From: Gari tellinella
Lineage: Eukaryota; Mollusca; Bivalvia; Cardiida; Psammobiidae
NCBI GenBank assembly: GCA_922989275.2
Contig: OV277863.1
Coordinates: forward strand, 21,232,001-21,296,000
Length of the DNA stretch: 64,000 nt
Direction: 5' to 3'
Shown here: positions 1 to 64,000 of the stretch, in pieces
How the letters are laid out: each line of letters starts with the position of its first letter
Position numbering within the stretch: position 1 is the stretch's first letter
Notes under the pieces: model-generated
Told to the model about the DNA's origin: nothing
What the model saw: the letters and a program-made list of their open reading frames with translations, nothing else
Databases searched by the model: none
Position numbers and translations under genes: made by a program

Positions 1-117
1 GAAAGTAAACCAGAAAGCTTTAGGTTTTACTTTCATTTTGTTGTAAGCTGTCATTTGTCTTTTCATATAATCAATTAGCCTCTTTTGTGGTCGTAATAGA
101 GAGGTTTTTACTGTACA
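1..117. mobile_element. Family C MITE, right half (cut by the window edge)
   Basis: Ends with GTGGTCGTAATAGAGAGG then TTTTTACTGTA, the terminal repeat of family C. An internal arm GAAAGTAAACCAGAAAGCTT is at the window start. Bases 118-513 hold no gene and no recognisable element. Confidence 0.75.
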
Positions 118-555
118 TAGGTACAACAAAAGCCGATATCACGACTACTCTAGGTAAAAGTTTTATGCCAAACTCAGATTGAAAGTAAAGCAGAAATTCA
201 CTCAATGACCTATCAGCCTTAATTTTAGTATTCCTTATGCAGCCTTCAGCATTTAAAATCCCCAGAAATTATACATTAGTTTCAGTTGGCCAGTGGCACG
301 CTCAAGGTTGAGAACTATGACAAGCATACGTCAGTCACGAGTTTTTCACCTTTTAGACATAATATTATTTCATTGATTTATTAGCCAATGGTGACTTAAC
401 GAATTATTGCTATACGAACCCGCAATAAAGGTATATACACAATGGAAACGTAAATCTGTCCTGAAATCTTTCGAAATCGCCATTTATATTTAACCTACGT
501 CAAGTGAAATTCCATTAACCCTTTCACAGCTATTTTTACTATCTGTTTAGCAGAT

Positions 556-1042
556 TTAACCCTTTCATTCTGAATGACGCCTTAACTCTTTGAACCCTAG
601 TCCCGCATATAGGCGTGCTTTTCAAACAGTGTACATGTGAATAGTACACATGTCCTATACAAACAGTGAAGACCCAGATCAGAGGGCTCCGAAAGGAGCC
701 CTCTGATCAGGGTCTTCACTGTTTGTCACAATGCCAAACATTGACAAAAACAACCCTTTAAAGTCAGAAATGGACTTAGATGGAAACTGGAATTGTCCAT
801 TTAAAGTTTCAGGGAGGAAAGAGTAAAATCGTTTTTGCAAACAGTTTGGGTCCTGATCAGACGCCGCGTAACGCGGCGTCTGATCAGGACCCAAACTATT
901 TGACACTCTTATCGATATTTAAGTCATACAAACATAAATCTAACTTTGAAACGTGTCTTGCAGACAACAATACTGAAGCAGACGACAATAAAGCGGTGAA
1001 GGGGTAAAATTCTCCCGAATAATTTGATCATGAAAGGGTTAA
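556..1042. mobile_element. Family B1 MITE (TTAA), interrupted by a B2 MITE
   Basis: TTAACCCTTTCATTCTG at the left and TGATCATGAAAGGGTTAA at the right. The core hairpin is built on GATCAGACGCCGCG arms, followed by AGCAGACGACAATA. It is split at 582-827 by a B2 element, and itself lies inside a third, degenerate element (TTAACCCTTTCACAG at 514 to about 1262). Confidence 0.85.
582..827. mobile_element. Family B2 MITE nested in B1
   Basis: Left end TTAACTCTTTGAACCCTAGT, right end TTTCAGGGAGGAAAGAGT, with hairpin GATCAGAGGGCTCC (its loop AAAG) in the middle. The right TTAA has decayed to TAAA. Confidence 0.85.
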
Positions 1043-1119
1043 TGTCGTCTGCTAAAACGTGTCGTCTGCAATTGTATGCTCATTTCACTATTTGGACGAT
1101 TTGACTAAAGATGCAAACA

Positions 1120-1265
1120 GTGTATGCCCAGATTAGAGAGCTCCTATCGGAGCCCTCCGCCGGTTCTACATTGTTTGTCATTTTGCAATATATAACAAAG
1201 ACCTCCCAATAGTCACTATAGCTAAATGTAAAGTGCAATTGTCCATTTAAAATTTCAGGAGTGAG
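1120..1265. mobile_element. Degenerate B2-like MITE fragment
   Basis: A decayed hairpin with GAGCTCCTATCGGAGCCCTC followed by B2-like ATTGTCCATTTAAAATTTCA. Probably the right part of the outermost element that begins at 514. Confidence 0.55.
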
Positions 1266-1370
1266 TGGCTTTTAAATGAATGCGAATCGTTTACGTGTCA
1301 TTGACGAAATATTGTATTGTAGTTAAGGGTTATTTCTGTTTAGGAAGAGATTGAGTATATTAATACTTAC

Positions 1371-1637
1371 ACCTATGAGCATGCATTTTATCTTGTAACA
1401 GGAACCACAACAGCCTAGCAGGGTAATTATACACAGCCCAAGTCCGAAAAATATAAAGCCCAGCGCAACGGGTAACAGGATGTCCGTTAGGTCGAAATCG
1501 GAGAGATCCACAGTCCCGAACCCGGAACTACTGGCCGACTGTTCTAGGCTCTCCTTCACAGAATCCACATATTTGTCAACGATATCTGTTCCAAATCTGA
1601 GGAACAGGCCAAGCCCAAAAAAGACCAAACCAATTGT
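1371..1637 (-). CDS. Tetraspanin, second coding exon (TM1 end, small loop, TM2)
   Basis: A 267-bp exon of 89 codons, phase 0 at both ends, with a TTTCAG acceptor and a GTAAGT donor. It begins TIGLVFFGLGLFLRFG (end of TM1), followed by a small extracellular loop (DIVDKYVDSV... SGFGTVDLSDFDLTD) and TM2 (ILLPVALGFIFFGLGLCIIT). It ends LLGCCGSCYKIKCML-I-G. The GCCG motif after TM2 is the tetraspanin hallmark. TM3, the large CCG loop and TM4 are not in the window and must lie left of position 1. Intron 1 is 4.6 kb and is filled with MITEs. The specific tetraspanin subfamily cannot be decided from this part. Confidence 0.87.
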
Positions 1638-1738
1638 CTGAAATGAAATAATAAAAATAACATGCGATAAGTCAATTATAAACCAAGATGTGTTAACCCC
1701 TTCACTACAGTGACGTCATCAGCTTTAAACAGCTGTCG

Positions 1739-1939
1739 TACAGTGGAGAATGTGTTATTCTTTCCCAATAAACGCGTTTACGCTAAAACCCGGCGTCTGA
1801 TCAGGCTCCAAACTGTTTGCCACCAAGATAAACATGAAATATCAGAATTGTCTAAAAGTTGTTCTTTTCTTCGTTTTAGTGCTTTGCGTTTGCGTACGTT
1901 TGCGTTTAAAGGGGAAAGAATAACAGATTCTCCACTGTA
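1739..1939 (+). mobile_element. Family A MITE with half of its hairpin deleted
   Basis: Ends CAGTGGAGAATGTG / GATTCTCCACTG with TA flanks. Only one arm (CCCGGCGTCTGATCAGGCTC) of the central hairpin remains. It lies upstream of tetraspanin exon 2, within intron 1. Confidence 0.9.
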
Positions 1940-2662
1940 TGCTTTTATTTCTCAACTTTAAAATTTAGGTATTTGACTTAATTAAGTACAGGTATATGTT
2001 ATATAAAACTGAGTGCCAAAATGTTTGGACCTAGGTCAAACGGCGCATCAGGCGGCGTCTGATCAGAACCCAAAGTGTAAACAAATAAATGGGCAACCAA
2101 AATGACAACTAGTTGTAGCTTTAAGCAAGAAATAAAATGCAGAAACTTCCTAAAAAAAGTATGCTCTTCTTTTGCTCTTGATTTAGCAATCACATGTCTT
2201 TGAGGTATTTGTGCATCTTAAAAGAATAATCACTTTACACCAGTTTTACTGTTGCATAGTGGCATACGATTATTTATTTTCTTTGTGCCAACATAAGCAT
2301 AAAACGATTGTCTAGACTTATCTCCGTAACAGACAAATATAGACAGTATACTCGATAGATAATCCATTTCTCCACCGTCTAATAGTGTTTTCTCGTTTTC
2401 TATATAGACACGAATGAAAAACGACGTTCTTCATTCGTGTCGTTCTTCATTCGTGTAATAGATCTACAGTTAAAAGGGGTTGTTTTTTTACTCAAGTATA
2501 TTATGTTCATAGCAGAGGATCAGACTGGGATTCAAATTGTTTGAAAATTCAGACACAAATAAATCGTCAAAAGTTTCAAAACACCTTTATCCTCTACATT
2601 TTTTTGCACTGAGTTTGCGTTTAGTTTCACTAACTCTTTCCCTGCCAAGTTTTACCGTCTGC

Positions 2663-2870
2663 TTTAACCCTCTTACCGCCAAAATATCGTCTGTATTGGT
2701 AGTGTCGTCTTCAATATTTCTAAAGTCAGCTTTAGGGCTGTTTTGACTGAAGAAATGTCGAAACGAGTGTCAAACAGTTTGGATCCTGATCAGACGCCGC
2801 GATACGCGGCGTCTGACCAGGGTCCGAACTGTTTGCAAAGTCGCCTTTTGTCGCCGTTGCAGCGAAAGAT
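2663..2870. mobile_element. Degenerate B1 MITE
   Basis: TTTAACCCTCTTACCGCC start and hairpin arms GGATCCTGATCAGACGCCGC / GCGGCGTCTGACCAGGGTCC. The right end has decayed to GCAGCGAAAGATTT. The neighbouring stretch 1940-2662 has only a single hairpin arm pair near 2030-2080 and an ATTCGTGTCGTTCTTCATTC direct repeat near 2410-2455. Confidence 0.75.
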
Positions 2871-3074
2871 TTGAAGTGGAAAATAATATTATGTCTTTGC
2901 CATTGTTTACACGTATTATTATATGAACAGTGGCAAAACTGTTTGTCACTCACAATAAAATAAATCGCTGAAAATTTCAAGAAGGTATATTTTTCTACAT
3001 TTTCTTGAATTGCGTTCGCGTTTCATTTGCGTTTGTATACGTGGAAATAATAGCGTCTTCTACACGGTATCAGA

Positions 3075-3614
3075 TACAGTGGAGAATGTGTTATTCTTTC
3101 CCAATAAACGCGTTGTACTGAATCTTATTAAATTAACAATTTTTGCGATTCGATGGCAATTCGCTTGCAATTCGATGGCAATTCGCTTGCGATTCAAAGT
3201 ACTAACTTTACCCTCGGGTAAGTTTTCTTGAATGGTGTATCTCACAAATGTTCGCAAATATGCCTTCGTTATTTTTTTCGATTCCATTTTTGTCACAACC
3301 ACTTCGGAAAATTCGCGTAAAAATAGTCAAACGTAGTATTTGTTTTTTGAAGCGAGCGATTCGATGGCAATTCGATGGCAATTCGCTTGCCATTATCAAT
3401 TTAATTTAATAAGGTTCAGTACAAAAAAAACTAATATTTACCATACAAACAGTTTGGAGCCAGATCAGACGCCGGGTAACCCGGCGTCTGATCAGGCTCC
3501 AAACTGTTTGCCACCAAGATAAACATGAATTATCAGAATTGTCTAAAAGTTGTTCTTTTCTACGTTTTAGTGCTTTGCGTTTAAACGGGAAAGAATAACA
3601 CATTCTCCACTGTA
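3075..3614 (+). mobile_element. Family A MITE interrupted by another MITE
   Basis: Left end CAGTGGAGAATGTGTTATTC at 3077 and right end ATTCTCCACTGTA at 3614. After ACGCGT it is broken by a 310-bp insertion (3114-3423) and resumes with AAACTAATATTTACC and the standard hairpin. Confidence 0.9.
3114..3423. mobile_element. 310-bp MITE with TGTACTGAA ends, nested in family A
   Basis: Inverted ends TGTACTGAATCTTATTAAAT and the complement of ATTTAATAAGGTTCAGTACA (one mismatch). The inner sequence repeats GATTCGATGGCAATTCGC several times near both ends. Confidence 0.9.
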
Positions 3615-3745
3615 AGTATGACTTCCAATAGTTCAACCAGTCTTTACAGATATAGAAAGTCTGCAACTGTCAGCTATTCCATCCAATAGAACATTGATAG
3701 ATTTTCATGTCAGTAACAAATTAGATTGTCTGGGCGAATTGTTAA

Positions 3746-4190
3746 TACAGATGAGAAAACCTTATTCTTTCCCCGTTTAACCCTTTCACATTCACCAAGA
3801 CGTCATAAAGAGCTTGATCCTGGGATCAAAACTGTTTGAAATTACGTCAATTATACTGCCTTGAATCTAACTTTAAAAAAAACGACATATCAGGCAACAA
3901 TATTGAAGCAGACGACAATATGGCGGTGAATGGATAAAAATCACACGATAAATTTGATCATGAAAGGGTTAAACGATACTAAATACAAAGACAATGCAAT
4001 AAAATGTACATAATAACAGGGTTTAACAAGGATTTACGAGTTTTTTTTAATATGAGGCGCAAACATTTTGGAGCATGACCAAACGCCGGATGACCCGTTT
4101 TCTAATCCGGCTTCAAACTATTTACAATGGACATAATGCTTTTAGCATGCAGGCGTTTTATTTTGAAAATAAGTATGTATCTCCGCTTTA
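3746..4190 (+). mobile_element. Degenerate family A MITE interrupted by a B1 MITE
   Basis: The left end decayed to TACAGATGAGAAAACCTTAT, then TTCTTTCCCCGT. A B1 element is inserted at the TTTAA that follows. The A sequence resumes at ACGATACTAAATACAAAG and includes a decayed hairpin near 4060-4125. Confidence 0.75.
3777..3972. mobile_element. B1 MITE with intact TTAA flanks, nested in family A
   Basis: TTAACCCTTTCACATTC at the left and GATCATGAAAGGGTTAA at the right. The hairpin is decayed, leaving GATCCTGGGATCAAAACTGT. Confidence 0.85.
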
Positions 4191-4318
4191 TCGCTCAAAC
4201 AGTAGACATGATGATAGTGTTATAGACAGGGACATTTAAAAAAGGAAGAAAGCAAACCAGAAAGCCCATAAGGAAATACATGTATCTGCTGTAACTTCAC
4301 CATTCTTTAACCAGTCAT

Positions 4319-4566
4319 ATAGTGGAAAATGTGTTATTCTTTCCCAATAAACGCGTTTACGCTAAAACTATTATTTACAATACTAACAGTTTGGAGCCAG
4401 ATCAGACGCCGGGAAACCCGGCGTCTGATCAGGCTCCAAACTGTTTGCCACTAAGATAAACATGAATTATCAGAATTGTCTAAAGGTTGTTCTATCTACG
4501 TTTTAGTGCTTTGCGTTTGCGTACGTTTGCGTTTAAACGGGAAAGAATAACAGATTCTCCACTGTA
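4319..4566 (+). mobile_element. Family A MITE
   Basis: Left end TAGTGGAAAATGTGTTATTC, right end AGATTCTCCACTGTA, with an intact hairpin GATCAGACGCCGGG/CCCGGCGTCTGATC at 4400-4432. From 4567 to 5796 nothing coding is seen; there is one E-like fragment (5130-5265) and short hairpin remnants near 5410-5460 and 5560-5600. Confidence 0.92.
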
Positions 4567-5796
4567 CGATCTGCATGAGGTTCTGGAAAAGTCATTTTAG
4601 ATTTCTTTACCCTATTAAGAAGAGTTTGATAAATGTTTCATCCATGTGACCTCGATACATCTTGTTAATTATTATGACAAACCAATATAACAATTGAAAG
4701 AGTGAATTCGAAGCAGCATAGACTTTCAATAGACGCCGAGTTACATGGGACCTGATCACTATCTAAACTGCCAGGCGATATACATAATTATATGACTATC
4801 TATGGAACGAATTTTGGTTAACATCTGTATATTCAAAATTAATACTTTATATTTAGGTTTTAGATCAATTAAGAAAATTTTAAATAAACGTGCACTTTCC
4901 CAACTAATGACCTCCCTATTTGTATGTATATTTACTATTTGTTTAATTGTTAATGCTTTCCACGGTAGTGGACCTTATACATGTTTATTTCAAAGTTTCA
5001 AAGTTTTAAAGATTGACCTTCTGTATACTGAATCAAGCAATTAACAGAACATTAACCCCGATGATAATGTACCGGTGGTAGATTAGTTTGTGTGTATACA
5101 AGTACACTTAATAGAATATAAGGAATACACTGGATGTTCGTCGAACATATGTAACCCGATCTCAACTTAGTCGAACTTATCCGTATTTCAAAGTTCTAAT
5201 GTGGTTTGGCCATATATATCTTTGAAATACGGGTATGTCCGACTTTAAGCGGGCACAGGGTTGACTGTGTTTTGTCAAATGAGAGCTAAGATTGGTTATT
5301 TCTTTTCTAATGGTGAAGTTTTAGTTTACCGTTAACCAATGCCTTTCGATGGGAAAAATGATATACTACGATTGTCCGCTTTTGCTAAAAAATATCATCT
5401 GATTTTCAAACAGCTTTGATCCAGATGAGACGCATCTCAACTGGATTAAAACAGTCTGCAGGGCGTATCACACATCGTTAATGGAGCGCCAAAATCAGCT
5501 GAAAACTTCATCCATAGCTTGTTTTCAGTATTGAAGACAGATGGTTACTGAAAGCATTCTGTAAGTAAAGCAGAAAGCTCCTTATGGAGCATTCTACTTT
5601 ACATTCAGCCTGTTTTAAGCTACAAGCCGCTATGGTGTATGAAACATTTCTTGTAACGTATATTCTTCACTGTATAAAGCAGAACTATTTTCTTTAGAGC
5701 AGGAATCAATTTAAGGCGTAAAAATGCATATTTATAGAGTAATGGGTTAAGTACTAAAACACTACTATGCAGTGCATGCACAATATCCAAAACATG

Positions 5797-6240
5797 TAAA
5801 ATCACTCTATTACGACCACTTAACTGTGTTTATCAATGGTGTTTCTGACAGGTGACTGCTTAACCCTTTACCCAATAGCCGCTTTTTAGTTTTGAAAACA
5901 TGTGACCACTTCAAGCAGGTTGAAAGTAAAGCAGAATGTGCCTTAAGGCACATTCTGCTTTACTTTCAGCCTGCTTTAAGCTATTATCTATTATCTGCTA
6001 GAATATAGAAAATACTTATTTTCATACATTTTCATGACTGTATAAATTGGAACTATTTTCTTCAATGTAAGCATAAATTACATGTGCTAAAAGGCGCTTC
6101 TATGAGGTAAAGGGTTAAAGCAATGTGACAGTAAAACAGAAAGCTCATGTAGGAGCTTTCTGTTTTACTGTCTCCTTGTTTTAAGCTTTATACACTCACT
6201 TATCCTTCTTTTTAGTGTCTATAATAGAGAGGTATATGTA
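5797..6240. mobile_element. Family C MITE interrupted by a B3 MITE, abutting the tetraspanin splice donor
   Basis: Starts GTAAAATCACTCTATTACGA and ends TATAATAGAGAGGTATATGT. Hairpin ACAGAAAGCTCATG/AGGAGCTTTCTGT. The outer end overlaps the sixth base of the tetraspanin intron (donor at 6245). Confidence 0.85.
5860..6117. mobile_element. Family B3 MITE with TTAA flanks, nested in family C
   Basis: TTAACCCTTTACCCAATAGC at the left and GAGGTAAAGGGTTAA at the right. A strong hairpin has GAAAGTAAAGCAGAATGTGC arms around CTTAAG, followed by CATGACTGTATAAATTGGAA. Confidence 0.92.
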
Positions 6241-6245
6241 CTTAC

Positions 6246-6305
6246 CAGAAAGAATAAGTTGACTATCACAAGAAATACGACACAGCACGTCGATAAACCG
6301 CCCAT
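6246..6305 (-). CDS. Tetraspanin, first coding exon (N-terminus and start of TM1)
   Basis: ATG at 6305-6303, then 20 codons reading MGGLSTCCVVFLVIVNLFFL, ending in phase 0 at a consensus GTAAGT donor. A short cytoplasmic head with cysteines (likely palmitoylation sites, as in this family) running into a hydrophobic segment with NLFFL is typical of tetraspanins. The next exon continues TM1 in phase. Tetraspanins are four-pass membrane organisers. A family C MITE begins about 5 bp into the intron. Upstream (6306-6540) no promoter motif is evident, and a TTAA MITE lies at 6544-6746. The start is chosen because it is the only ATG that gives a compact head before TM1. Confidence 0.75.
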
Positions 6306-6543
6306 TGTCCTGTCTCTATGTCTCCCAATAAATACTGACGAATTCTCCTGAATTCCCTCTTCTCACATTTATCCGCCTGGACACTTACAGACTTTTTCAC
6401 TTTTTCCTTGACACGCTGTGTCTTTTCCTTGTTTGAATATTGAATCAGCCAGGAAGCTATTTTCCCCACTCTTGTCCTCTAGCGTCAGTTAGTTTATAAC
6501 ACTGGCAAGTATCCTGTCTACCTATGAATCAAAAACTCGTTTT

Positions 6544-6746
6544 TTAACCCTTTTAATCCCTGTGAATAGTCTGCTTTAGCATTGTCATCTGCATTTTATT
6601 CAATATTTAATTTACAAATGTTGACTGACTTAACATCGGTACGAGTGTAAGAGTTTAAATCCAGATCAGACGCAAAGTTACTCGACCTCTGATCTGGACA
6701 CAAACTGATTGAAAATGGATGCCATGTTTGACAGTAAAATGGTTAA
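6544..6746. mobile_element. Degenerate B1 MITE upstream of the tetraspanin start
   Basis: TTAA at both ends with AACCCTTTTAATCC and GTAAAATGGTTAA, and a decayed hairpin GATCAGACGC..CGACCTCTGATC. Confidence 0.7.
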
Positions 6747-6787
6747 AATATGTCTCTAATCTTCCCTAACGATGCTTTTCTTTCATT

Positions 6788-7019
6788 TACAGTGGTGAAT
6801 ACGTTATTCTTTCCCATTTAAAGGCAAACAAATTGCAAAAAGATATAGAACATGTCACCTTTTAGACATTTCTAACACTTTGTTTTAATCTGAGTGACAA
6901 ACAGTTTGGAGTCTGATCAGATGCCGGGTAACCCGGCGTCTGCTCTGGTTCCAAACTGTTTGCGATGGAAATAATGGTTTTAGCGTTTATTGGGTAAAAA
7001 TAACATCTTCTCCACTGTA
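6788..7019 (-). mobile_element. Family A MITE (reverse orientation)
   Basis: Ends CAGTGGTGAATACGTTATTC and TCTTCTCCACTGTA, hairpin with arms CCAGATCAGA-type/GCCGGGTAACCCGGC. From 7020 to 7803 there are only decayed B1- and A-like pieces (hairpins near 7435-7475 and 7575-7640, A-like right end near 7755-7785). Confidence 0.85.
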
Positions 7020-7803
7020 AGAATTACACACGTCAATGCTCCTTAAAAGTTGTTCTCACAATGAAAACAAATATTTACAATGCCCAAACCCAGTGTCCTT
7101 GTTTAAATTACCCTAAAACCCTTACAATGCGATTGGCGGCTTCATTGACATGTGAAAATAGTTTTAATCCAGACCAAATGCCAAGTAAATCTTCGTCAGA
7201 CCAGGACCTAAGCTCTATTACATTCGCAGCAGCGTTTCTTCAGTGAAAATTTCCGTAACTTTGAACTTAATGAAAGCTTGCAGAGACAAATTTCAAGCAG
7301 ACAATGTTCTTGTATAGTAGTATAGGTAGTCATTTATTTCCGCATGGTATTCGCTGGTAGCAAACCTTTACCGTCTAAGCTAAGCATTACATGTCGATGA
7401 GTCAACTTCACTGCCCTTGAAACAGGTTGGATCCATATCAAACGCCGATGAAGTCGGCCTCTGATCAGGCTCCAAACTGTTTGACACTCGTACTTATAAT
7501 TCTAATGTCGAAGACGTTAATATTTCCTTATAGACGCATTCTCCGAGAAAAAGATATTGAATTGAATATTATGCAAACAGCTTGGAGCCAGATCCGACGC
7601 CGGGTCAAACACCGTGTTACATGTACCCGGCGCCGATTAGGCTTAAAACTGTTTTGTTAAGATGTAAATGAGTCGTCGACATTTTCAAAGCGCTATCACT
7701 TCCAAAATGTCCATTTCACTGTATTTGCGTTTAGTTTCGTTTGGGATGGAAAAGAAATAACGTCTTCTCCAATCTCCACCGTATGTCTAATACTGATACA
7801 TGG

Positions 7804-8042
7804 ACAGTGGAGAATCTGTTATTCTTTCCCGTTTAAACGCAAACGAAACGCAAAATCGCATTGAAAATAGTTAACTTTTTCATAATTCTGAAAGTTGATT
7901 TTAAGCTTGATGACAAACAGTCTTGAGCCTGATCAGACGCCGGGTTACCCGGCGTCTGATCTGGCTCCAAACTGTTTGCATTGGAAATAAAAGAATTAGC
8001 GTAAACGCGTTTATTGGGAAAGAATAACGTTTTCTCCACTGA
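7804..8042 (-). mobile_element. Family A MITE (reverse orientation)
   Basis: Ends ACAGTGGAGAATCTGTTATT and GTTTTCTCCACTGA, with intact hairpin at 7930-7966 and ACGCGTTTATTGGGAAAGAA near the right end. Confidence 0.92.
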
Positions 8043-8226
8043 ATCTAATTATTCAAAAATGCAGACGACAAATTATCAGAGTTCTATATGACAGAGAACG
8101 AGTAGGCCCTGAACTATATTCCTGTAAAGAATCTCACAAGAAGCACACTATGTCCACCTATATGGAATAAACATTCCGACTACTAACCAATATCGGAAAC
8201 TATCATTACATATAATATTATACTAC

Positions 8227-8712
8227 TCTTGAGAAGACAATATTATTTCCCCGTTAACCTTTTCATGCCAAAATTGTTCGGGAGATTTTTACCCCTTCAT
8301 CGCTTTATTGTCGTCTGCTTCAATATTGTCTGCATATATTTTCAAAGTTAATTTTAAGGCTACAGTGTGACTGAAGAAATTTCAGAGTGAGTGCAAAACA
8401 GTTTGGATCCTGATCAGACGCCACGTTACGCGGTGTCTGATCAGGATCAAAACTGTTTTTTCAAACGCACTTTTAAGCGTCATTGAGAGCGAAAGGGTTA
8501 AATAAAGGGACACATGCAATAACATGTAGAAAATGAAATAACAACTTTTTTAAAAATTGTTTAAGTTTTAAAATGAAAAGCTAACAGTTTTGAGCCTGAT
8601 CAGACGCCGGGTTACCCGGCGTCTGATCAGGCTCAAACGGTTTGCTATTGAGAAAAAAACAGTTTTAGCATACACGCGTTTATTAGTAGAGAATAACGTC
8701 ATACCCACTGTA
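8227..8712 (-). mobile_element. Family A MITE interrupted by a B1 MITE
   Basis: Decayed left end (GAGAAGACAATATTATTTCC), B1 insertion at 8254-8501, then A sequence resumes (ACACATGCAATAACATGTAG), hairpin at 8590-8635 and right end ACCCACTGTA. Confidence 0.8.
8254..8501. mobile_element. B1 MITE with TTAA flanks, nested in family A
   Basis: TTAACCTTTTCATGCC at the left, GAGAGCGAAAGGGTTAA at the right, hairpin GGATCCTGATCAGACGCCAC/GCGGTGTCTGATCAGGATC. It is inserted at the same CCCGTTTAA site of family A as the element at 3777. Confidence 0.88.
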
Positions 8713-9027
8713 GAATAATTACTCCTGTTGATACTGTCAACTACGGTTATATTTGTATTTCGGATATTCCTTCACCTATTTTCTCATTCAGCCGGCGTGT
8801 GTTTGTTTTCGGGGGAATATGTCACCATGACCTACGCTGATTGGCGTAATCTGTAAAGCAAAATATACTATAGATTAATTATATCTAGCGAAGGACAGGT
8901 TGATAATAAAACTATGATACACACTTACGTAAAATTTTATAACCTTGTGTTAACCATGTATTGTACACATTATAATGAAAAAAGAGGATTAACAAATTAG
9001 ATGTTTTAAGATGGTCTGCTTACAACC

Positions 9028-9207
9028 AAAGTAAAACCTCTCTATTACGACCACTAAATTAATCGTTAATTAGCACGTGTTTAATGCAGGTGACTGCTGA
9101 AAGCAAGATGGACGTAAAATAGAAAACGCCTTTACGTTCACCTTTCTTTAAGCTGTCACCTGTCTTTTATACAGTCATTTAGCCCTGTTTATAGAGGTTT
9201 TACTGTA
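9028..9207. mobile_element. Family C MITE
   Basis: GTAAAACCTCTCTATTACGA at the left and ATAGAGGTTTTACTGTA at the right. Inner arms are GCAGGTGACTGCTGAAAGCA and a CTTTAAGCTGTCACCTGTC block. Before it, 8713-9027 shows nothing recognisable. Confidence 0.88.
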
Positions 9208-9250
9208 GTCATTTGCTTGTTATGTATTGATGGCATAACGTTAATACAAG

Positions 9251-9452
9251 TACAGTAAAACCTCTCTATTACGACCACTAAAATGTGTTAATTATCAGGT
9301 GTTTACGACAGGTGACTGCTAATAGCAAGGTGACAGTTAAACAGAAAGCTCCTTGAGGATATTTACATCCATCTTGCTTTAAGCTGGCATCTGCCGTTTA
9401 TACAATCAAAAGCATTCGTTCTAGTGGTTCGTAATAGAGAGGTTTTACTGTA
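9251..9452. mobile_element. Family C MITE
   Basis: Both ends intact: CAGTAAAACCTCTCTATTAC and GTAATAGAGAGGTTTTACTG with TA flanks. 44 bp from the preceding C copy. 9453-9887 holds only a half hairpin near 9470-9500. Confidence 0.92.
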
Positions 9453-9887
9453 CGTGTATCAGATTGGTTTCGATCCTGATTAGACACCGGGTCTAAACTG
9501 TTTGCAAAATGTCAGTGACTTATAAACACAGCGAAACTCTTTGTCGATATATTCGATTTCTCTAAACGAATGTTGTGAAAAGTGATACCAGTTTTAAGTG
9601 GCTGAAAGGAGATATTCTAATAGCTGAAAATAATTTGTTTGAACTTGAAAAGTGCGTTGAGAAAATGTTTTGATTTCATGATAGGTTTTTTCTTGCACAT
9701 TGTGGTTGCGTCAAACAATCTCATATCGGAAATGTGAATGCGTATTAATTTCCACATCGAACTTTGTTTGAACTCGATTTGACGCTAGTGTTTATATCGT
9801 ATACATTTTGAAAAATAAACGTGGATAGTTCGAAAAGGTTTTTAATTAAATCGTGCGTGTAGTGATCATCTGTGGGTTTGATCCACA

Positions 9888-10164
9888 TACAGTGGAGAAA
9901 ACGATATTTTCCCCAATAAACGCGTTTACGCTAATTCTATTATTTCCAATGCAAACAGTTTGGAGCCAGATCAGACGCCGGGTAACCCGGCGTCTGATCA
10001 GGCTTCAAAATACCCGGCGTCTGATCTGGCTCCAAACTGCTTGCCATCCAGGTTAAAATCATCATTCAGAATTGTGAAAAAAGTGTCATTTTTTGCATTT
10101 TAGTACAATGCGTTTGCGTTTCGTTTGCGTTTAAACGGGAAAGAATAACGTATTCCCCACTGTA
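9888..10164 (+). mobile_element. Family A MITE with three hairpin arms
   Basis: Ends CAGTGGAGAAAACGATATTT and ATTCCCCACTGTA. The hairpin region carries an extra third arm (CCCGGCGTCTGATCTGGCTC at 10013-10032). Confidence 0.9.
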
Positions 10165-10259
10165 CACATCTAAGGCGATGGTTGGATAGAGCGCTACAGG
10201 GAAGAAGATGTTAAAGTTATTTCCATTTCAAACGCAAACGAAACGCAGACGCATTGCAA

Positions 10260-10509
10260 TACAGTGGAGAATCTGTTATTCTTTCCCAATAAACGCGTTT
10301 ACGCTAAAACTATTATTAGCAGTGCAAACAGTTTGGAGCCAGATCAGACGCCGGGTAACCCGGCGTCTGATCAGGTTCCAAACTGTTTGCCACCAAGATA
10401 AACAAGAATTATCAGAATAGTCCAAAAATTGTTCTTTTCTACGTTTTAGTGCTTTGCGTTTGCGTACGTTTGCGTTTAAACGGGAAAGAATAACAGATTC
10501 TCCACTGTA
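10260..10509 (+). mobile_element. Family A MITE
   Basis: Ends CAGTGGAGAATCTGTTATTC and GATTCTCCACTGTA, with intact hairpin at 10340-10375. An A-like right-end remnant (CAAACGCAAACGAAACGCAG) precedes it at 10229-10258. The stretch 10510-10841 has two decayed hairpins (10570-10600, 10670-10735). Confidence 0.93.
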
Positions 10510-10841
10510 ACATGAAGAAAATGTCAATGTGTAGAAATTTCAAGCGACTCATTTTAATCTGAATGACAAACAATTTGGAGCCTGATCAGATGCTAACTGT
10601 TGATTCGAGTCCTGAAATGACAGGGTTAGTTTGAAACTGGTTATGCTTTAATTTCATCTGAATAGCAAACAGTTTAGAGCCAGACCAGACGCCAAATACC
10701 CATGATATTCTGCGTCTAATCTGGCTCCAAATTATTTGCACAGACATCAGTTCTTGGGTCCCAAACATGCTTGTTGAGAAAGAATTTCCATTTACATGTA
10801 CATGTTCCTATTATAGAAGCAAGTTAAGGAGCCTAACGCTT

Positions 10842-11070
10842 GTGCAGTGGGACGAATAGTATTCTTTCCCGTTCAAAGGAAACTAAACGCAAAGCAATAG
10901 AATATAGAAAATTACAGCTTTTTAATTTGAGTGCAAACAAAATAAGACTGGTCAGACGTCAGGATACCCGGTGTCTGATCTTACTCGAAACTGTTTGCAA
11001 TAGAACTACATGTAATTGTTTATAACACAATTCAAATTTATTGGGAAAGAATAACGTCGTCTCAATTGGA
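10842..11070 (-). mobile_element. Degenerate family A MITE
   Basis: Recognisable from GCAGTGGGACGAATAGTATT and TATTGGGAAAGAATAACGTC, with a decayed hairpin near 10950-10985. Confidence 0.65.
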
Positions 11071-11096
11071 GCTTTCACTTAACAATTGTTTACTGT

Positions 11097-11555
11097 ATAG
11101 TGAAACCCATCTAGTACAGTGGAGAATCTGTTATTCTTTCCCGTTTAAACGCAAACGTACGCAAACGCAAAGCACTAAAACGTAAAAAAGAACAACTTTT
11201 GGACAATTCTGATAATTCTTGTTTATCTTGGTGGCAAACAGTTTGGAGCCTGATCAGACGCCGGGTTACCCGGCGTCTGATCTGGCTCCAAACTGTTTGC
11301 ACTGCAAATAATAGTTTTAGCGTAAACGCGTTTATTGGGAAAGAATAACAGATTCTCCACTGTACGACCAATGCTGCGACATTTAAGTGATGGTTATTTA
11401 TGACAGATAACAGCTGAAAGGAAGATTATTAAAGTAAAACAGAAAGTTTCTACATGAGCTTTCTGCTTTATTTCTATCTTGCTTTGGCAGTTATCTGCCA
11501 TAAACTTAGAAACGTACCCTCATTTAATGTTTGCAATGTAGGGAGTTTCCTGTAT
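11097..11555. mobile_element. Family C-like MITE interrupted by a family A MITE
   Basis: GTGAAACCCATCTAGTA before the A insertion and CGACCAATGCTGCGAC after it reconstitute a C-type end at the TA target. It continues with AGTAAAACAGAAAGTTTC and an inverted arm GAGCTTTCTGCTTTATTT. The right end is weak. Confidence 0.6.
11115..11364 (-). mobile_element. Family A MITE nested in a C-like element
   Basis: Ends CAGTGGAGAATCTGTTATTC and GATTCTCCACTGTA, both TA-flanked, hairpin at 11256-11290. Confidence 0.94.
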
Positions 11556-11579
11556 TCTTCTGACTGAACGCTAAACACT

Positions 11580-11834
11580 TACAGTGGAGAATACGTTATT
11601 CTTTCCCGTTTAAACGCAATCGAAACGCAAACGCAAAGCACTATTTGAAACGCTAAAAAGTACAACTTTTGAACAATTCTGATAACTAATGTTTATCTTG
11701 GTGGCAAACAGTTTAGAGCCTGATCAGACGCCGGGTAACCCGGCGTCTGATCTGGCTCCAAACTGTTTGTAATAGAAATAATAGTTTTAGCGTAAACGCG
11801 TTTATTGGGAAAGAATAACGTTTTCTCCACTGTA
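11580..11834 (-). mobile_element. Family A MITE
   Basis: Ends CAGTGGAGAATACGTTATTC and GTTTTCTCCACTGTA, hairpin GATCAGACGCCGGGTAACCC at 11720-11739. Confidence 0.93.
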
Positions 11835-11872
11835 CTGAAACAAAGCCCTCATGCAACGAAATCAAAGAATAG

Positions 11873-12130
11873 TACGGTGGATAAGACGTTATTCTATCCC
11901 GTTTCAACGCAAGCAAAACACAAACGCAATGCAATATACTGTAATGCGGAAAATAACAGTTGTTGACAACTCTTGACTATTTATTTTAATCCGAATTGCA
12001 AACAGTTTTGAACCTGATCAGACGCCGGGTTACCGGCGTCTGATCTGGCTCTAAACTGTTTGCAATCGAAATAATAGGGTTTTTTGCGTAAACGCGTTTA
12101 TTGGGAAAGAATAACGTCTTCTCAACTGTA
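11873..12130 (-). mobile_element. Family A MITE
   Basis: Slightly decayed ends (TACGGTGGATAAGACGTTAT, CTTCTCAACTGTA) and intact hairpin at 12015-12050. Confidence 0.88.
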
Positions 12131-12219
12131 TAACAAAGAAACATAATTTCAGCATATATCTTTTTTCATAACTACAAATTAACTTGATTTCATACTTAAA
12201 ACTTAATACATAAAAACAA

Positions 12220-12461
12220 AGTGGTAAAGACGTTACTCTTTTCCAATAAGTTCATTTATGCTAAACACGCTTTTATCCATTTCAAAATTGTTTGGAGCCA
12301 TATCAGTCATTGGGAGTCCAATCAGGGCGACTGTTTGTTTTTCAAATTGGAAATCATTTGTTAACATTTTCAAAAACAGTTGTCATTTTCTCCATTTTAT
12401 AACATTGCTTTGCGTTTGATTTCGTGACGTCAAACGGGGAAAAAATCACATCTCCACTTTA
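12220..12461 (+). mobile_element. Degenerate family A MITE
   Basis: AAGTGGTAAAGACGTTACTC left end, ACATCTCCACTTTA right end, hairpin decayed (GGAGCCATATCAG). Confidence 0.65.
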
Positions 12462-12742
12462 GATGACTGATCATGAACCAGTATTATGATCTGCTTATGT
12501 CATTCGGTTCACTTCGGACTTTTCAAAGATTATCTCTTGATACAGTATTCCAATGGAAATGTTGCACGCTGTAGATATTTTGTTTCATTTGTATACAATC
12601 TTGATCAAGATTATACGCCGAGTGACTCGGCGTTTCATCTGGATCCAAACCGTTTAACACTGATGGTATTTTCTAAAACTAAGGGTCACATAATTTAACA
12701 TTCAGAATTGTTGCAGACGACTGGTTTTGCAAACAAACGTTG

Positions 12743-12965
12743 CTTAAACCCAACACTGCCTTACCCCGAGTACAGTAGTTACATGTATTTGCAAACAGTT
12801 TGGATCCTGATCAGACGCCGCGTAACGCGACGTCTGATCGGGATCCAAACAGCTTGACACTCGTTTCAATATTTCTTAAGTCAAAATACCTAAAAGTTGT
12901 ATTTTAAACAATAGAAGCAGACGACAATTGTTTGAAATTGATGACGTCATGGCAGTGAAGAGGTT
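12743..12965. mobile_element. Degenerate B1 MITE
   Basis: Hairpin GGATCCTGATCAGACGCCGC with one-arm substitutions, then AGAAGCAGACGACAATTG and GACGTCATGGCAGTGAAGAG. An isolated hairpin at 12600-12655 (GACTCGGCG arms) precedes it. 12966-13628 has a decayed B3-like stretch (13130-13260) and otherwise nothing. Confidence 0.65.
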
Positions 12966-13629
12966 ACTACACTTAAGTTTCATGAACGTCCCTCGACAAA
13001 CCAATTAGCCCTAAACCTATATGTGCCAACTCTCGTCTGCTTCATGAATGGCATCTCCTTTTAAGTCTTATCGTGGTTCGATTTTAAAAAGGTTTGAAAT
13101 ATCACATTTCCCAACAGCTTGTTTCTAATTTTGAAAACAGATTACCACTTGAAACAGATTGAGAGTGAAACAAACTACTTCTTTAGGATCATTCTACGTT
13201 AATTGAAGCCTGCTTTAATTTCCATTCTGTAAATAAATTGAAAATGCATTTTGTATACATGTTAAGAATTTCATGGCTGGGGACTATAAGAATATCTTTG
13301 CTGGAGACTACTTTTCTAAGTGTATGAATAAGTAGAAGCTTAAAAGTTGTATTTGATTAAGGGGAAAAGAGGCAAGCGTAAATAAACTTACATTTATAGT
13401 TTGCCTGTTGTCAGTGTAAATAGAACATAGATGTACAGATATTAGGCCAAATACTTCTATTCTGTTAAACCTTTTGAATGCTTAAAATGTCATTTATTTT
13501 AAAAAAAAACAAAAAAAACGTCGCCTGCTAGAATTTTGATATCAAAACGTTCCTCGTTTTGTGTCGATCTGGATACAGATTATTTTTCGAAAATCAAGTT
13601 ATTCTAGTGTAAGCGCTCTTAGATCAGTT

Positions 13630-14174
13630 TAACCCTTTTATGATCAAATTTATCTTGAGGTTTTTACCCCTTCACCACCGTATTGTCGTCTGCTTTAAAA
13701 AAAATTGTCTGCAATATCATTTAAAAGTTAGAGTTAAGGCAGTAATAACTCACGTAATTTCAAAACAAGTGGAAAACAGTTTTGATCCTGATCGTGACGC
13801 GGCGTCTGATCGGGTTCAAAACTGTATGCAAATGCGGGTTATAACGTCATTGACGTGTCAAACGGTTTGGATACAGATCAGTTGCCGACTTTTTCGACAT
13901 TTATTCTAGAAAATGTTTTAAAATACAATATATCAGTACATTTTAATCGCTGTAAGAGTTAGTATTTGAGTATATATCGTGGATTGACAAATATCAAACA
14001 GACAGTTTGGATCCAGATCAGACGTCGATTATTGCGGTGTCTGAGCATGATCCAAAATGTTTTCACTCCTTTCAATGTTTTCTGTGGTCAAAGTGTAAAA
14101 AAACCCTAACTTTTAAGAAAGTAAGACAGGCGACAATTTATAAGCAGACGACTGAACAGTAGCGAAAGGGTTAA
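13630..14174. mobile_element. Two decayed B1-type MITEs, overlapping or nested
   Basis: TTTAACCCTTTTATGATCAA at the left and GCGAAAGGGTTAATGG at the right. Hairpin remnants at 13785-13825 and 14005-14060, both with GACGACA motifs downstream. Confidence 0.6.
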
Positions 14175-14494
14175 TGGAATCGACAAGTGGATCAATCAAT
14201 ACTGATCGATGGAATTGTTTGATCTGTTGAATCAAAGAAATACTAAACTGCCCTACTAAGGAAGCATTCTACCGTACAAGGTCATGTGATAATGATTTTA
14301 CTGTGATGAAAAATTCAGAGCAAATTTCCGTTGCGAGTATAGGTAGATCTATTCCTTATCAGACGATTAATTCTTAATTCGATTTATCTTGGAATCTACG
14401 GTCTTATTTGTCCTATTTACTTGCAGTACATGTAAATCCACTTCTTGTGAAAGTTATATGCATGTACTGTTCCATATCATAGGAACTGTCTGTT

Positions 14495-14762
14495 ACAGTG
14501 GAGAAGACATTAATCTTTCCCAATCAAAGCGTTTTCACTAAAACTATAATTTCAATTGCAAACAGCTTGGAACCAGATAAGACATCGGGTTACATGTATC
14601 TGAGGTCTGATCAGGCTCCAAACTGTTTTCCACTTATGTTTAAATGAATAATTAGCAATTTCAGAACGATTTTTTTTTATATTTTAGTATTTTGCGTTTG
14701 CGCTTCGTTTGCGTTTTAATAGAAAAGAATAACTGTTTTAGACATGTTTTATTACCCAGTGT
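14495..14762 (+). mobile_element. Degenerate family A MITE
   Basis: TACAGTGGAGAAGACATTAA at the left and ATTACCCAGTGTAA at the right, hairpin decayed at 14575-14615. From 14763 to 15516 there is no gene; a weak C-like palindrome sits around 15350-15440. Confidence 0.7.
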
Positions 14763-15516
14763 AATAGTTCATATTATACATGCTCATATTGGGTGGAGTT
14801 TTATATATGCAATATTCAGGCATATGGAATGGGTGGATCCAGTGTACTATAGTATACATGTTCCGGGGTTTAGCGAGTGAAACGCACTTACGCATGTGCG
14901 TAACATAGATTAAATGGTTAAAAACAAAATATATGGCCCAAAATGGCATCGAAGTCAAAAGCTAAAGTGGTTACTCTAAATGCCCGTTAATATAGGTTTC
15001 TAAATCTTGATAAGTTGTGGATCTACACCAGTTGCCTATCTTCAGCGTATGAACAATGTTGTTCAGGTGAAAAAGAATAGACAATTACAGATGTGGAGAC
15101 TATCATAATCTGTGGAAAACAAATGGTTGCCATCTTTGGCCACAAAAGCAACTTTATTGCGCTTCTACAGCTTCAGGGGGGCACAATGTGGTCCTTCAGG
15201 ATCACTTAACTAACTGGCGTAGTAACTGCAGTACACCAAATACACCCTCGGATATTCAATTTGTTTTTGAAAGTTTAAAGTTTGCGTCAAGAAAGATTAA
15301 CATGTACATGGAAATTGTCACTCAAGTGGTGGTCTAAATAATACTAGACATAATTAAAACAGGATGGGGGACCAATAAATCCCATTATGGAATTTCCTGT
15401 TTAACTTTCATCCTACTTTGAACAGTGACCTACCTACTAGCTGGAGTAATGCCTTGAGCATTCATCAGAATGATATAATACACAGCTGTTTGAAACTCAA
15501 TGTCAAGGTCGGTAGT

Positions 15517-15768
15517 TTAACCCTTTCCCTTATATAACCGACTTTTAGCGCATTTAATCCATTCCTCCACTGAATAAAATAGTTCCAATTTACACAGTCA
15601 TGAACACATACCATAATAGATATTTTCTATATCCTAGCAGGTGGTAGCTTAAAGTAGGCTGAAAGTAAAGCAGAATGCGCCTTATGGCGCATTCTGCTTT
15701 ACTTTCAACCTGCTTTAAGTGGTCACCTGTCTTCATAACTAGAAACAAAGTATTGGGTAAAGGGTTAA
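15517..15768. mobile_element. Family B3 MITE with TTAA flanks
   Basis: TTAACCCTTTCCCTTATATA / GGGTAAAGGGTTAA and hairpin GAAAGTAAAGCAGAATGCGC around CTTATG. Confidence 0.93.
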
Positions 15769-16168
15769 TGGCAAGTAACTGGACAATATTGAGGACTTAT
15801 TCTAGGTTTTGAAGCAGCGGTAGGTCAATATTTTGACCTTATATATGTCATAGGCACTGTATGCAGGGTGAAAGGGTGATAGGACAGGGACCGTAACGAT
15901 CTAAAGATGAGGAAGAAAAAGGAAATTCGTAGAAATAACGACACATTTAGTCCAACAACTGTAGCCACTCGAAAGAAGGAGTTTTATACGTAGTTTGAGT
16001 CTTTTTCTCTTCCGCTAAAAGGTCAAATATAATTCTTGTTAACTTTGAAATAAAGATATGCGCGACCTAGACGATTTTGTAATAATGAAATAAAACTGCA
16101 CATGATACTGGTTACTTCGACTTGAGCAAGTTGGAGATTCCTACTGCATTCGATATATTGGCAGTCAA

Positions 16169-16366
16169 TACAGTCGAACTCCAATATCTCGAACTCGCTT
16201 AACTCGAATTATCCGATATTTCGAAATATGAAATTGCCTTATTTCAAGCTTGGTTTAGATGAACATATCCGTGTTTCAAAGTCAAAACGCGGCTTAGCCG
16301 CGTTTCAACTTTGAAATACGGGTATGTTCGACTTAACCGAGTTCGAGATATCGCAGTTCGACTGTA
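16169..16366. mobile_element. Family E MITE, palindromic, TA flanks
   Basis: Ends CAGTCGAACTCCAATATCTC and GAGATATCGCAGTTCGACTG, with inner arms TATCCGTGTTTCAAAGT / ACTTTGAAATACGGGTATG and an ACGCGGCTTAGCCGCGT tip. A decayed relative is at 5130-5265. Confidence 0.9.
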
Positions 16367-16799
16367 GTTCAAAGGTGTAGAGTAAAGTACAGCGCGGAAT
16401 GATTTACAAAAAACGGTTTTAGGAGCAATAATATATCGTTGGAATGTTTATGTAGATTTTTTGTTTTTGTGAGATTGAACTATAGACCATAGGCAAACTA
16501 CTGAAATTCCCCCTTTACCCCTTTACTAGCATGATGTCTGCTTCAAATAGCGTTGTCCGAGTTGTGGTTTTATCACTTTTAGATATTGAACATTTTGACT
16601 GAATGGGAATCGGTTAGATATCAAACAAGTTGAATCTTAATGAGTTCCTTGCTGCCTTATATGTATCTGAATCTAAACTTTTTAGAAAATCCAATGCTGT
16701 CACACAAAGGCAGTGTAGAGATCGAATATCATTATAATTGATAAAACAAAGCTGAATGACCCATTGTTTTCCGAACATTAATATTACCTTTTAGAGCAC

Positions 16800-17000
16800 T
16801 ATGTCCGGATGTGTGTCATGGAGTACAAATAGTTTGGATCCAGATGAGACGCCGAGTTACTCGGCGTCTCAACTGGATCAAACTATTTGACACTCTAATG
16901 ATCTTTTTAAAAGAGATTACAAGTGCATCTGCACTAACGATTACTGCAGACGACATATTTTGCAAACGACAATTGCCTTGCATGCTAAAGGTTAAAATTA
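16800..17000. mobile_element. Degenerate B1 MITE with intact hairpin
   Basis: Hairpin GATCCAGATGAGACGCCGAG/CTCGGCGTCTCAACTGGATC at 16838-16881, then TGCAGACGACATATT. The ends are lost. Confidence 0.6.
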
Positions 17001-17151
17001 GCAGGGTTACAAAGGGTAATATTATCTACCTGTGAGGGATAAATACAATAATATCATGATTTTATGGTCTAATTATTACGCTTTGATATCTATCAAGTAC
17101 AGTCAAATCTATATATAGAACGATACTCAAAATACGATTTATGGCTAGTTT

Positions 17152-17377
17152 TTAACCATTTACTCCATGGATACATTTACGACCCTTACCGCCTTAATTA
17201 ATCATCCACTGAAAATAATTCCACTTTATACAGTCATGTATATGTACCGTAAGATCCAAGCTGGAATCAGGCCGAACGTAAAGCAAGTGTACCTAAAGGC
17301 GAACACTGCTTTACTTTTCAACCTGTTTTAAGTGGCCATCTGTCTAAAATTAGAAACAGGCTAAGGGATTGGGTTAA
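17152..17377. mobile_element. Decayed B3 MITE with TTAA flanks
   Basis: TTAACCATTTACTCCATGG and GGGATTGGGTTAA. Hairpin arms decayed (GTAAAGCAAGTGTACC / GGCGAACACTGCTTTACTTT). From 17378 to 18268 only a decayed B1 hairpin near 17820-17880 and a TACCGGTATACCGGTATACC repeat at 17918-17937 are seen. Confidence 0.75.
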
Positions 17378-18268
17378 AACAGGTGGTCGCATGATACATC
17401 TTAATGCTACTTGAAGTTCTTTAGAAATCTATATATAAGAAAAACTAGTAAAATTCCAGCATGAAACCCCATATAGATTTCAGGCATTTTCAGATTTGTC
17501 GAAATGAGTAGCAGACTGGGCATGTGATCAGGACACACACTATTTGAAAATGATCAATGCTAAAGGTAATTTTTATTATGTATGTACATTGTAGGTGTTG
17601 CTACCTCTCTTTGTACTAGGTATTTAAAGTGAAAAAATTTATTCCAATCATAAATATGCCTGGATACACGATCAATCAAAAACGTTTTGATTTAGGTTTT
17701 AGGACAATTGATGGATTGAAGCAAGCCAAAACGCTCTTGCAGGAAAACACCTATGCAATTGATAATTATGACTAAAGACACGAATCAATCCGTATGATAA
17801 CCCCTCCCACTGCATACCTTTTGGGATCCTTATCAGACGCAACGTAACCCGACGTCTGATTAGGATCCTAATTATTTGACACCCATTACGATATTACATG
17901 TACTTTAGTAAATACCGGTATACCGGTATACCTAAAAACAAACATTTGAGAAATAAGAGCATTCGACAACTGTTTAAATCATGTGACGTCATGGCAGTAA
18001 ATGTGGCTATTAGCATGTGAATGGACCAGTGGGGGCAATATTAGATGCGTTGGACTCCAGTGAGTCTGTTCATGGTGGAAGTTCACAACAATTAACCCTA
18101 AATTAACCTCCCCACTGCCATAATGTCGTCCAACGTCCCAGTGAAACTGAACCGATACTGAGAAGGGCTGCAGGACAATAAGGCATTGCGGGGTGCATCA
18201 ATATATGGCTTCGAATGTACGTAAAACCTTCTTAGTAACAACAACAACACAGACGCCGTCCATCTATT

Positions 18269-18520
18269 TTAACCCGTTGCCCCATAAATACTCCTTTTAA
18301 CGCTTTTAATTTATTCCTCCACCAAAGAAAATAATTCCAATTTATACAGTAATGAATACATATAGTAAGAAATAGCTTCTATATCCTAGCAGATGATAGC
18401 CTAAAGCAGATTGAAAGTAAAGCAGAATGTACCTTAAGGCACATTCTGCTTTACTTTCAACCTGCTTTAAGTGGTCAACTATATTCAATGCTAGAAACAG
18501 GCTATAGGGTAATGGGTTAA
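18269..18520. mobile_element. Family B3 MITE with TTAA flanks
   Basis: TTAACCCGTTGCCCCATAAA and GGTAATGGGTTAA. Hairpin GAAAGTAAAGCAGAATGTAC around CTTAAGG. Confidence 0.9.
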
Positions 18521-18927
18521 ACAATTGCATGTCGTCTGCTTTTACTTCTCAGATTTAAAGTGTAGGTAAATTGACTTAGATCATCTGATCAGGATCCAAC
18601 TAACCATTATTCTGGGTAAGGCAGTACTGAGATACACTCAAATAAACTATTATTGAATATCTATAAGTCAGGTGGTAGGTTATGCATGACTAGATCTATA
18701 GTAATGCAGAAAGCTCCCACTTTTGTTAGGCATTAAATGTACAATATCAGCATGTCCCTGCATTTAGATATCCATATTCTGCCTTACTGGACCATTGACA
18801 ATTATGAATAAAGATGCAAGTTGAAATATAGTAATTTAATCGCATCAGACTGACCTGTGGGAGCGATGTTAGAACGATAGACCCAGGGGCGTCTAGAATA
18901 GTATTCCGTGTGCACAGTAAACGCTCT

Positions 18928-19140
18928 TTAACCCTTATCCTGCGGTGATCTCGTCTGCTTCGAAATTGTCGTCTGCAAAGTTTGTTAAATTTAGATTTTT
19001 ACATTTTTTAAGTAAAGAAACCTAAAGAAGAGTGCCAAACAGTTTGGATCCAGATTAGACACCGCGTTACGCGGTGTCTGATCTGGATCTAAACTGTTTG
19101 CAAAAATCAATAAAGTCGCGACCAGCAGGCAAAGGGTTAA
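18928..19140. mobile_element. Family B1 MITE with TTAA flanks
   Basis: TTAACCCTTATCCTGCGG and GCAGGCAAAGGGTTAA, hairpin GGATCCAGATTAGACACCGC/GCGGTGTCTGATCTGGATC. A B3-like half follows at 19245-19405. Confidence 0.85.
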
Positions 19141-19413
19141 AATGACATTCAACACGATATTCAATATATGGTAAACCTCTCTTAAACTACACTCAAAACG
19201 ATTATCAATATATAATAAAGATTTCATAAAATACAATTGGACTCGCATTCTTTACTTTCAGTCTGCTTTTAACGTCCATCTGCTAGTATGTAGAAACTTT
19301 TTCTCATGGTGTATATTCATGACTGTATAAAGTGGAACTATTTTCTTCAGTTGAGGAGTAACTAAGAGTAAAATACATAACTATAAATTGAAGGATTAAT
19401 AAGATGACTGTAA

Positions 19414-19568
19414 TAACCCCTTCACTGTCTTGCCCCGAGTTCAATGGAAAGCAGTTTGGTTCTCGAATCGTTGTGCCTGTAATTAAAATTTCTGAATTTC
19501 AATTTTGATGAATTAAAGCAGATAACAATTGCTTCAAGTCGATGACGTCATGACAGTGAAGGGGTTAA
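19414..19568. mobile_element. Short degenerate B1 MITE
   Basis: AATAACCCCTTCACTGTC and GACAGTGAAGGGGTTAA form inverted ends. The hairpin is lost. 19569-20381 has one A-like fragment (19808-19915) and otherwise no recognisable element. Confidence 0.65.
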
Positions 19569-20381
19569 TGCGGGGAAAAGTTATTACACAATAATTTCGC
19601 CAATGCATCGTTTTGCATTAATTTTTTCAACCTAAAGCCGAGACGTGTTTAAGACTGTTCGTCGTTTATGTGGATGGTCGCTAAGTTCTTGTTGGACTGT
19701 ACTCGCTATTTATGAATAATTCAGCATCAATGTTTAATAATCATCTGCAGCCATGAGCCTCATGGGAAATCAGTACTGCTTGTCTTATTCAGCAATACAA
19801 TGAATGCATACAGTATGAAAGACGTTGTTCTTTCCTAATAAACGCTTTCATGCCAAAGGAATAGATTTTGTTTGCAAACAGTAACCCGGCGTCTGATCTG
19901 GCTCTTAACTGTTTACCCCTCATTAAAAACATATTAAGTCAAAAACGCATGAAATTTCAAATTTTATATATAAAAGCAGACGAAAAAAATAAACAAACGA
20001 TGAGAATCCGTGCTTAGCAGGACAATATTTAGCAGGGCAAAATTTAGCATTAATTTCCGTCTTAGCATCTTTTTTTTAAACTATAAATAGTTCATTCAAA
20101 ACCAAAAACCTGTAATACATCTTCTATTATGTTCCCCAATAGGGTAATACAATCCATGTGTATTACCTAAAAGGATATATGATTCTTACATTGTTTTTCT
20201 TTATGTTTATGGACAAACCGGAAGATTTTATTTCATTAACCGAACCCCGGAAAAAATACCTTTCCTTTATAACAATTGCTCAAATATATTATGCACGAAA
20301 ATAGTATACTTTTCCATAACAGCAGGGGAATAATCAAAATACATGTACTACACCGCTTTCGGTGGAACCCACCAAATCGTA

Positions 20382-20930
20382 TACACTCAGTGCAAAAAAA
20401 ACGCACATCGTGCTCAGGCGCAGATTAAGATACCGTTTTTTGGAAGAAAATTAGAATAGAAAGAGAATAAATCTCAAGATTTATTTAATTCTGCAACAAG
20501 TTCAGAAAAAATTACTCAAAAAACATTGTGCTGCCTTTTAACCATTTCCCTCTTAATGACGCCAAAAAGCGTTTGCAAACAGTTTGGATCCTGATCAGAC
20601 GCCGCGTTACGCGGCGTCTGATCAGGATCAAAACTGTTTGACACTCGCATCAATTTGCTTTAAGTCATTCTACATTGAATTTTACTTTGAAACGATCTTG
20701 CAAACAACAAAATGAAGCAGACGACAATGAAACGGCGAAGGGGTAAAAACCTCACGATTAATTTGGCAGCGAAAGAAGTCACTACAGCTTGTTTAAAACA
20801 CCGCACCGATTAGTACAGGTTGTGATGCTATCAATTCAATAATGATTTAATAATAATTCACAAATACGTTCCTTCTACATAGAAATAATATTTTGATAAA
20901 AAATGTGCGTTTCTTTTTGCGCTGAGTGTA
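20382..20930. mobile_element. Family I MITE, TA flanks, carrying a nested B1 copy
   Basis: Inverted ends CACTCAGTGCAAAAAAAACG / the complement of CGTTTCTTTTTGCGCTGAGT, a match of about 25 bp with small differences, bounded by TA. A B1 element with a perfect GATCAGACGCCGCG hairpin occupies 20538 to about 20776. Confidence 0.8.
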
Positions 20931-20964
20931 TGTCGAGTTGATCCTTATTTGGATGTATTCCTTA

Positions 20965-21221
20965 TACAGTGGAGAAAACGTAATTCTTTCCCGTTTAAAC
21001 GCAAACGCAAACGCAACGCAAACGCAAAACACAAAAATGAAGAAAATGACAATTTTTTGACATTTCTCAGGATTTATTTTAAGCTGAGTGGCAAACAGTT
21101 TTAAGCCTGATAAGACGTCGGGTTACCCGGCTACTGATCTGGCTCCAAACTGTTTGCTATGGAAATAATAGTTTTAGCGTAAACGCGTTTATTGGGAAAG
21201 AATAACGTTTTCTCCACTGTA
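20965..21221 (-). mobile_element. Family A MITE
   Basis: Ends CAGTGGAGAAAACGTAATTC and GTTTTCTCCACTGTA, with a partly decayed hairpin (AAGACGTCGGGTTACCCGGC). It is followed directly by an E-like half (21222-21300). Confidence 0.88.
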
Positions 21222-21711
21222 AGCGAGATCGAGTTATCAAAATTCAATTGAAGAAACACGGCTAATATTGACTTGAGCGAGTTCGAAGTATCGTTTGGAT
21301 TTGGATTTGTGATGAGTTTACTACGCTTTAACAGTATTTCAGTCATACATGTATCGCAACGTCCAGCTAATAACAAGGTGGAGGAAGACACCAGAAGCTC
21401 TTTATGTACTGTTTCAGGCAAAAATCGGCAAATGGGTAGCTGGAAAGCTTCCCCACATAAGTATCGAGTTTTTTGAAGGTTTGTCAATTCCAAACCCTAT
21501 GTTGTAACTGCTCATTAGACTCATCTCGAAGAGGTTTTTCAAATGAGTTGCAACAACATTGAGTTTTGAATGTACATGTATATGAGCATCACATGAGTTG
21601 ATCACCGTACATACATCAAAAAATTACGAAACACTGCCTCAATGCTACCTGCCTCCCTTGTTATTGACTCTTATCTTATCTTATCTTATCATGCTAACAT
21701 TTGGCTTACAT

Positions 21712-21783
21712 TTGCAAACAGTTTGAATCCAGATCAGACGCCGCTTAACGCGGCGTCTGATCTGGATCCAAACTATTTGCCAC
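21712..21783. repeat. Isolated MITE-core hairpin
   Basis: AAACAGTTTGAATCCAGATC and its near-perfect complement around GACGCCGCTTAACGCGGCGTC, without recognisable element ends. A TTATC/TCTTATC microsatellite lies at 21668-21691. 21784-22353 shows no feature. Confidence 0.8.
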
Positions 21784-22353
21784 TCATCTTCAAACTTTCG
21801 TTACTTTGAAAAACTTAAAAAATGTTTTCTTTATTGAGTAAAATATCATAATAATGTTACACTGTTATAAACAATTGCCGTAGAATTTATACTTTGAGAA
21901 CACTTTTCTCCGGGCACTCCGGTTTCCTCCCACAAAAAAATTACCAAAATACGTCAACATTCGAGCCAGCTTGTTTCATAATCGATGTAAAAGAAATAAA
22001 GTTTATTGTTTTTAATTAAGATCATTCAGTTGCCATACTGATAGAATTTATATTTGTAGAAAAGTTTATAAAATTACTTACGAACCGTTTTTCTTTGACA
22101 TAGACTTTTTAAATCCTCAGGCAGTATCCTTAACACACCGAGAGTCTCCCTCAAATTGGCATATTCTATTTATGGTCAGACAAAATCCAATTGTAAATCG
22201 TTAATTTCATATCCAAACATTGAGGTCCTTCACCTTGGATCCTAATATCAAATATCAATACATATCAACGACTAAATGTTTGTGCTGATCAAACTATTAG
22301 CCTTTGCTGGTTAAGACCGCGATCAGTAATTAGCTTTGATGACCAATTAACCC

Positions 22354-22582
22354 GTTTAACCCATTTATGCCCACGATCCCATATATGGGACATAGGCAAA
22401 CAGTGTAGACTCTGATCAGACGCCGCATTATGCGGCGTCTGATCAAAGTCTACACTGTTTGCTGATAGGAATTTCAATATAGAACAAAATGAAAATGAAA
22501 ATTTTGACCAGGCATCCCTTTGATAAAAAATGGACTAATCCAATGTAAAACATGGAATAATCCACTGGGCGCAAATGGGTTA
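22354..22582. mobile_element. Family B4 MITE, complete, TTAA flanks
   Basis: TTAACCCATTTATGCCCACG at the left and GGGCGCAAATGGGTTAA at the right. Hairpin AGACTCTGATCAGACGCCGC/ATTA/GCGGCGTCTGATCAAAGTCT. This is the reference copy for reading the nested element at 39285-43604. Confidence 0.93.
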
Positions 22583-23127
22583 AGCTTAGTCTCCACTAAA
22601 AAGGACATTGCAAATAGTGTATTCTCTGTTGAGACGCTGCGTTACGCGAGGTCTCGTCATGGTCGTTACTGTTTTCTATTTCATATGAAAAGTTCTTATG
22701 GATGGACAAACGATGTAGAGTTTAAATCACCCTTGTATATCTATAATGAAATATTCCCGCAAGCACATAGGGTTAATTCATTACGATGTCCAGGCATAAT
22801 TGGGTTCAGTCCAACCTGTATTGAGCAGTCACTATAAAAAATATTATTGGAGTCTCATAGAAAGATGACAGCCTAATCCAGGACAAAAACAATGCAGAAA
22901 GCTCGGTAGAGGCATGCATTAAGTAGAGGTCTATAATTAGATACCTAACTCATCCTTCAAGGAGTAGCCGTTTACATGTATTAGCACAGGTTTAACTCGA
23001 AAGTAATAGACAACGGATAGTATTGGATCATATAAACTGAAACCCCTCCAAACCGGAACCTCTAAATACCGGAATTCTGTCTAAACCGGACAAAAACTTT
23101 GGTCCCGTTTCCAACCCTTCTCTATCT

Positions 23128-23330
23128 TTAACTTACACCATAAATACGCACTTAATACATTCATGAAATGTATCATCAGAAATATTTTCTATATGCTAGT
23201 AGATGATAGCTTAAAGCAGGTTGAAAGTAAAGCAGAATGCGCCTTAAGGCGCATTTTGCTTTACTTTCAATCTGTTTTAAGTGGTCAGCTATCTTTCATA
23301 CAAGAAACAAGCTATGAGACAATGGGTTAA
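23128..23330. mobile_element. Family B3 MITE
   Basis: TTAACTTACACCATAAATAC start, GAGACAATGGGTTAA end, hairpin GAAAGTAAAGCAGAATGCGC. It appears to be inserted in another element whose end (GAAACCCCTCCAAACCGGAA) starts near 23040. Confidence 0.88.
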
Positions 23331-23790
23331 AACTCCTCTTAACTGGTAACAAGGGCGTAGCGCCCATTACGCACAATACGCACGTGCGTATAAAAAATCT
23401 AAAAAAAAAAAACAAGAAAAAAATAAACTTGAATGTTGCTTTGCTCGGCATAAAAGAATACACTATGCATAGCGTCACTGAAAGCTACATGGAGACCGTC
23501 TCGTACTGGTTTAAACATAAAATGCTTTTGTCATCGAACATTTATTTATGTTTATTTATGTTGACGTCATAAATAAGAAAGTTTACAATAACATACAACT
23601 TAGTATTAGGTAAGTATAAAAGGTAGCTATACACTTACATTAATTGTTTATTAATTTTGTAGATATTATTGTCTATAGACGCATGTTTTGAGCAATATAC
23701 CGAATAACCGTCAATGTTAAAGCTAGTTGCCATACTTTTCTTTACTGTAATTGAATCGTGACCCACTATTCAATCATTTATTTTGTAGAT

Positions 23791-24040
23791 TACAGTGGAG
23801 AATCTGTTATTCTTTCCCGTTTAAACGCAAACGTACGCAAACGCAAAGCACTAAAACGTAGAAAAGAACAACTTTTGGACAATTCTGATAATTCTTGTTT
23901 ATCTTGGTGGCAAACAGTTTGGAGCCTGATCAGACGCCGGGTTACCCGGCGTCTGATCTGGCTCCAAACTGTTTGCACTGCAAATAATAGTTTTAGCGTA
24001 AACGCGTTTATTGGGAAAGAATAACAGATTCTCCACTGTA
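23791..24040 (-). mobile_element. Family A MITE, well preserved
   Basis: Ends CAGTGGAGAATCTGTTATTC and its exact complement, TA on both sides, hairpin at 23930-23965. Nearly identical to the copy at 11115-11364. Confidence 0.95.
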
Positions 24041-24171
24041 TCATTGTGCGTACTGTAGATCTCCTAGTAAAATCTATATCTATTCATTCATCGCCACCTG
24101 AAGGTGGCGATGTATTGGAATGTATCATGTACGAGGGGCAGCGAAAAGTTTCTACAACACTTGATCAGCTA

Positions 24172-24230
24172 CAATGACTGAGTTGAACCAAATGTGTGTA
24201 AATTCATTTGGTTCAACTCGGTCATTTTCC
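24172..24230. repeat. Hairpin with TGAGTTGAACCAAATG arms
   Basis: AATGACTGAGTTGAACCAAA and its complement separated by about 14 bases. A smaller hairpin CGCCACCTGAAGGTGGCG is at 24091-24108. 24270-24500 has two loosely similar direct repeats (TATTTGATGAAAGATTACCC-like). Confidence 0.75.
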
Positions 24231-24642
24231 TAAGAAAAATGGGTAGCAGAGAATAGTTTCTATTGAATATGCTACAGCAAAGCTATAGTATATTTGATGA
24301 AAGATTACCCCTTAAACAAAGTATCTATAGTGAGATATTAGTAGCACTCCAGGTGAATAGCTTGACTATTGCTGTGTACTGTCAAATCTATAGTACATTT
24401 GATAAAAGGCTACCCCTTGATTAGTAAAACTGGTAAACATGATATCTACAGTAAGATTGCCCTTGAATAATTAGTAGCACTCCATAAAGCTGCTCACTGT
24501 CTGATATACAGTTTCTGCATGTGGATCGCTGTTTTGGGCAAGAATGAGTTTCTGTATGGACAGTATAACAACGTTTTACTGTATAGCATCTGTTGATGTT
24601 AGGGAGCCGAGGCGTTTGAATGTTATAGCATGTACATGATAG

Positions 24643-24870
24643 TTAACCCCTTCACTTCATTACCCCAGGTGAACTTAAAGTTACAGGCAGCCTGGATAAT
24701 ACCCGGATGCCTAGAAAATCGGCGGCTGATCAGGATCCTAACGGCATGGCTGTCACCATTCATGTCGCTATGTATACACTCAATAGTCATATCTTCTAAA
24801 TTTAGGAAGCAGAAGCAGACAACACAATATGAGATAACATAAGATAACATCCTAGCAGTTAAACGGTTAA
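24643..24870. mobile_element. Degenerate B1 MITE with TTAA at both ends
   Basis: TTAACCCCTTCACTTCATTA and GCAGTTAAACGGTTAA. The hairpin has decayed to GCGGCTGATCAGGATCCT. 24871-26029 has no recognised feature apart from an ATATTATATAATATAAGAT palindrome near 25515. Confidence 0.6.
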
Positions 24871-26029
24871 TATCTGTTCAATTTGCCATGTGAATTAATA
24901 CGCATGGCTCCAGATAAGTAGAGTATGTCAAAATCTATATTTTTGTGTATGCAGAGTACACTGTGAAGTCATTACCCCTTAGAATAGCCATCTGAGAAGG
25001 AGACAATTCTTGTGAGTGATCATGTTGGAATCACCTTATCTAAATCCATGAACATTTTTAACTTTTCAGCCGCCGCATGTATTTACAAGTAGTTTACATC
25101 CAACTCGGATGCTTAATAACTCTGCTTCCGACCAGAATGAAACTGCCTGTCAAATGCCACCATCCAAAAGTTACAAACAAGAATTCAAGAAAAGTTTTAC
25201 ATTCTATTTTATAATGTATCATCATAAACCAGCTAAGATGATAAGTTGGGTCTTAATGATCCTATGAAAAGGAAAGTAAACGTTTAGTGTGCATGCTGAT
25301 ATCATGCATTTAGTATCTTCTGTTCATAAATATTTTGCTCTGCTATAAGCATCCTGTATGATGTTTAATGCAATAAAAGACAAAACAATCCATTTAAAAT
25401 CGAATTGTAAGAGACTATTAAAGGGCAGGATTAATTAGTCCCATCACATTGAAATAACAGTAGCATTTATCAGTTTTAGCAGGAACGTATTTTAGACGTT
25501 CCTGGTACAATCTTATATTATATAATATAAGATATGCCACTAAAACCAGGAAAGTATATCTAATATACATTTCTGGTTGTACTTAGTTTTAAAGGCTTAC
25601 GTTTCTACATTTTCCTTGTCATAACCGTTATCTAATTGTTACCATTCAAATGGTATCTCTATATTTTAAGACTGTGTTGTGATAAATAATATTAGTACAT
25701 TATTAATTGTAAGCTACTTAACAAAAATCGGAATCGGATTCTGCAGTTTGGTGTAAATAAAGTTGAGTTGAGTATGTGCGATGGCGTTTTAATCTCATTG
25801 ACACCATTCACTTCTTTGTACACAAATTTTGTGTCGATCCAGATGCTTGAATAAGTGTTTGTCTTGAATCAATTAGATCAGTGGCATGTCCGGGTCCACG
25901 TACTAGCAACAGGAAAACGCGAAAACATAGACCTGTATGCCTAATAATTGTAGTATGGCTACTGGCTACACGTACAGGCAGCCCGTAGGAACAGGGACAC
26001 GGGGGACATGCCCCAGACATGCCCTAGAT

Positions 26030-28175
26030 CTTTACATAGATTTCTGTAAGTATTTTACCTGTTTGGAAAGTTGGAACCCCCTCAGAACACAACAGAGACG
26101 CTCTGACAAAAAAATACCGGGGGAGCATACCCCGAATCCCACTACTGTAGTTATAGGAATGTGTACACTAATATGTGTTGGTAGAAATATGGGAAGGGTT
26201 TTAAGATTTAAGACTGGAAAACATCATGATGAACAAGATATTATCCTAGTTTGAATAATTTATGCTATTTTAAGTCGAATATTTACAAAGATTTATATCA
26301 GTAATATACATGTTTTGAACCGACCTCAGAACGCGCAAAAGACCATCTAGGGATAAAAAAAATCCGCCCGGGGGAGCCTGCTCCTAGGCCCCTCTAGTAA
26401 AAGTGTGTACACTAATCGTAGTGGATACGGTAGGGTAGAATAGGGGTTAGAGATTAATGATTGGAAGGCAACCTGTCAAAACATAAATATAACAAAATCC
26501 TAGATTAAATATCTTATGTCATTTTAAGTCGCTTTTTAGGGATGTTAATAATTGGTTATTTGACTAACTAGACACCGTTTAACTTTCCGAGCGCTAAACC
26601 AGTTAACCGTTCAAGGATCGTTTTACTTCACAGCCAACCAAAGTTGTAAGCCGGAGTAACGGAGTACAATGCTCCCATAGAAAAGTGACCCCGAATCTTT
26701 TGTTTTTAATTTACCCCCCGGTCATAGTATTTTGGTTATCCGGTCATAAAATTACGACCCCGGCACACGAAGGAAACTGATCCCTTACGAAAAATCATAA
26801 CCCCTATAGAATAGCGACCTCATGTGGTAAAATACCATGTAGTTAAACGATATAAATATGCTTTAATAATGATATATGCTGGGTACATGTATAACATACA
26901 TCATAACTAACAAGCTTGCTCTCTTATATTGAGCCTAGAATTATAAATAATTAGTTTTCATTGAAATACATAACAACACAGCTCTAATTTTCTCATAAAA
27001 AGGACACTATTTATTTAATATATCTCACTGATTTCGATCTATGATATATTGTAAAAATGTATTTAGCAATAAAATATTAGTATATGCAATTATTAATTCG
27101 GGAGTATATAAAATGACCTTACGTTTGTTAATATACAGATGCTAATCTTAGCATTGACATTTATTATAACTTAAAAACATATGAAAAATGTTTTGTAAGA
27201 TGTAAATTCTCTCTTAATGCCTTTCGATAATTGACAAAATAAATTCAAAGGTCTAAATCTACAGTTGAAACAAAAGTGCTGACGGCGTTTTTAAAGCATG
27301 CAATGTGGCTATGCATGGGGTCTGAACTTATTGATACACAGTTTTCAGTTTTCAAGACACGTATAAAACGTGCATGTACGTCATCATCTTTAAATGAACA
27401 TTTGATGTTTAGCAAAAATATAAATCAATAAACTTCAAACACGATGCCAACTATCAAACTCCTTTTAATGCAGGTCTTATAAATCAGATCAATGTACTTG
27501 AATAAAATTACGCAATCCTTTCATTTGTCATATAAAAGGATTACGTTATCTGCATACTACTGAACATGAATTGAAGCTTTACTAAATACATGTTTTTGCA
27601 ACATGTATAGTGATGGGTTTTAGTCTGATATAGATGCTAGATCTACATGTATTTTTAAAACTATCACGGCTCATAATGGTACCCCTGTTTACAGCCATGG
27701 CGAGTATAATTTTCAATAAGTGTTGCCAGTATGTGCAAGATCGTTAAAGGATTTGCAAAAAAAAAACAGAAAAAAACTATCTGTAATGATGTGACTGTTT
27801 ATTGAATTCCCTTGTTTAATGTCACCGATACTCTCGGGCTATCTCCTTCAGACCTAAACAAATTAACGCCGCCTGTGTGACAGCGAATATCTTTTGAAAC
27901 GTAGAAACATGAATGCAAATTCTGTTGTCTGGTTCAGAACTTTAATATTTTAATACATTTTTACGATTTTAAACCAACTACCGATTTACTAACCGATTAT
28001 CGGACATTCTAACGGTTAACCGATTACCCGTTGACATCCCTCCTTTTTTTACATAGATTTAAGTCTGTATTATACCTGTTCGGAATGCGAGAACGCGCTC
28101 AGAACGCACCGAGAACATCTAGGCATAAAAAAATCCTGGACAGAATGTTCCGGTCCCTTCAAGTAGGAGTGTACA
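26030..28175. repeat. Three tandem units of about 240 bp, the third split by an insertion
   Basis: Units near 26030-26262, 26270-26520 and 26524-26537 plus 28042-28175 share TTTACATAGATTT, TACCTGTT.GGAA, CTCAGAACGC, CATCTAGG.ATAAAAAAAT and GTGTACAC blocks at moderate similarity. The parent element is unknown. Confidence 0.6.
26538..28041. mobile_element. hAT-like non-autonomous insertion, 1.5 kb
   Basis: Starts AGGGATGTTAATAATTGGTT and ends AACCGATTACCCGTTGACAT-CCCT. The inverted ends (AGGGATGT.AA) and GGTTAACCG-type subterminal motifs resemble hAT elements. The flanks share a (C)CTTTTT run that could be part of an 8-bp target duplication. No transposase frame is seen. Confidence 0.55.
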
Positions 28176-28608
28176 CAGTTTGACTTGCGACAAATACGCC
28201 ACATTAACGATGACGACGTACTAGTCGACCTAGCCCAGAAACTTCAACATGTGAAGCTCCCTAAACAAAACCTGCAGACAATCCTGATTCTGCTACATAA
28301 AGTCACCCACTACTTAAAGGCGTAAGTCTGTAATACATATCAGTTATATATATCAATCTTCTGCATCTGCAAATGTTCCTGAAGCAAGTCAGACTTCTCT
28401 TGGAGCAAGTCCAAGTTCTCTTGGACCACTCTTCTTAGGTATAGAGACTAGACAACAAAGGCAGAATACAATGCCATTAAGGCCTTTCGCTACCGGAAGT
28501 CGGTCTTGCGGGCGAGCGGATATGCGTCTGGACGACACAGACTTTTTTCGTACGTATTTATACTAGAAAATTTATATAAAGGAAATGTTGATACCAATTA
28601 GTATAATC

Positions 28609-28692
28609 CTTCATAGCGCAGTTAGTATAGTGGTTGACTATAGTGGTTGACTAGCAATCCAAAGGTCATAGGTTCGAGACCCAACCGATCCA
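28609..28692 (+). repeat. tRNA-like sequence (tRNA-Ala-like pseudogene or SINE head)
   Basis: A-box-like TAGCGCAGTTAGTATAGTGG and a B box GGTTCGAGACC, with TGACTAGCAATCCA resembling an AGC anticodon arm. A 13-bp tandem duplication (TATAGTGGTTGAC twice) disrupts the D arm, and the 5' end does not pair with the 3' end. Not a functional tRNA. 28693-29870 contains no supported gene; a GGTTTAGAGGGGTTTCACTG element end is at 29790-29812. Confidence 0.5.
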
Positions 28693-29870
28693 AATATTTT
28701 TTTTAAGTGTCCGATTTATTGACTTGTCAATCCATAACGCAGTAATCAAGAGACATGTTATGTTTAGTCTTCGTTGATTAGTACTAGTGATGTTTACGGT
28801 CCAAGTATATGTCCACTTACCTGTACGTTTTAGTTTAATGACTTACAAGTCAATTAAATCGGTATACATGTAAACGATTTGATCGAACTATAAAGCCACA
28901 CCTTGAAGCTTATCAATACGCTAACCTTTTCAAGATCGATATTGCCCATTATAATTATGTTCAAACAATATAATAAACCTTGTATGCAAGTCCATGAATA
29001 AATAATAATGCATTTTAATGACAAAGTTTTAATTCTAAGGTAGGTAACTGTATCTAAACAACAAATATCCCACATTTTAATAAGAAAATATGTTATTACA
29101 ACAAATCCTGACTGTAATATTTTCTAATTTTTTCAGACTGACTAGTTCATCAACCATATATTTGAATAAAATGAAAACAAATATACATTGAATGAGTCAG
29201 TTTTTTGTAATTCAATTTTTTAGCATTTTGCAAAATTTAAATAGCTGATAACATCTTTCTGAACACCTTTATTCAAAATGTTTTTAGCTTTTCTTGTAAT
29301 GAATGTTGTGGACTACGTATTGGGCGAGAATTATAGTCATTAGCTTTATTCATTTTTAAGAAAAATAAAATCATCAACATTCTAGGTTTTTGGTCAGAAA
29401 AAAGACCTTAAAGACAAACCACACGATGAATTTTGCCTATATTTACACACATTGTTTCTTAGGCTATTATCATTCTTCATGAAAAGTTTCATAACAATCG
29501 TATGGAAACTACGCGCATATGCGAAGTACCTTAAATTGAAAACAATAAGTGGAAATCAAGCGCATGAAAATCTGCCTAAACCATGTCAGAAACCACCATT
29601 TCACATCTTTATTTACAAAATTTTCCGGGGGAGGCCCCCGTTTCCCACAATCACAAGGGTGTAACCTCCCTCCCGCACCTTCTCTCCTTGCTCGGCACTC
29701 CGCGCCGAATCGTGCGTATTTTTTTTGACAGTCTGGCTACGCCTATGGGTAACCCCTCTAAACCAGAAATTTATGTTGTCCCCACACGTCCGGTTTAGAG
29801 GGGTTTCACTGTAGTGGAATCAGACGCTATCATTTTCCGTTTGAACGAAATTAAACACGAGAGCAGATTA

Positions 29871-30600
29871 CTACGGAAGCCCATTGGGGCCCTTTTGAGA
29901 TAGAAGTTAGAAGGCATTCATTCGAACATTAGCTCTAACTCCTAAGTTCGAATTGTTGCCGGAATATCTAAGATCTAAGACCTTAGTTCTAAGTAATAAT
30001 TTCTAAGTTTGAATTTTGCCGAAATTGTTGCCGGAACATCTAAGATCTAAGACCTAAGTTCTAACTTCTAAGTTCGAATTGTTGCCGAAATTGTTGCCGA
30101 AATTGTTGCCGGAACATCTAAGATCTAAGTTCTAAGTTCTAAGTTCTAACATCTAAGTTCGAATTGATGCCGGAAATATCTAAGATCTAAGTTCTAAGTT
30201 CTAACACCTAAGTTCTAACTTCTAAGTTCGAATTATTCGAACTTAGAACTTAGATGTTAGAACTTAGAACTTAGATGTTAGAACTTAGAACTTAGATGGT
30301 CCCGGAACCAATTCGAACTTAGAAGTTAAAAGTTAGAACTTAGATCTTAGATCTTAGATGTTCCGGCAACAATTCCGGCAACAATTCGAACTTAGGAGTT
30401 ATAACTTAGAACTTAGATCTTAGCTTTTAGATGTTCTGGCAACAATTTCGGCAACAATTCGAACTTATGAGTTAAACCTTAGATATAAGATATTAGATCT
30501 TAGATGTTCCGGCAACATTTCGAACTTAGGAATTAGAACTTAAGTTCGAATTAATGCCATCTAACTTCTATCTCAAAAGGGCCTCGATGGGCTTCCGTAG
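29871..30600. mobile_element. 730-bp foldback element built of TCTAAGTT-type repeats
   Basis: Ends CTACGGAAGCCCATTGGGGC and the complement CTACGGAAGCCCATCGAGGC, both continuing into CCTTTTGAGATAGAAGTTAGA. The whole interior is inverted around about 30234. Each arm is a run of short repeats (AAGTTCTAA, TCTAAGATC, TTCGAATTGTTGCCGGAA). Flanks GATTA / ATTAC suggest an ATTA target duplication. 30601-31336 has no recognised feature. Confidence 0.92.
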
Positions 30601-31336
30601 ATTACATACAAAATGGAACGGCGATCGTTAGGCAGAATAGTGGACATCACTAGATTATCGATAAAATGCTCTACGATAGCGTGAGAGTCCGTCAATGTTC
30701 GGCTCTTATCGATCGGTATTTACGGAAACTCCCGACGACTTTTTGAACATGTGAATTTTATTTTCAATTTGAAAAAGGACCAAATTAACATTAACTTACA
30801 ATTCTTAAATTTATATCAAAAGAAAGAACAAATATTCAATTATACGAGCCCGTTTGCACAGAATTGATATCCATTTGTATAAATGCACAAGGTCGTGTTA
30901 TATTATCCGTGTCGAGGCTTATTTTCAGCATTTTACTCTTTGTTTAATGTGATTTAGAGGTGTCTTTTTAAACTTAAAAAAGGACCAAAATCTTATTAAA
31001 ATATTTTTTCAGAACAATTCCATCATAAAGGAAAATGTTTAAGCTAACACAGGCCGTTTGCACAGGAACGATATCTGTCCAGAAAAAAAAGTAATTACAA
31101 GTTATGTAAAAATGCCCTTGTTATTTTAATGCTCGTAAATGAGAGCAAGTGGGCCACCTGCGTGTCAACTATTCTGCGTAACGGTTTAGAAACTATGTAG
31201 GATTTATTTTTTATCTGTGTTGCATACATTTTCTAGCTTTATCGGACGCTGAGTTACTCTTACTTGAACCTCGTTGCAATGAATGCAATGAATATAATTG
31301 TTTCAATACAAACAAATGGTAATATATTAGAATAGG

Positions 31337-31586
31337 TACAGTGGAGAATGTGTTATTCTTTCCCAATAAACGCGTTTACGCTAAAACTATTATTTACGAT
31401 ACAAACAGTTTGGAGCCAGATCAGACGCCGGGTAAACCGGCGTCTGATCAAGCTCCAAACTGTTTGCCACCAAGATAAACATGAATTATCAGAATTGTCT
31501 AAAAATTGTTCTTTTCTACGTTTTAGTGCTTTGCGTTTGCGTACGTTTGCGTTTAAACGGGAAAGAATAACAGATTCTCCACTGTA
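31337..31586 (+). mobile_element. Family A MITE, left boundary of the 2.96-kb duplication
   Basis: TA-flanked element with inverted ends CAGTGGAGAATGTG.. / ..GATTCTCCACTG and an internal hairpin. Diagnostic bases: GTGTTATTC, GGTAAACC, GATAAACATG, CTAAAAATTG, TTCTACGTTTTAGTG. Confidence 0.95.
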
Positions 31587-31993
31587 CTACCCCACTATAT
31601 ATAGACTTGCTTTCCACTTGTGCCTATAGTAATATGATAAGGGTCAAAACTGTTGGCAGTCCAGTTTAAGATAAATAGTCAAAAGTGTACACTGTCTACA
31701 ATGCAGATACATGTAGTATAGTACTCTCTTAATGTGTAGTAGACTTTAGCTTAATGCATAAGATTTCTGGTTTACTTTAAGCCTGTATTACATGTAAGCA
31801 GTTCCCTGTGCAAAAGAATAAAACATAATCACCTTATGCATGGCCACTAAACATTTGTCTGACTGTTGTTAATTAACCTGTCGGTAATAAGGGAGATATG
31901 CATCAAAGAGGCAGTGCTTCATATTTTATTGATGTATGTACGGTTATCTTCCCCTATGATGCTCATATACAGAGTCTGTAATAATTCATATAT

Positions 31994-32105
31994 ACTGTAA
32001 AAAACCTCTATTACGACCACTTAAATAAGGTTAATGGATTGTATGGAAGACGGGTGATAGTTTCTCTTAAAGAGGTATTCTGTTTTACTTTCACCTTGCT
32101 TAAGA
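31994..32105. mobile_element. Partial family C MITE in duplication unit (copy 2 near 34946-35057)
   Basis: ACTGTAAAAAACCTCTATTA then CGACCACTTAAATAAGG, and TTCTGTTTTACTTTCACCTTG. The right end is missing. Confidence 0.65.
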
Positions 32106-32306
32106 TAAAACATATTTGTTTCCAGAAATACACATTGTTACAAGTACATACATATGCATGCAGTATAGGGACACTTTTAAGATTGAAACGAAAGAGTAAT
32201 CTTATTGAATTTCTCACCTTGTAGCCACCTGCTTTTATATTTAATATCAAATGACTAGCATAATTTTATGTTCATAAAAGAGCACGAGTTTGCGTCTCGT
32301 TTGTGT

Positions 32307-32556
32307 TATACCCATTAGTCCATAAATACGCCTTTTTACGCCTTTAATTTATTCCTCCTCTTAAGGAAAAATTGTCAATTTATTCAGTCATGGTTAAGTA
32401 TTATAAGATTTTTTCCATATTCTAGCAGATTAAAGCTTAAAGTAGGCTGAAAGTAAAGCAGAATGTGCTTTCAGGCACATTCTGTTTTACTTTCAACCTA
32501 CTTTAAGTGGTTACCCGTTTTCAAAACTAGAAACAGGCTATGGGGTAATGGTTTAA
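32307..32556. mobile_element. Family B3 MITE in duplication unit, copy 1 (copy 2 at 35259-35508)
   Basis: TTATACCCATTAGTCC start, GGGTAATGGTTTAA end, hairpin GAAAGTAAAGCAGAATGTGC around TTTCAG. Followed by a G-run whose length differs between the two copies. Confidence 0.85.
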
Positions 32557-33617
32557 AGCGGGGGGGGGATTAATGTTGCCAATAATACACTGTCCTTACG
32601 ATGTAAAACACACATTAATTGTTTTAACAATTCATTGATTTAACGTGAATGTGACACTGTTTTTTCTCTCGGAAACACCGTTTAACCATTAACAGGCTGT
32701 CCAATTGTCGTCTACAAAGTGTGCTGTCTGCAACAATACTCAAACTTGATTTATCTGCAGTTTTCTTTCAGAAAAATATATTAAGTGTGTCAAACAAGTT
32801 GAATCAAGATGAGACAACGAGTTACTAGGCGTCATATCTTAGTAAAAGGTAATCACAAATAAACTCGTAGCATGCAGACAGTTAAAACAACAACTGTCAA
32901 GCGCCACTTCCTAGTGACAAAAACGGTTTGAAATGAACCCGACATCGTTAATTTATTGGACCCTAGAGACGAGTATATTCGTCCGAAACAAACAGTGTAC
33001 CTTTAAAAGAGTTCATTTATATTATATTTACATTCACTCTGTAATGTCTTTATGTAATCCTATTAAAAATCTGCAGGTCATCCCTCGATGAACCTACACT
33101 TCGAATCTGGTTTTAGCCAGTTCGGATTTCGCCCGTGATATTCGTGGACTTCTTCAAATACACTACATCGGGCACTTAACACTAAGCTCCCATTGGTCGA
33201 CGGTCATATGACACTAGCGGAGTGATACAGACCCATAGGTCGTTGCCATCGCGTTGCTATGTGTGTAAATGGGATAAGAAAACAACCGCGACCTGTATTT
33301 TTAGAATGTGCTTTGGCAATAGATATTCAAGTTGCACTGTTATTTGTTTGCCTTGTAAGTCTTTTCCATTCACAGAGAGAAAGTTTACTGGAAAAAATCC
33401 TGAATTTTTAATACAGTTACAGTACATGTAGTTGGGACTACTTTCTCACCATATTTAGAAACTGGAATGGCTATTACATCGACATTACATCTACCAAACC
33501 TCGTTGACCGGTATATGATTAATTCTTATACAGAAAAACAAAGCTGGCCAATAAACACATTAAATTGACAAGACAGAAAATATAAATATAAGGAATAAAC
33601 AACATCTCTTTGCCGCT

Positions 33618-33725
33618 CATGACGGTATGACTACATTAGCTTCGGGGGGTAAATTTAACGAAAAGGCCCTTCGGGCGTTTACGTAATTTACCCCCTGCGA
33701 AGCTAATGTAGTCATACCGTCATGA
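33618..33725. repeat. About 107-bp imperfect hairpin inside duplicated unit U (copy 1)
   Basis: Arms TCATGACGGTATGACTACAT / its complement, continuing through TTAGCTTCG and TTACCCCC with a GGCCCTTCGGGC loop region. The second copy is at 36579-36686. No terminal repeat family was recognised around it. Confidence 0.85.
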
Positions 33726-34288
33726 ACGTCAAAAATATGTTGTTTATTCCTATAATGCACAACCTGTAGACCTAGATCTATTGAATCCTGCACGTTGTGT
33801 GCATTGTTTGTCATGTGGCATAATATTGTACAAAGCAACTCTTAATCGTAAGAAATGGGCTAGATAAAAATCGTTAACAGGAAGTATCCATTTGAAGTTT
33901 AAGGGGTGATTAATCCATTTAAAAACTGAATAAATGTGTTTTGTTCAATTTGTCGCCTGCTGAAGTTCGTATATAGAGTCAGTTTATATGAATTTTACCA
34001 GTGTACATACTTTTGCCAACAATACAGACCCAAATCATTTCCATCTTAAGACATGTGTGTGCCTCGCATCTGATCAGGCTCCGAACTATTTGCCACTCAG
34101 ATTAAAACCAAGTGTTATACATTTCTAAATACTGACATTTTCTACATTTTATTGCCATGTGTTTGCGTTTCGTTTGCGTTTAAACGGGAAGGAATAACGC
34201 ATTCGCCACTGTATGTGTATAGAATAAAACCGTTACATGACATGTTGTACTCACATTGATTTCCTGCATACGATATTGTTGAAACACG

Positions 34289-34538
34289 TACAGTGGAGAA
34301 TGTGTAATTCTTTCCCAATAAACGCGTTTACGCTAAAACTATTATTTACGATACAAACAGTTTGGAGCCAGATCAGACGCCGGGTAACCCGGCGTCTGAT
34401 CAAGCTCCAAACTGTTTGCCACCAAGATAATCATGAATTATCAGAATTGTCTAAAAGTTGTTCTTTTCTACGTTTTAGTGCTTTGCGTTTGCGTACGTTT
34501 GCGTTTAAACGGGAAAGAATAACAGATTCTCCACTGTA
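34289..34538 (+). mobile_element. Family A MITE, chimeric middle copy
   Basis: Its left part matches the right-hand MITE (GTGTAATTC, GGTAACCC, GATAATCATG, CTAAAAGTTG). Its right part and flank match the left-hand MITE (TTCTACGTTTTAGTG, then TACTACCCC). The switch lies between 34457 and 34470. Confidence 0.93.
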
Positions 34539-37249
34539 CTACCCCACTATATATAGACTTGCTTTCCACTTGTGCCTATAGTAATATGATTAGGGTCAAA
34601 ACTGTTGGCAGTCCAGTTTAAGATAAATAGTCAAAAGTGTACACTGTCTACAATGCAGATACATGTAGTATAGTACTCTCTTAATGTGTAGTAGACTTTA
34701 GCTTAATGCATAAGATTTCTGGTTTACTTTAAGCCTGTATTACATGTAAGCAGTTCCCTGTGCAAAAGAATAAAACATAATCACCTTATGCATGGCCACT
34801 AAACATTTGTCTGACTGTTGTTAATTAACCTGTCGGTAATAAGGGAGATATGCATCAAAGAGGCAGTGCTTCATATTTTATTGATGTATGTACGGTTATC
34901 TTCCCCTATGATGCTCATATACAGAGTCTGTAATAATTCATATATACTGTAAAAAACCTCTATTACGACCACTTAAATAAGGTTAATGGATTGTATGGAA
35001 GACAGGTGATAGTTTCTCTTAAAGAGGTATTCTGTTTTACTTTCACCTTGCTTAAGATAAAACATATTTGTTTCCAGAAATACACATTGTTACAAGTACA
35101 TACATATGCATGCAGTATAGGGACACTTTTAAGATTGAAACGAAAGAGTAATCTTATTGAATTTCTCACCTTGTAGCCACCTGCTTTTATATTTAATATC
35201 AAATGACTAGCATAATTTTATGTTCATAAAAGAGCACGAGTTTGCTTCTCGTTTGTGTTATACCCATTAGTCCATAAAAACGCCTTTTTACGCCTTTAAT
35301 TTATTCCTCCTCTTAAGAAAAAATTGTCAATTTATTCAGTCATGGTTAAGTATTATAAGATTGTTTCCATATTCTAGCAGATTAAAGCTTAAAGTAGGCT
35401 GAAAGTAAAGCAGAATGTGCTTTCAGGCACATTCTGTTTTACTTTCAACCTACTTTAAGTGGTTACCCGTTTTCAAAACTAGAAACAGGCTATGGGGTAA
35501 TGGTTTAAAGGGGGGGGGCGGGGGGGGGGGTAACGTTGCCAATAATACACTGTCCTTACGATGTAAAACACACATTTATTGTTTTAACAATTCATTGATT
35601 TCACGTGAATGTGACACTGTTTTTTCTCTCGGAAACACCGTTTAACCATTAACAGGCTGTCCAATTGTCGTCTACAAATTGTGCTGTCTGCAACAATACT
35701 CAAACTTGATTTATCTGCAGTTTTCTTTCAGAAAAATATATTAAGTGTGTCAAACAAGTTGAATCAAGATGAGACAACGAGTTTCTAGGCGTCATATCTT
35801 AGTAAAAGGTAATCACAAATAAACTCGTAGCATGCAGACAGTTAAAAACAACAACTGTCAAGCGCCACTTCCTAGTGACAAAAACGGTTTGAAATGAACC
35901 CGACATCGTTAATTTATTGGACCCTAGAGACGAGTATATTCGTCCGAAACAAACAGTGTACCTTTAAAAGAGTTCATTTATATTATATTTACATTCACTC
36001 TGTAATGTCTTTATGTAATCCTATTAAAAATCTGCAGGTCATCCCTCGATGAACCTACACTTCGAATCTGGTTTTAGCCAGTTCGGATTTCGCCCGTGAT
36101 ATTCGTGGACTTCTTCAAATACACTACATCGGGCACTTAACACTAAGCTCCCATTGGTCGACGGTCATATGACACTAGCGGAGTGATACAGACCCATAGG
36201 TCGTTGCCATCGCGTTGCTATGTGTGTAAATGGGATAAGAAAACAACCGCGACCTGTATTTTTAGAATGTGCTTTGGCAATAGATATTCAAGTTGCACTG
36301 TTATTTGTTTGCCTTGTAAGTCTTTTCCATTCACAGAGAGAAAGTTTACTGGAAAAAATCCTGAATTTTTAATACAGTTACAGTACATGTAGTTGGGACT
36401 ACTTTCTCACCATATTTAGAAACTGGAATGGCTATTACATCGACATTACATCTACCAAACCTCGTTGACCGGTATATGATTAATTCTTATACAGAAAAAC
36501 AAAGCTGGCCAATAAACACATTAAATTGACAAGACAGAAAATATAAATATAAGGAATAAACAACATCTCTTTGCCGCTCATGACGGTATGACTACATTAG
36601 CTTCGGGGGGTAAATTTAACGAAAAGGCCCTTCGGGCGTTTACGTAATTTACCCCCTGCGAAGCTAATGTAGTCATACCGTCATGAACGTCAAAAATATG
36701 TTGTTTATTCCTATAATGCACAACCTGTAGACCTAGATCTATTGAATCCTGCACGTTGTGTGCATTGTTTGTCATGTGGCATACTATTGTACAAAGCAAC
36801 TCTTAATCGTAAGAAATGGGCTAGATAAAAATCGTTAACAGGAAGTATCCATTTGAAGTTTAAGGGGTGATTAATCCATTTAAAAACTGAATAAATGTGT
36901 TTTGTTCAATTTGTCGCCTGCTGAAGTTCGTATATAGAGTCAGTTTATATGAATTTTACCAGTGTACATACTTTTGCCAACAATACAGACCCAAATCATT
37001 TCCATCTTAAGACATGTGTGTGCCTCGCATCTGATCAGGCTCCGAACTATTTGCCACTCAGATTAAAACCAAGTGTTATACATTTCTAAATACTGACATT
37101 TTCTACATTTTATTGCCATGTGTTTGCGTTTCGTTTGCGTTTAAACGGGAAGGAATAACGCATTCGCCACTGTATGTGTATAGAATAAAACCGTTACATG
37201 ACATGTTGTACTCACATTGATTTCCTGCATACGATATTGTTGAAACACG

Positions 37250-37499
37250 TACAGTGGAGAATGTGTAATTCTTTCCCAATAAACGCGTTTACGCTAAAAC
37301 TATTATTTACGATACAAACAGTTTGGAGCCAGATCAGACGCCGGGTAACCCGGCGTCTGATCAAGCTCCAAACTGTTTGCCACCAAGATAATCATGAATT
37401 ATCAGAATTGTCTAAAAGTTGTTCTTTTCTTCGTTTGAGTGCTTTGCGTTTGCGTACGTTTGCGTTTAAACGGGAAAGAATAACAGATTCTCCACTGTA
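37250..37499 (+). mobile_element. Family A MITE, right boundary of the 2.96-kb duplication
   Basis: Shares the left-half variants of the middle copy but has TTCTTCGTTTGAGTG in its right half and a unique right flank. A second, partial copy of its right end (AGATTCTCCACTGTA) follows at 37527-37541, after a TGACGTCA..TGATGTCA palindrome. Confidence 0.93.
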
Positions 37500-38007
37500 T
37501 GACGTCACTAATGATGTCAGAATAACAGATTCTCCACTGTACTGGTTTTTGACCAGATAACCATTAATCTTGCAGCATTGTTAGACGTATTCCCATTCAT
37601 TGCTTTAGCAAACAATTTGGAACAAGATCAGAGTTAGAGACATCTGATAAAGATCAAAACTATTTAACGCTCACGTGTTTATACATTTGTAAATGTCTTT
37701 AGTAAAGTTCACCCTAGAGACTTCAAATGGACAACTCCTGTCTCCAAAAAATGACAAACAGTGCAAACATTGATCAGATTCCTTTACACTGTGTGCATAG
37801 GACAAGTGTATTCTTTACAGGTAAACTGTTTGTTAATGATGAGTCGTCATCTGACCTAGATAATGACTTTTAGCATATTATGGAGAAGACGTTATTCTTT
37901 CCCGATTAAACGCACACGAAATACAATGAAACGTGGAAAATGACAACTTGCTACATTTAACAACTCTTGTCTGAGTTGCAAACGGTTTGCTCAAATACAA
38001 AGAGAAA

Positions 38008-38256
38008 ACAGTAGAGAAAACGTTATTCTTTCCCAATAAACGCGTTAACGCTAAAACTATTATTTGCAGTGCAAACAGTTTGGAGCCAGATCAGACGCCG
38101 GGTAACCCGGCGTCTGATCAGGCTCCAAACTGTTTGCCACCAAGATACACATGAAATATCAGAATTGTCCAAAAGTTGTACTTTTCTACGTTTGAGTGCT
38201 TTGCGTTTGCGTACGTTTGCGTTTAAACGGGAAAGAATAACAGATTCTCCACTGTA
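38008..38256 (+). mobile_element. Family A MITE, preceded by a half copy
   Basis: ACAGTAGAGAAAACGTTATTC left end, AGATTCTCCACTGTA right end, hairpin at 38091-38125. Another A-like half is at 37876-38000 (GGAGAAGACGTTATTCTTTC). 38257-38470 holds a decayed B1 (AGTTAACTCTTTGC.. GGTGAAGGGTTG). Confidence 0.9.
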
Positions 38257-38855
38257 TATCTGCTATATCAGTTTGCAAAATTCGATCAGTTAACTCTTTG
38301 CTTGACGTGATTCCCGTTCGACTGTTGTTGGCGAACAGTTTGGATCCTGCTCAGACTGTTAGATACTCGTTTTTAAGTTTATTAAATGAAACAATATGCG
38401 AAATTCATAATCTGACAACGTTTGCAGACGACAATTCCAAAGAAACGGTAATACGACAGGTGAAGGGTTGAAGTGGTATGAAAAATGTAGTACTACTTAG
38501 AAAATCGATTGATAATAGGTTTGTCGATATTGTTGCTAGTGATGGCTTGTTTATAGTTTATTGGTTTAGTTTCCGATTGGAAAGACCTTTCTGAGAATCC
38601 CTTGTGGTTTACACTTCCCGGTCATTTCAAACTGTAATTTTCAGACACTATGACTTCACAAAACAATGTCTTTCTGTATATCTCTTGTGGTTTACATTCC
38701 TGGTCATAGTGGAGTCGAATACATTTAATACAATAAAATACAGACAGGATGACCTCCCAACAAGGCTTGTTTTCAATTGTGTTATACCTTCTTCCCTCAG
38801 AGAGACGCATAGTTACGTCCGAACAAAATTCTAATTCTCAAATCCCAATTTGAAG

Positions 38856-39214
38856 TACAGCGCTCCCTCTCTACAACGACACCTAACGGGAGACACAGAT
38901 TGTGTTCGTTGTTCGGAGGGAGTCGTTTAAGGGAGGGAAATTTGTAAAAAGCTTAAATCAAGATCAGACGCCGCGTCGCGCGGCGTCTGATCTGGATTCA
39001 AGCTGTTTGTCACTCGTCATTTATTTATTTTCTGCCAAAATGTCCATTATGTCACTTTGAGAAAAATAGCAGACGACAAGTTTTAAGCAGACGACATTGC
39101 AGTCGTAAATACGTGTAGGTTGGACATTATTATTCTGTTTAGAAAACTTCGACAAGGTTCGTTGTAAGGAGGGAGTCGTTGTTGGGATGGCCGTTGTAGA
39201 GAGGGAACACTGTA
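38856..39214. mobile_element. Family D MITE with TA flanks, containing a core hairpin
   Basis: Ends CAGCGCTCCCTCTCTACAAC and GTTGTAGAGAGGGAACACTG, with inner GGAGGGAGTCGTT motifs. The centre has hairpin GATCAGACGCCGCG/TCGCGCGGCGTCTGATC and AGCAGACGACAAG. Confidence 0.9.
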
Positions 39215-39487
39215 TTTTGAATAGTCCTATCATGTCCTGGTAAAGGGTCATAGGAAACGTTTCCTACATCCTGACAAGATTTATTTAACCCATGTACGCC
39301 CAGTGGATTAGTCCATGTTTATATATTGGATTAGTCCATTTTTTATCAAAGGGATGCCTGGTCAAATTTTTCATTTTCATTTTGTTTTATATTGAAAGTC
39401 CTATCAGCAAACAGTGAAGACTCTGATAAGTTGCCGCATAATGCGGCGTCTGATCAGAGTCTACACTGTTTACCTATGTCCCATATA

Positions 39488-42400
39488 TAGCCCGGAGCAT
39501 AAGTCGAAAAATACTTCACTTAATGATGCAAGCAAACCACTTTGCAGGTTTACAAACATGACCATTGTCTACCGAAAAAAGCCGTTAGCCACTTAAATAT
39601 CCCTGGCAGATTCAAGATGGCGGCCATTTTGAAAATGGCCGCCATTTCCATGTTGTATAAGTTTTGTCGTAATGGTTATTTCCATGGCAGTTCAAAAACT
39701 CACATAAAAATAACAAGTATGAGATGTAAAATGTAAATCATCAATTGTGGATTACGAAATACTGCTAATTATTCAAAATGGTCGCCAAAAGTTCAAAATG
39801 GCGGCCATTTTTACAATTTTCAATTGTACTTTAACTACATGTAAATTTGAAGGATTATTAAACAATTTTCCAATGGACCTTGTGTAAACTTTTCTTTTCT
39901 TATGCTACTATTTAAAGTTATCAAAGTCTATTCATTTGTTTTATGCATTATTTCCAATACGATTTCCACGTCCAAACTACCTAATAGCACGAATATACTA
40001 ACGAAATTCCTTCGCATGATTTTCATTTTTATCTAAATTAGTCTTGTCGGACTATTGGGAAATGGCAGTTTTTTAGGAAAGTTGACAGACCACCGTTTTG
40101 CCATAATTAAGGTGTGCTGAGTCTATTTCTGTTGTTTGGTGCCTTCTCCCATGAAGTTGAAAGCCAAAATGTGGTAAACAAAAACAACAAAATGGCCTCC
40201 AAAACACTTATTTTCGTTAGTATATCAGATCTTTCGGGGATCAAACACACTTATTACATCTGCTAAACCACATGACTGATTACAACGAAACTTAACATGA
40301 ATATTCTTTGGACCAATCTCTTTCAACATATTGATTCCTTAAAGAACACTGATTGCCATGGCGACAACAGTAAAAAACTGCACAATTTAAAAAAAACACA
40401 CACACAATGCCCATAACATAGATATTTGAATTATAGTAATACCTGTTTATTTAATATTCCTTTATCTTAATTGCTGTGGTGTAGAATACACTGAAAACCA
40501 TATTGCAATATATTGCAATACGGAGAAACTGTATTGCAATATAAGTAGATTGACCCTGCGCGGGGAATAATTGCGCGGGGATTAATAGCCTTACTTAGAC
40601 GTATTGTAGGAGAAATATTTTTTAAAAAGTCACAAAGCCCAAATTTAGATATTTGATGTGAAGTATAATATTGTAGACCTCAACCCAGTTGTTAAAAGCA
40701 TTATAGCCCGGAAATAATAAATCACCCGCCCATGGGTCACTAGCTTTAGAAAAAAGAAGAGTCCTTAGCATAATGTGATACATTCTATAAGTATATTTTG
40801 TCCAGAATGAAGTATAATACCTCTATCAGGTTTGTTAAAATCAAAACCCTAGTATTAGAATTGTCCCCGTCCAGAGGCTCTTTTGTAAAATTCCATGACA
40901 CTGGTGAGCGATATAGGGGGTTTACGGTCCTCTTGATTTAGCAGTTTGATCGTACAAACCATACTCAAAAAGGAAAACTATATGTGAATGAAATTCACCA
41001 GCTATCAACAGAAGTGTTTGATGAATGTTTAAAATGGAAACGTTGTAGCGATGATACCTAAGCATTGATTCAACCAGGTTGATTCAGTCAAGAGCCAAGA
41101 ATTGCTAAATAAACAGAAGAATATGGAGGTGGAATTATTGGTAACACTAAGACCACAACATCCTTAATGAGATGATTCTTAATCTTAGCTATGTACAGAA
41201 TACGATCGTCAAACACATCTATGGTAGCGCGAGTCACAATGAGCAAGCAAAGAGTGTGCTTACATCACTGCTTTAGAAAGTGACAAGGTTGACATCAACC
41301 ATCAATGAGATCGGCAATCCTTTCCAAGACGACTTAGATCTCAGTGTTATGATTTTAACAAAGTTAATAGAGGTATTCTAGGCGAAACCTCTACAATAAA
41401 AATTGAAGCCATTGGCTATAAGGTTTAGATAATATTGTTTTTAAACGTTTCCTTTTTAAATCTATGTGATATATAATGTGAAGTGAGTGACCTATTGGTG
41501 GGTTCATTTAATACCCCCCGACTACAATGCTTTTAACGAACTGTGTAGAGGTCTACTTTGCGTTGCTTCACATCAAATATTTGAGCTTTGGATTTTGCGA
41601 TTTTTGTGAAGCATGTTTTCCTATATGCGATAAGTCTATGTAAAGCTGTCGATCCCAAAGCAGTGCCAATTTACTTACGAGGGTCATTCGAAAATTATTT
41701 TACTTGGGCTTTGTCTTAGAACAGACATGTATAATTATCATGTGTGGTATATCGTTGAAAAGAGCATTGTCTTGCGGATACAGCGATGCGCTATTCATCG
41801 ACAACAACTCTTCTCTTCGTTGTGGGAAAAAGGCATCAATGTTTGACAGTCATAGGCACACGAAGTATTTGCTACAGAATTTAATCATAATTTTATATCA
41901 TGTGATTTAGAAAAAGTGACATACCGGTACCGCTTTGAAATTTCGCACTAGCTGATTCGAGTTTTACTTATGTTTTAGGCCAACAACACTTAAAGTTGAA
42001 TAGTGTGAATAAAATTGAGATGTGTTTCACCTACGTTTAGTGTAAGATTAAAGCAGACATTAAAAAGTATAATAGTTATAATACCGTAATATAACTTGCT
42101 TTATTAATTTAAAATTCAAAACCAACTAAAATATTTTACATTTCGTTATAACTAAGTTCTTAATTTAACAACTATATACTGTATATATGAATATAGTATT
42201 CATCGACAAACCACGCTAAATTTAATAACTCTCTGTTACGAAACTTTCGCATACTATCAGACCAACATTAATATTGACACATTAAAATATAAAACTATAT
42301 TTGTCCCTTCAATGCATCACAATAGTAATTACAAATTATATGGAATGTTTGTAGTAATAAATTTTTCATATCAGCAAGAAATTGACCTTTAAAATGATGT

Positions 42401-43575
42401 ATTATAGACAAAATTCGTAAATGTAGATTTCAAGAAAATTCCAAAGTAACACAAAGTTTGAAGGACCCTCGTTTATTGCTATACATTGCAATACAGTTTC
42501 TCCATATTGCAATATATTGCAATATGGCTTTCAGCGTATTGTTACCCCATTACAATTTAGATGCAGGAATGTGATATGAATATACTTGAGATCTGCTAGG
42601 TAATACAATATTTCAAATATCTAACCTTAGTGTCTTGTGTTTTTACAAGAATATATTTCAAAGATTTCCCCAAGTCTTTCACCTTGGTTGCCATGGCAAT
42701 CAGAGGTTTTTTTTTATCGAATCGATTATTTGAAAGAAATTACCCAGAAGAATATTCCTATAAAGTATGGTTGTAATCAGCAATGTGGTTTACGAAAAGT
42801 GATAACTATGTGTAGTTGATCCCCGAACGATCAGAAATAATAACAAAAATAAGTGTTATGGCGGCCATTTTGGTTTTTACCATTTTTGGGCGCCTCGTGG
42901 TCCAAGAGAGTTAAAAACAATAGAAATGGCTTAAGCACACATACATTATGGCAAAAGGAGGTATGTAAACTTTTCCCCAAAATTCTTATAGGATTGTTAA
43001 TTTCCCAAAAGCCGACAAGTCTATTCTAGATTTAAAGGCAATGATACAAAATGAAGAATCTTCAGTGTTATTAGGTATTTTGAACGTTGAAATTATATCG
43101 GAAATAATGCATAAAACAAATGTATAGACTTTAACATCTTTACATAGTATTAGAACAGAAAAGTAAACACACAATCCGTGGAAATGAAGTTTGATCATCC
43201 TTCAGAAATACATGTGCTCTTATTACAATGAAAAAACAGTGAATTTGGCCGCCATTTTAAATTCTTGGCGGCCATCTTGAATAATTAGCAATATTCCGCA
43301 ATCAACAATTGATGATTCATATTTGACATCACATTAGTGTTAGTTTTGCGTGACTTTTATGATTTACAATAAACTTGCAATAACGACATAACTTATACAA
43401 AATGGAAATGGCAGCCATTTTGAAAATGGCCGCCATTTTGAATCTGCCAGGGAAATTGAAGTGGCTAACGGTTTTTTTTGGATTAGATATGTCTAAACCC
43501 TAATTGTGGAAAGTCCCTTGCCTATATCATAATTTGAAGTATTTTGGCAAAATATGGACCTTATGCCCCGGGCTA
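39488..43575. mobile_element. 4.1-kb element with about 1.06-kb inverted terminal repeats
   Basis: Starts TAGCCCGGAGCATAAG and ends CTTATGCCCCGGGCTA. The left arm (to about 40545) and right arm (from about 42482) align over their whole length with moderate divergence and indels. Shared landmarks include CCGTTAGCCACTT, CCCTGGCAGATTC, AAATGGCGGCCATTTT and CATATTGCAATATATTGCAA. The interior of about 1.9 kb holds a decayed coding relic (41235-41390). Unknown superfamily. Confidence 0.85.
41235..41390 (+). pseudogene. Relic of a transposon-associated protein inside the long-inverted-repeat element
   Basis: In one frame it reads SHNEQAKSVLTSLL, then after a stop KVTRLTSTINEIGNPFQDDL followed by DLSVMILTK. 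I recall a similar ...SV.TS....V....E.GNPF.E...DL..LDT pattern from many uncharacterised, repeat-associated proteins of invertebrates and fish. Stops and missing residues show it is dead. The identification is from memory of a pattern, so low confidence. Confidence 0.35.
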
Positions 43576-43779
43576 ATATGGGATCGTGGGCACAAATGGG
43601 TTAAGCTTGCTTCACGCCATAAATACGCCTATAAATTATGCCTTCATTAAAAAAATTCTACTGATATAGTCATGAATATGCACCATCAGAAATACTTTCT
43701 ATAAACATGAATATTGAATAGTCGCAATAGCAGTATTCCAGTGTTTTCGGCGCCAAATTAATCGTGAGTTTTTACCCCA

Positions 43780-43960
43780 TCACCGCTATATTGTCGTCTG
43801 TTTCAGTATTGTTATCTGCACGCTCGTTTCAAAGTTAGATTTAAGGCAATATTAAGTAACAAATATCGATACGAGTGTCAAACAGTTTGAATCCGGATCA
43901 GACGCCGCCTTTGAAAAGTCGACTACAGGCCATTTAGGCGAGAAAATGGTTAAAACGTTA
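43780..43960. mobile_element. Degenerate B1 MITE
   Basis: TTTTACCCCATCACCGC and GCGAGAAAATGGTTAA, half hairpin GGATCAGACGCCGC, and TATTGTCGTCTGTTTCAG. 43961-44488 has a hairpin at 44140-44172 (GTCTCTTCGAGAC centre) and a C13 run near 44228, but no gene. Confidence 0.6.
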
Positions 43961-44489
43961 TACTTGGGCAACATATTTTAGGCTATCCCAAATATTGTTT
44001 GTCTAAGAGACATTATACTAAACATGGAAGAATATTTTAAAATAATGTTCAAATCTGACACGGGGCTAAGAGGGAGTAAACTGCACAAATCCAACATTTT
44101 CTCACTTATTTATCATCAAATCCTATGTTGTTACTACTCATTAGAATCGTCTCTTCGAGACGATTCTAATGAGTAGTGACACCATAGGGTTTAAAGCAGA
44201 AATAAAGATTTTAGTTTTTGAAATACACCCCCCCCCCCCTTATCTGGAGCCCTGCTGACATTAGTATATTGTACATGTATGTTGTTTTGGTGCGATTGCT
44301 GTTATCCTTAATATTATACAGCTGTGTGTTTGTCAACGAGTCCTATTTTTTCACAACAAACGCAATTTCCTCAAAGAACTGATGTACATTACTACATGAA
44401 GCAATATTAATCTAAACCAGATGCTGAATGATCCCAAACTAATTTGACACTTAGATTTTAAAATATACAGCTTCACTTGAAGCTCATTA

Positions 44490-45559
44490 TAACGAAATTC
44501 TCGGGACAATCTGATTTCGTTTATTAGACCAGGTATATTTATCTATATGTTTAATAGGGATGGGAATACATTTTATTTCATTTAATTTAATATTTCGTTG
44601 TCTCCAATTTCGTTATAAATGAGCGTCAAGATAAAATGTTTTCTTTTTTTAAACTTGATGACGTTTAATTTGCATTTGAACGCAAATGAATACCATTTTT
44701 GCGAATGTATACATCAGTTCTGATTCAAAACTTTTTGGCTGAGGTTTCAGTAACTGTTTAAACAAATGGTCAGGTCCCATTTTGGGACTTTAAACAGTAG
44801 ATATTCGAATGTGTTGTAAATATGAGAAGAAGACGATGCTAAATAAAATTTAACATGTGTCAGCTGTACCGGTAAAAAACGACAACAGAAAAACAAAGAT
44901 ACAGTGGAGAATCTGTTATTCTTTCCCAATAAACGCGTTTACGCTAAAACTATTATTTGCAGTGCAAACAGTTTGGAGCCAGATCAGACGCCGGGTAACC
45001 CGGCGTCTGATCAGGCTCCAAACTGTTTGCCACCAAGATAAACATGAATTATCAGAATTGTCAAAAAGTTATACTTTTCTACGTTTTAGTGTTTTGCGTT
45101 TGCGTACGTTTGCGTTTAAACGGGAAAGAATAACGTTTTCTCCACTGTATAACGAAATCCTCGGGACAATCTGATTTCGTTTATTAGATCAGGTATATTT
45201 ATCTATATGTTTAATAGGGATGGGAATACATTTTATTTCATTTAATCCAATATTTCGTTGTATCCAATTTCGTTATAAATGAGCGTCAATATAAAATGTT
45301 TTCTTTTCAAACTTGATGACGTTTAATTTGCATTTGAACGCAAATTAATACCATTTTTGCGAATGTATACATCAGTTCTGATTCAAAACATTTTGGCTGA
45401 GGTTTCAGTAACTGTTTAAACAAATGGTCAGGTCTGATTTGGGGATTTTAAACAGTAGATATTCGAATGTGTTGTAAATATGAGAAGAAGACGATGCCAA
45501 ATAAAATTTAACATGTGTCAGCTGTACCGGTAAAAAACGACAACAGAAAAACAAAGATA
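44490..45559. repeat. About 410-bp direct duplication with a family A MITE between the copies
   Basis: Copies at 44490-44901 and 45150-45559 share TAACGAAAT.CTCGGGACAA through TACCGGTAAAAAACGACAAC to AAAGATA with about 95% identity by eye. The MITE (44900-45149) sits exactly at the junction. The unit itself looks like an element with CATTATAACGAAATT / AATTTCGTTATAAATG ends. Confidence 0.92.
44900..45149 (+). mobile_element. Family A MITE at the duplication junction
   Basis: Ends CAGTGGAGAATCTGTTATTC and GTTTTCTCCACTG, TA flanks, intact hairpin at 44978-45013. Confidence 0.94.
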
Positions 45560-45616
45560 TAAGGCTTACAATACTTCCTATATTTAACCTTTACAACATA
45601 GTATTACTTTCAACAC

Positions 45617-45870
45617 GCTTTAACTCTTTCCTCCCTGAAACTTTAAAAGGAAAATTCCAGTTTCCATTTTAGTCTAGTCCATTTCTGACTTTTAAGGGTT
45701 GTTTTTGTCAATGTTTGGCATTATGACAAACAGTGAAGACCCTGATCAGAGGGCTCCTTTCGGAGCCCTCTGATCAGGGTCTTCACTGTTTGCACAGGAC
45801 AAGTGTACTATTCACACGTACACTGTTTAAAAAGGACGCCTATAAGCGGGACTAGGATTCAAAGGGTTAA
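45617..45870. mobile_element. Family B2 MITE
   Basis: TTTAACTCTTTCCTCCCTGA at the left and ATTCAAAGGGTTAA at the right, perfect hairpin AAGACCCTGATCAGAGGGCT around CCTTTCGG. The A copy at 45873 abuts it. Confidence 0.92.
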
Positions 45871-45872
45871 GC

Positions 45873-46122
45873 CACAGTGGAGAATATGTTATTCTTTCCC
45901 GTTTAAACGCAAACGAAACGCAAACGCATTGCAGTAAAATCTAGAAAATGACAACATCTGTTATATTCTGACTATTTATTTTAATCTGAGTGACAAACAG
46001 TTTTGAGCCTGATCAGACGCCGGGTTATCCGGCGTCTGATCAGGCTCAAAACTGTTTGCAATGATAATAATAGATTTAGCGTAAACGCGTTTATTGGAAA
46101 GAATAACGCCTTCTCCACTGTA
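45873..46122 (-). mobile_element. Family A MITE
   Basis: Ends CAGTGGAGAATATGTTATTC and CCTTCTCCACTGTA, hairpin GATCAGACGCCGGGTTATCC. 46123-46366 has nothing recognisable. Confidence 0.92.
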
Positions 46123-46366
46123 CCAACTAGAAAAATACTGGGAATTCATTCTGTGATTATAGGACTTCCGAGGTGGGGAACTACTTTCCTTGGCGTAGAA
46201 ATTATTATTAGTGGCGTTAAAATGCGTTTTGTTTGTGAAATGGGTTAAGCGAAGTATCTGTTTGACAATGTGATATTTAAAGGCGGGAACTTTTTAATGA
46301 GAAACAAAACGCTTAGATTGTTTCTTAACCTCGTTAAGCTTTCACCTGATTAAAGCACACTAATTA

Positions 46367-46613
46367 ACCCTTTCCTCCCTGAAACCTCAAATGGACAATT
46401 CTAGTTTTTAATTTAGACTCGTCCATTTTGGTATTTTTAGTGTTGATTTTTAAAATAAATGTCAAAATGACAAACAGTGTAGACCCTGGTCAGAGGGCTC
46501 CTTAAGGAGCCCTATGATCAGGGACTACACTGTTTGTATAGGACAAATGCACTCCTCACTTGTACACTGTTTACAAATAACGCATCTATGCGTGACTAGG
46601 GTTCAAAGAGTAA
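46367..46613. mobile_element. Family B2 MITE
   Basis: TTAACCCTTTCCTCCCTGAA and AGGGTTCAAAGAGTAAA, hairpin TGGTCAGAGGGCTCC/TTAA/GGAGCCCTATGATCA. Confidence 0.88.
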
Positions 46614-46811
46614 AGATTATTTCCTGCCTTTATATATCGTGCAAATAATATGTTTATGATTCAGTAGATAAAGAAGCCAGAATATAAAGAAGTATTTTTG
46701 GCTTGGAACCAATGGCATGCCGAACTGTTTACCTTGTACATGTATATGCTATATAGTATATATTCTTAAACAATAGCATTTGACATTCTAGCAGTTACTC
46801 ATAAACTGGTT

Positions 46812-47049
46812 CAGTGGAGAAGCTGTTGTTCGTTCACGCGTTTTCAAAACTGGACCTTAACACAAACACGATACTAACAAATAACAACTCTTTGGAAATT
46901 TTGGCACACTATTTTGAATTGAGTAGCAAACAGGTTAGTGCCTGGTCAGATGACGGATTGATCTGGCTACACACTGTTTACATTTGAAATACTTGTATTG
47001 TTTTAGCACAAACGCGTTAATTGGGAACGAATGACGACTTACCAACTGT
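46812..47049 (-). mobile_element. Degenerate family A MITE
   Basis: TTCAGTGGAGAAGCTGTTGT and GACTTACCAACTGTA, hairpin nearly lost. 47050-47496 has loosely repeated ATATTCCACTTC motifs (47205-47285) but no gene. Confidence 0.65.
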
Positions 47050-47496
47050 AAAAGCAGATAAGGAAATCAATAAAACCTACTAGCGTCATCCGTTGCTGAT
47101 CTTAATGGAAATCCTCAAGCTAACAACATGTATTCCAGTCTTCTTAGGGTAACAATATATATATTCTGTTCCACATAAATGTAATCATGTAATATCAGTG
47201 TATATTCCACTTCATTAACTACATCTATGTAATACCAAAGTATATTCCACTTCGCCTATGCGATATCAATGTATATACCACTTCACTAACTACGCCCATT
47301 TTAAGCATCTGCGTCTTTTCCTCGAGTGATTCTAATAGCAATCACATCGTCACGCCTATGGTACCCATGAGACAATATGAACCAAGTCCAATAATCAATA
47401 CCCACACCTTAACCTTTAGCCAGCTACAGTTAGGGGAAACGCTAGGACCTGCAATAACCGCTTCTACCTTAACTGCCACATGACGTCATATGCTTT

Positions 47497-47744
47497 AACT
47501 CTTTCCTCCCTGAAACTTTAAATTGATAATTCAAGTTTCCATTTTAGTCTGGTCCATTTCTAACTTTTAAGGGTTGTTTTTGTCAATGTTTTGCATTATG
47601 ACAAACAGTGAAGACCCAGATCAGAGGGCTTCTTAAGGAGCCCTCTGATCTTGGTCTTCACTGTTTTCATAGGACAAGTGCACTTTTCATATGTATACTG
47701 TTTAAAAAGGACGCCTATATGCGGGACTAGGGTTCAAAGGGTTA
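47497..47744. mobile_element. Family B2 MITE
   Basis: TTTAACTCTTTCCTCCCTGA and GGTTCAAAGGGTTAA, hairpin GACCCAGATCAGAGGGCTTC. From 47745 to 48968 are decayed B1/B3 pieces (48225-48320, 48885-48955) and a C-rich run at 48481-48502. Confidence 0.88.
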
Positions 47745-48968
47745 AACAAGTATCGTCTGCTTTTATTTCTCATATTTAATGTTGAGGTTATTTTGGACAG
47801 TAGGGACAACCATTCTTCTATAAGACAGTGAAGGGGTTAAACAGACTCATTGATATACGAAGTAGAATTTAACCTTTCTTTTTGAAAGTGTGGTGTGTTT
47901 ATCAAAATCTTCTTGAAACCCACCTGTATATAACGTGTCTTATAAAAAGTTGTCGTCTGCACTTTTATTACTTGTAGATTTAATGAATTACCTAATGGAA
48001 AAACATTGGTACGAATATCAAACAATTTGTATAAAGATCAGGCTCCGGTTTATTCTTCATTCAAATTGTTTTTAAAAAACCGACTACAGTAATAGTGTTC
48101 GTGCATAACTATCGATGATCCGTGTTATAGATCTACTATATTCTAAAATTTTGATGAAAACCGACACAAATACATGTACGTACAATGAATAATTATGTAA
48201 TTATAAAAGAAATTTCGAAATATCGTCGTGTGACTGAGGAAAAGTCTTTAAGGCACATTCTGCTTTGATTTCAGCCTGCTTTAAGTCACCATCTGCTGGG
48301 ATGTAGAAAATATGTGCCATGGTACATACTAAGTGGATTTTTTTCGTCGGCGGAGAAATGAATTAAAGGTGTACAAATGCGTATTTTCAGGGGGAGGGGT
48401 TGAATGAGTGATCATTCGTGCAACCGTTTGAATCCAGATAAGACATCTTCCAATAAATAAATTGCAGTCAAAATACCTAACCCCCCCCCCCCCCCCACCC
48501 CCAATTGTCTGGATAGGTGTTAACATGCCAATTTACCTGATGAGGCTCAGATTATACTCATGCTCTAGTGATTTTCAATGGTTATTTCTAACCAAACTAT
48601 CAAATATAAAGGTTGGGTCTCACACGATAAGCGACAATGGTTCTTTGCTACCCACATGTCCATAAGATCCATGCTTTTTGCAAGGAAATGTCTGGCAAGG
48701 CGTTATGATCGAAAGGTCGTCAGAAGATGTCTTAAAGGAGCATTCTGCTTTACTTTGGTTTAAACAGTATTTATTTCACAGTTTTTACACACATTGTGTC
48801 ATATTTACAGAACATAATGTCAAGAAACATTTAAATATGGATTATAAAACAAGTTACTAAAAACTTATGTGAATTCTTCTCCATTGCTTTACTTTCAACC
48901 TGCTTTATGTGGTCAACTGTCTACAAAACTAGAAACAGGCTTTATGGTAATTCGTAAGTTGTTTTTCT

Positions 48969-48974
48969 TTTATT
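48969..48974 (-). promoter_or_regulatory. Candidate polyadenylation signal of AGMO
   Basis: AATAAA on the minus strand (TTTATT on plus), 15 bases after the stop codon, inside an A-rich tract. It is the nearest canonical signal, but it would give a very short 3' UTR, so a more distal signal may be used instead. Confidence 0.35.
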
Positions 48975-48989
48975 TTTTTTACGTTTTTC

Positions 48990-49230
48990 CTACTCCGACT
49001 TCAGCCCATTGATGCCGTTTTCTTGTATACCCGCCGTGTCTTTCCCCATACTCTTTTCTCTAAATACATCTGCAATCCATAATGCTGCAGAGACGGCAAA
49101 GAATGCCTGAAAACCATACATAAACCAAGGTCTGTATCCCTGGTTACCATATATACCATACTGACAGCCAATGACGTCACCAAGAATAAACAACAAACAC
49201 CTTAGGACTTCCCATTGTTTCGCTTTGGGA
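48990..49230 (-). CDS. AGMO: Alkylglycerol monooxygenase, last coding exon with stop
   Basis: A 241-bp terminal exon after a TTTTTTCAG acceptor, completing a phase-2 codon. It encodes PKAKQWEVLRCLLFILGD, a second hydrophobic stretch (FMYGFQAFFAVSAALWIAD) and a polar tail ending GINGLKSE before a TAG stop at 48990-48992. PKA...E.LRC matches the start of the last conserved block of vertebrate AGMO. The polar tail of about 20 residues looks lineage-specific. The eight exons in the window total 921 coding bases (307 residues) before the stop. Vertebrate AGMO is about 445 residues long. Confidence 0.9.
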
Positions 49231-49555
49231 CTGAAAAAATAAAAGTACAGTCAAACGTCAATTAAGTAAAATATATTCATATTTCCAAGTAAAACGGGGC
49301 TTAAATGAGGTCGAAATAATTTGATTAAATTTTGGAAGTATGGTGAAAATCCGAATTCGAATGATTTAAATGTGTTTTGTGTTAAGTGTTATATTTTACA
49401 GCTTAGCTTATACTTGTATTAAATGAACCCACAATCTTTGAAATTGAAAATTATTTTGATTCAATACAATTACATAACTGTCTTATCCCTTATCCCGGTA
49501 CAGTTTAGACTTAAGAACAACTGACAGTGTTCATGTACAGTTGACCATGACAGGG

Positions 49556-49804
49556 TTAACTCATTCACCCTGAAACTTTTAACGGACAATTCCATGTTCA
49601 AAGTACGTCTAGTCCATTTCTGACTATTTAGGGAGGACCTTAACAACATATTTCAAAATGACCAACAGTGTAGATCCTCATCAGAGGGCTCCTTAAGGAG
49701 CCCTCTGATCAGGGTCTACACTGTTTGCATAGAACAAGGGTAATCCTCCCAGGTATAATAGTTGTAAATGACGAGTATACTCGTCGCTAGGGTTGAATGT
49801 GTTA
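49556..49804. mobile_element. Family B2 MITE in AGMO intron
   Basis: TTAACTCATTCACCCTGAAA and GGTTGAATGTGTTAA, hairpin CATCAGAGGGCTCC/TTAA/GGAGCCCTCTGATCAG. Confidence 0.88.
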
Positions 49805-49890
49805 ATAACCATTTAAATTTCATTTGAGAATTTGCTGACGACAACTGTCAGTCTGTCAAGTAGACGGTATAATGGTGTTAATGTACAAAC

Positions 49891-49973
49891 CTGTTTTCAC
49901 AGATGAGACCCATACATGATAGGTTCAGGAAGGCATATACCACAAATATCAGCAAACTTGTCTGTGATAAACC
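49891..49973 (-). CDS. AGMO: Alkylglycerol monooxygenase, internal exon (C-terminal membrane segment)
   Basis: An 83-bp exon entering in phase 0 after GTTTCAG and leaving in phase 2 at an AG|GTTTGT donor. It encodes GLSQTSLLIFVVYAFLNLSC then MGLICEN, a hydrophobic membrane span matching the LSQ...-type helix of vertebrate AGMO. The split codon (AG + T) is completed by the last exon as serine, giving ENSPKAK. A partial family C MITE begins 26 bp upstream of the acceptor. Confidence 0.87.
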
Positions 49974-50000
49974 CTGAAACATGAAAATAGCATAATCATA

Positions 50001-50087
50001 CAGTAAAACCTCTCTATTACGACCACTAAATTGTGTCAATTATTGGGTGTTTAAGACAGGTGATTGTTTAAAACAATGTGACAGTAA
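50001..50087. mobile_element. Partial family C MITE cut by a D MITE
   Basis: CAGTAAAACCTCTCTATTAC through ACAGGTGATTGTTTAAAACA-ATGTGACAG, then family D sequence begins. Its left end is 26 bp from the AGMO acceptor at 49974. Confidence 0.8.
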
Positions 50088-50446
50088 AACAACGACCCTC
50101 CCAACAACGACTGTCTCCTTACAACGACCCTTGCCGTTGTTCCCAAGCAGAACAAGTATGTCTTACGCTTTCACTGCTGCAATATAGTCTGCTTAAAATT
50201 GTCGTCTCCTGTTTGTTCTCAAAGTTGCATATAAGTGGTGGAGATTTTGATACAATGAATATAATGACGAGTGACAAACAGCTTGAATCAAGATCAGACG
50301 CCGCGTTACGCGGCGTCTGATCTGGCTTCAAGCTGTTTGCAAATGTAAGCCACGTCTTAATTTTCCCTCTCTATAACGACTCCCTCCGAACAACACACAC
50401 AATATGTGTCTCCCATTAAGTGTCGTTGTAGAGAGGGAGCGCTGTA
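50088..50446. mobile_element. Family D MITE in AGMO intron, with core hairpin
   Basis: CAACGACCCTCCCAACAACG at the left and GTTGTAGAGAGGGAGCGCTG at the right, opposite orientation to the copy at 38856. Centre GATCAGACGCCGCGTTACGC and its complement. Confidence 0.88.
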
Positions 50447-50619
50447 ATATTCTGAAATAGACAGAAATATATAGATTCCAAGAGACTTCCATGCTTCTTT
50501 GAATATTTACTCGATTTAGGTTCGAACTAATATTTCTTCACATAACTCCTAGAATTGAATATTATATAAAACATATTCAAGAATATGTTTAAATATGTCT
50601 ATGTTAAAGCATCACTCAC

Positions 50620-50736
50620 AGCTTTTCTTGCCGCCAATTCCTGAAAGCCAATAAGAACAAAGGTAAAGTGTACAAACACGTAAATGGACAACAGTCGTGG
50701 AAGCTTCGGGTCGTATCGTTTCACAGGTAGCTGAAC
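50620..50736 (-). CDS. AGMO: Alkylglycerol monooxygenase, internal exon (C-terminal membrane segment)
   Basis: A 117-bp exon of 39 codons, phase 0 at both ends, with a CTTTCAG acceptor and a GTGAGT donor. It encodes VQLPVKRYDPKLPRLL followed by a hydrophobic segment (SIYVFVHFTFVLIGFQ) and ELAARKA. The position and pattern correspond to the first of the C-terminal transmembrane helices of AGMO. A family B3 MITE ends only about 20 bp upstream of the acceptor. Confidence 0.88.
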
Positions 50737-50757
50737 CTGAAAGCAAGAGAGTGTCCT

Positions 50758-51011
50758 TATTAGCCCTTTCCCTCATAGGAGCGCCTTTTAGCACATTCAG
50801 TTCATTCCTCCGCTGTAGAAAATAGTTCCAATTTATACAGTCATGAATATATATCATAAGAAATATGTTCTTTATTCTAGCAGATTGTAGCTTAAAGCAG
50901 GCTGAAAGTAAAGCAGAATGCGCCTTAATGCGCATTCTGCTTTACTTTCAACATGCTTTAAGTAATTACCTATTTTCAAAACTAGGAACAGGTTATGAGG
51001 TAAAAGGTTAA
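50758..51011. mobile_element. Family B3 MITE in AGMO intron
   Basis: TTATTAGCCCTTTCCCTC start, GAGGTAAAAGGTTAA end, hairpin GAAAGTAAAGCAGAATGCGC around CTTAATG. Ends about 20 bp upstream of the AGMO acceptor at 50737. Confidence 0.9.
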
Positions 51012-51087
51012 GTACTTCCCCAATCTACATAATCAAATGTTCTGTACAAAACATGAAACTATCAAAGAAAAATATTGAACAATATCA

Positions 51088-51210
51088 GTATAAGTAAAAC
51101 CTACTAGTAGATAGGTGTTTACGACAGATGAATGCTTTAAGCTGGCACCTGTCTTTTTATAACCATTTTGCCATCGTTTTGATGATCGTAATAGAGATAT
51201 TTAAATGTAA
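51088..51210. mobile_element. Degenerate family C MITE
   Basis: AGTAAAACCTACTAGTAGAT and GATCGTAATAGAGATATTTA with ACAGATGAATGCTTTAAGCT between. Confidence 0.7.
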
Positions 51211-51598
51211 AGGCATTTCCTGTTATCGGAAATAAAATGGCATGAAACAAAAAGAGCATTAATATTGGATTTATTGTGGACGTGCTTTTTAATATTATCA
51301 TTTTTTCTATCATTCAAAAGAACTCCCATTGACAATTTTTAACACAAACGCAGTTTAATGCAGGTAAGAAATGATGCAGCAAGCTCCTTTAGGACCTTTC
51401 TGCATTAATTTATCCTGCGTTAAGCAATCACATATCTTTTAGAGAGTTCAACTATTCTTCGTTGATTGGTAGCTAAATACATGTTTAACAGTTGTAAAAA
51501 TTCGTCCTAGCACCAAATTCAGTTAAGCGTTACAAATATTGGCAACTAAGAATGTCGTTGAGTTGATTGTATATACAGGTACATGTATACAAGTCTTA

Positions 51599-51847
51599 TT
51601 AACCCTTTGAACCCTTAGTCCCGCATAAAGGCGTCCTTCTCAAACAGTATACATGTGAAAAGTGCACTTGTCGTATGCAAACAGTGAATTCCCAGATCAG
51701 AGGGCTCCTTATGGAGCCCTCTGATCTGGGTCTTTACTGTTTGTCAATTCAAAACACTGACAAAAACAACCCTTAAAAGTCAGAAATGGACTAGACTAAT
51801 ATGGAAACTAGGATTGTCCATTTGAAGTTTCAGGGAAGAAAGAGTTA
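51599..51847. mobile_element. Family B2 MITE in AGMO intron
   Basis: TTAACCCTTTGAACCCTTAG and GGGAAGAAAGAGTTAA, hairpin CCCAGATCAGAGGGCTCC/TTAT/GGAGCCCTCTGATCTGGG. Confidence 0.92.
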
Positions 51848-52164
51848 AGATGTTTTTGTTTAACATATATAAATTCGTTGCACGCTAGCGGCTAAACTTC
51901 GATTACCATTATAAACAACATGGATCTAAATAAAATTTAATCAATTCTATTTTTAGAACTGTTGCAGCCAATAATATTAGTAAGCAGTCAAATAGTTTAT
52001 ATTATCACCATAACCAATTTTTAACTTGTCAAACAACAATATTTACTATTAGATCAAAAAGAAAATTCTATAATATTAATGATAAAAGAAATTATTGGAT
52101 TATATTATCCCCACAAACACACATACATATGAAAACTTGTCTGACATTTACGTTTTTATCCTAC

Positions 52165-52299
52165 CTCAGGGAGATCCTTTATATCACCTAGTCTTGGTTT
52201 CCCTGGTAACCATCCTGGACCACACAACATGACCTTGACCTTTTCAAACAGGCCAACGGCTTTTCTTAATCGTCCAAGCACGTACTGACTATATCCAAA
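52165..52299 (-). CDS. AGMO: Alkylglycerol monooxygenase, internal exon (GPGW motif)
   Basis: A 135-bp exon of 45 codons, phase 0 at both ends, with a TCCTATAG acceptor and a GTAGGA donor. It starts FGYSQYVLGRLRK and contains GPGWLPGKPRLGD followed by IKDLPE. The GPGW.PGKPRLG signature is highly characteristic of AGMO and is the single most diagnostic motif in this window. The stretch before it (helical, basic) is poorly conserved relative to vertebrates but has nearly the same length, so I do not think an exon is missing here. Confidence 0.94.
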
Positions 52300-52463
52300 C
52301 TATAGGAAAATAGATGAATTATTGCACTCAAACGTAATTTAATTAATAATCAAGAACATTGTCAGTATGGCTATTCACGTTCCAATTTACAAACTAATGT
52401 TACTGAAAAACAATAAATTCAATACCTATGAAATTGAAACTTTGAAATATTGCACAAATACAT

Positions 52464-52686
52464 TTAACCCTTAGCCTGCCAGTCACAACTATAGCTCCAT
52501 ATGCAAACAGCTTGGATCCGGATGAGACGCCGAGTAACTCGGCGTCTCATCCGGATCATCCGGATCCAAGCTGTTTGACACTCGGACAACATTTTCAGCA
52601 ATTTTGAGCAACTTTGAAGCACTTTGAAACTTGAAGCAGACGAGAAATATAGCAGACGACAATTTATTTGGCGGGCTAAGGGTTAA
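52464..52686. mobile_element. Family B1 MITE with TTAA flanks in AGMO intron
   Basis: TTAACCCTTAGCCTGCCAG and CGGGCTAAGGGTTAA, hairpin GGATCCGGATGAGACGCCGA with an extra GGATCATCC insert. A decayed B2 follows at about 52800-53065. Confidence 0.92.
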
Positions 52687-53262
52687 TGGGTAAGCTATTC
52701 ATTGTTTATCACTCATGCAACACGATATTCTGAAATGGTATCTTATGACAGTCTGCTTTATTTGTTGTCAGTTTGCTAATTTTAACTACATGCATATGGA
52801 TAAACTCTAAAGTGTTGAGAAATAACCATCCTTCAAATTTCAATATATGTCTCCTTTGCAAACAGTGTAGCTTATGAAAATGTTTACTTGTCATGTGTGA
52901 ACAGTGAAGAACATGATCCGAGGACTCCTAAAGGAGCCATCTGATCAGGATCTGCACTGTTTTTTCATACTGCAATACATAAAAAACCTAATAGTTGAAA
53001 ATGTACTACACTAAATTTGAATTACGGGAATTACCCGTTTGAAATTTCAGACAGGAGACGTTAATTAACGACGATCCACAACAGCTGAATGATTCAGTGT
53101 TAAGACAAAGGCTATTTAAATGTATGCATATGCTTTCATTCAGCTTATAAATAATGTATTGGGAAAAACATTATCATTTCCCGTTTAAACTGATTAAAGG
53201 AAATGCAAATTAATGAAATGCGAAATATTTTAGTTTTTAAAAAAAAAACATATATATATAGT

Positions 53263-53705
53263 ACAGTCAATCTGTGTAATCAGTCATTTCACGAATGACT
53301 AAAAATTTCAGTCATTACGTGAAATGAGTGTTTCGCTTAGTCATTTCACGAAATGCCTGAAATATTCAGTCATTTCGTGAAATGACTAAAATTTACAGGC
53401 CACTTCTACACAAATTGGCTAGAAACCTTAAAAAGGATTTCGACAATGCGTGAAATGACTTATATTTAATTAATTCAACAGCAGTTGTTCATTCATGTCT
53501 TTCAATATGATAATATTGTTTAAAACTTAACATCTAACAATTATTCAAGAAACATTGCACGCGTTTTTATAAGATTTAAGAGACTTGATTCGTATTAAAT
53601 TTAATATGCATGTATTGTTTCAATAGTGTAGTTTGTAACTATTAAGATACACCAATCATTACGATTGAATAAATGAAGCTAAAGTAAATTTAGTCATTTC
53701 GTGAA
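53263..53705. repeat. Hairpin-rich element built on TCATTTCGTGAAATGA palindromes
   Basis: At least six copies of AGTCATTTC(A/G)(C/T)GAAATG-type palindromes, in two nested hairpins at 53282-53325 and 53338-53388 plus single copies near 53448 and 53690, flanked on both sides by (TA)n runs (53250-53262 and 53706-53725). No coding content. Element family unknown to me. Confidence 0.75.
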
Positions 53706-53805
53706 ATATATATATATATATATATTTACGACTCATTTTACGTGTAACAACCAATTTGTAGCCCCGATGTCTGATTTGGCTCCAAACAAACTGCTCACAC
53801 ATTAC

Positions 53806-53888
53806 CTGTATATTAATTGGCTCGAATTTATTTATTGGATAGACCAGTCCATAAGCAATTTCTTCTTCCTTCTCTGCAGCAAACGTTC
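53806..53888 (-). CDS. AGMO: Alkylglycerol monooxygenase, internal exon
   Basis: An 83-bp exon after a TTTTCCAG acceptor, entering in phase 1 and leaving in phase 0 at a GTAATG donor. With the preceding G it encodes GTFAAEKEEE, then IAYGLVYPINKFEPINIQ. This aligns residue for residue with the segment of vertebrate AGMO that follows histidine box 3 (G-T-F-E-A-E... Y-G-L... P-I-N.F-E-P-I). The acidic/basic stretch AEKEEE is at a position that is also charged in vertebrates. It lies 861 bp downstream of the box-3 exon and 1.5 kb upstream of the next exon. Confidence 0.93.
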
Positions 53889-54479
53889 CTGGAAAAAATT
53901 ATATAACGGCTTAATCATTGACTCTTTTAAGACCATGAGCACGTTTAAAATAGACTTATTACATTCCTGTTTCCATTTACATTTGGTACAGGTGTGCCTG
54001 TTTAGGGTTGTCTTTTAAATGTATTTCAAAATAACAAACAGTGCAGATTCTTATCAGAGGCTCATATTGGATCCCACTGATATCTGTCACCACTGTTTGC
54101 TTATTTATTAAACTACTCAGAATTCCATGTAGACTGGTTCATGGTTTGGTATCTAAAGATACATAGGGGAACTTAATAATCTACAAGAGTTACTTTGTTT
54201 TGAGAGAGTTAAACAATAACAACCAATTTTACACCGTAATGGTCTAAACGGCTGTATCTAATCCTTGTTAATGTCAATAGTAGCAACCAATTAGTCTACT
54301 TTTGTAGCATTTATATTGCTAATAGTTGCAACCAATTTGTCTACCTGTAGGTACAATATCACCTGAACTTTGGAAATTTTGAAATCAGTTTATATCAAGA
54401 CGTAGACGATCGTTACTGAAAGAAAATCATCAAAATTTTCTAAAAGAAACTTGTTTGCTCCTAGACAAAGATAGCCTTT

Positions 54480-54708
54480 ATGCAGTGTGGAACGTTGTTC
54501 TTTTCCAATAGACCCGTTCATACTAGAACAACAAAACAAAAAACATTATGACTATTGCATTTAGTTTGGAGCTACATCAGGCTAATCAGAACTAATCATG
54601 AACATTTCATTTTGTTTAAAGATTTTCTTATTTAACTTTATTATATTTGCGATCTAATTCGTTTAAATGGGAAAGGAAGACGTAAAATATATCCTAGAGT
54701 GTACATCC
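54480..54708. mobile_element. Degenerate family A MITE just downstream of the AGMO box-3 exon
   Basis: GCAGTGTGGAACGTTGTTCT and GGGAAAGGAAGACGTAAAAT with CTAGAGTGTA end. Hairpin lost. A degenerate B2 (about 54000-54210) lies further into the same intron-side sequence. Confidence 0.55.
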
Positions 54709-54749
54709 TAAGAATGTTGCGATGAACTCGTGTCCTTACAACAGCGTAC

Positions 54750-54882
54750 CAAACATTCTGTCCCATATTATAAGAACACCCGCATAGTTCTTGTCTATAC
54801 AGTAAGGGTTCCTGCCATGGTGTACTCTGTGATGACTTGGGGTGTTCAAGATATACTCCAGTGGACCAAGACTCTTGATATA
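54750..54882 (-). CDS. AGMO: Alkylglycerol monooxygenase, histidine-box-3 exon (the complete copy of an 11-copy array)
   Basis: A 133-bp exon that starts in phase 0 after a TTTTCAG acceptor and ends in phase 1 at a G|GTACGC donor. It encodes [19 protein letters not shown], then GRN..., then ends [10 protein letters not shown]. The HRVHH motif is the third histidine box, whose histidines bind the catalytic iron in this family. Joined to the next exon it reads M-F-G-T-F, as in vertebrate AGMO. It is the last (most 3') member of a 137-bp-period tandem array and the only one with the final 19 bp and a donor, so it is the only copy able to splice forward in frame. The array lies immediately upstream on the minus strand. 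Confidence 0.95.
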
Positions 54883-56252
54883 CTGAAAACAATAAACAAC
54901 ATTCCTATAAGAACACCAGCATAGTTATTGTCTATACAGTAAGGGTTCCTGTCATGGTGTACTCTGTGATGATTTGGGGTGTTCAAGATATACTCCAGTG
55001 GACCAAGACTCTTGATATACTGAAAACAGAAAACAACATTCATATTAGAACACCAGCATAGTTCTTGTCTATACAGTAAGGGTTCCTGCCATGGTGTACT
55101 CTGTGATGACTTGGGGTGTTCAAGATATACTCCAGTGGACCAAGACTCTTGATATACTGAAAACATTAAACAACATTTCTATTAGAACACCAGATTAGTT
55201 CTTGTCTATACAGTAAGGGTTCCTGCCATGGTGTACTCTGTGATGACTTGGGATGTTCAAGATATACTCCAGTGGACCAAGACTCTTGATATACTGAAAA
55301 CATTAAACAACATTCCTATAAGAACACCGGCATAGTTCTTGTCTATACAGTAAGGGTTCCTGCCATGGTGTACTCTGTGATGACTTGGGATGTTCAAGAT
55401 ATACTCCAGTGGACCAAGACTCTTGATATACTGAAAAAATTAAACAACATTCCTATAAGAACACCAGCATAGTTCTTGTCTATACAATGAGGGTTCCTGC
55501 CATGGTGTACTCTGTGGTGACTTGGGGTGTTCAAGATATACTCCAGTGGACCAAGACTCTTGATATACTGAAATCATTAAACAACATTCCTATAAGAACA
55601 CCATCATAGTTCTTGTCTATACAGTAAGGGTTCCTGTCATGGTGTACTCTGTAATGACTTGGGGTGTTCAAGATATACTCCAGGGGACCGAGACTCTTGA
55701 TATACTGAAAACAGTAAACAACATTCCTATAAGAACACCAGCATAGTTCTTGTCTATACAGTAAGGGTTCCTGTCATGATGTACTCTGTGGTGACTTGGG
55801 GTGTTCAAGATATACTCCAGTGGACCAAGACTCTTGATATACTGAAAACAATAAACAACATTCCTATAAGAACACCAGCATAGTTCTTGTCTATACAGTA
55901 AGGGTTCCTGCCATGGTGTACTCTGTGATGACTTGGGGTGTTCAAGATATACTCCAGTGGACCAAGACTCTTGATATACTGAAAACATTAAACAACATTC
56001 CTATTAGAACACTAGCATAGTTCTTGTCTATACAGTAAGGGTTCCTGCCATGATGTACTCTGTGGTGACTTGGGGTGTTCAAGATATACTCCAGTGGACC
56101 GAGACTCTTGATATACTGAAAACATTAAACAACATTCCTATAAGAACACCAGCATAGTTCTTGTCTATACAGTAAGGGTTCCTGCCATGGTGTACTCTGT
56201 GATGGCTTGGGGTGTTCAAGATAAACTCCAGGGGACCGAGACTCTTGATATA
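54883..56252 (-). repeat. Tandem array of ten truncated AGMO box-3 exon copies, 137-bp period
   Basis: Ten head-to-tail copies lie directly upstream of the complete exon. A shared landmark (GTTCTTGTCTATACAG on plus) recurs at 54787 (complete exon), 54924, 55061, 55198, 55335, 55472, 55609, 55746, 55883, 56020 and 56157, always 137 bp apart. The landmark carries a substitution in the copy at 54924. Each unit has the splice acceptor (all keep CAG), the first 114 bp of the exon (38 codons through GVLI) and 23 bp of intron-like sequence leading to the next acceptor. None has the last 19 exon bases or a GT donor at the exon end. Copies differ by a few substitutions; for example HHG becomes HHD in those at 54924, 55609 and 55746. 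Because 137 is not a multiple of three, reading from one copy into the next hits a stop. They are decoy acceptors or inert duplicates, not usable alternative exons. Confidence 0.95.
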
Positions 56253-56261
56253 CTGAAACAA

Positions 56262-56284
56262 CTGGTAATAATAATAATAATAAA
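56262..56284. repeat. (AAT)n microsatellite
   Basis: A run of AAT repeats between the outermost AGMO exon copy and the satellite-bearing element. On the minus strand it forms the ATT-rich stretch ahead of the copy-11 acceptor. Confidence 0.9.
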
Positions 56285-56929
56285 CCATTCCTATACCAAA
56301 GCTACTGTCCCGGATTATATAGACTACGAGCTACTGAACACCCCCCTCCCCCCATGTGGGGACTTTTGAACACCATACTTTTCTGAAACCTCATTGTCTT
56401 CCGAGTACATTCGGGTTTTCTGCACTTTGTACGTTGGGGCTTTACCTTGTCAGAGCAAATTGAAATTACCTCCCCTTTGTGAAAATTAAATTCTGATTGA
56501 TAATGTAACAATGACTTGTTTTAGTTGCAAAATAGCTGTTCTTCACTGATATCACCATTGTTTTTATGGAGACATAATATCTATCCCAAGAATCGATCGA
56601 AACGAGTGTTTTTCTTACTTTTTTACTGAATTATCTCCCCTTGAATATATCGAATACCATAAAAACTAGTTAATTCATAGTTTATTACATTTAAAGCTTC
56701 TTTGAAAACCTAGTTTTTCTTTAAATGATGATAAAATATTCAACTGGGTGTAGTGAGGATGTTTTCTAACATACATTTATTATATTTTCGCGGACAATAT
56801 TCTAAAATTATTTAAAAGTCTTAAATTATGAAATAACAAAAATACCGACAAAGACTTAAATACGGTTAATAACTGTAAGAAATAAGATTCTGAGAATTAC
56901 AAAGGATTCATGGATCATGGAAATGGATA

Positions 56930-59900
56930 ATACACGGATACGGTGCTAAAAAACCTTTTCTAGAGGCGGCCCATGGACCCATACAGTGCTACAACCCTTT
57001 TGTAGAGGCGGTCCATCAACGGATACTGTTTAATTAGTGCTATAATAGTTATCTAGAGGCGGTCCACCAACGGATACAGTTCTGGAAACGGCATATACTG
57101 GCGGTCCACCAACGGATACAGTACTACAAACGTTATCTAGAGGAGGGAAACCCACGGATACAGTGCTCAATCCCTTTTCTAGATTCGGGCCACCAACGGG
57201 AACAGTGCTACAAACCTTTTGTAGAGGCGGTCTACAAACAGATACAGTGCTATATAGGTTATATAGAGGCAGTCCACCAACGAATACAGTACTAGAAACA
57301 TTATATAGATGCGGTCCATTAATTGATACACTGCTAGAAAAGGTATCAACAGACTGTTCACCAACGGATACACTGCTATAAACAGTATCTTGAGGTGGTC
57401 CATCAAAGGATATTGCTAGAAACCCTTTCTAGAGGCGTTCCACTAACATAATTATACAGGGCTAAAACGTTATCTAAGGGCGGTCCACCTATGGATACAG
57501 TGCTAAAAAGTTATCCAGAGGCGGACCACCAATATATACAGTGCTTTAAACGTTATCTAGAGGCGGTCCAACAACAGGTACAGTGCTAAAAAGTTATATA
57601 GAGGCGGTCAACCATCATATACAGTGCTTTAAACCTTATCTACAGGTGATCCACCAACAGATACAGTGGGAAAAAGTTATCTAGAGGCGGTTAACCATCA
57701 TATACAGTGCTTTTAACGTTATCTACAGGTGGTCCATCAACGGATACAGTGCTGGAAACGGTATATACAGGCATCCACCAACAGATACAGCGCTAAAAAG
57801 TTATCTTGAAGCGATCCACCAACATATACAATGCTTTAAACGTTATCTAGAGGCGGTCCACCAACGGATACAGTGCTAGAAAAGCAACAAAGAGGCGTTC
57901 CACCAAGGGATACAGTGCTAGAACCTTTACAATAGACGGTTCATAAACCGACACAGTACTTGAAACTTTTTGTAGAGTCGGTCCACAAACGGATACAGTG
58001 CTAAAAAGTTATCTAGAGGCGGTTCACTAACAGATACAGTGCTAGAAATGTTATATATAGGCGGTCCCCCAACGGATACATTGCTAGAAACGTTATCAAG
58101 AGGAGGTCCACCAACAGATACAGTGCTAGAAACGTTATCTACAGGCAATCCACCAGCGGATACAGTACTTTAAACGTTATATAGAGGCATTCCACCAACG
58201 GATACTGTGCTACTAAAGTTATCTAGAGGTGGTCCACCAACGGATACAGTGGTAAAAAGGTTATCTAGAGGCAGTCCACCAACGAATACATTGCTAGAAA
58301 CGTTTTCTAGAGGCATTCCACCAACGGATACATGGCTAGAAACGTTATCTAGAGGAGGTCACCAACCGATTTAGTGCTAGAAACGTTATCTAGAGGCGGT
58401 CCACCAACAGATACAGTGCTTAAAAATTATCTAGAGGAGGTCCACCAGCGGATACAGTGCTTTAAACGTAATAGAGAGGCATTCCACAAATGGATACAGT
58501 GCTACTAAAGTTATCTAGAGGTGGTCCACCATCGGATACAGTGGTAAAAAGGTTATCTAGAGGCAGTCCACCAACGAATACATTACTAGAACCGTTTTCT
58601 AGAGGCAGTCCACCAACGGATACATGGCTAGAAACGTTATCTAGGAGGTCTACCAACCGATTCAGTGCTAGAAACGTTATCTAGAGGCGGTCCACAAATG
58701 AATACAGTGTTAGAAACGTTATCTAGAGGAGGTCTACCAACGGATACAGTGCTAAAAAGGGTTATCTAGAGGCGTCCCCAACACATACAGTTCTAAAATC
58801 TTTTCCAGACGCGGTCCACCAATGGACACACTGCTGAAAGCCTTTTGTAGAGGAGGTCCACCAACGGATACAGTGCTAAAAACGGTATCTAGAGGCGGTC
58901 CACCAATAGATACAGTGTTAGAAACGTTACCTAGAGGAGGTTTACTTACGGATACAGTACTAAAAACGGTTATCTAGAGGCGTCCCCAACACATACAGTG
59001 CTAAAATCTTTTCCTGACGCGGTCCACCAACGGACACACTGCTGGAAACCTTTTTTAGAGGAGGTCCACCAACGGATACAAAGCTAAAAACGGTATCTAG
59101 AGGCGGTCCACCTACGGATACAGTGCTAGAAACACTTTGTAGAGGCGGTCCACCAACGGATACAGTGCTTTAAATGTTATCTACAGGCGGATCATCAATG
59201 GAAACAGTATTTTAAACGTTATTTAAAGTCGGTCAACTAACGGATACAGTGCTACAAACGTTATCTACAGGCGGTCCACCAGCGGATACAGTGCTAAAAA
59301 CGTTATCTACAGGAGGTCCACCAACAGGGAAATGTTATCTACAGGAGGTCAACCAACGGATACAGTGCTAGAAACGTTATCTAGAGGACGTCTACCTATG
59401 GGTACAGTGTCAGAAACCTTTTATAGAGGCCGTCCATCAACGGATACAGTGCTAGAAATATATTTTAAAGGCGTTCCACCAACGGATACAGTGCTTAAAA
59501 TGTTATCTACAGGCGTTTCATCAACGGAAACAGTGCTTTAAACGGTATCTTAAGTCAGTCAACTAACGGAAACAGTGCTAGAAACGTTATTTTCAGGCGG
59601 TCCATAAACTGATACAGTGCTATGTTCAACGTTATCTAAAGGCAGTCCACCAGCGGATATAGTGCTAAAACCTTTTGTAGAGGCGGTCAACCAACGGATA
59701 CAGTTTTTTAAAAGTTATCTAGAGTCGATCCACCAACGGGTACAGTGCAGGAAATGGTAAACATTGTATACTGGCGGTACACCAACAGATACAGTGCTAG
59801 GAACGTTATCTACAGGCGGTCCACCAACGGATACATGCTAGAAACCTTTTCTAGAGGACGTCCAAAAATGGATATAGTGCTTGAAACCTTTTCTAGAGGT

Positions 59901-60340
59901 TGCCCACCAACGGATACAGTGCTAGAAACCTTTTCTAGAGGCTGCCCACCAACGGATACTAGTATAGTGCTAGAAACGTTATCTATAGGAGGTCCACTAA
60001 CGGATTTAGTGTTAGAAACATTATCTAGAGGACGTCCACCAATGGATATAGTGCTAGAAACCTTTTCTAGAGGCCATCCACCAACGGATACAGTGCTAAA
60101 ACTTTATTTAAAGGCGGTCCATCAACGGATTCAGTGCTAAAATGTTATCTACAGGCTGTCCACCAACATATACAGTGCTAGAAAGGTTATCTAGAAGCGT
60201 CCCCCAACGGATATAGTGCTAAAAAGTTATATAAAGGCCGTCCACCAACTAATACAGTGCTAAAATGTTGTCTAAAGGCGGTCCACCAATGGATACATCA
60301 ACACCTCTATACATGTATAACCTTTCTAACACTGTATCCG
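56930..60340. repeat. 42-bp minisatellite array, about 3.4 kb (roughly 80 units)
   Basis: The unit is close to CTAGAGGCGGTCCACCAACG followed by GATACAGTGCTAGAAACGTT and AT. Units are imperfect, with single-base changes and small length variants. Because 42 is divisible by three, the array gives spurious frames repeating a 14-residue GPPTDTVLETLSR-like unit on plus and a G-G-P-P-L-D-N-like unit on minus. The frames break often, so it is not a coding repeat. Confidence 0.95.
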
Positions 60341-60359
60341 TTGGTGGACCTCCTCTAGT
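60326..60359 (-). repeat. Single inverted unit of the 42-bp minisatellite at its right edge
   Basis: Just past the end of the array one unit occurs in reverse orientation (ACTGTATCCGTTGGTGGACC on plus). This fits a model in which the unit was originally part of the element's inverted ends and then expanded on one side only. Confidence 0.8.
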
Positions 60360-61258
60360 TTTTGTTCTTCTTGTTTTGTTTGAAAGGGAGGCAATTAGCT
60401 TACTCCCATCAATTTTTTTCTTTAAAGCAACCATCATATTGAATGCTTTTCACTTGATAATGTTGTAAAATAACATGTAATTGGCAACAAAGGACCTATG
60501 TTACTATGCAACTAACAATATACATGTACATGTATATCATAAAACTGCTTTTAACCCTAAATTAAGGGCAGACAATTCAAACAAAAGAAGACTTTTAGTT
60601 GTAAAAATTATCCTTTTCTATCAATTATGTGTAAAACTAGAATTGCCAGTTAAATTTTATAAATTGAAGTGTCTCTTTCTGTCCCAAAATAATGTTCGAC
60701 ATAATAACAATATGACAGAAATTAAAAAAAGGGAGGTAATATTTTTTGTTCAATTACACACAAAGACTGTGCTGTATAACCCAAAGGTTATATATTTAGT
60801 TTGTGGACATATAAGGCTTTCATGTAAAGAAGGTTTCGTAATTAGATCTTGTTTCTATGATATGTATTCAACATTTATAAAGGGAAAAGTGACTCGTTTT
60901 GTATAAAAACTGCATTCTGTACATTTAAGGGGAGATAATTTGAATAAAATTTGAGTTATGTCCAATTGTTTTTGCATTTTTTGCTTTCAGTTAGTTATGT
61001 TGCATTATTGAATCATTTTGTGTTAGATATATAAGTTTAATTAAAAAATTATATTAGTGCAACAACTACACATAAAAATACGTATTTCTCTATTTATGCA
61101 AGGGGAGATAATCTTCGAAGTCAAATTTTTTACTAAAGCCCCAACGCTCAAAGTGTAGAAAATAGGATTTGAACCTACAGACCCTGGACTTTCAGAAAAA
61201 CATAGTGACCAAAAGTCCCCCTATGGGACGAGGGTTCACATTATTGGTCAGCAGCCTA

Positions 61259-61338
61259 ATAAGAACACCAGCATAGTTCTTGTCTACACAATAAGGATTA
61301 CGGCCATGATGTACTCTGTTGTGACTTGAGGTGTTCGA
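61259..61338 (-). pseudogene. Isolated, divergent twelfth copy of the AGMO box-3 exon fragment
   Basis: On the minus strand this reads [19 protein letters not shown] then NYAGVLI, clearly the same exon, with several substitutions. Similarity fades upstream of the NT codons. Like the array copies it stops after GVLI and lacks the donor. It is 4.9 kb from the array, at the far edge of the satellite-bearing element. Its position in the same intron and the shared truncation point indicate a former array member. Confidence 0.85.
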
Positions 61339-61339
61339 G

Positions 61340-61548
61340 AAATTTGGTGTATGACGAGTTCCTCGTCCTATGCAGACAGTGTAAACCTAGATCACGGGGC
61401 TTATGCAGCCCTCTGATCAGGATCTGCACTGTTTGTTAAGCTGTAATATATTGCAAAACCAACCCTAATTGTCACAAGTGGACTAGACTTAAATGGAAAC
61501 AGAAATTGACCATAAATTGACAATTTGAAGTTCCAGTCAGAAATGAGC
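61340..61548. mobile_element. Degenerate B2 MITE
   Basis: GACGAGTTCCTCGTCCTATG, hairpin remnant GATCACGGGGCTTATGCAGC-CCTCTGATCAGGATCTGCAC and GTCAGAAATGAGCTAA end. Confidence 0.65.
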
Positions 61549-62007
61549 TAAGCAGACCACACTATCTTTGGGAGTAGCATGTGAGATAAAACGTTGTAGT
61601 TTCATTTGATGTCGAAGCATTAAGGAAACATCAATAGGTGTAAAACAGTTTTTAGAATTAATTTTTGTTGTTGTTTTTTTTCATGTAAGGAAAAGTTTGG
61701 GAATACAAAAATAAACATAGTAACGTTACATAGGTACGTCAGCGGCAAAGTCGTGTTGCTTTACATTATGAAACATAATATATTTATAGCTCTTACAGTT
61801 AACCAAAAACAAAACAGTTTTGTTTTTGCTTCTATGACATATTCAGCTATTCTCACAGAATCTAAATAAAGTGGCATAGAGTTTTTAAGTGTCTGAATCC
61901 ATAAGAACGTGGCGGACATCTGTTAAGGCAGTGCGCCCGAACATAGTTCGATACGGAAAGTCAGCTTACGATGATGTAAATACAATACGATATTCGGTTA
62001 TATATAC

Positions 62008-62153
62008 ATGTAAAACCTCTCTATTGCGACCATTTAAACGAAGGCTAATTGAGTTTGATTGTATAAAAGACAGGTGACAGCTTTAAGCGTCACCTGACGT
62101 AAACACCGTATAATTAAAACAATTTAGTGGTCGCAATATAACGGTATTACTTG
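62008..62153. mobile_element. Degenerate family C MITE, 25 bp from an AGMO splice donor
   Basis: GTAAAACCTCTCTATTGCGA and GTGGTCGCAATATAACGGTA inverted ends. Inner arms ACAGGTGACAGCTTTAAG / CTTTAAGCGTCACCTG. A B-core hairpin remnant (GACCAGACGCTATG..CTGCGTCTGGCC) is on the other side of the same exon at 62459-62492. Confidence 0.8.
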
Positions 62154-62177
62154 TACATCTAAAAACAAACCATTTAC

Positions 62178-62273
62178 CTGTGTATGAATCCAGAATTGAA
62201 ATAGAATGTTGAGTTCTTCATGTGCGATGAATATTGATGGTGGTATGAACAATGCCAGAGGGAGATAGAACAC
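62178..62273 (-). CDS. AGMO: Alkylglycerol monooxygenase, internal exon (membrane segment before histidine box 3)
   Basis: A 96-bp exon of 32 codons, phase 0 at both ends, with an AG acceptor (TTCCTATAG) and a GTAAAT donor. The peptide contains LPLALFIPPS and ends NILFQFWIHTQ, matching the vertebrate AGMO transmembrane stretch and the FWIHT motif that immediately precedes the third histidine box. The next exon downstream on the minus strand is 7.3 kb away at 54882. The intervening intron holds a relic exon copy, a satellite-bearing element and the ten decoy exon copies. A degenerate family C MITE ends about 25 bp inside this intron. Confidence 0.93.
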
Positions 62274-62692
62274 CTATAGGAATATAAATATTAAGATCAG
62301 GGGGACATTTTGAACCCATTTCTCCATAAATACGCAGTTTTATGCCTTTAATTAAGATGTGTTCTGCTTGACTTTCATCGAGCTTTAATATATCCCATGT
62401 CCTCTAAACTAGAAAGAGGCTATGGGATTGGATGCGTTGAGCAAACAGCTTGAAATCTGACCAGACGCTATGTTTCGCTGCGTCTGGCCTGGATCCAAAC
62501 TGAAAATTCTAGTTCAATTTCAATAAAGATTATACAACTCAATTGCATGACAAAATTATTTTCACTCAGAAAAAGGCATATCTTAACTAGATCTTCTTTT
62601 GCCCAAACATTAAGCAATCGTCTGCCTATAAAGATCCCATTTCTTAATATTGGAATGGTGTACAAATAGTTACACTGAGAATGAAACATAAT

Positions 62693-63720
62693 GTTATTAT
62701 TATTATTATGCCAGATTTATTTAGCGCTCTTTTCACACAGGGGTAGTGCATTCAAAAGCGCTTCACATGAAATAACACAAATGTACCTACAAAGCGAGAA
62801 AAGACAAAATAACTACAATAAGATCTAAAACAAACATGAATAAACATATAAAAGACAGCCCCCAAAATGGCGATCACATTACTCCCATCAATCAGCAATG
62901 AAACGACCGGCCTCTGATTGTCGACTGATAGAAACAATGGTAGAGCGCCCAATGCAGGCCGCCAGGAAAAGACATTTAACTACATTTAGATCTAAAATAA
63001 ACATGAATAAACATACAAAAGACAGTCCCAAAATGGCGATCACATTGCCCCATCAATCAATTAGCAATGAAGCGAATGGCTTCTTAATGCCGACTGATAG
63101 AAATAACAGTAGAGCGCCCAATGAAGGCCACCGAGAAAAGACAAATAACTAACAAACATACAAAAGACAGCCCCCAAAACGGCGATTACATTACCCCATC
63201 AATCAATTAGCAATGAAGCAAATGGCTTCTTAATGCCGACTGGTAGAAATAATAGCAGAACGCCCAATGCAGGCCGCCCAATGTAACATAACTAGGACAA
63301 ATAGCATGCGACAATAACTAAACATTTCTATAAGAGACCGAAAACCAGATAATACTCCAGAACTCCCATTTGGACCCACAAAATCTACAGCAAGAACATA
63401 TCCCATAGGTAGCAGTGTTCTAATAACAAATATTAAAGAATTGTGTTTTCAGACGCTTTTTGAAGACTGCAACTGAGCTCGCATCTCTGATGTCTGATGG
63501 CAGAGTGTTCCAGAGCTTTGGGGCTGCATGCATGAAACTTCTATCTCCAAACCTCACCAAACGACTTCTCGGTACAACCAGCGATGTTATGACAAAAACA
63601 ACATGTGTTTGTGAAACACTATGTCCCCTTATAAGAGCATGGCCTCTATATGACATTGACCTTTGTCTGACATGACCGAATGAAATTTATATCACATGTA
63701 GTTCTAAAGTTATTGCAACG
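62693..63720 (-). mobile_element. LINE (non-LTR retrotransposon) 3' end, 5'-truncated
   Basis: On the minus strand a frame at 63656-63420 ends FGDRSFMHAAPKLWNTLPSD followed by IRDASSVAVFKKRLKTQFF. This is the typical C-terminus of reverse transcriptases of the CR1/L2/Jockey-like groups. It is followed by a 3' UTR with three repeats of about 150 bp and a tail ending in AGCGCTAAATAAATCTGG then (ATA/AAT)n. The element is 5'-truncated and lies in an AGMO intron, in the same orientation as the gene. The exact clade is uncertain. Confidence 0.75.
62826..63290 (-). repeat. Three tandem repeats of about 150-165 bp in the LINE 3' UTR
   Basis: Copies start near 62826, 62991 and 63151. They share AAAAGACAG, AATGGCGAT.ACATT, CCATCAATCA, TTAGCAATGAAGC and TAGAGCGCCCAAT blocks with about 80-90% similarity by eye. 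Confidence 0.8.
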
Positions 63721-63963
63721 GTTCTACTGAGCCTATGTGATCTATGAATTACCTTGAAATTACCCTTGAACCCAAAAGTTCTTGAGTTGATTACACATGA
63801 AAAATATAACGACTCTGCCACATGAAGTTCCAAAGTAAGTCATGGCCAATGTTAAAGTTGTGGACAGACATAAAAGACACACAGACAGACACACAGACAG
63901 AGCAGTAACAATATGCTCCCGGTCCTGTCGTGCGGAGAACTCGGTTACTGAAAGTGGTCTTAC

Positions 63964-64000
63964 CCAAGATAGGTAGATCTGTAGTACTGGTTGTCTAAGT
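63964..64000 (-). CDS. AGMO: Alkylglycerol monooxygenase, internal exon cut by the window edge (first AGMO exon seen)
   Basis: The last 37 bases of an exon that continues beyond the window. It encodes LRQPVLQIYLSW, which aligns with the stretch of vertebrate AGMO just after the second histidine box. It ends in TGG before a GTAAGA donor (phase 0), and the next exon begins in phase to give W-V-F-Y. AGMO is a multi-pass ER-membrane protein of the fatty acid hydroxylase superfamily. It cleaves the ether bond of alkylglycerols using iron and tetrahydrobiopterin. The N-terminal part and the first two histidine boxes must lie to the right of this window. The short length limits this exon on its own, but its phase and alignment with the following exon make it convincing. 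Confidence 0.8.

Follow-up and report, generated by a model that had tools for sequence, protein, structure and literature searches.

The window considered here, meaning the whole stretch of 64,000 nucleotides that was analysed (C8:21232001-21296000), belongs to a genome of 1.6 Gb in 80 contigs, which was searched. The placement of AGMO proteins on the 204 kb around the window recovered two tandem genes, both on the minus strand. Gene B, the carrier of the repeat array described below, is an intact model of 11 exons and 462 amino acids, and gene A, which lies upstream of it on the same strand, is an intact model of 11 exons and 487 amino acids. In both models together, 40 of 40 internal splice sites are GT or AG (20 of 20 in gene B), and 11 of 11 exons align to the AGMO protein P0001. 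The protein of gene B matches PF04116 (FA_hydroxylase, 96.6 bits) and PF24858 (AGMO C-terminal, 67.6 bits), both above the cut-off, and the protein of gene A also exceeds the cut-off for both families. The histidine motifs of AGMO are HxxxH, HxxHH, and HxxHH, and the gene B model, read by eye, has HRMSH, HQAHH, and HRVHH. Judged by these domains, gene B is an AGMO, as the earlier sequence-only reading had proposed, and tetrahydrobiopterin-dependent cleavage of ether lipids is its predicted function. The best named relatives of the AGMO proteins are bivalve (Mya, Crassostrea, Pinctada, Ostrea, and Mactra).

The supposition of the same reading that AGMO is a single-copy gene does not hold, given the two tandem intact gene models and a third AGMO paralog at C8:66.46 Mb, some 45 Mb away. 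Outside exon 6, genes A and B have a dS of 0.81 and a dN/dS of 0.11 (415 codons; pairwise average), and the pair has thus evolved under constraint. The last exon of gene A (exon 11, C8:21345310-21345628) contains a short coding repeat, NGLKNHTNGLKKH..., in the C-terminal tail, which is absent from gene B. The region of the third paralog yields two different matches to AGMO exon 4 (C8:66467427-66467534 and 66474966-66475079), which may represent more than one further AGMO gene there, or an extra exon.

The features of gene B that are relevant here, in the coordinates of the window and in the order in which the gene is read, are as follows.

62178..62273, minus strand: exon 5 of gene B (96 nt)
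61259..61343, minus strand: older partial copy of exon 6 (relic), 86% identical and located within intron 5; its 3' part is of B type (GGTGTTCTTAT)
56934..60297, no strand assigned: separate minisatellite of intron 5, located between relic and array (42-bp unit, ~78 copies; TRF)
56259..56300, minus strand: part of the intron immediately upstream of copy 0; it includes TATAGGAATG, which recurs at the unit junctions
54769..56258, minus strand: 137-bp tandem array, consisting of the 3' end of intron 5, the acceptor, and bases 1-114 of exon 6 (TRF, split into copies)
56139..56252, minus strand: copy 0, the 5'-most partial copy, with its own upstream sequence, TATAGGAATGGTTTATT(ATT)n...GTTTCAG
54750..54882, minus strand: complete exon 6 of gene B (copy 10, at the 3' end of the array; 133 nt long, with acceptor tttcag and donor gtacgc)
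53806..53888, minus strand: exon 7 of gene B (83 nt)
52165..52299, minus strand: exon 8 of gene B (135 nt)
50620..50736, minus strand: exon 9 of gene B (117 nt)
49891..49973, minus strand: exon 10 of gene B (83 nt)
48990..49230, minus strand: exon 11 of gene B, with the stop codon (gene model)

Other parts of the window contain a large tandem duplication of recent origin, with a ~2.95-kb period (31336-37499; segments 31336-34538 and 34288-37499 are 99.1% identical) and two open frames on the minus strand. The frame at 63420-63686 presumably resembles the end of a non-LTR retrotransposon reverse transcriptase, while that at 1323-1715, which contains a GCCGSC motif, is taken here to resemble a membrane-spanning exon, perhaps of a tetraspanin. 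The Rfam and tRNA scans of the window found nothing.

The array is situated within intron 5 of the gene itself and precedes the complete exon 6. TRF places it at 54769-56258, with a period of 137, 10.9 copies, 95% matches, 0% indels, and a score of 2700, and 11 acceptors (TTTCAG followed by TATATCAAGAG) are found on the minus strand, spaced by exactly 137 bp in 10 of 10 intervals. Each repeat unit joins 23 bases of the intron end, including the acceptor, to 114 of the 133 bases of exon 6, and the exon starts run from 56252 (copy 0) down to 54882 (copy 10). Copies 0-9 lack the last 19 exon bases and the donor, and copy 10 alone runs on to a donor, forming a complete exon that encodes 44 residues + (G); its acceptor is the only one of the 11 that yields the full 462-aa frame. 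The location, the 11 copies with their exact period, and the single complete copy at the 3' end had all been read correctly from the letters alone. The further claim that the ten partial copies retain both the acceptor and the HRVHH box stands for the acceptor (10 of 10), while the box is kept in only nine, given that copy 4 has lost its first histidine (YRVHH). In copy 7, in addition, the box is followed by an in-frame stop.

The copies differ from one another by a mean of 5.0% (116 bases, 55 pairs), and 11 of 11 are distinct. Tandem arrays are error-prone in assembly, and the copy number given here, which comes from one assembly, may be inexact. A faulty read consensus might even have expanded a single exon copy. 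Such an expansion appears improbable, however, considering that every copy differs from the others, that copy 0 is preceded by its own upstream sequence, that an older relic lies 5 kb away, and that unrelated arrays occupy exon boundaries elsewhere in the same genome.

A search of the genome with one unit (E <= 10; best candidates scored, very common words skipped) found matches in at least 14 places, and those listed are the 11 array copies, exon 6 of gene A, the relic at 61.3 kb, and exon 6 of the third paralog. The listed matches are thus all array, relic, or exon 6 of AGMO paralogs, which leaves the idea of a satellite captured by chance, or of a high-copy satellite unrelated to AGMO, as the sequence-only reading had envisaged, without support. 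The search also argues against copies of the unit beyond those listed. The exon peptide had no match in phage records. Beside both the array and the relic, similar stretches in inverted orientation were seen by eye (window 56330-56400 and 61150-61250), and these are perhaps a dispersed repeat.

The consequences for splicing depend on the reading frame. When acceptors 0-9 are read through to the last donor, a stop is met 96-171 nt into exon 6 in 10 of 10 cases, at least 99 nt before the exon 6 donor, and an mRNA with such an early stop usually decays. The pairing of an upstream acceptor with the exon 6 donor would therefore lengthen the exon unduly and introduce an early stop, and the resulting mRNA would be expected to decay. 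The copies could also be imagined as mutually exclusive alternative exons adding variety to the protein, with the HRVHH box kept in nine of the ten partial copies and a mild excess of silent changes over all variants. This scenario is rejected on the reading frames and the missing donor, and is the least credible of those considered: no exon 6 donor is present in copies 0-9, 137 is not a multiple of three, reading on to the last donor runs into a stop in every case, copy 7 carries a stop of its own, and copy 4 has lost a histidine of the box.

The scores of the ten decoy acceptors (6.4-10.5 bits) overlap with that of the real one (10.1 bits) and with the range of the 20 AGMO acceptors (5.0-14.2 bits) from which the matrix itself, a simple and small one, was built, so that matrix strength cannot separate decoy from true acceptor. 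The complete copy would presumably be chosen through exon definition, which is the most likely selector because only the last copy has a donor at exon distance (133 nt). Among the 20 donors, only three score lower than this one (4.9 bits). To judge by the intact frames and the constraint on the pair, gene B would be transcribed and correctly spliced. Near-identical splice sites of similar strength, only one of which is correct, represent natural experiments on the choice made by the spliceosome, that is, exon definition versus the nearest site.

The variation among the copies was also considered in terms of selection. The private variants of the 11 copies comprise nine that change an amino acid and four that are silent, in line with the changing fraction of 0.74 expected under neutrality (P 0.75), while the shared variants comprise two changing and five silent. 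Over all 20 distinct variants, 11 are changing and nine silent, a slight silent excess (one-sided P 0.051) that is carried by the shared variants. Some copies may have been corrected from a functional exon, or may be partly constrained. As the private variants look neutral, the partial copies resemble non-coding DNA that is perhaps corrected now and then. The complete copy, with a single silent variant and no amino-acid change, has in this respect the appearance of a working exon.

These observations bear on the possibility that the array acts as a splicing rheostat, in which the decoys would divert AGMO-B pre-mRNA to early-stop transcripts and the copy number would tune the dose of the enzyme. 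The AG is kept in 11 of 11 acceptors, with scores near that of the real one, an early stop follows from each of the ten decoys, and the weakness of the complete exon's donor (4.9 bits) points the same way. The neutral appearance of the private variants, however, speaks against such a role, as does the fact that arrays at the splice sites of this region are no commoner than chance. Amphioxus arrays of similar structure are, moreover, reported without disturbance of splicing in the available text of the sources (PMC3087553, PMC3902484). A rheostat is, on balance, unlikely.

The copies of the array have apparently not evolved in isolation. All four gametes occur in 10 of the 21 informative site pairs, and the copies have therefore exchanged sequence, unless the same sites mutated repeatedly; the homogenisation suggested by the earlier reading is supported to this extent. 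A spread of copies from neighbour to neighbour was discarded, as adjacent copies are hardly more similar than others (5.5 vs 5.8 differences).

A similar exchange seems to have linked the two genes. The first 101 bases of gene A exon 6 match those of the complete gene B copy except at one site, while the remaining 32 bases differ at 10 positions (nine of the last 31). In 20,000 permutations, based on 1,065 compared sites and 182 differences in nine equal-length exons, no 101-site window was as alike as this one, and the lowest count seen was two differences. Constraint on silent sites was ruled out as the cause of this identity: over the same 33 codons, 0.59 of the silent sites differ between gene A and the third paralog, and the identity is therefore attributed to a conversion tract. 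The relic provides some indication of its direction. In a 71-base comparison with 19 varying sites, the relic agrees with the third paralog against gene A and the array consensus at two sites (positions 70 and 75), with A and B against the third paralog at nine, and with A against B and the third paralog at one, and it has states of its own at the other seven. The two sites common to the relic and the third paralog hint, faintly, at a conversion from A to B. The tract suggests that sequence can be exchanged between an array and a functional exon in the gene next to it.

The letters at the edges of the unit offer a possible origin of the array. The intron end before copy 0 reads TATAGGAATGGTTTATT(ATT)n...GTTTCAG, which is probably the ancestral intron end with a microsatellite added later. 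The usual junction between units is GTTCTTATAGGAATG, with single-base variants in some copies, and the complete exon carries GTTCTTATAATATGG with TATA. The stretch at 56259..56300, with its TATAGGAATG, is likely to have been the intron-side partner in the founder slippage, with TATA in the intron set against TATA in the exon (...GTTCTTATAATATGG). A head-to-tail duplication of the segment at the intron 5/exon 6 boundary of gene B, probably through slippage or microhomology of these two TATA sites, would thus have founded the array, which would then have expanded to 11 copies via gene conversion and unequal exchange. With only one edge of the exon inside the unit, each duplication would leave a complete acceptor-to-donor exon at the 3' end of the array, and the protein would be spared. 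The relic at 61259-61343 has the same B-type end at 86% identity, so that this exon edge has probably been copied more than once.

The phenomenon is not peculiar to this exon, since boundary arrays are found also at three splice sites of gene A and at two myosin exons. The 40 internal boundaries of genes A and B were scanned for nearby repeats that span the boundary, and four are amplified: one in gene B, with the 10 further copies of the exon 6 acceptor, and three in gene A. The exon 4 donor of gene B has one single weak match (75%, E 0.002), which was not counted as an array. The other arrays recorded are the following.

C8:21357091-21358367: gene A exon 4 donor array, 62-bp unit, ~20 copies (19 further)
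C8:21350991-21351352: gene A exon 7 acceptor array, 40-bp unit, 8.9 copies (8 further), covering approximately the first 15 exon bases
C8:21348268-21348894: gene A exon 9 donor array, 145-bp unit, 4.3 copies (3 further), 97% matches
C16:2501966-2502074 and C9:25405930-25406055: short acceptor arrays at two myosin head exons

The exon 4 array of gene A lies downstream of the complete exon and combines the 3' part of the exon, the donor GTAAGT, and the intron start, with a 315-bp higher-order period also given by TRF, while the exon 9 unit contains most of the exon and the donor, without the acceptor. The myosin sample covers 20 regions and 27 of 82 matches, taken from the top of the list and thus non-random, and in two of these 27 exons a TRF array touches the exon start. 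One consists of 39-bp units with the acceptor and 11 exon bases; the other, a weaker case, has 40-bp units with ~3 exactly matching exon bases. One 21-base inverted match in the myosin self-comparison was left out of the count. One of the arrayed myosin exons starts with what is presumably the phosphate-binding loop, GESGAGKT. In the third paralog, no array was found within 60 bp of 14 approximate edges (seven exon matches).

Overall, boundary arrays are present at six of the 108 edges sampled, or five if the weaker myosin case is omitted. Tandem arrays with a period of at least 30 make up 11.5% of the 204 kb, 7.9% of the 60-kb region of the third paralog, and 4.1% of the myosin regions. Under a rotation null for the 204 kb, 4.6 of the 40 boundaries would be expected to fall in arrays, and three fall in TRF footprints (P(>=3) 0.76), a count that omits the exon 7 array of gene A, which in TRF ends 10 bp short of the boundary. 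As the captures are within this null, random capture suffices in the AGMO region.

The frequency of six in 108 edges, four of them in one gene pair, might nonetheless be attributed to an amplification mechanism specific to exons, for example one templated by RNA or guided by splice sites, rather than to random capture. Such a mechanism was rejected, there being no excess above the rotation null in the AGMO region, and it is very improbable: the captures there fit the density of minisatellites (three by TRF vs 4.6 expected), none lies near the 14 edges of the third paralog, and intron sequence is included in six of six units. The gene B array represents one outcome of a process also seen at further splice sites in a genome rich in tandem repeats, and boundary captures seem to be common in it.

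The most probable interpretation of the locus, to which a probability of roughly 0.8 is given, is that of a minisatellite of the type known as "mirages", which grew from a duplicated intron 5/exon 6 boundary and is spliced past. The array probably has no function of its own, and the absence of a benefit is inferred.

The sequence-only reading knew of no description of such an array, and this part of it has to be revised, given that repeats at the exon boundaries of amphioxus Adh3 and globins had already been named "mirages" (PMC3087553). In the available text of the amphioxus reports, these are minisatellites at exon-intron boundaries of Adh3, TnC, and the globins BflGb6 and BflGb9, with PGBD5 as a similar case, and the units of BflGb6 measure 150-160 bp (PMC3087553, PMC3902484). 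The same text describes an authentic exon that is kept, 3' and 5' splice sites that are both affected, many copies with splice signals, concerted evolution within clusters, regular splicing that is undisturbed, and an unstable length (PMC3087553, PMC3902484). The gene B unit resembles these in joining the end of intron 5, the acceptor, and 114 exon bases. The AGMO genes likewise have acceptor arrays (B exon 6, A exon 7) and donor arrays (A exons 4 and 9), each with a complete exon, and the 10 of 21 four-gamete pairs in the gene B array correspond to exchange, for which concerted evolution is the usual reading. The gene B array would therefore belong to the mirage kind by its structure, and the intact frame suggests, indirectly, that splicing may be regular here too. 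It differs from the amphioxus cases in that the host is not a cephalochordate, the named AGMO relatives being bivalve, in its 11 copies of 137 bp with 114 of 133 exon bases, including the catalytic box, and in the involvement of four boundaries of one tandem gene pair, with a conversion tract common to the array and the neighbouring paralog.

In human segmental duplications, boundary minisatellites occur in recently duplicated genes, with an average of four units of 30 bp, and slippage or unequal exchange has been proposed as their origin, with new introns and splice forms as the outcome, according to the available portion of the report (PMC2812944). In comparison with the cases described there, the AGMO frames suggest that an old intron was merely lengthened. 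Going by its title, the study of Zhuo et al. in 2007 reportedly concerns human introns that arose from tandem arrays. There is no sign of a new intron of this sort in AGMO, where all 11 exons align to P0001. The polyubiquitin gene UBC, as described in the accessible text, contains a tandem array of dual-specific splice sites, serving as donor and acceptor, within coding ubiquitin monomers (PMC10809524). The AGMO array is like UBC in having repeated splice sites in a tandem repeat, and unlike it in having a unit that is out of frame and only one kind of authentic site. The abalone TSSK1-like gene is another mollusc case of an intronic minisatellite, with a 27-bp unit and a copy number that differs among individuals, but it is not described as spanning a boundary in the part of the source available (PMC6905558). 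In the literature searched, which includes few subscription journals and some sources in partial text, the entries listed showed boundary-spanning minisatellites for amphioxus and human, and among them none for a mollusc.

Taken jointly, the results might mean that mirages form a genome-wide class (~1/20 splice sites, ~3- to 20-fold), that the arrays serve as reservoirs that convert the exons of paralogs, as in AGMO A and B, and that the copy number varies between individuals and changes the efficiency of splicing; this combined reading is tentative and, as a whole, rather doubtful. In relation to the known systems, the new elements are the lineage, the density of the arrays, decoy acceptors approximately equal to the real one by a simple matrix, and the A-B conversion tract. 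The AGMO locus extends boundary-spanning minisatellites from amphioxus and human duplicated genes to a bivalve, and suggests that they are frequent there.
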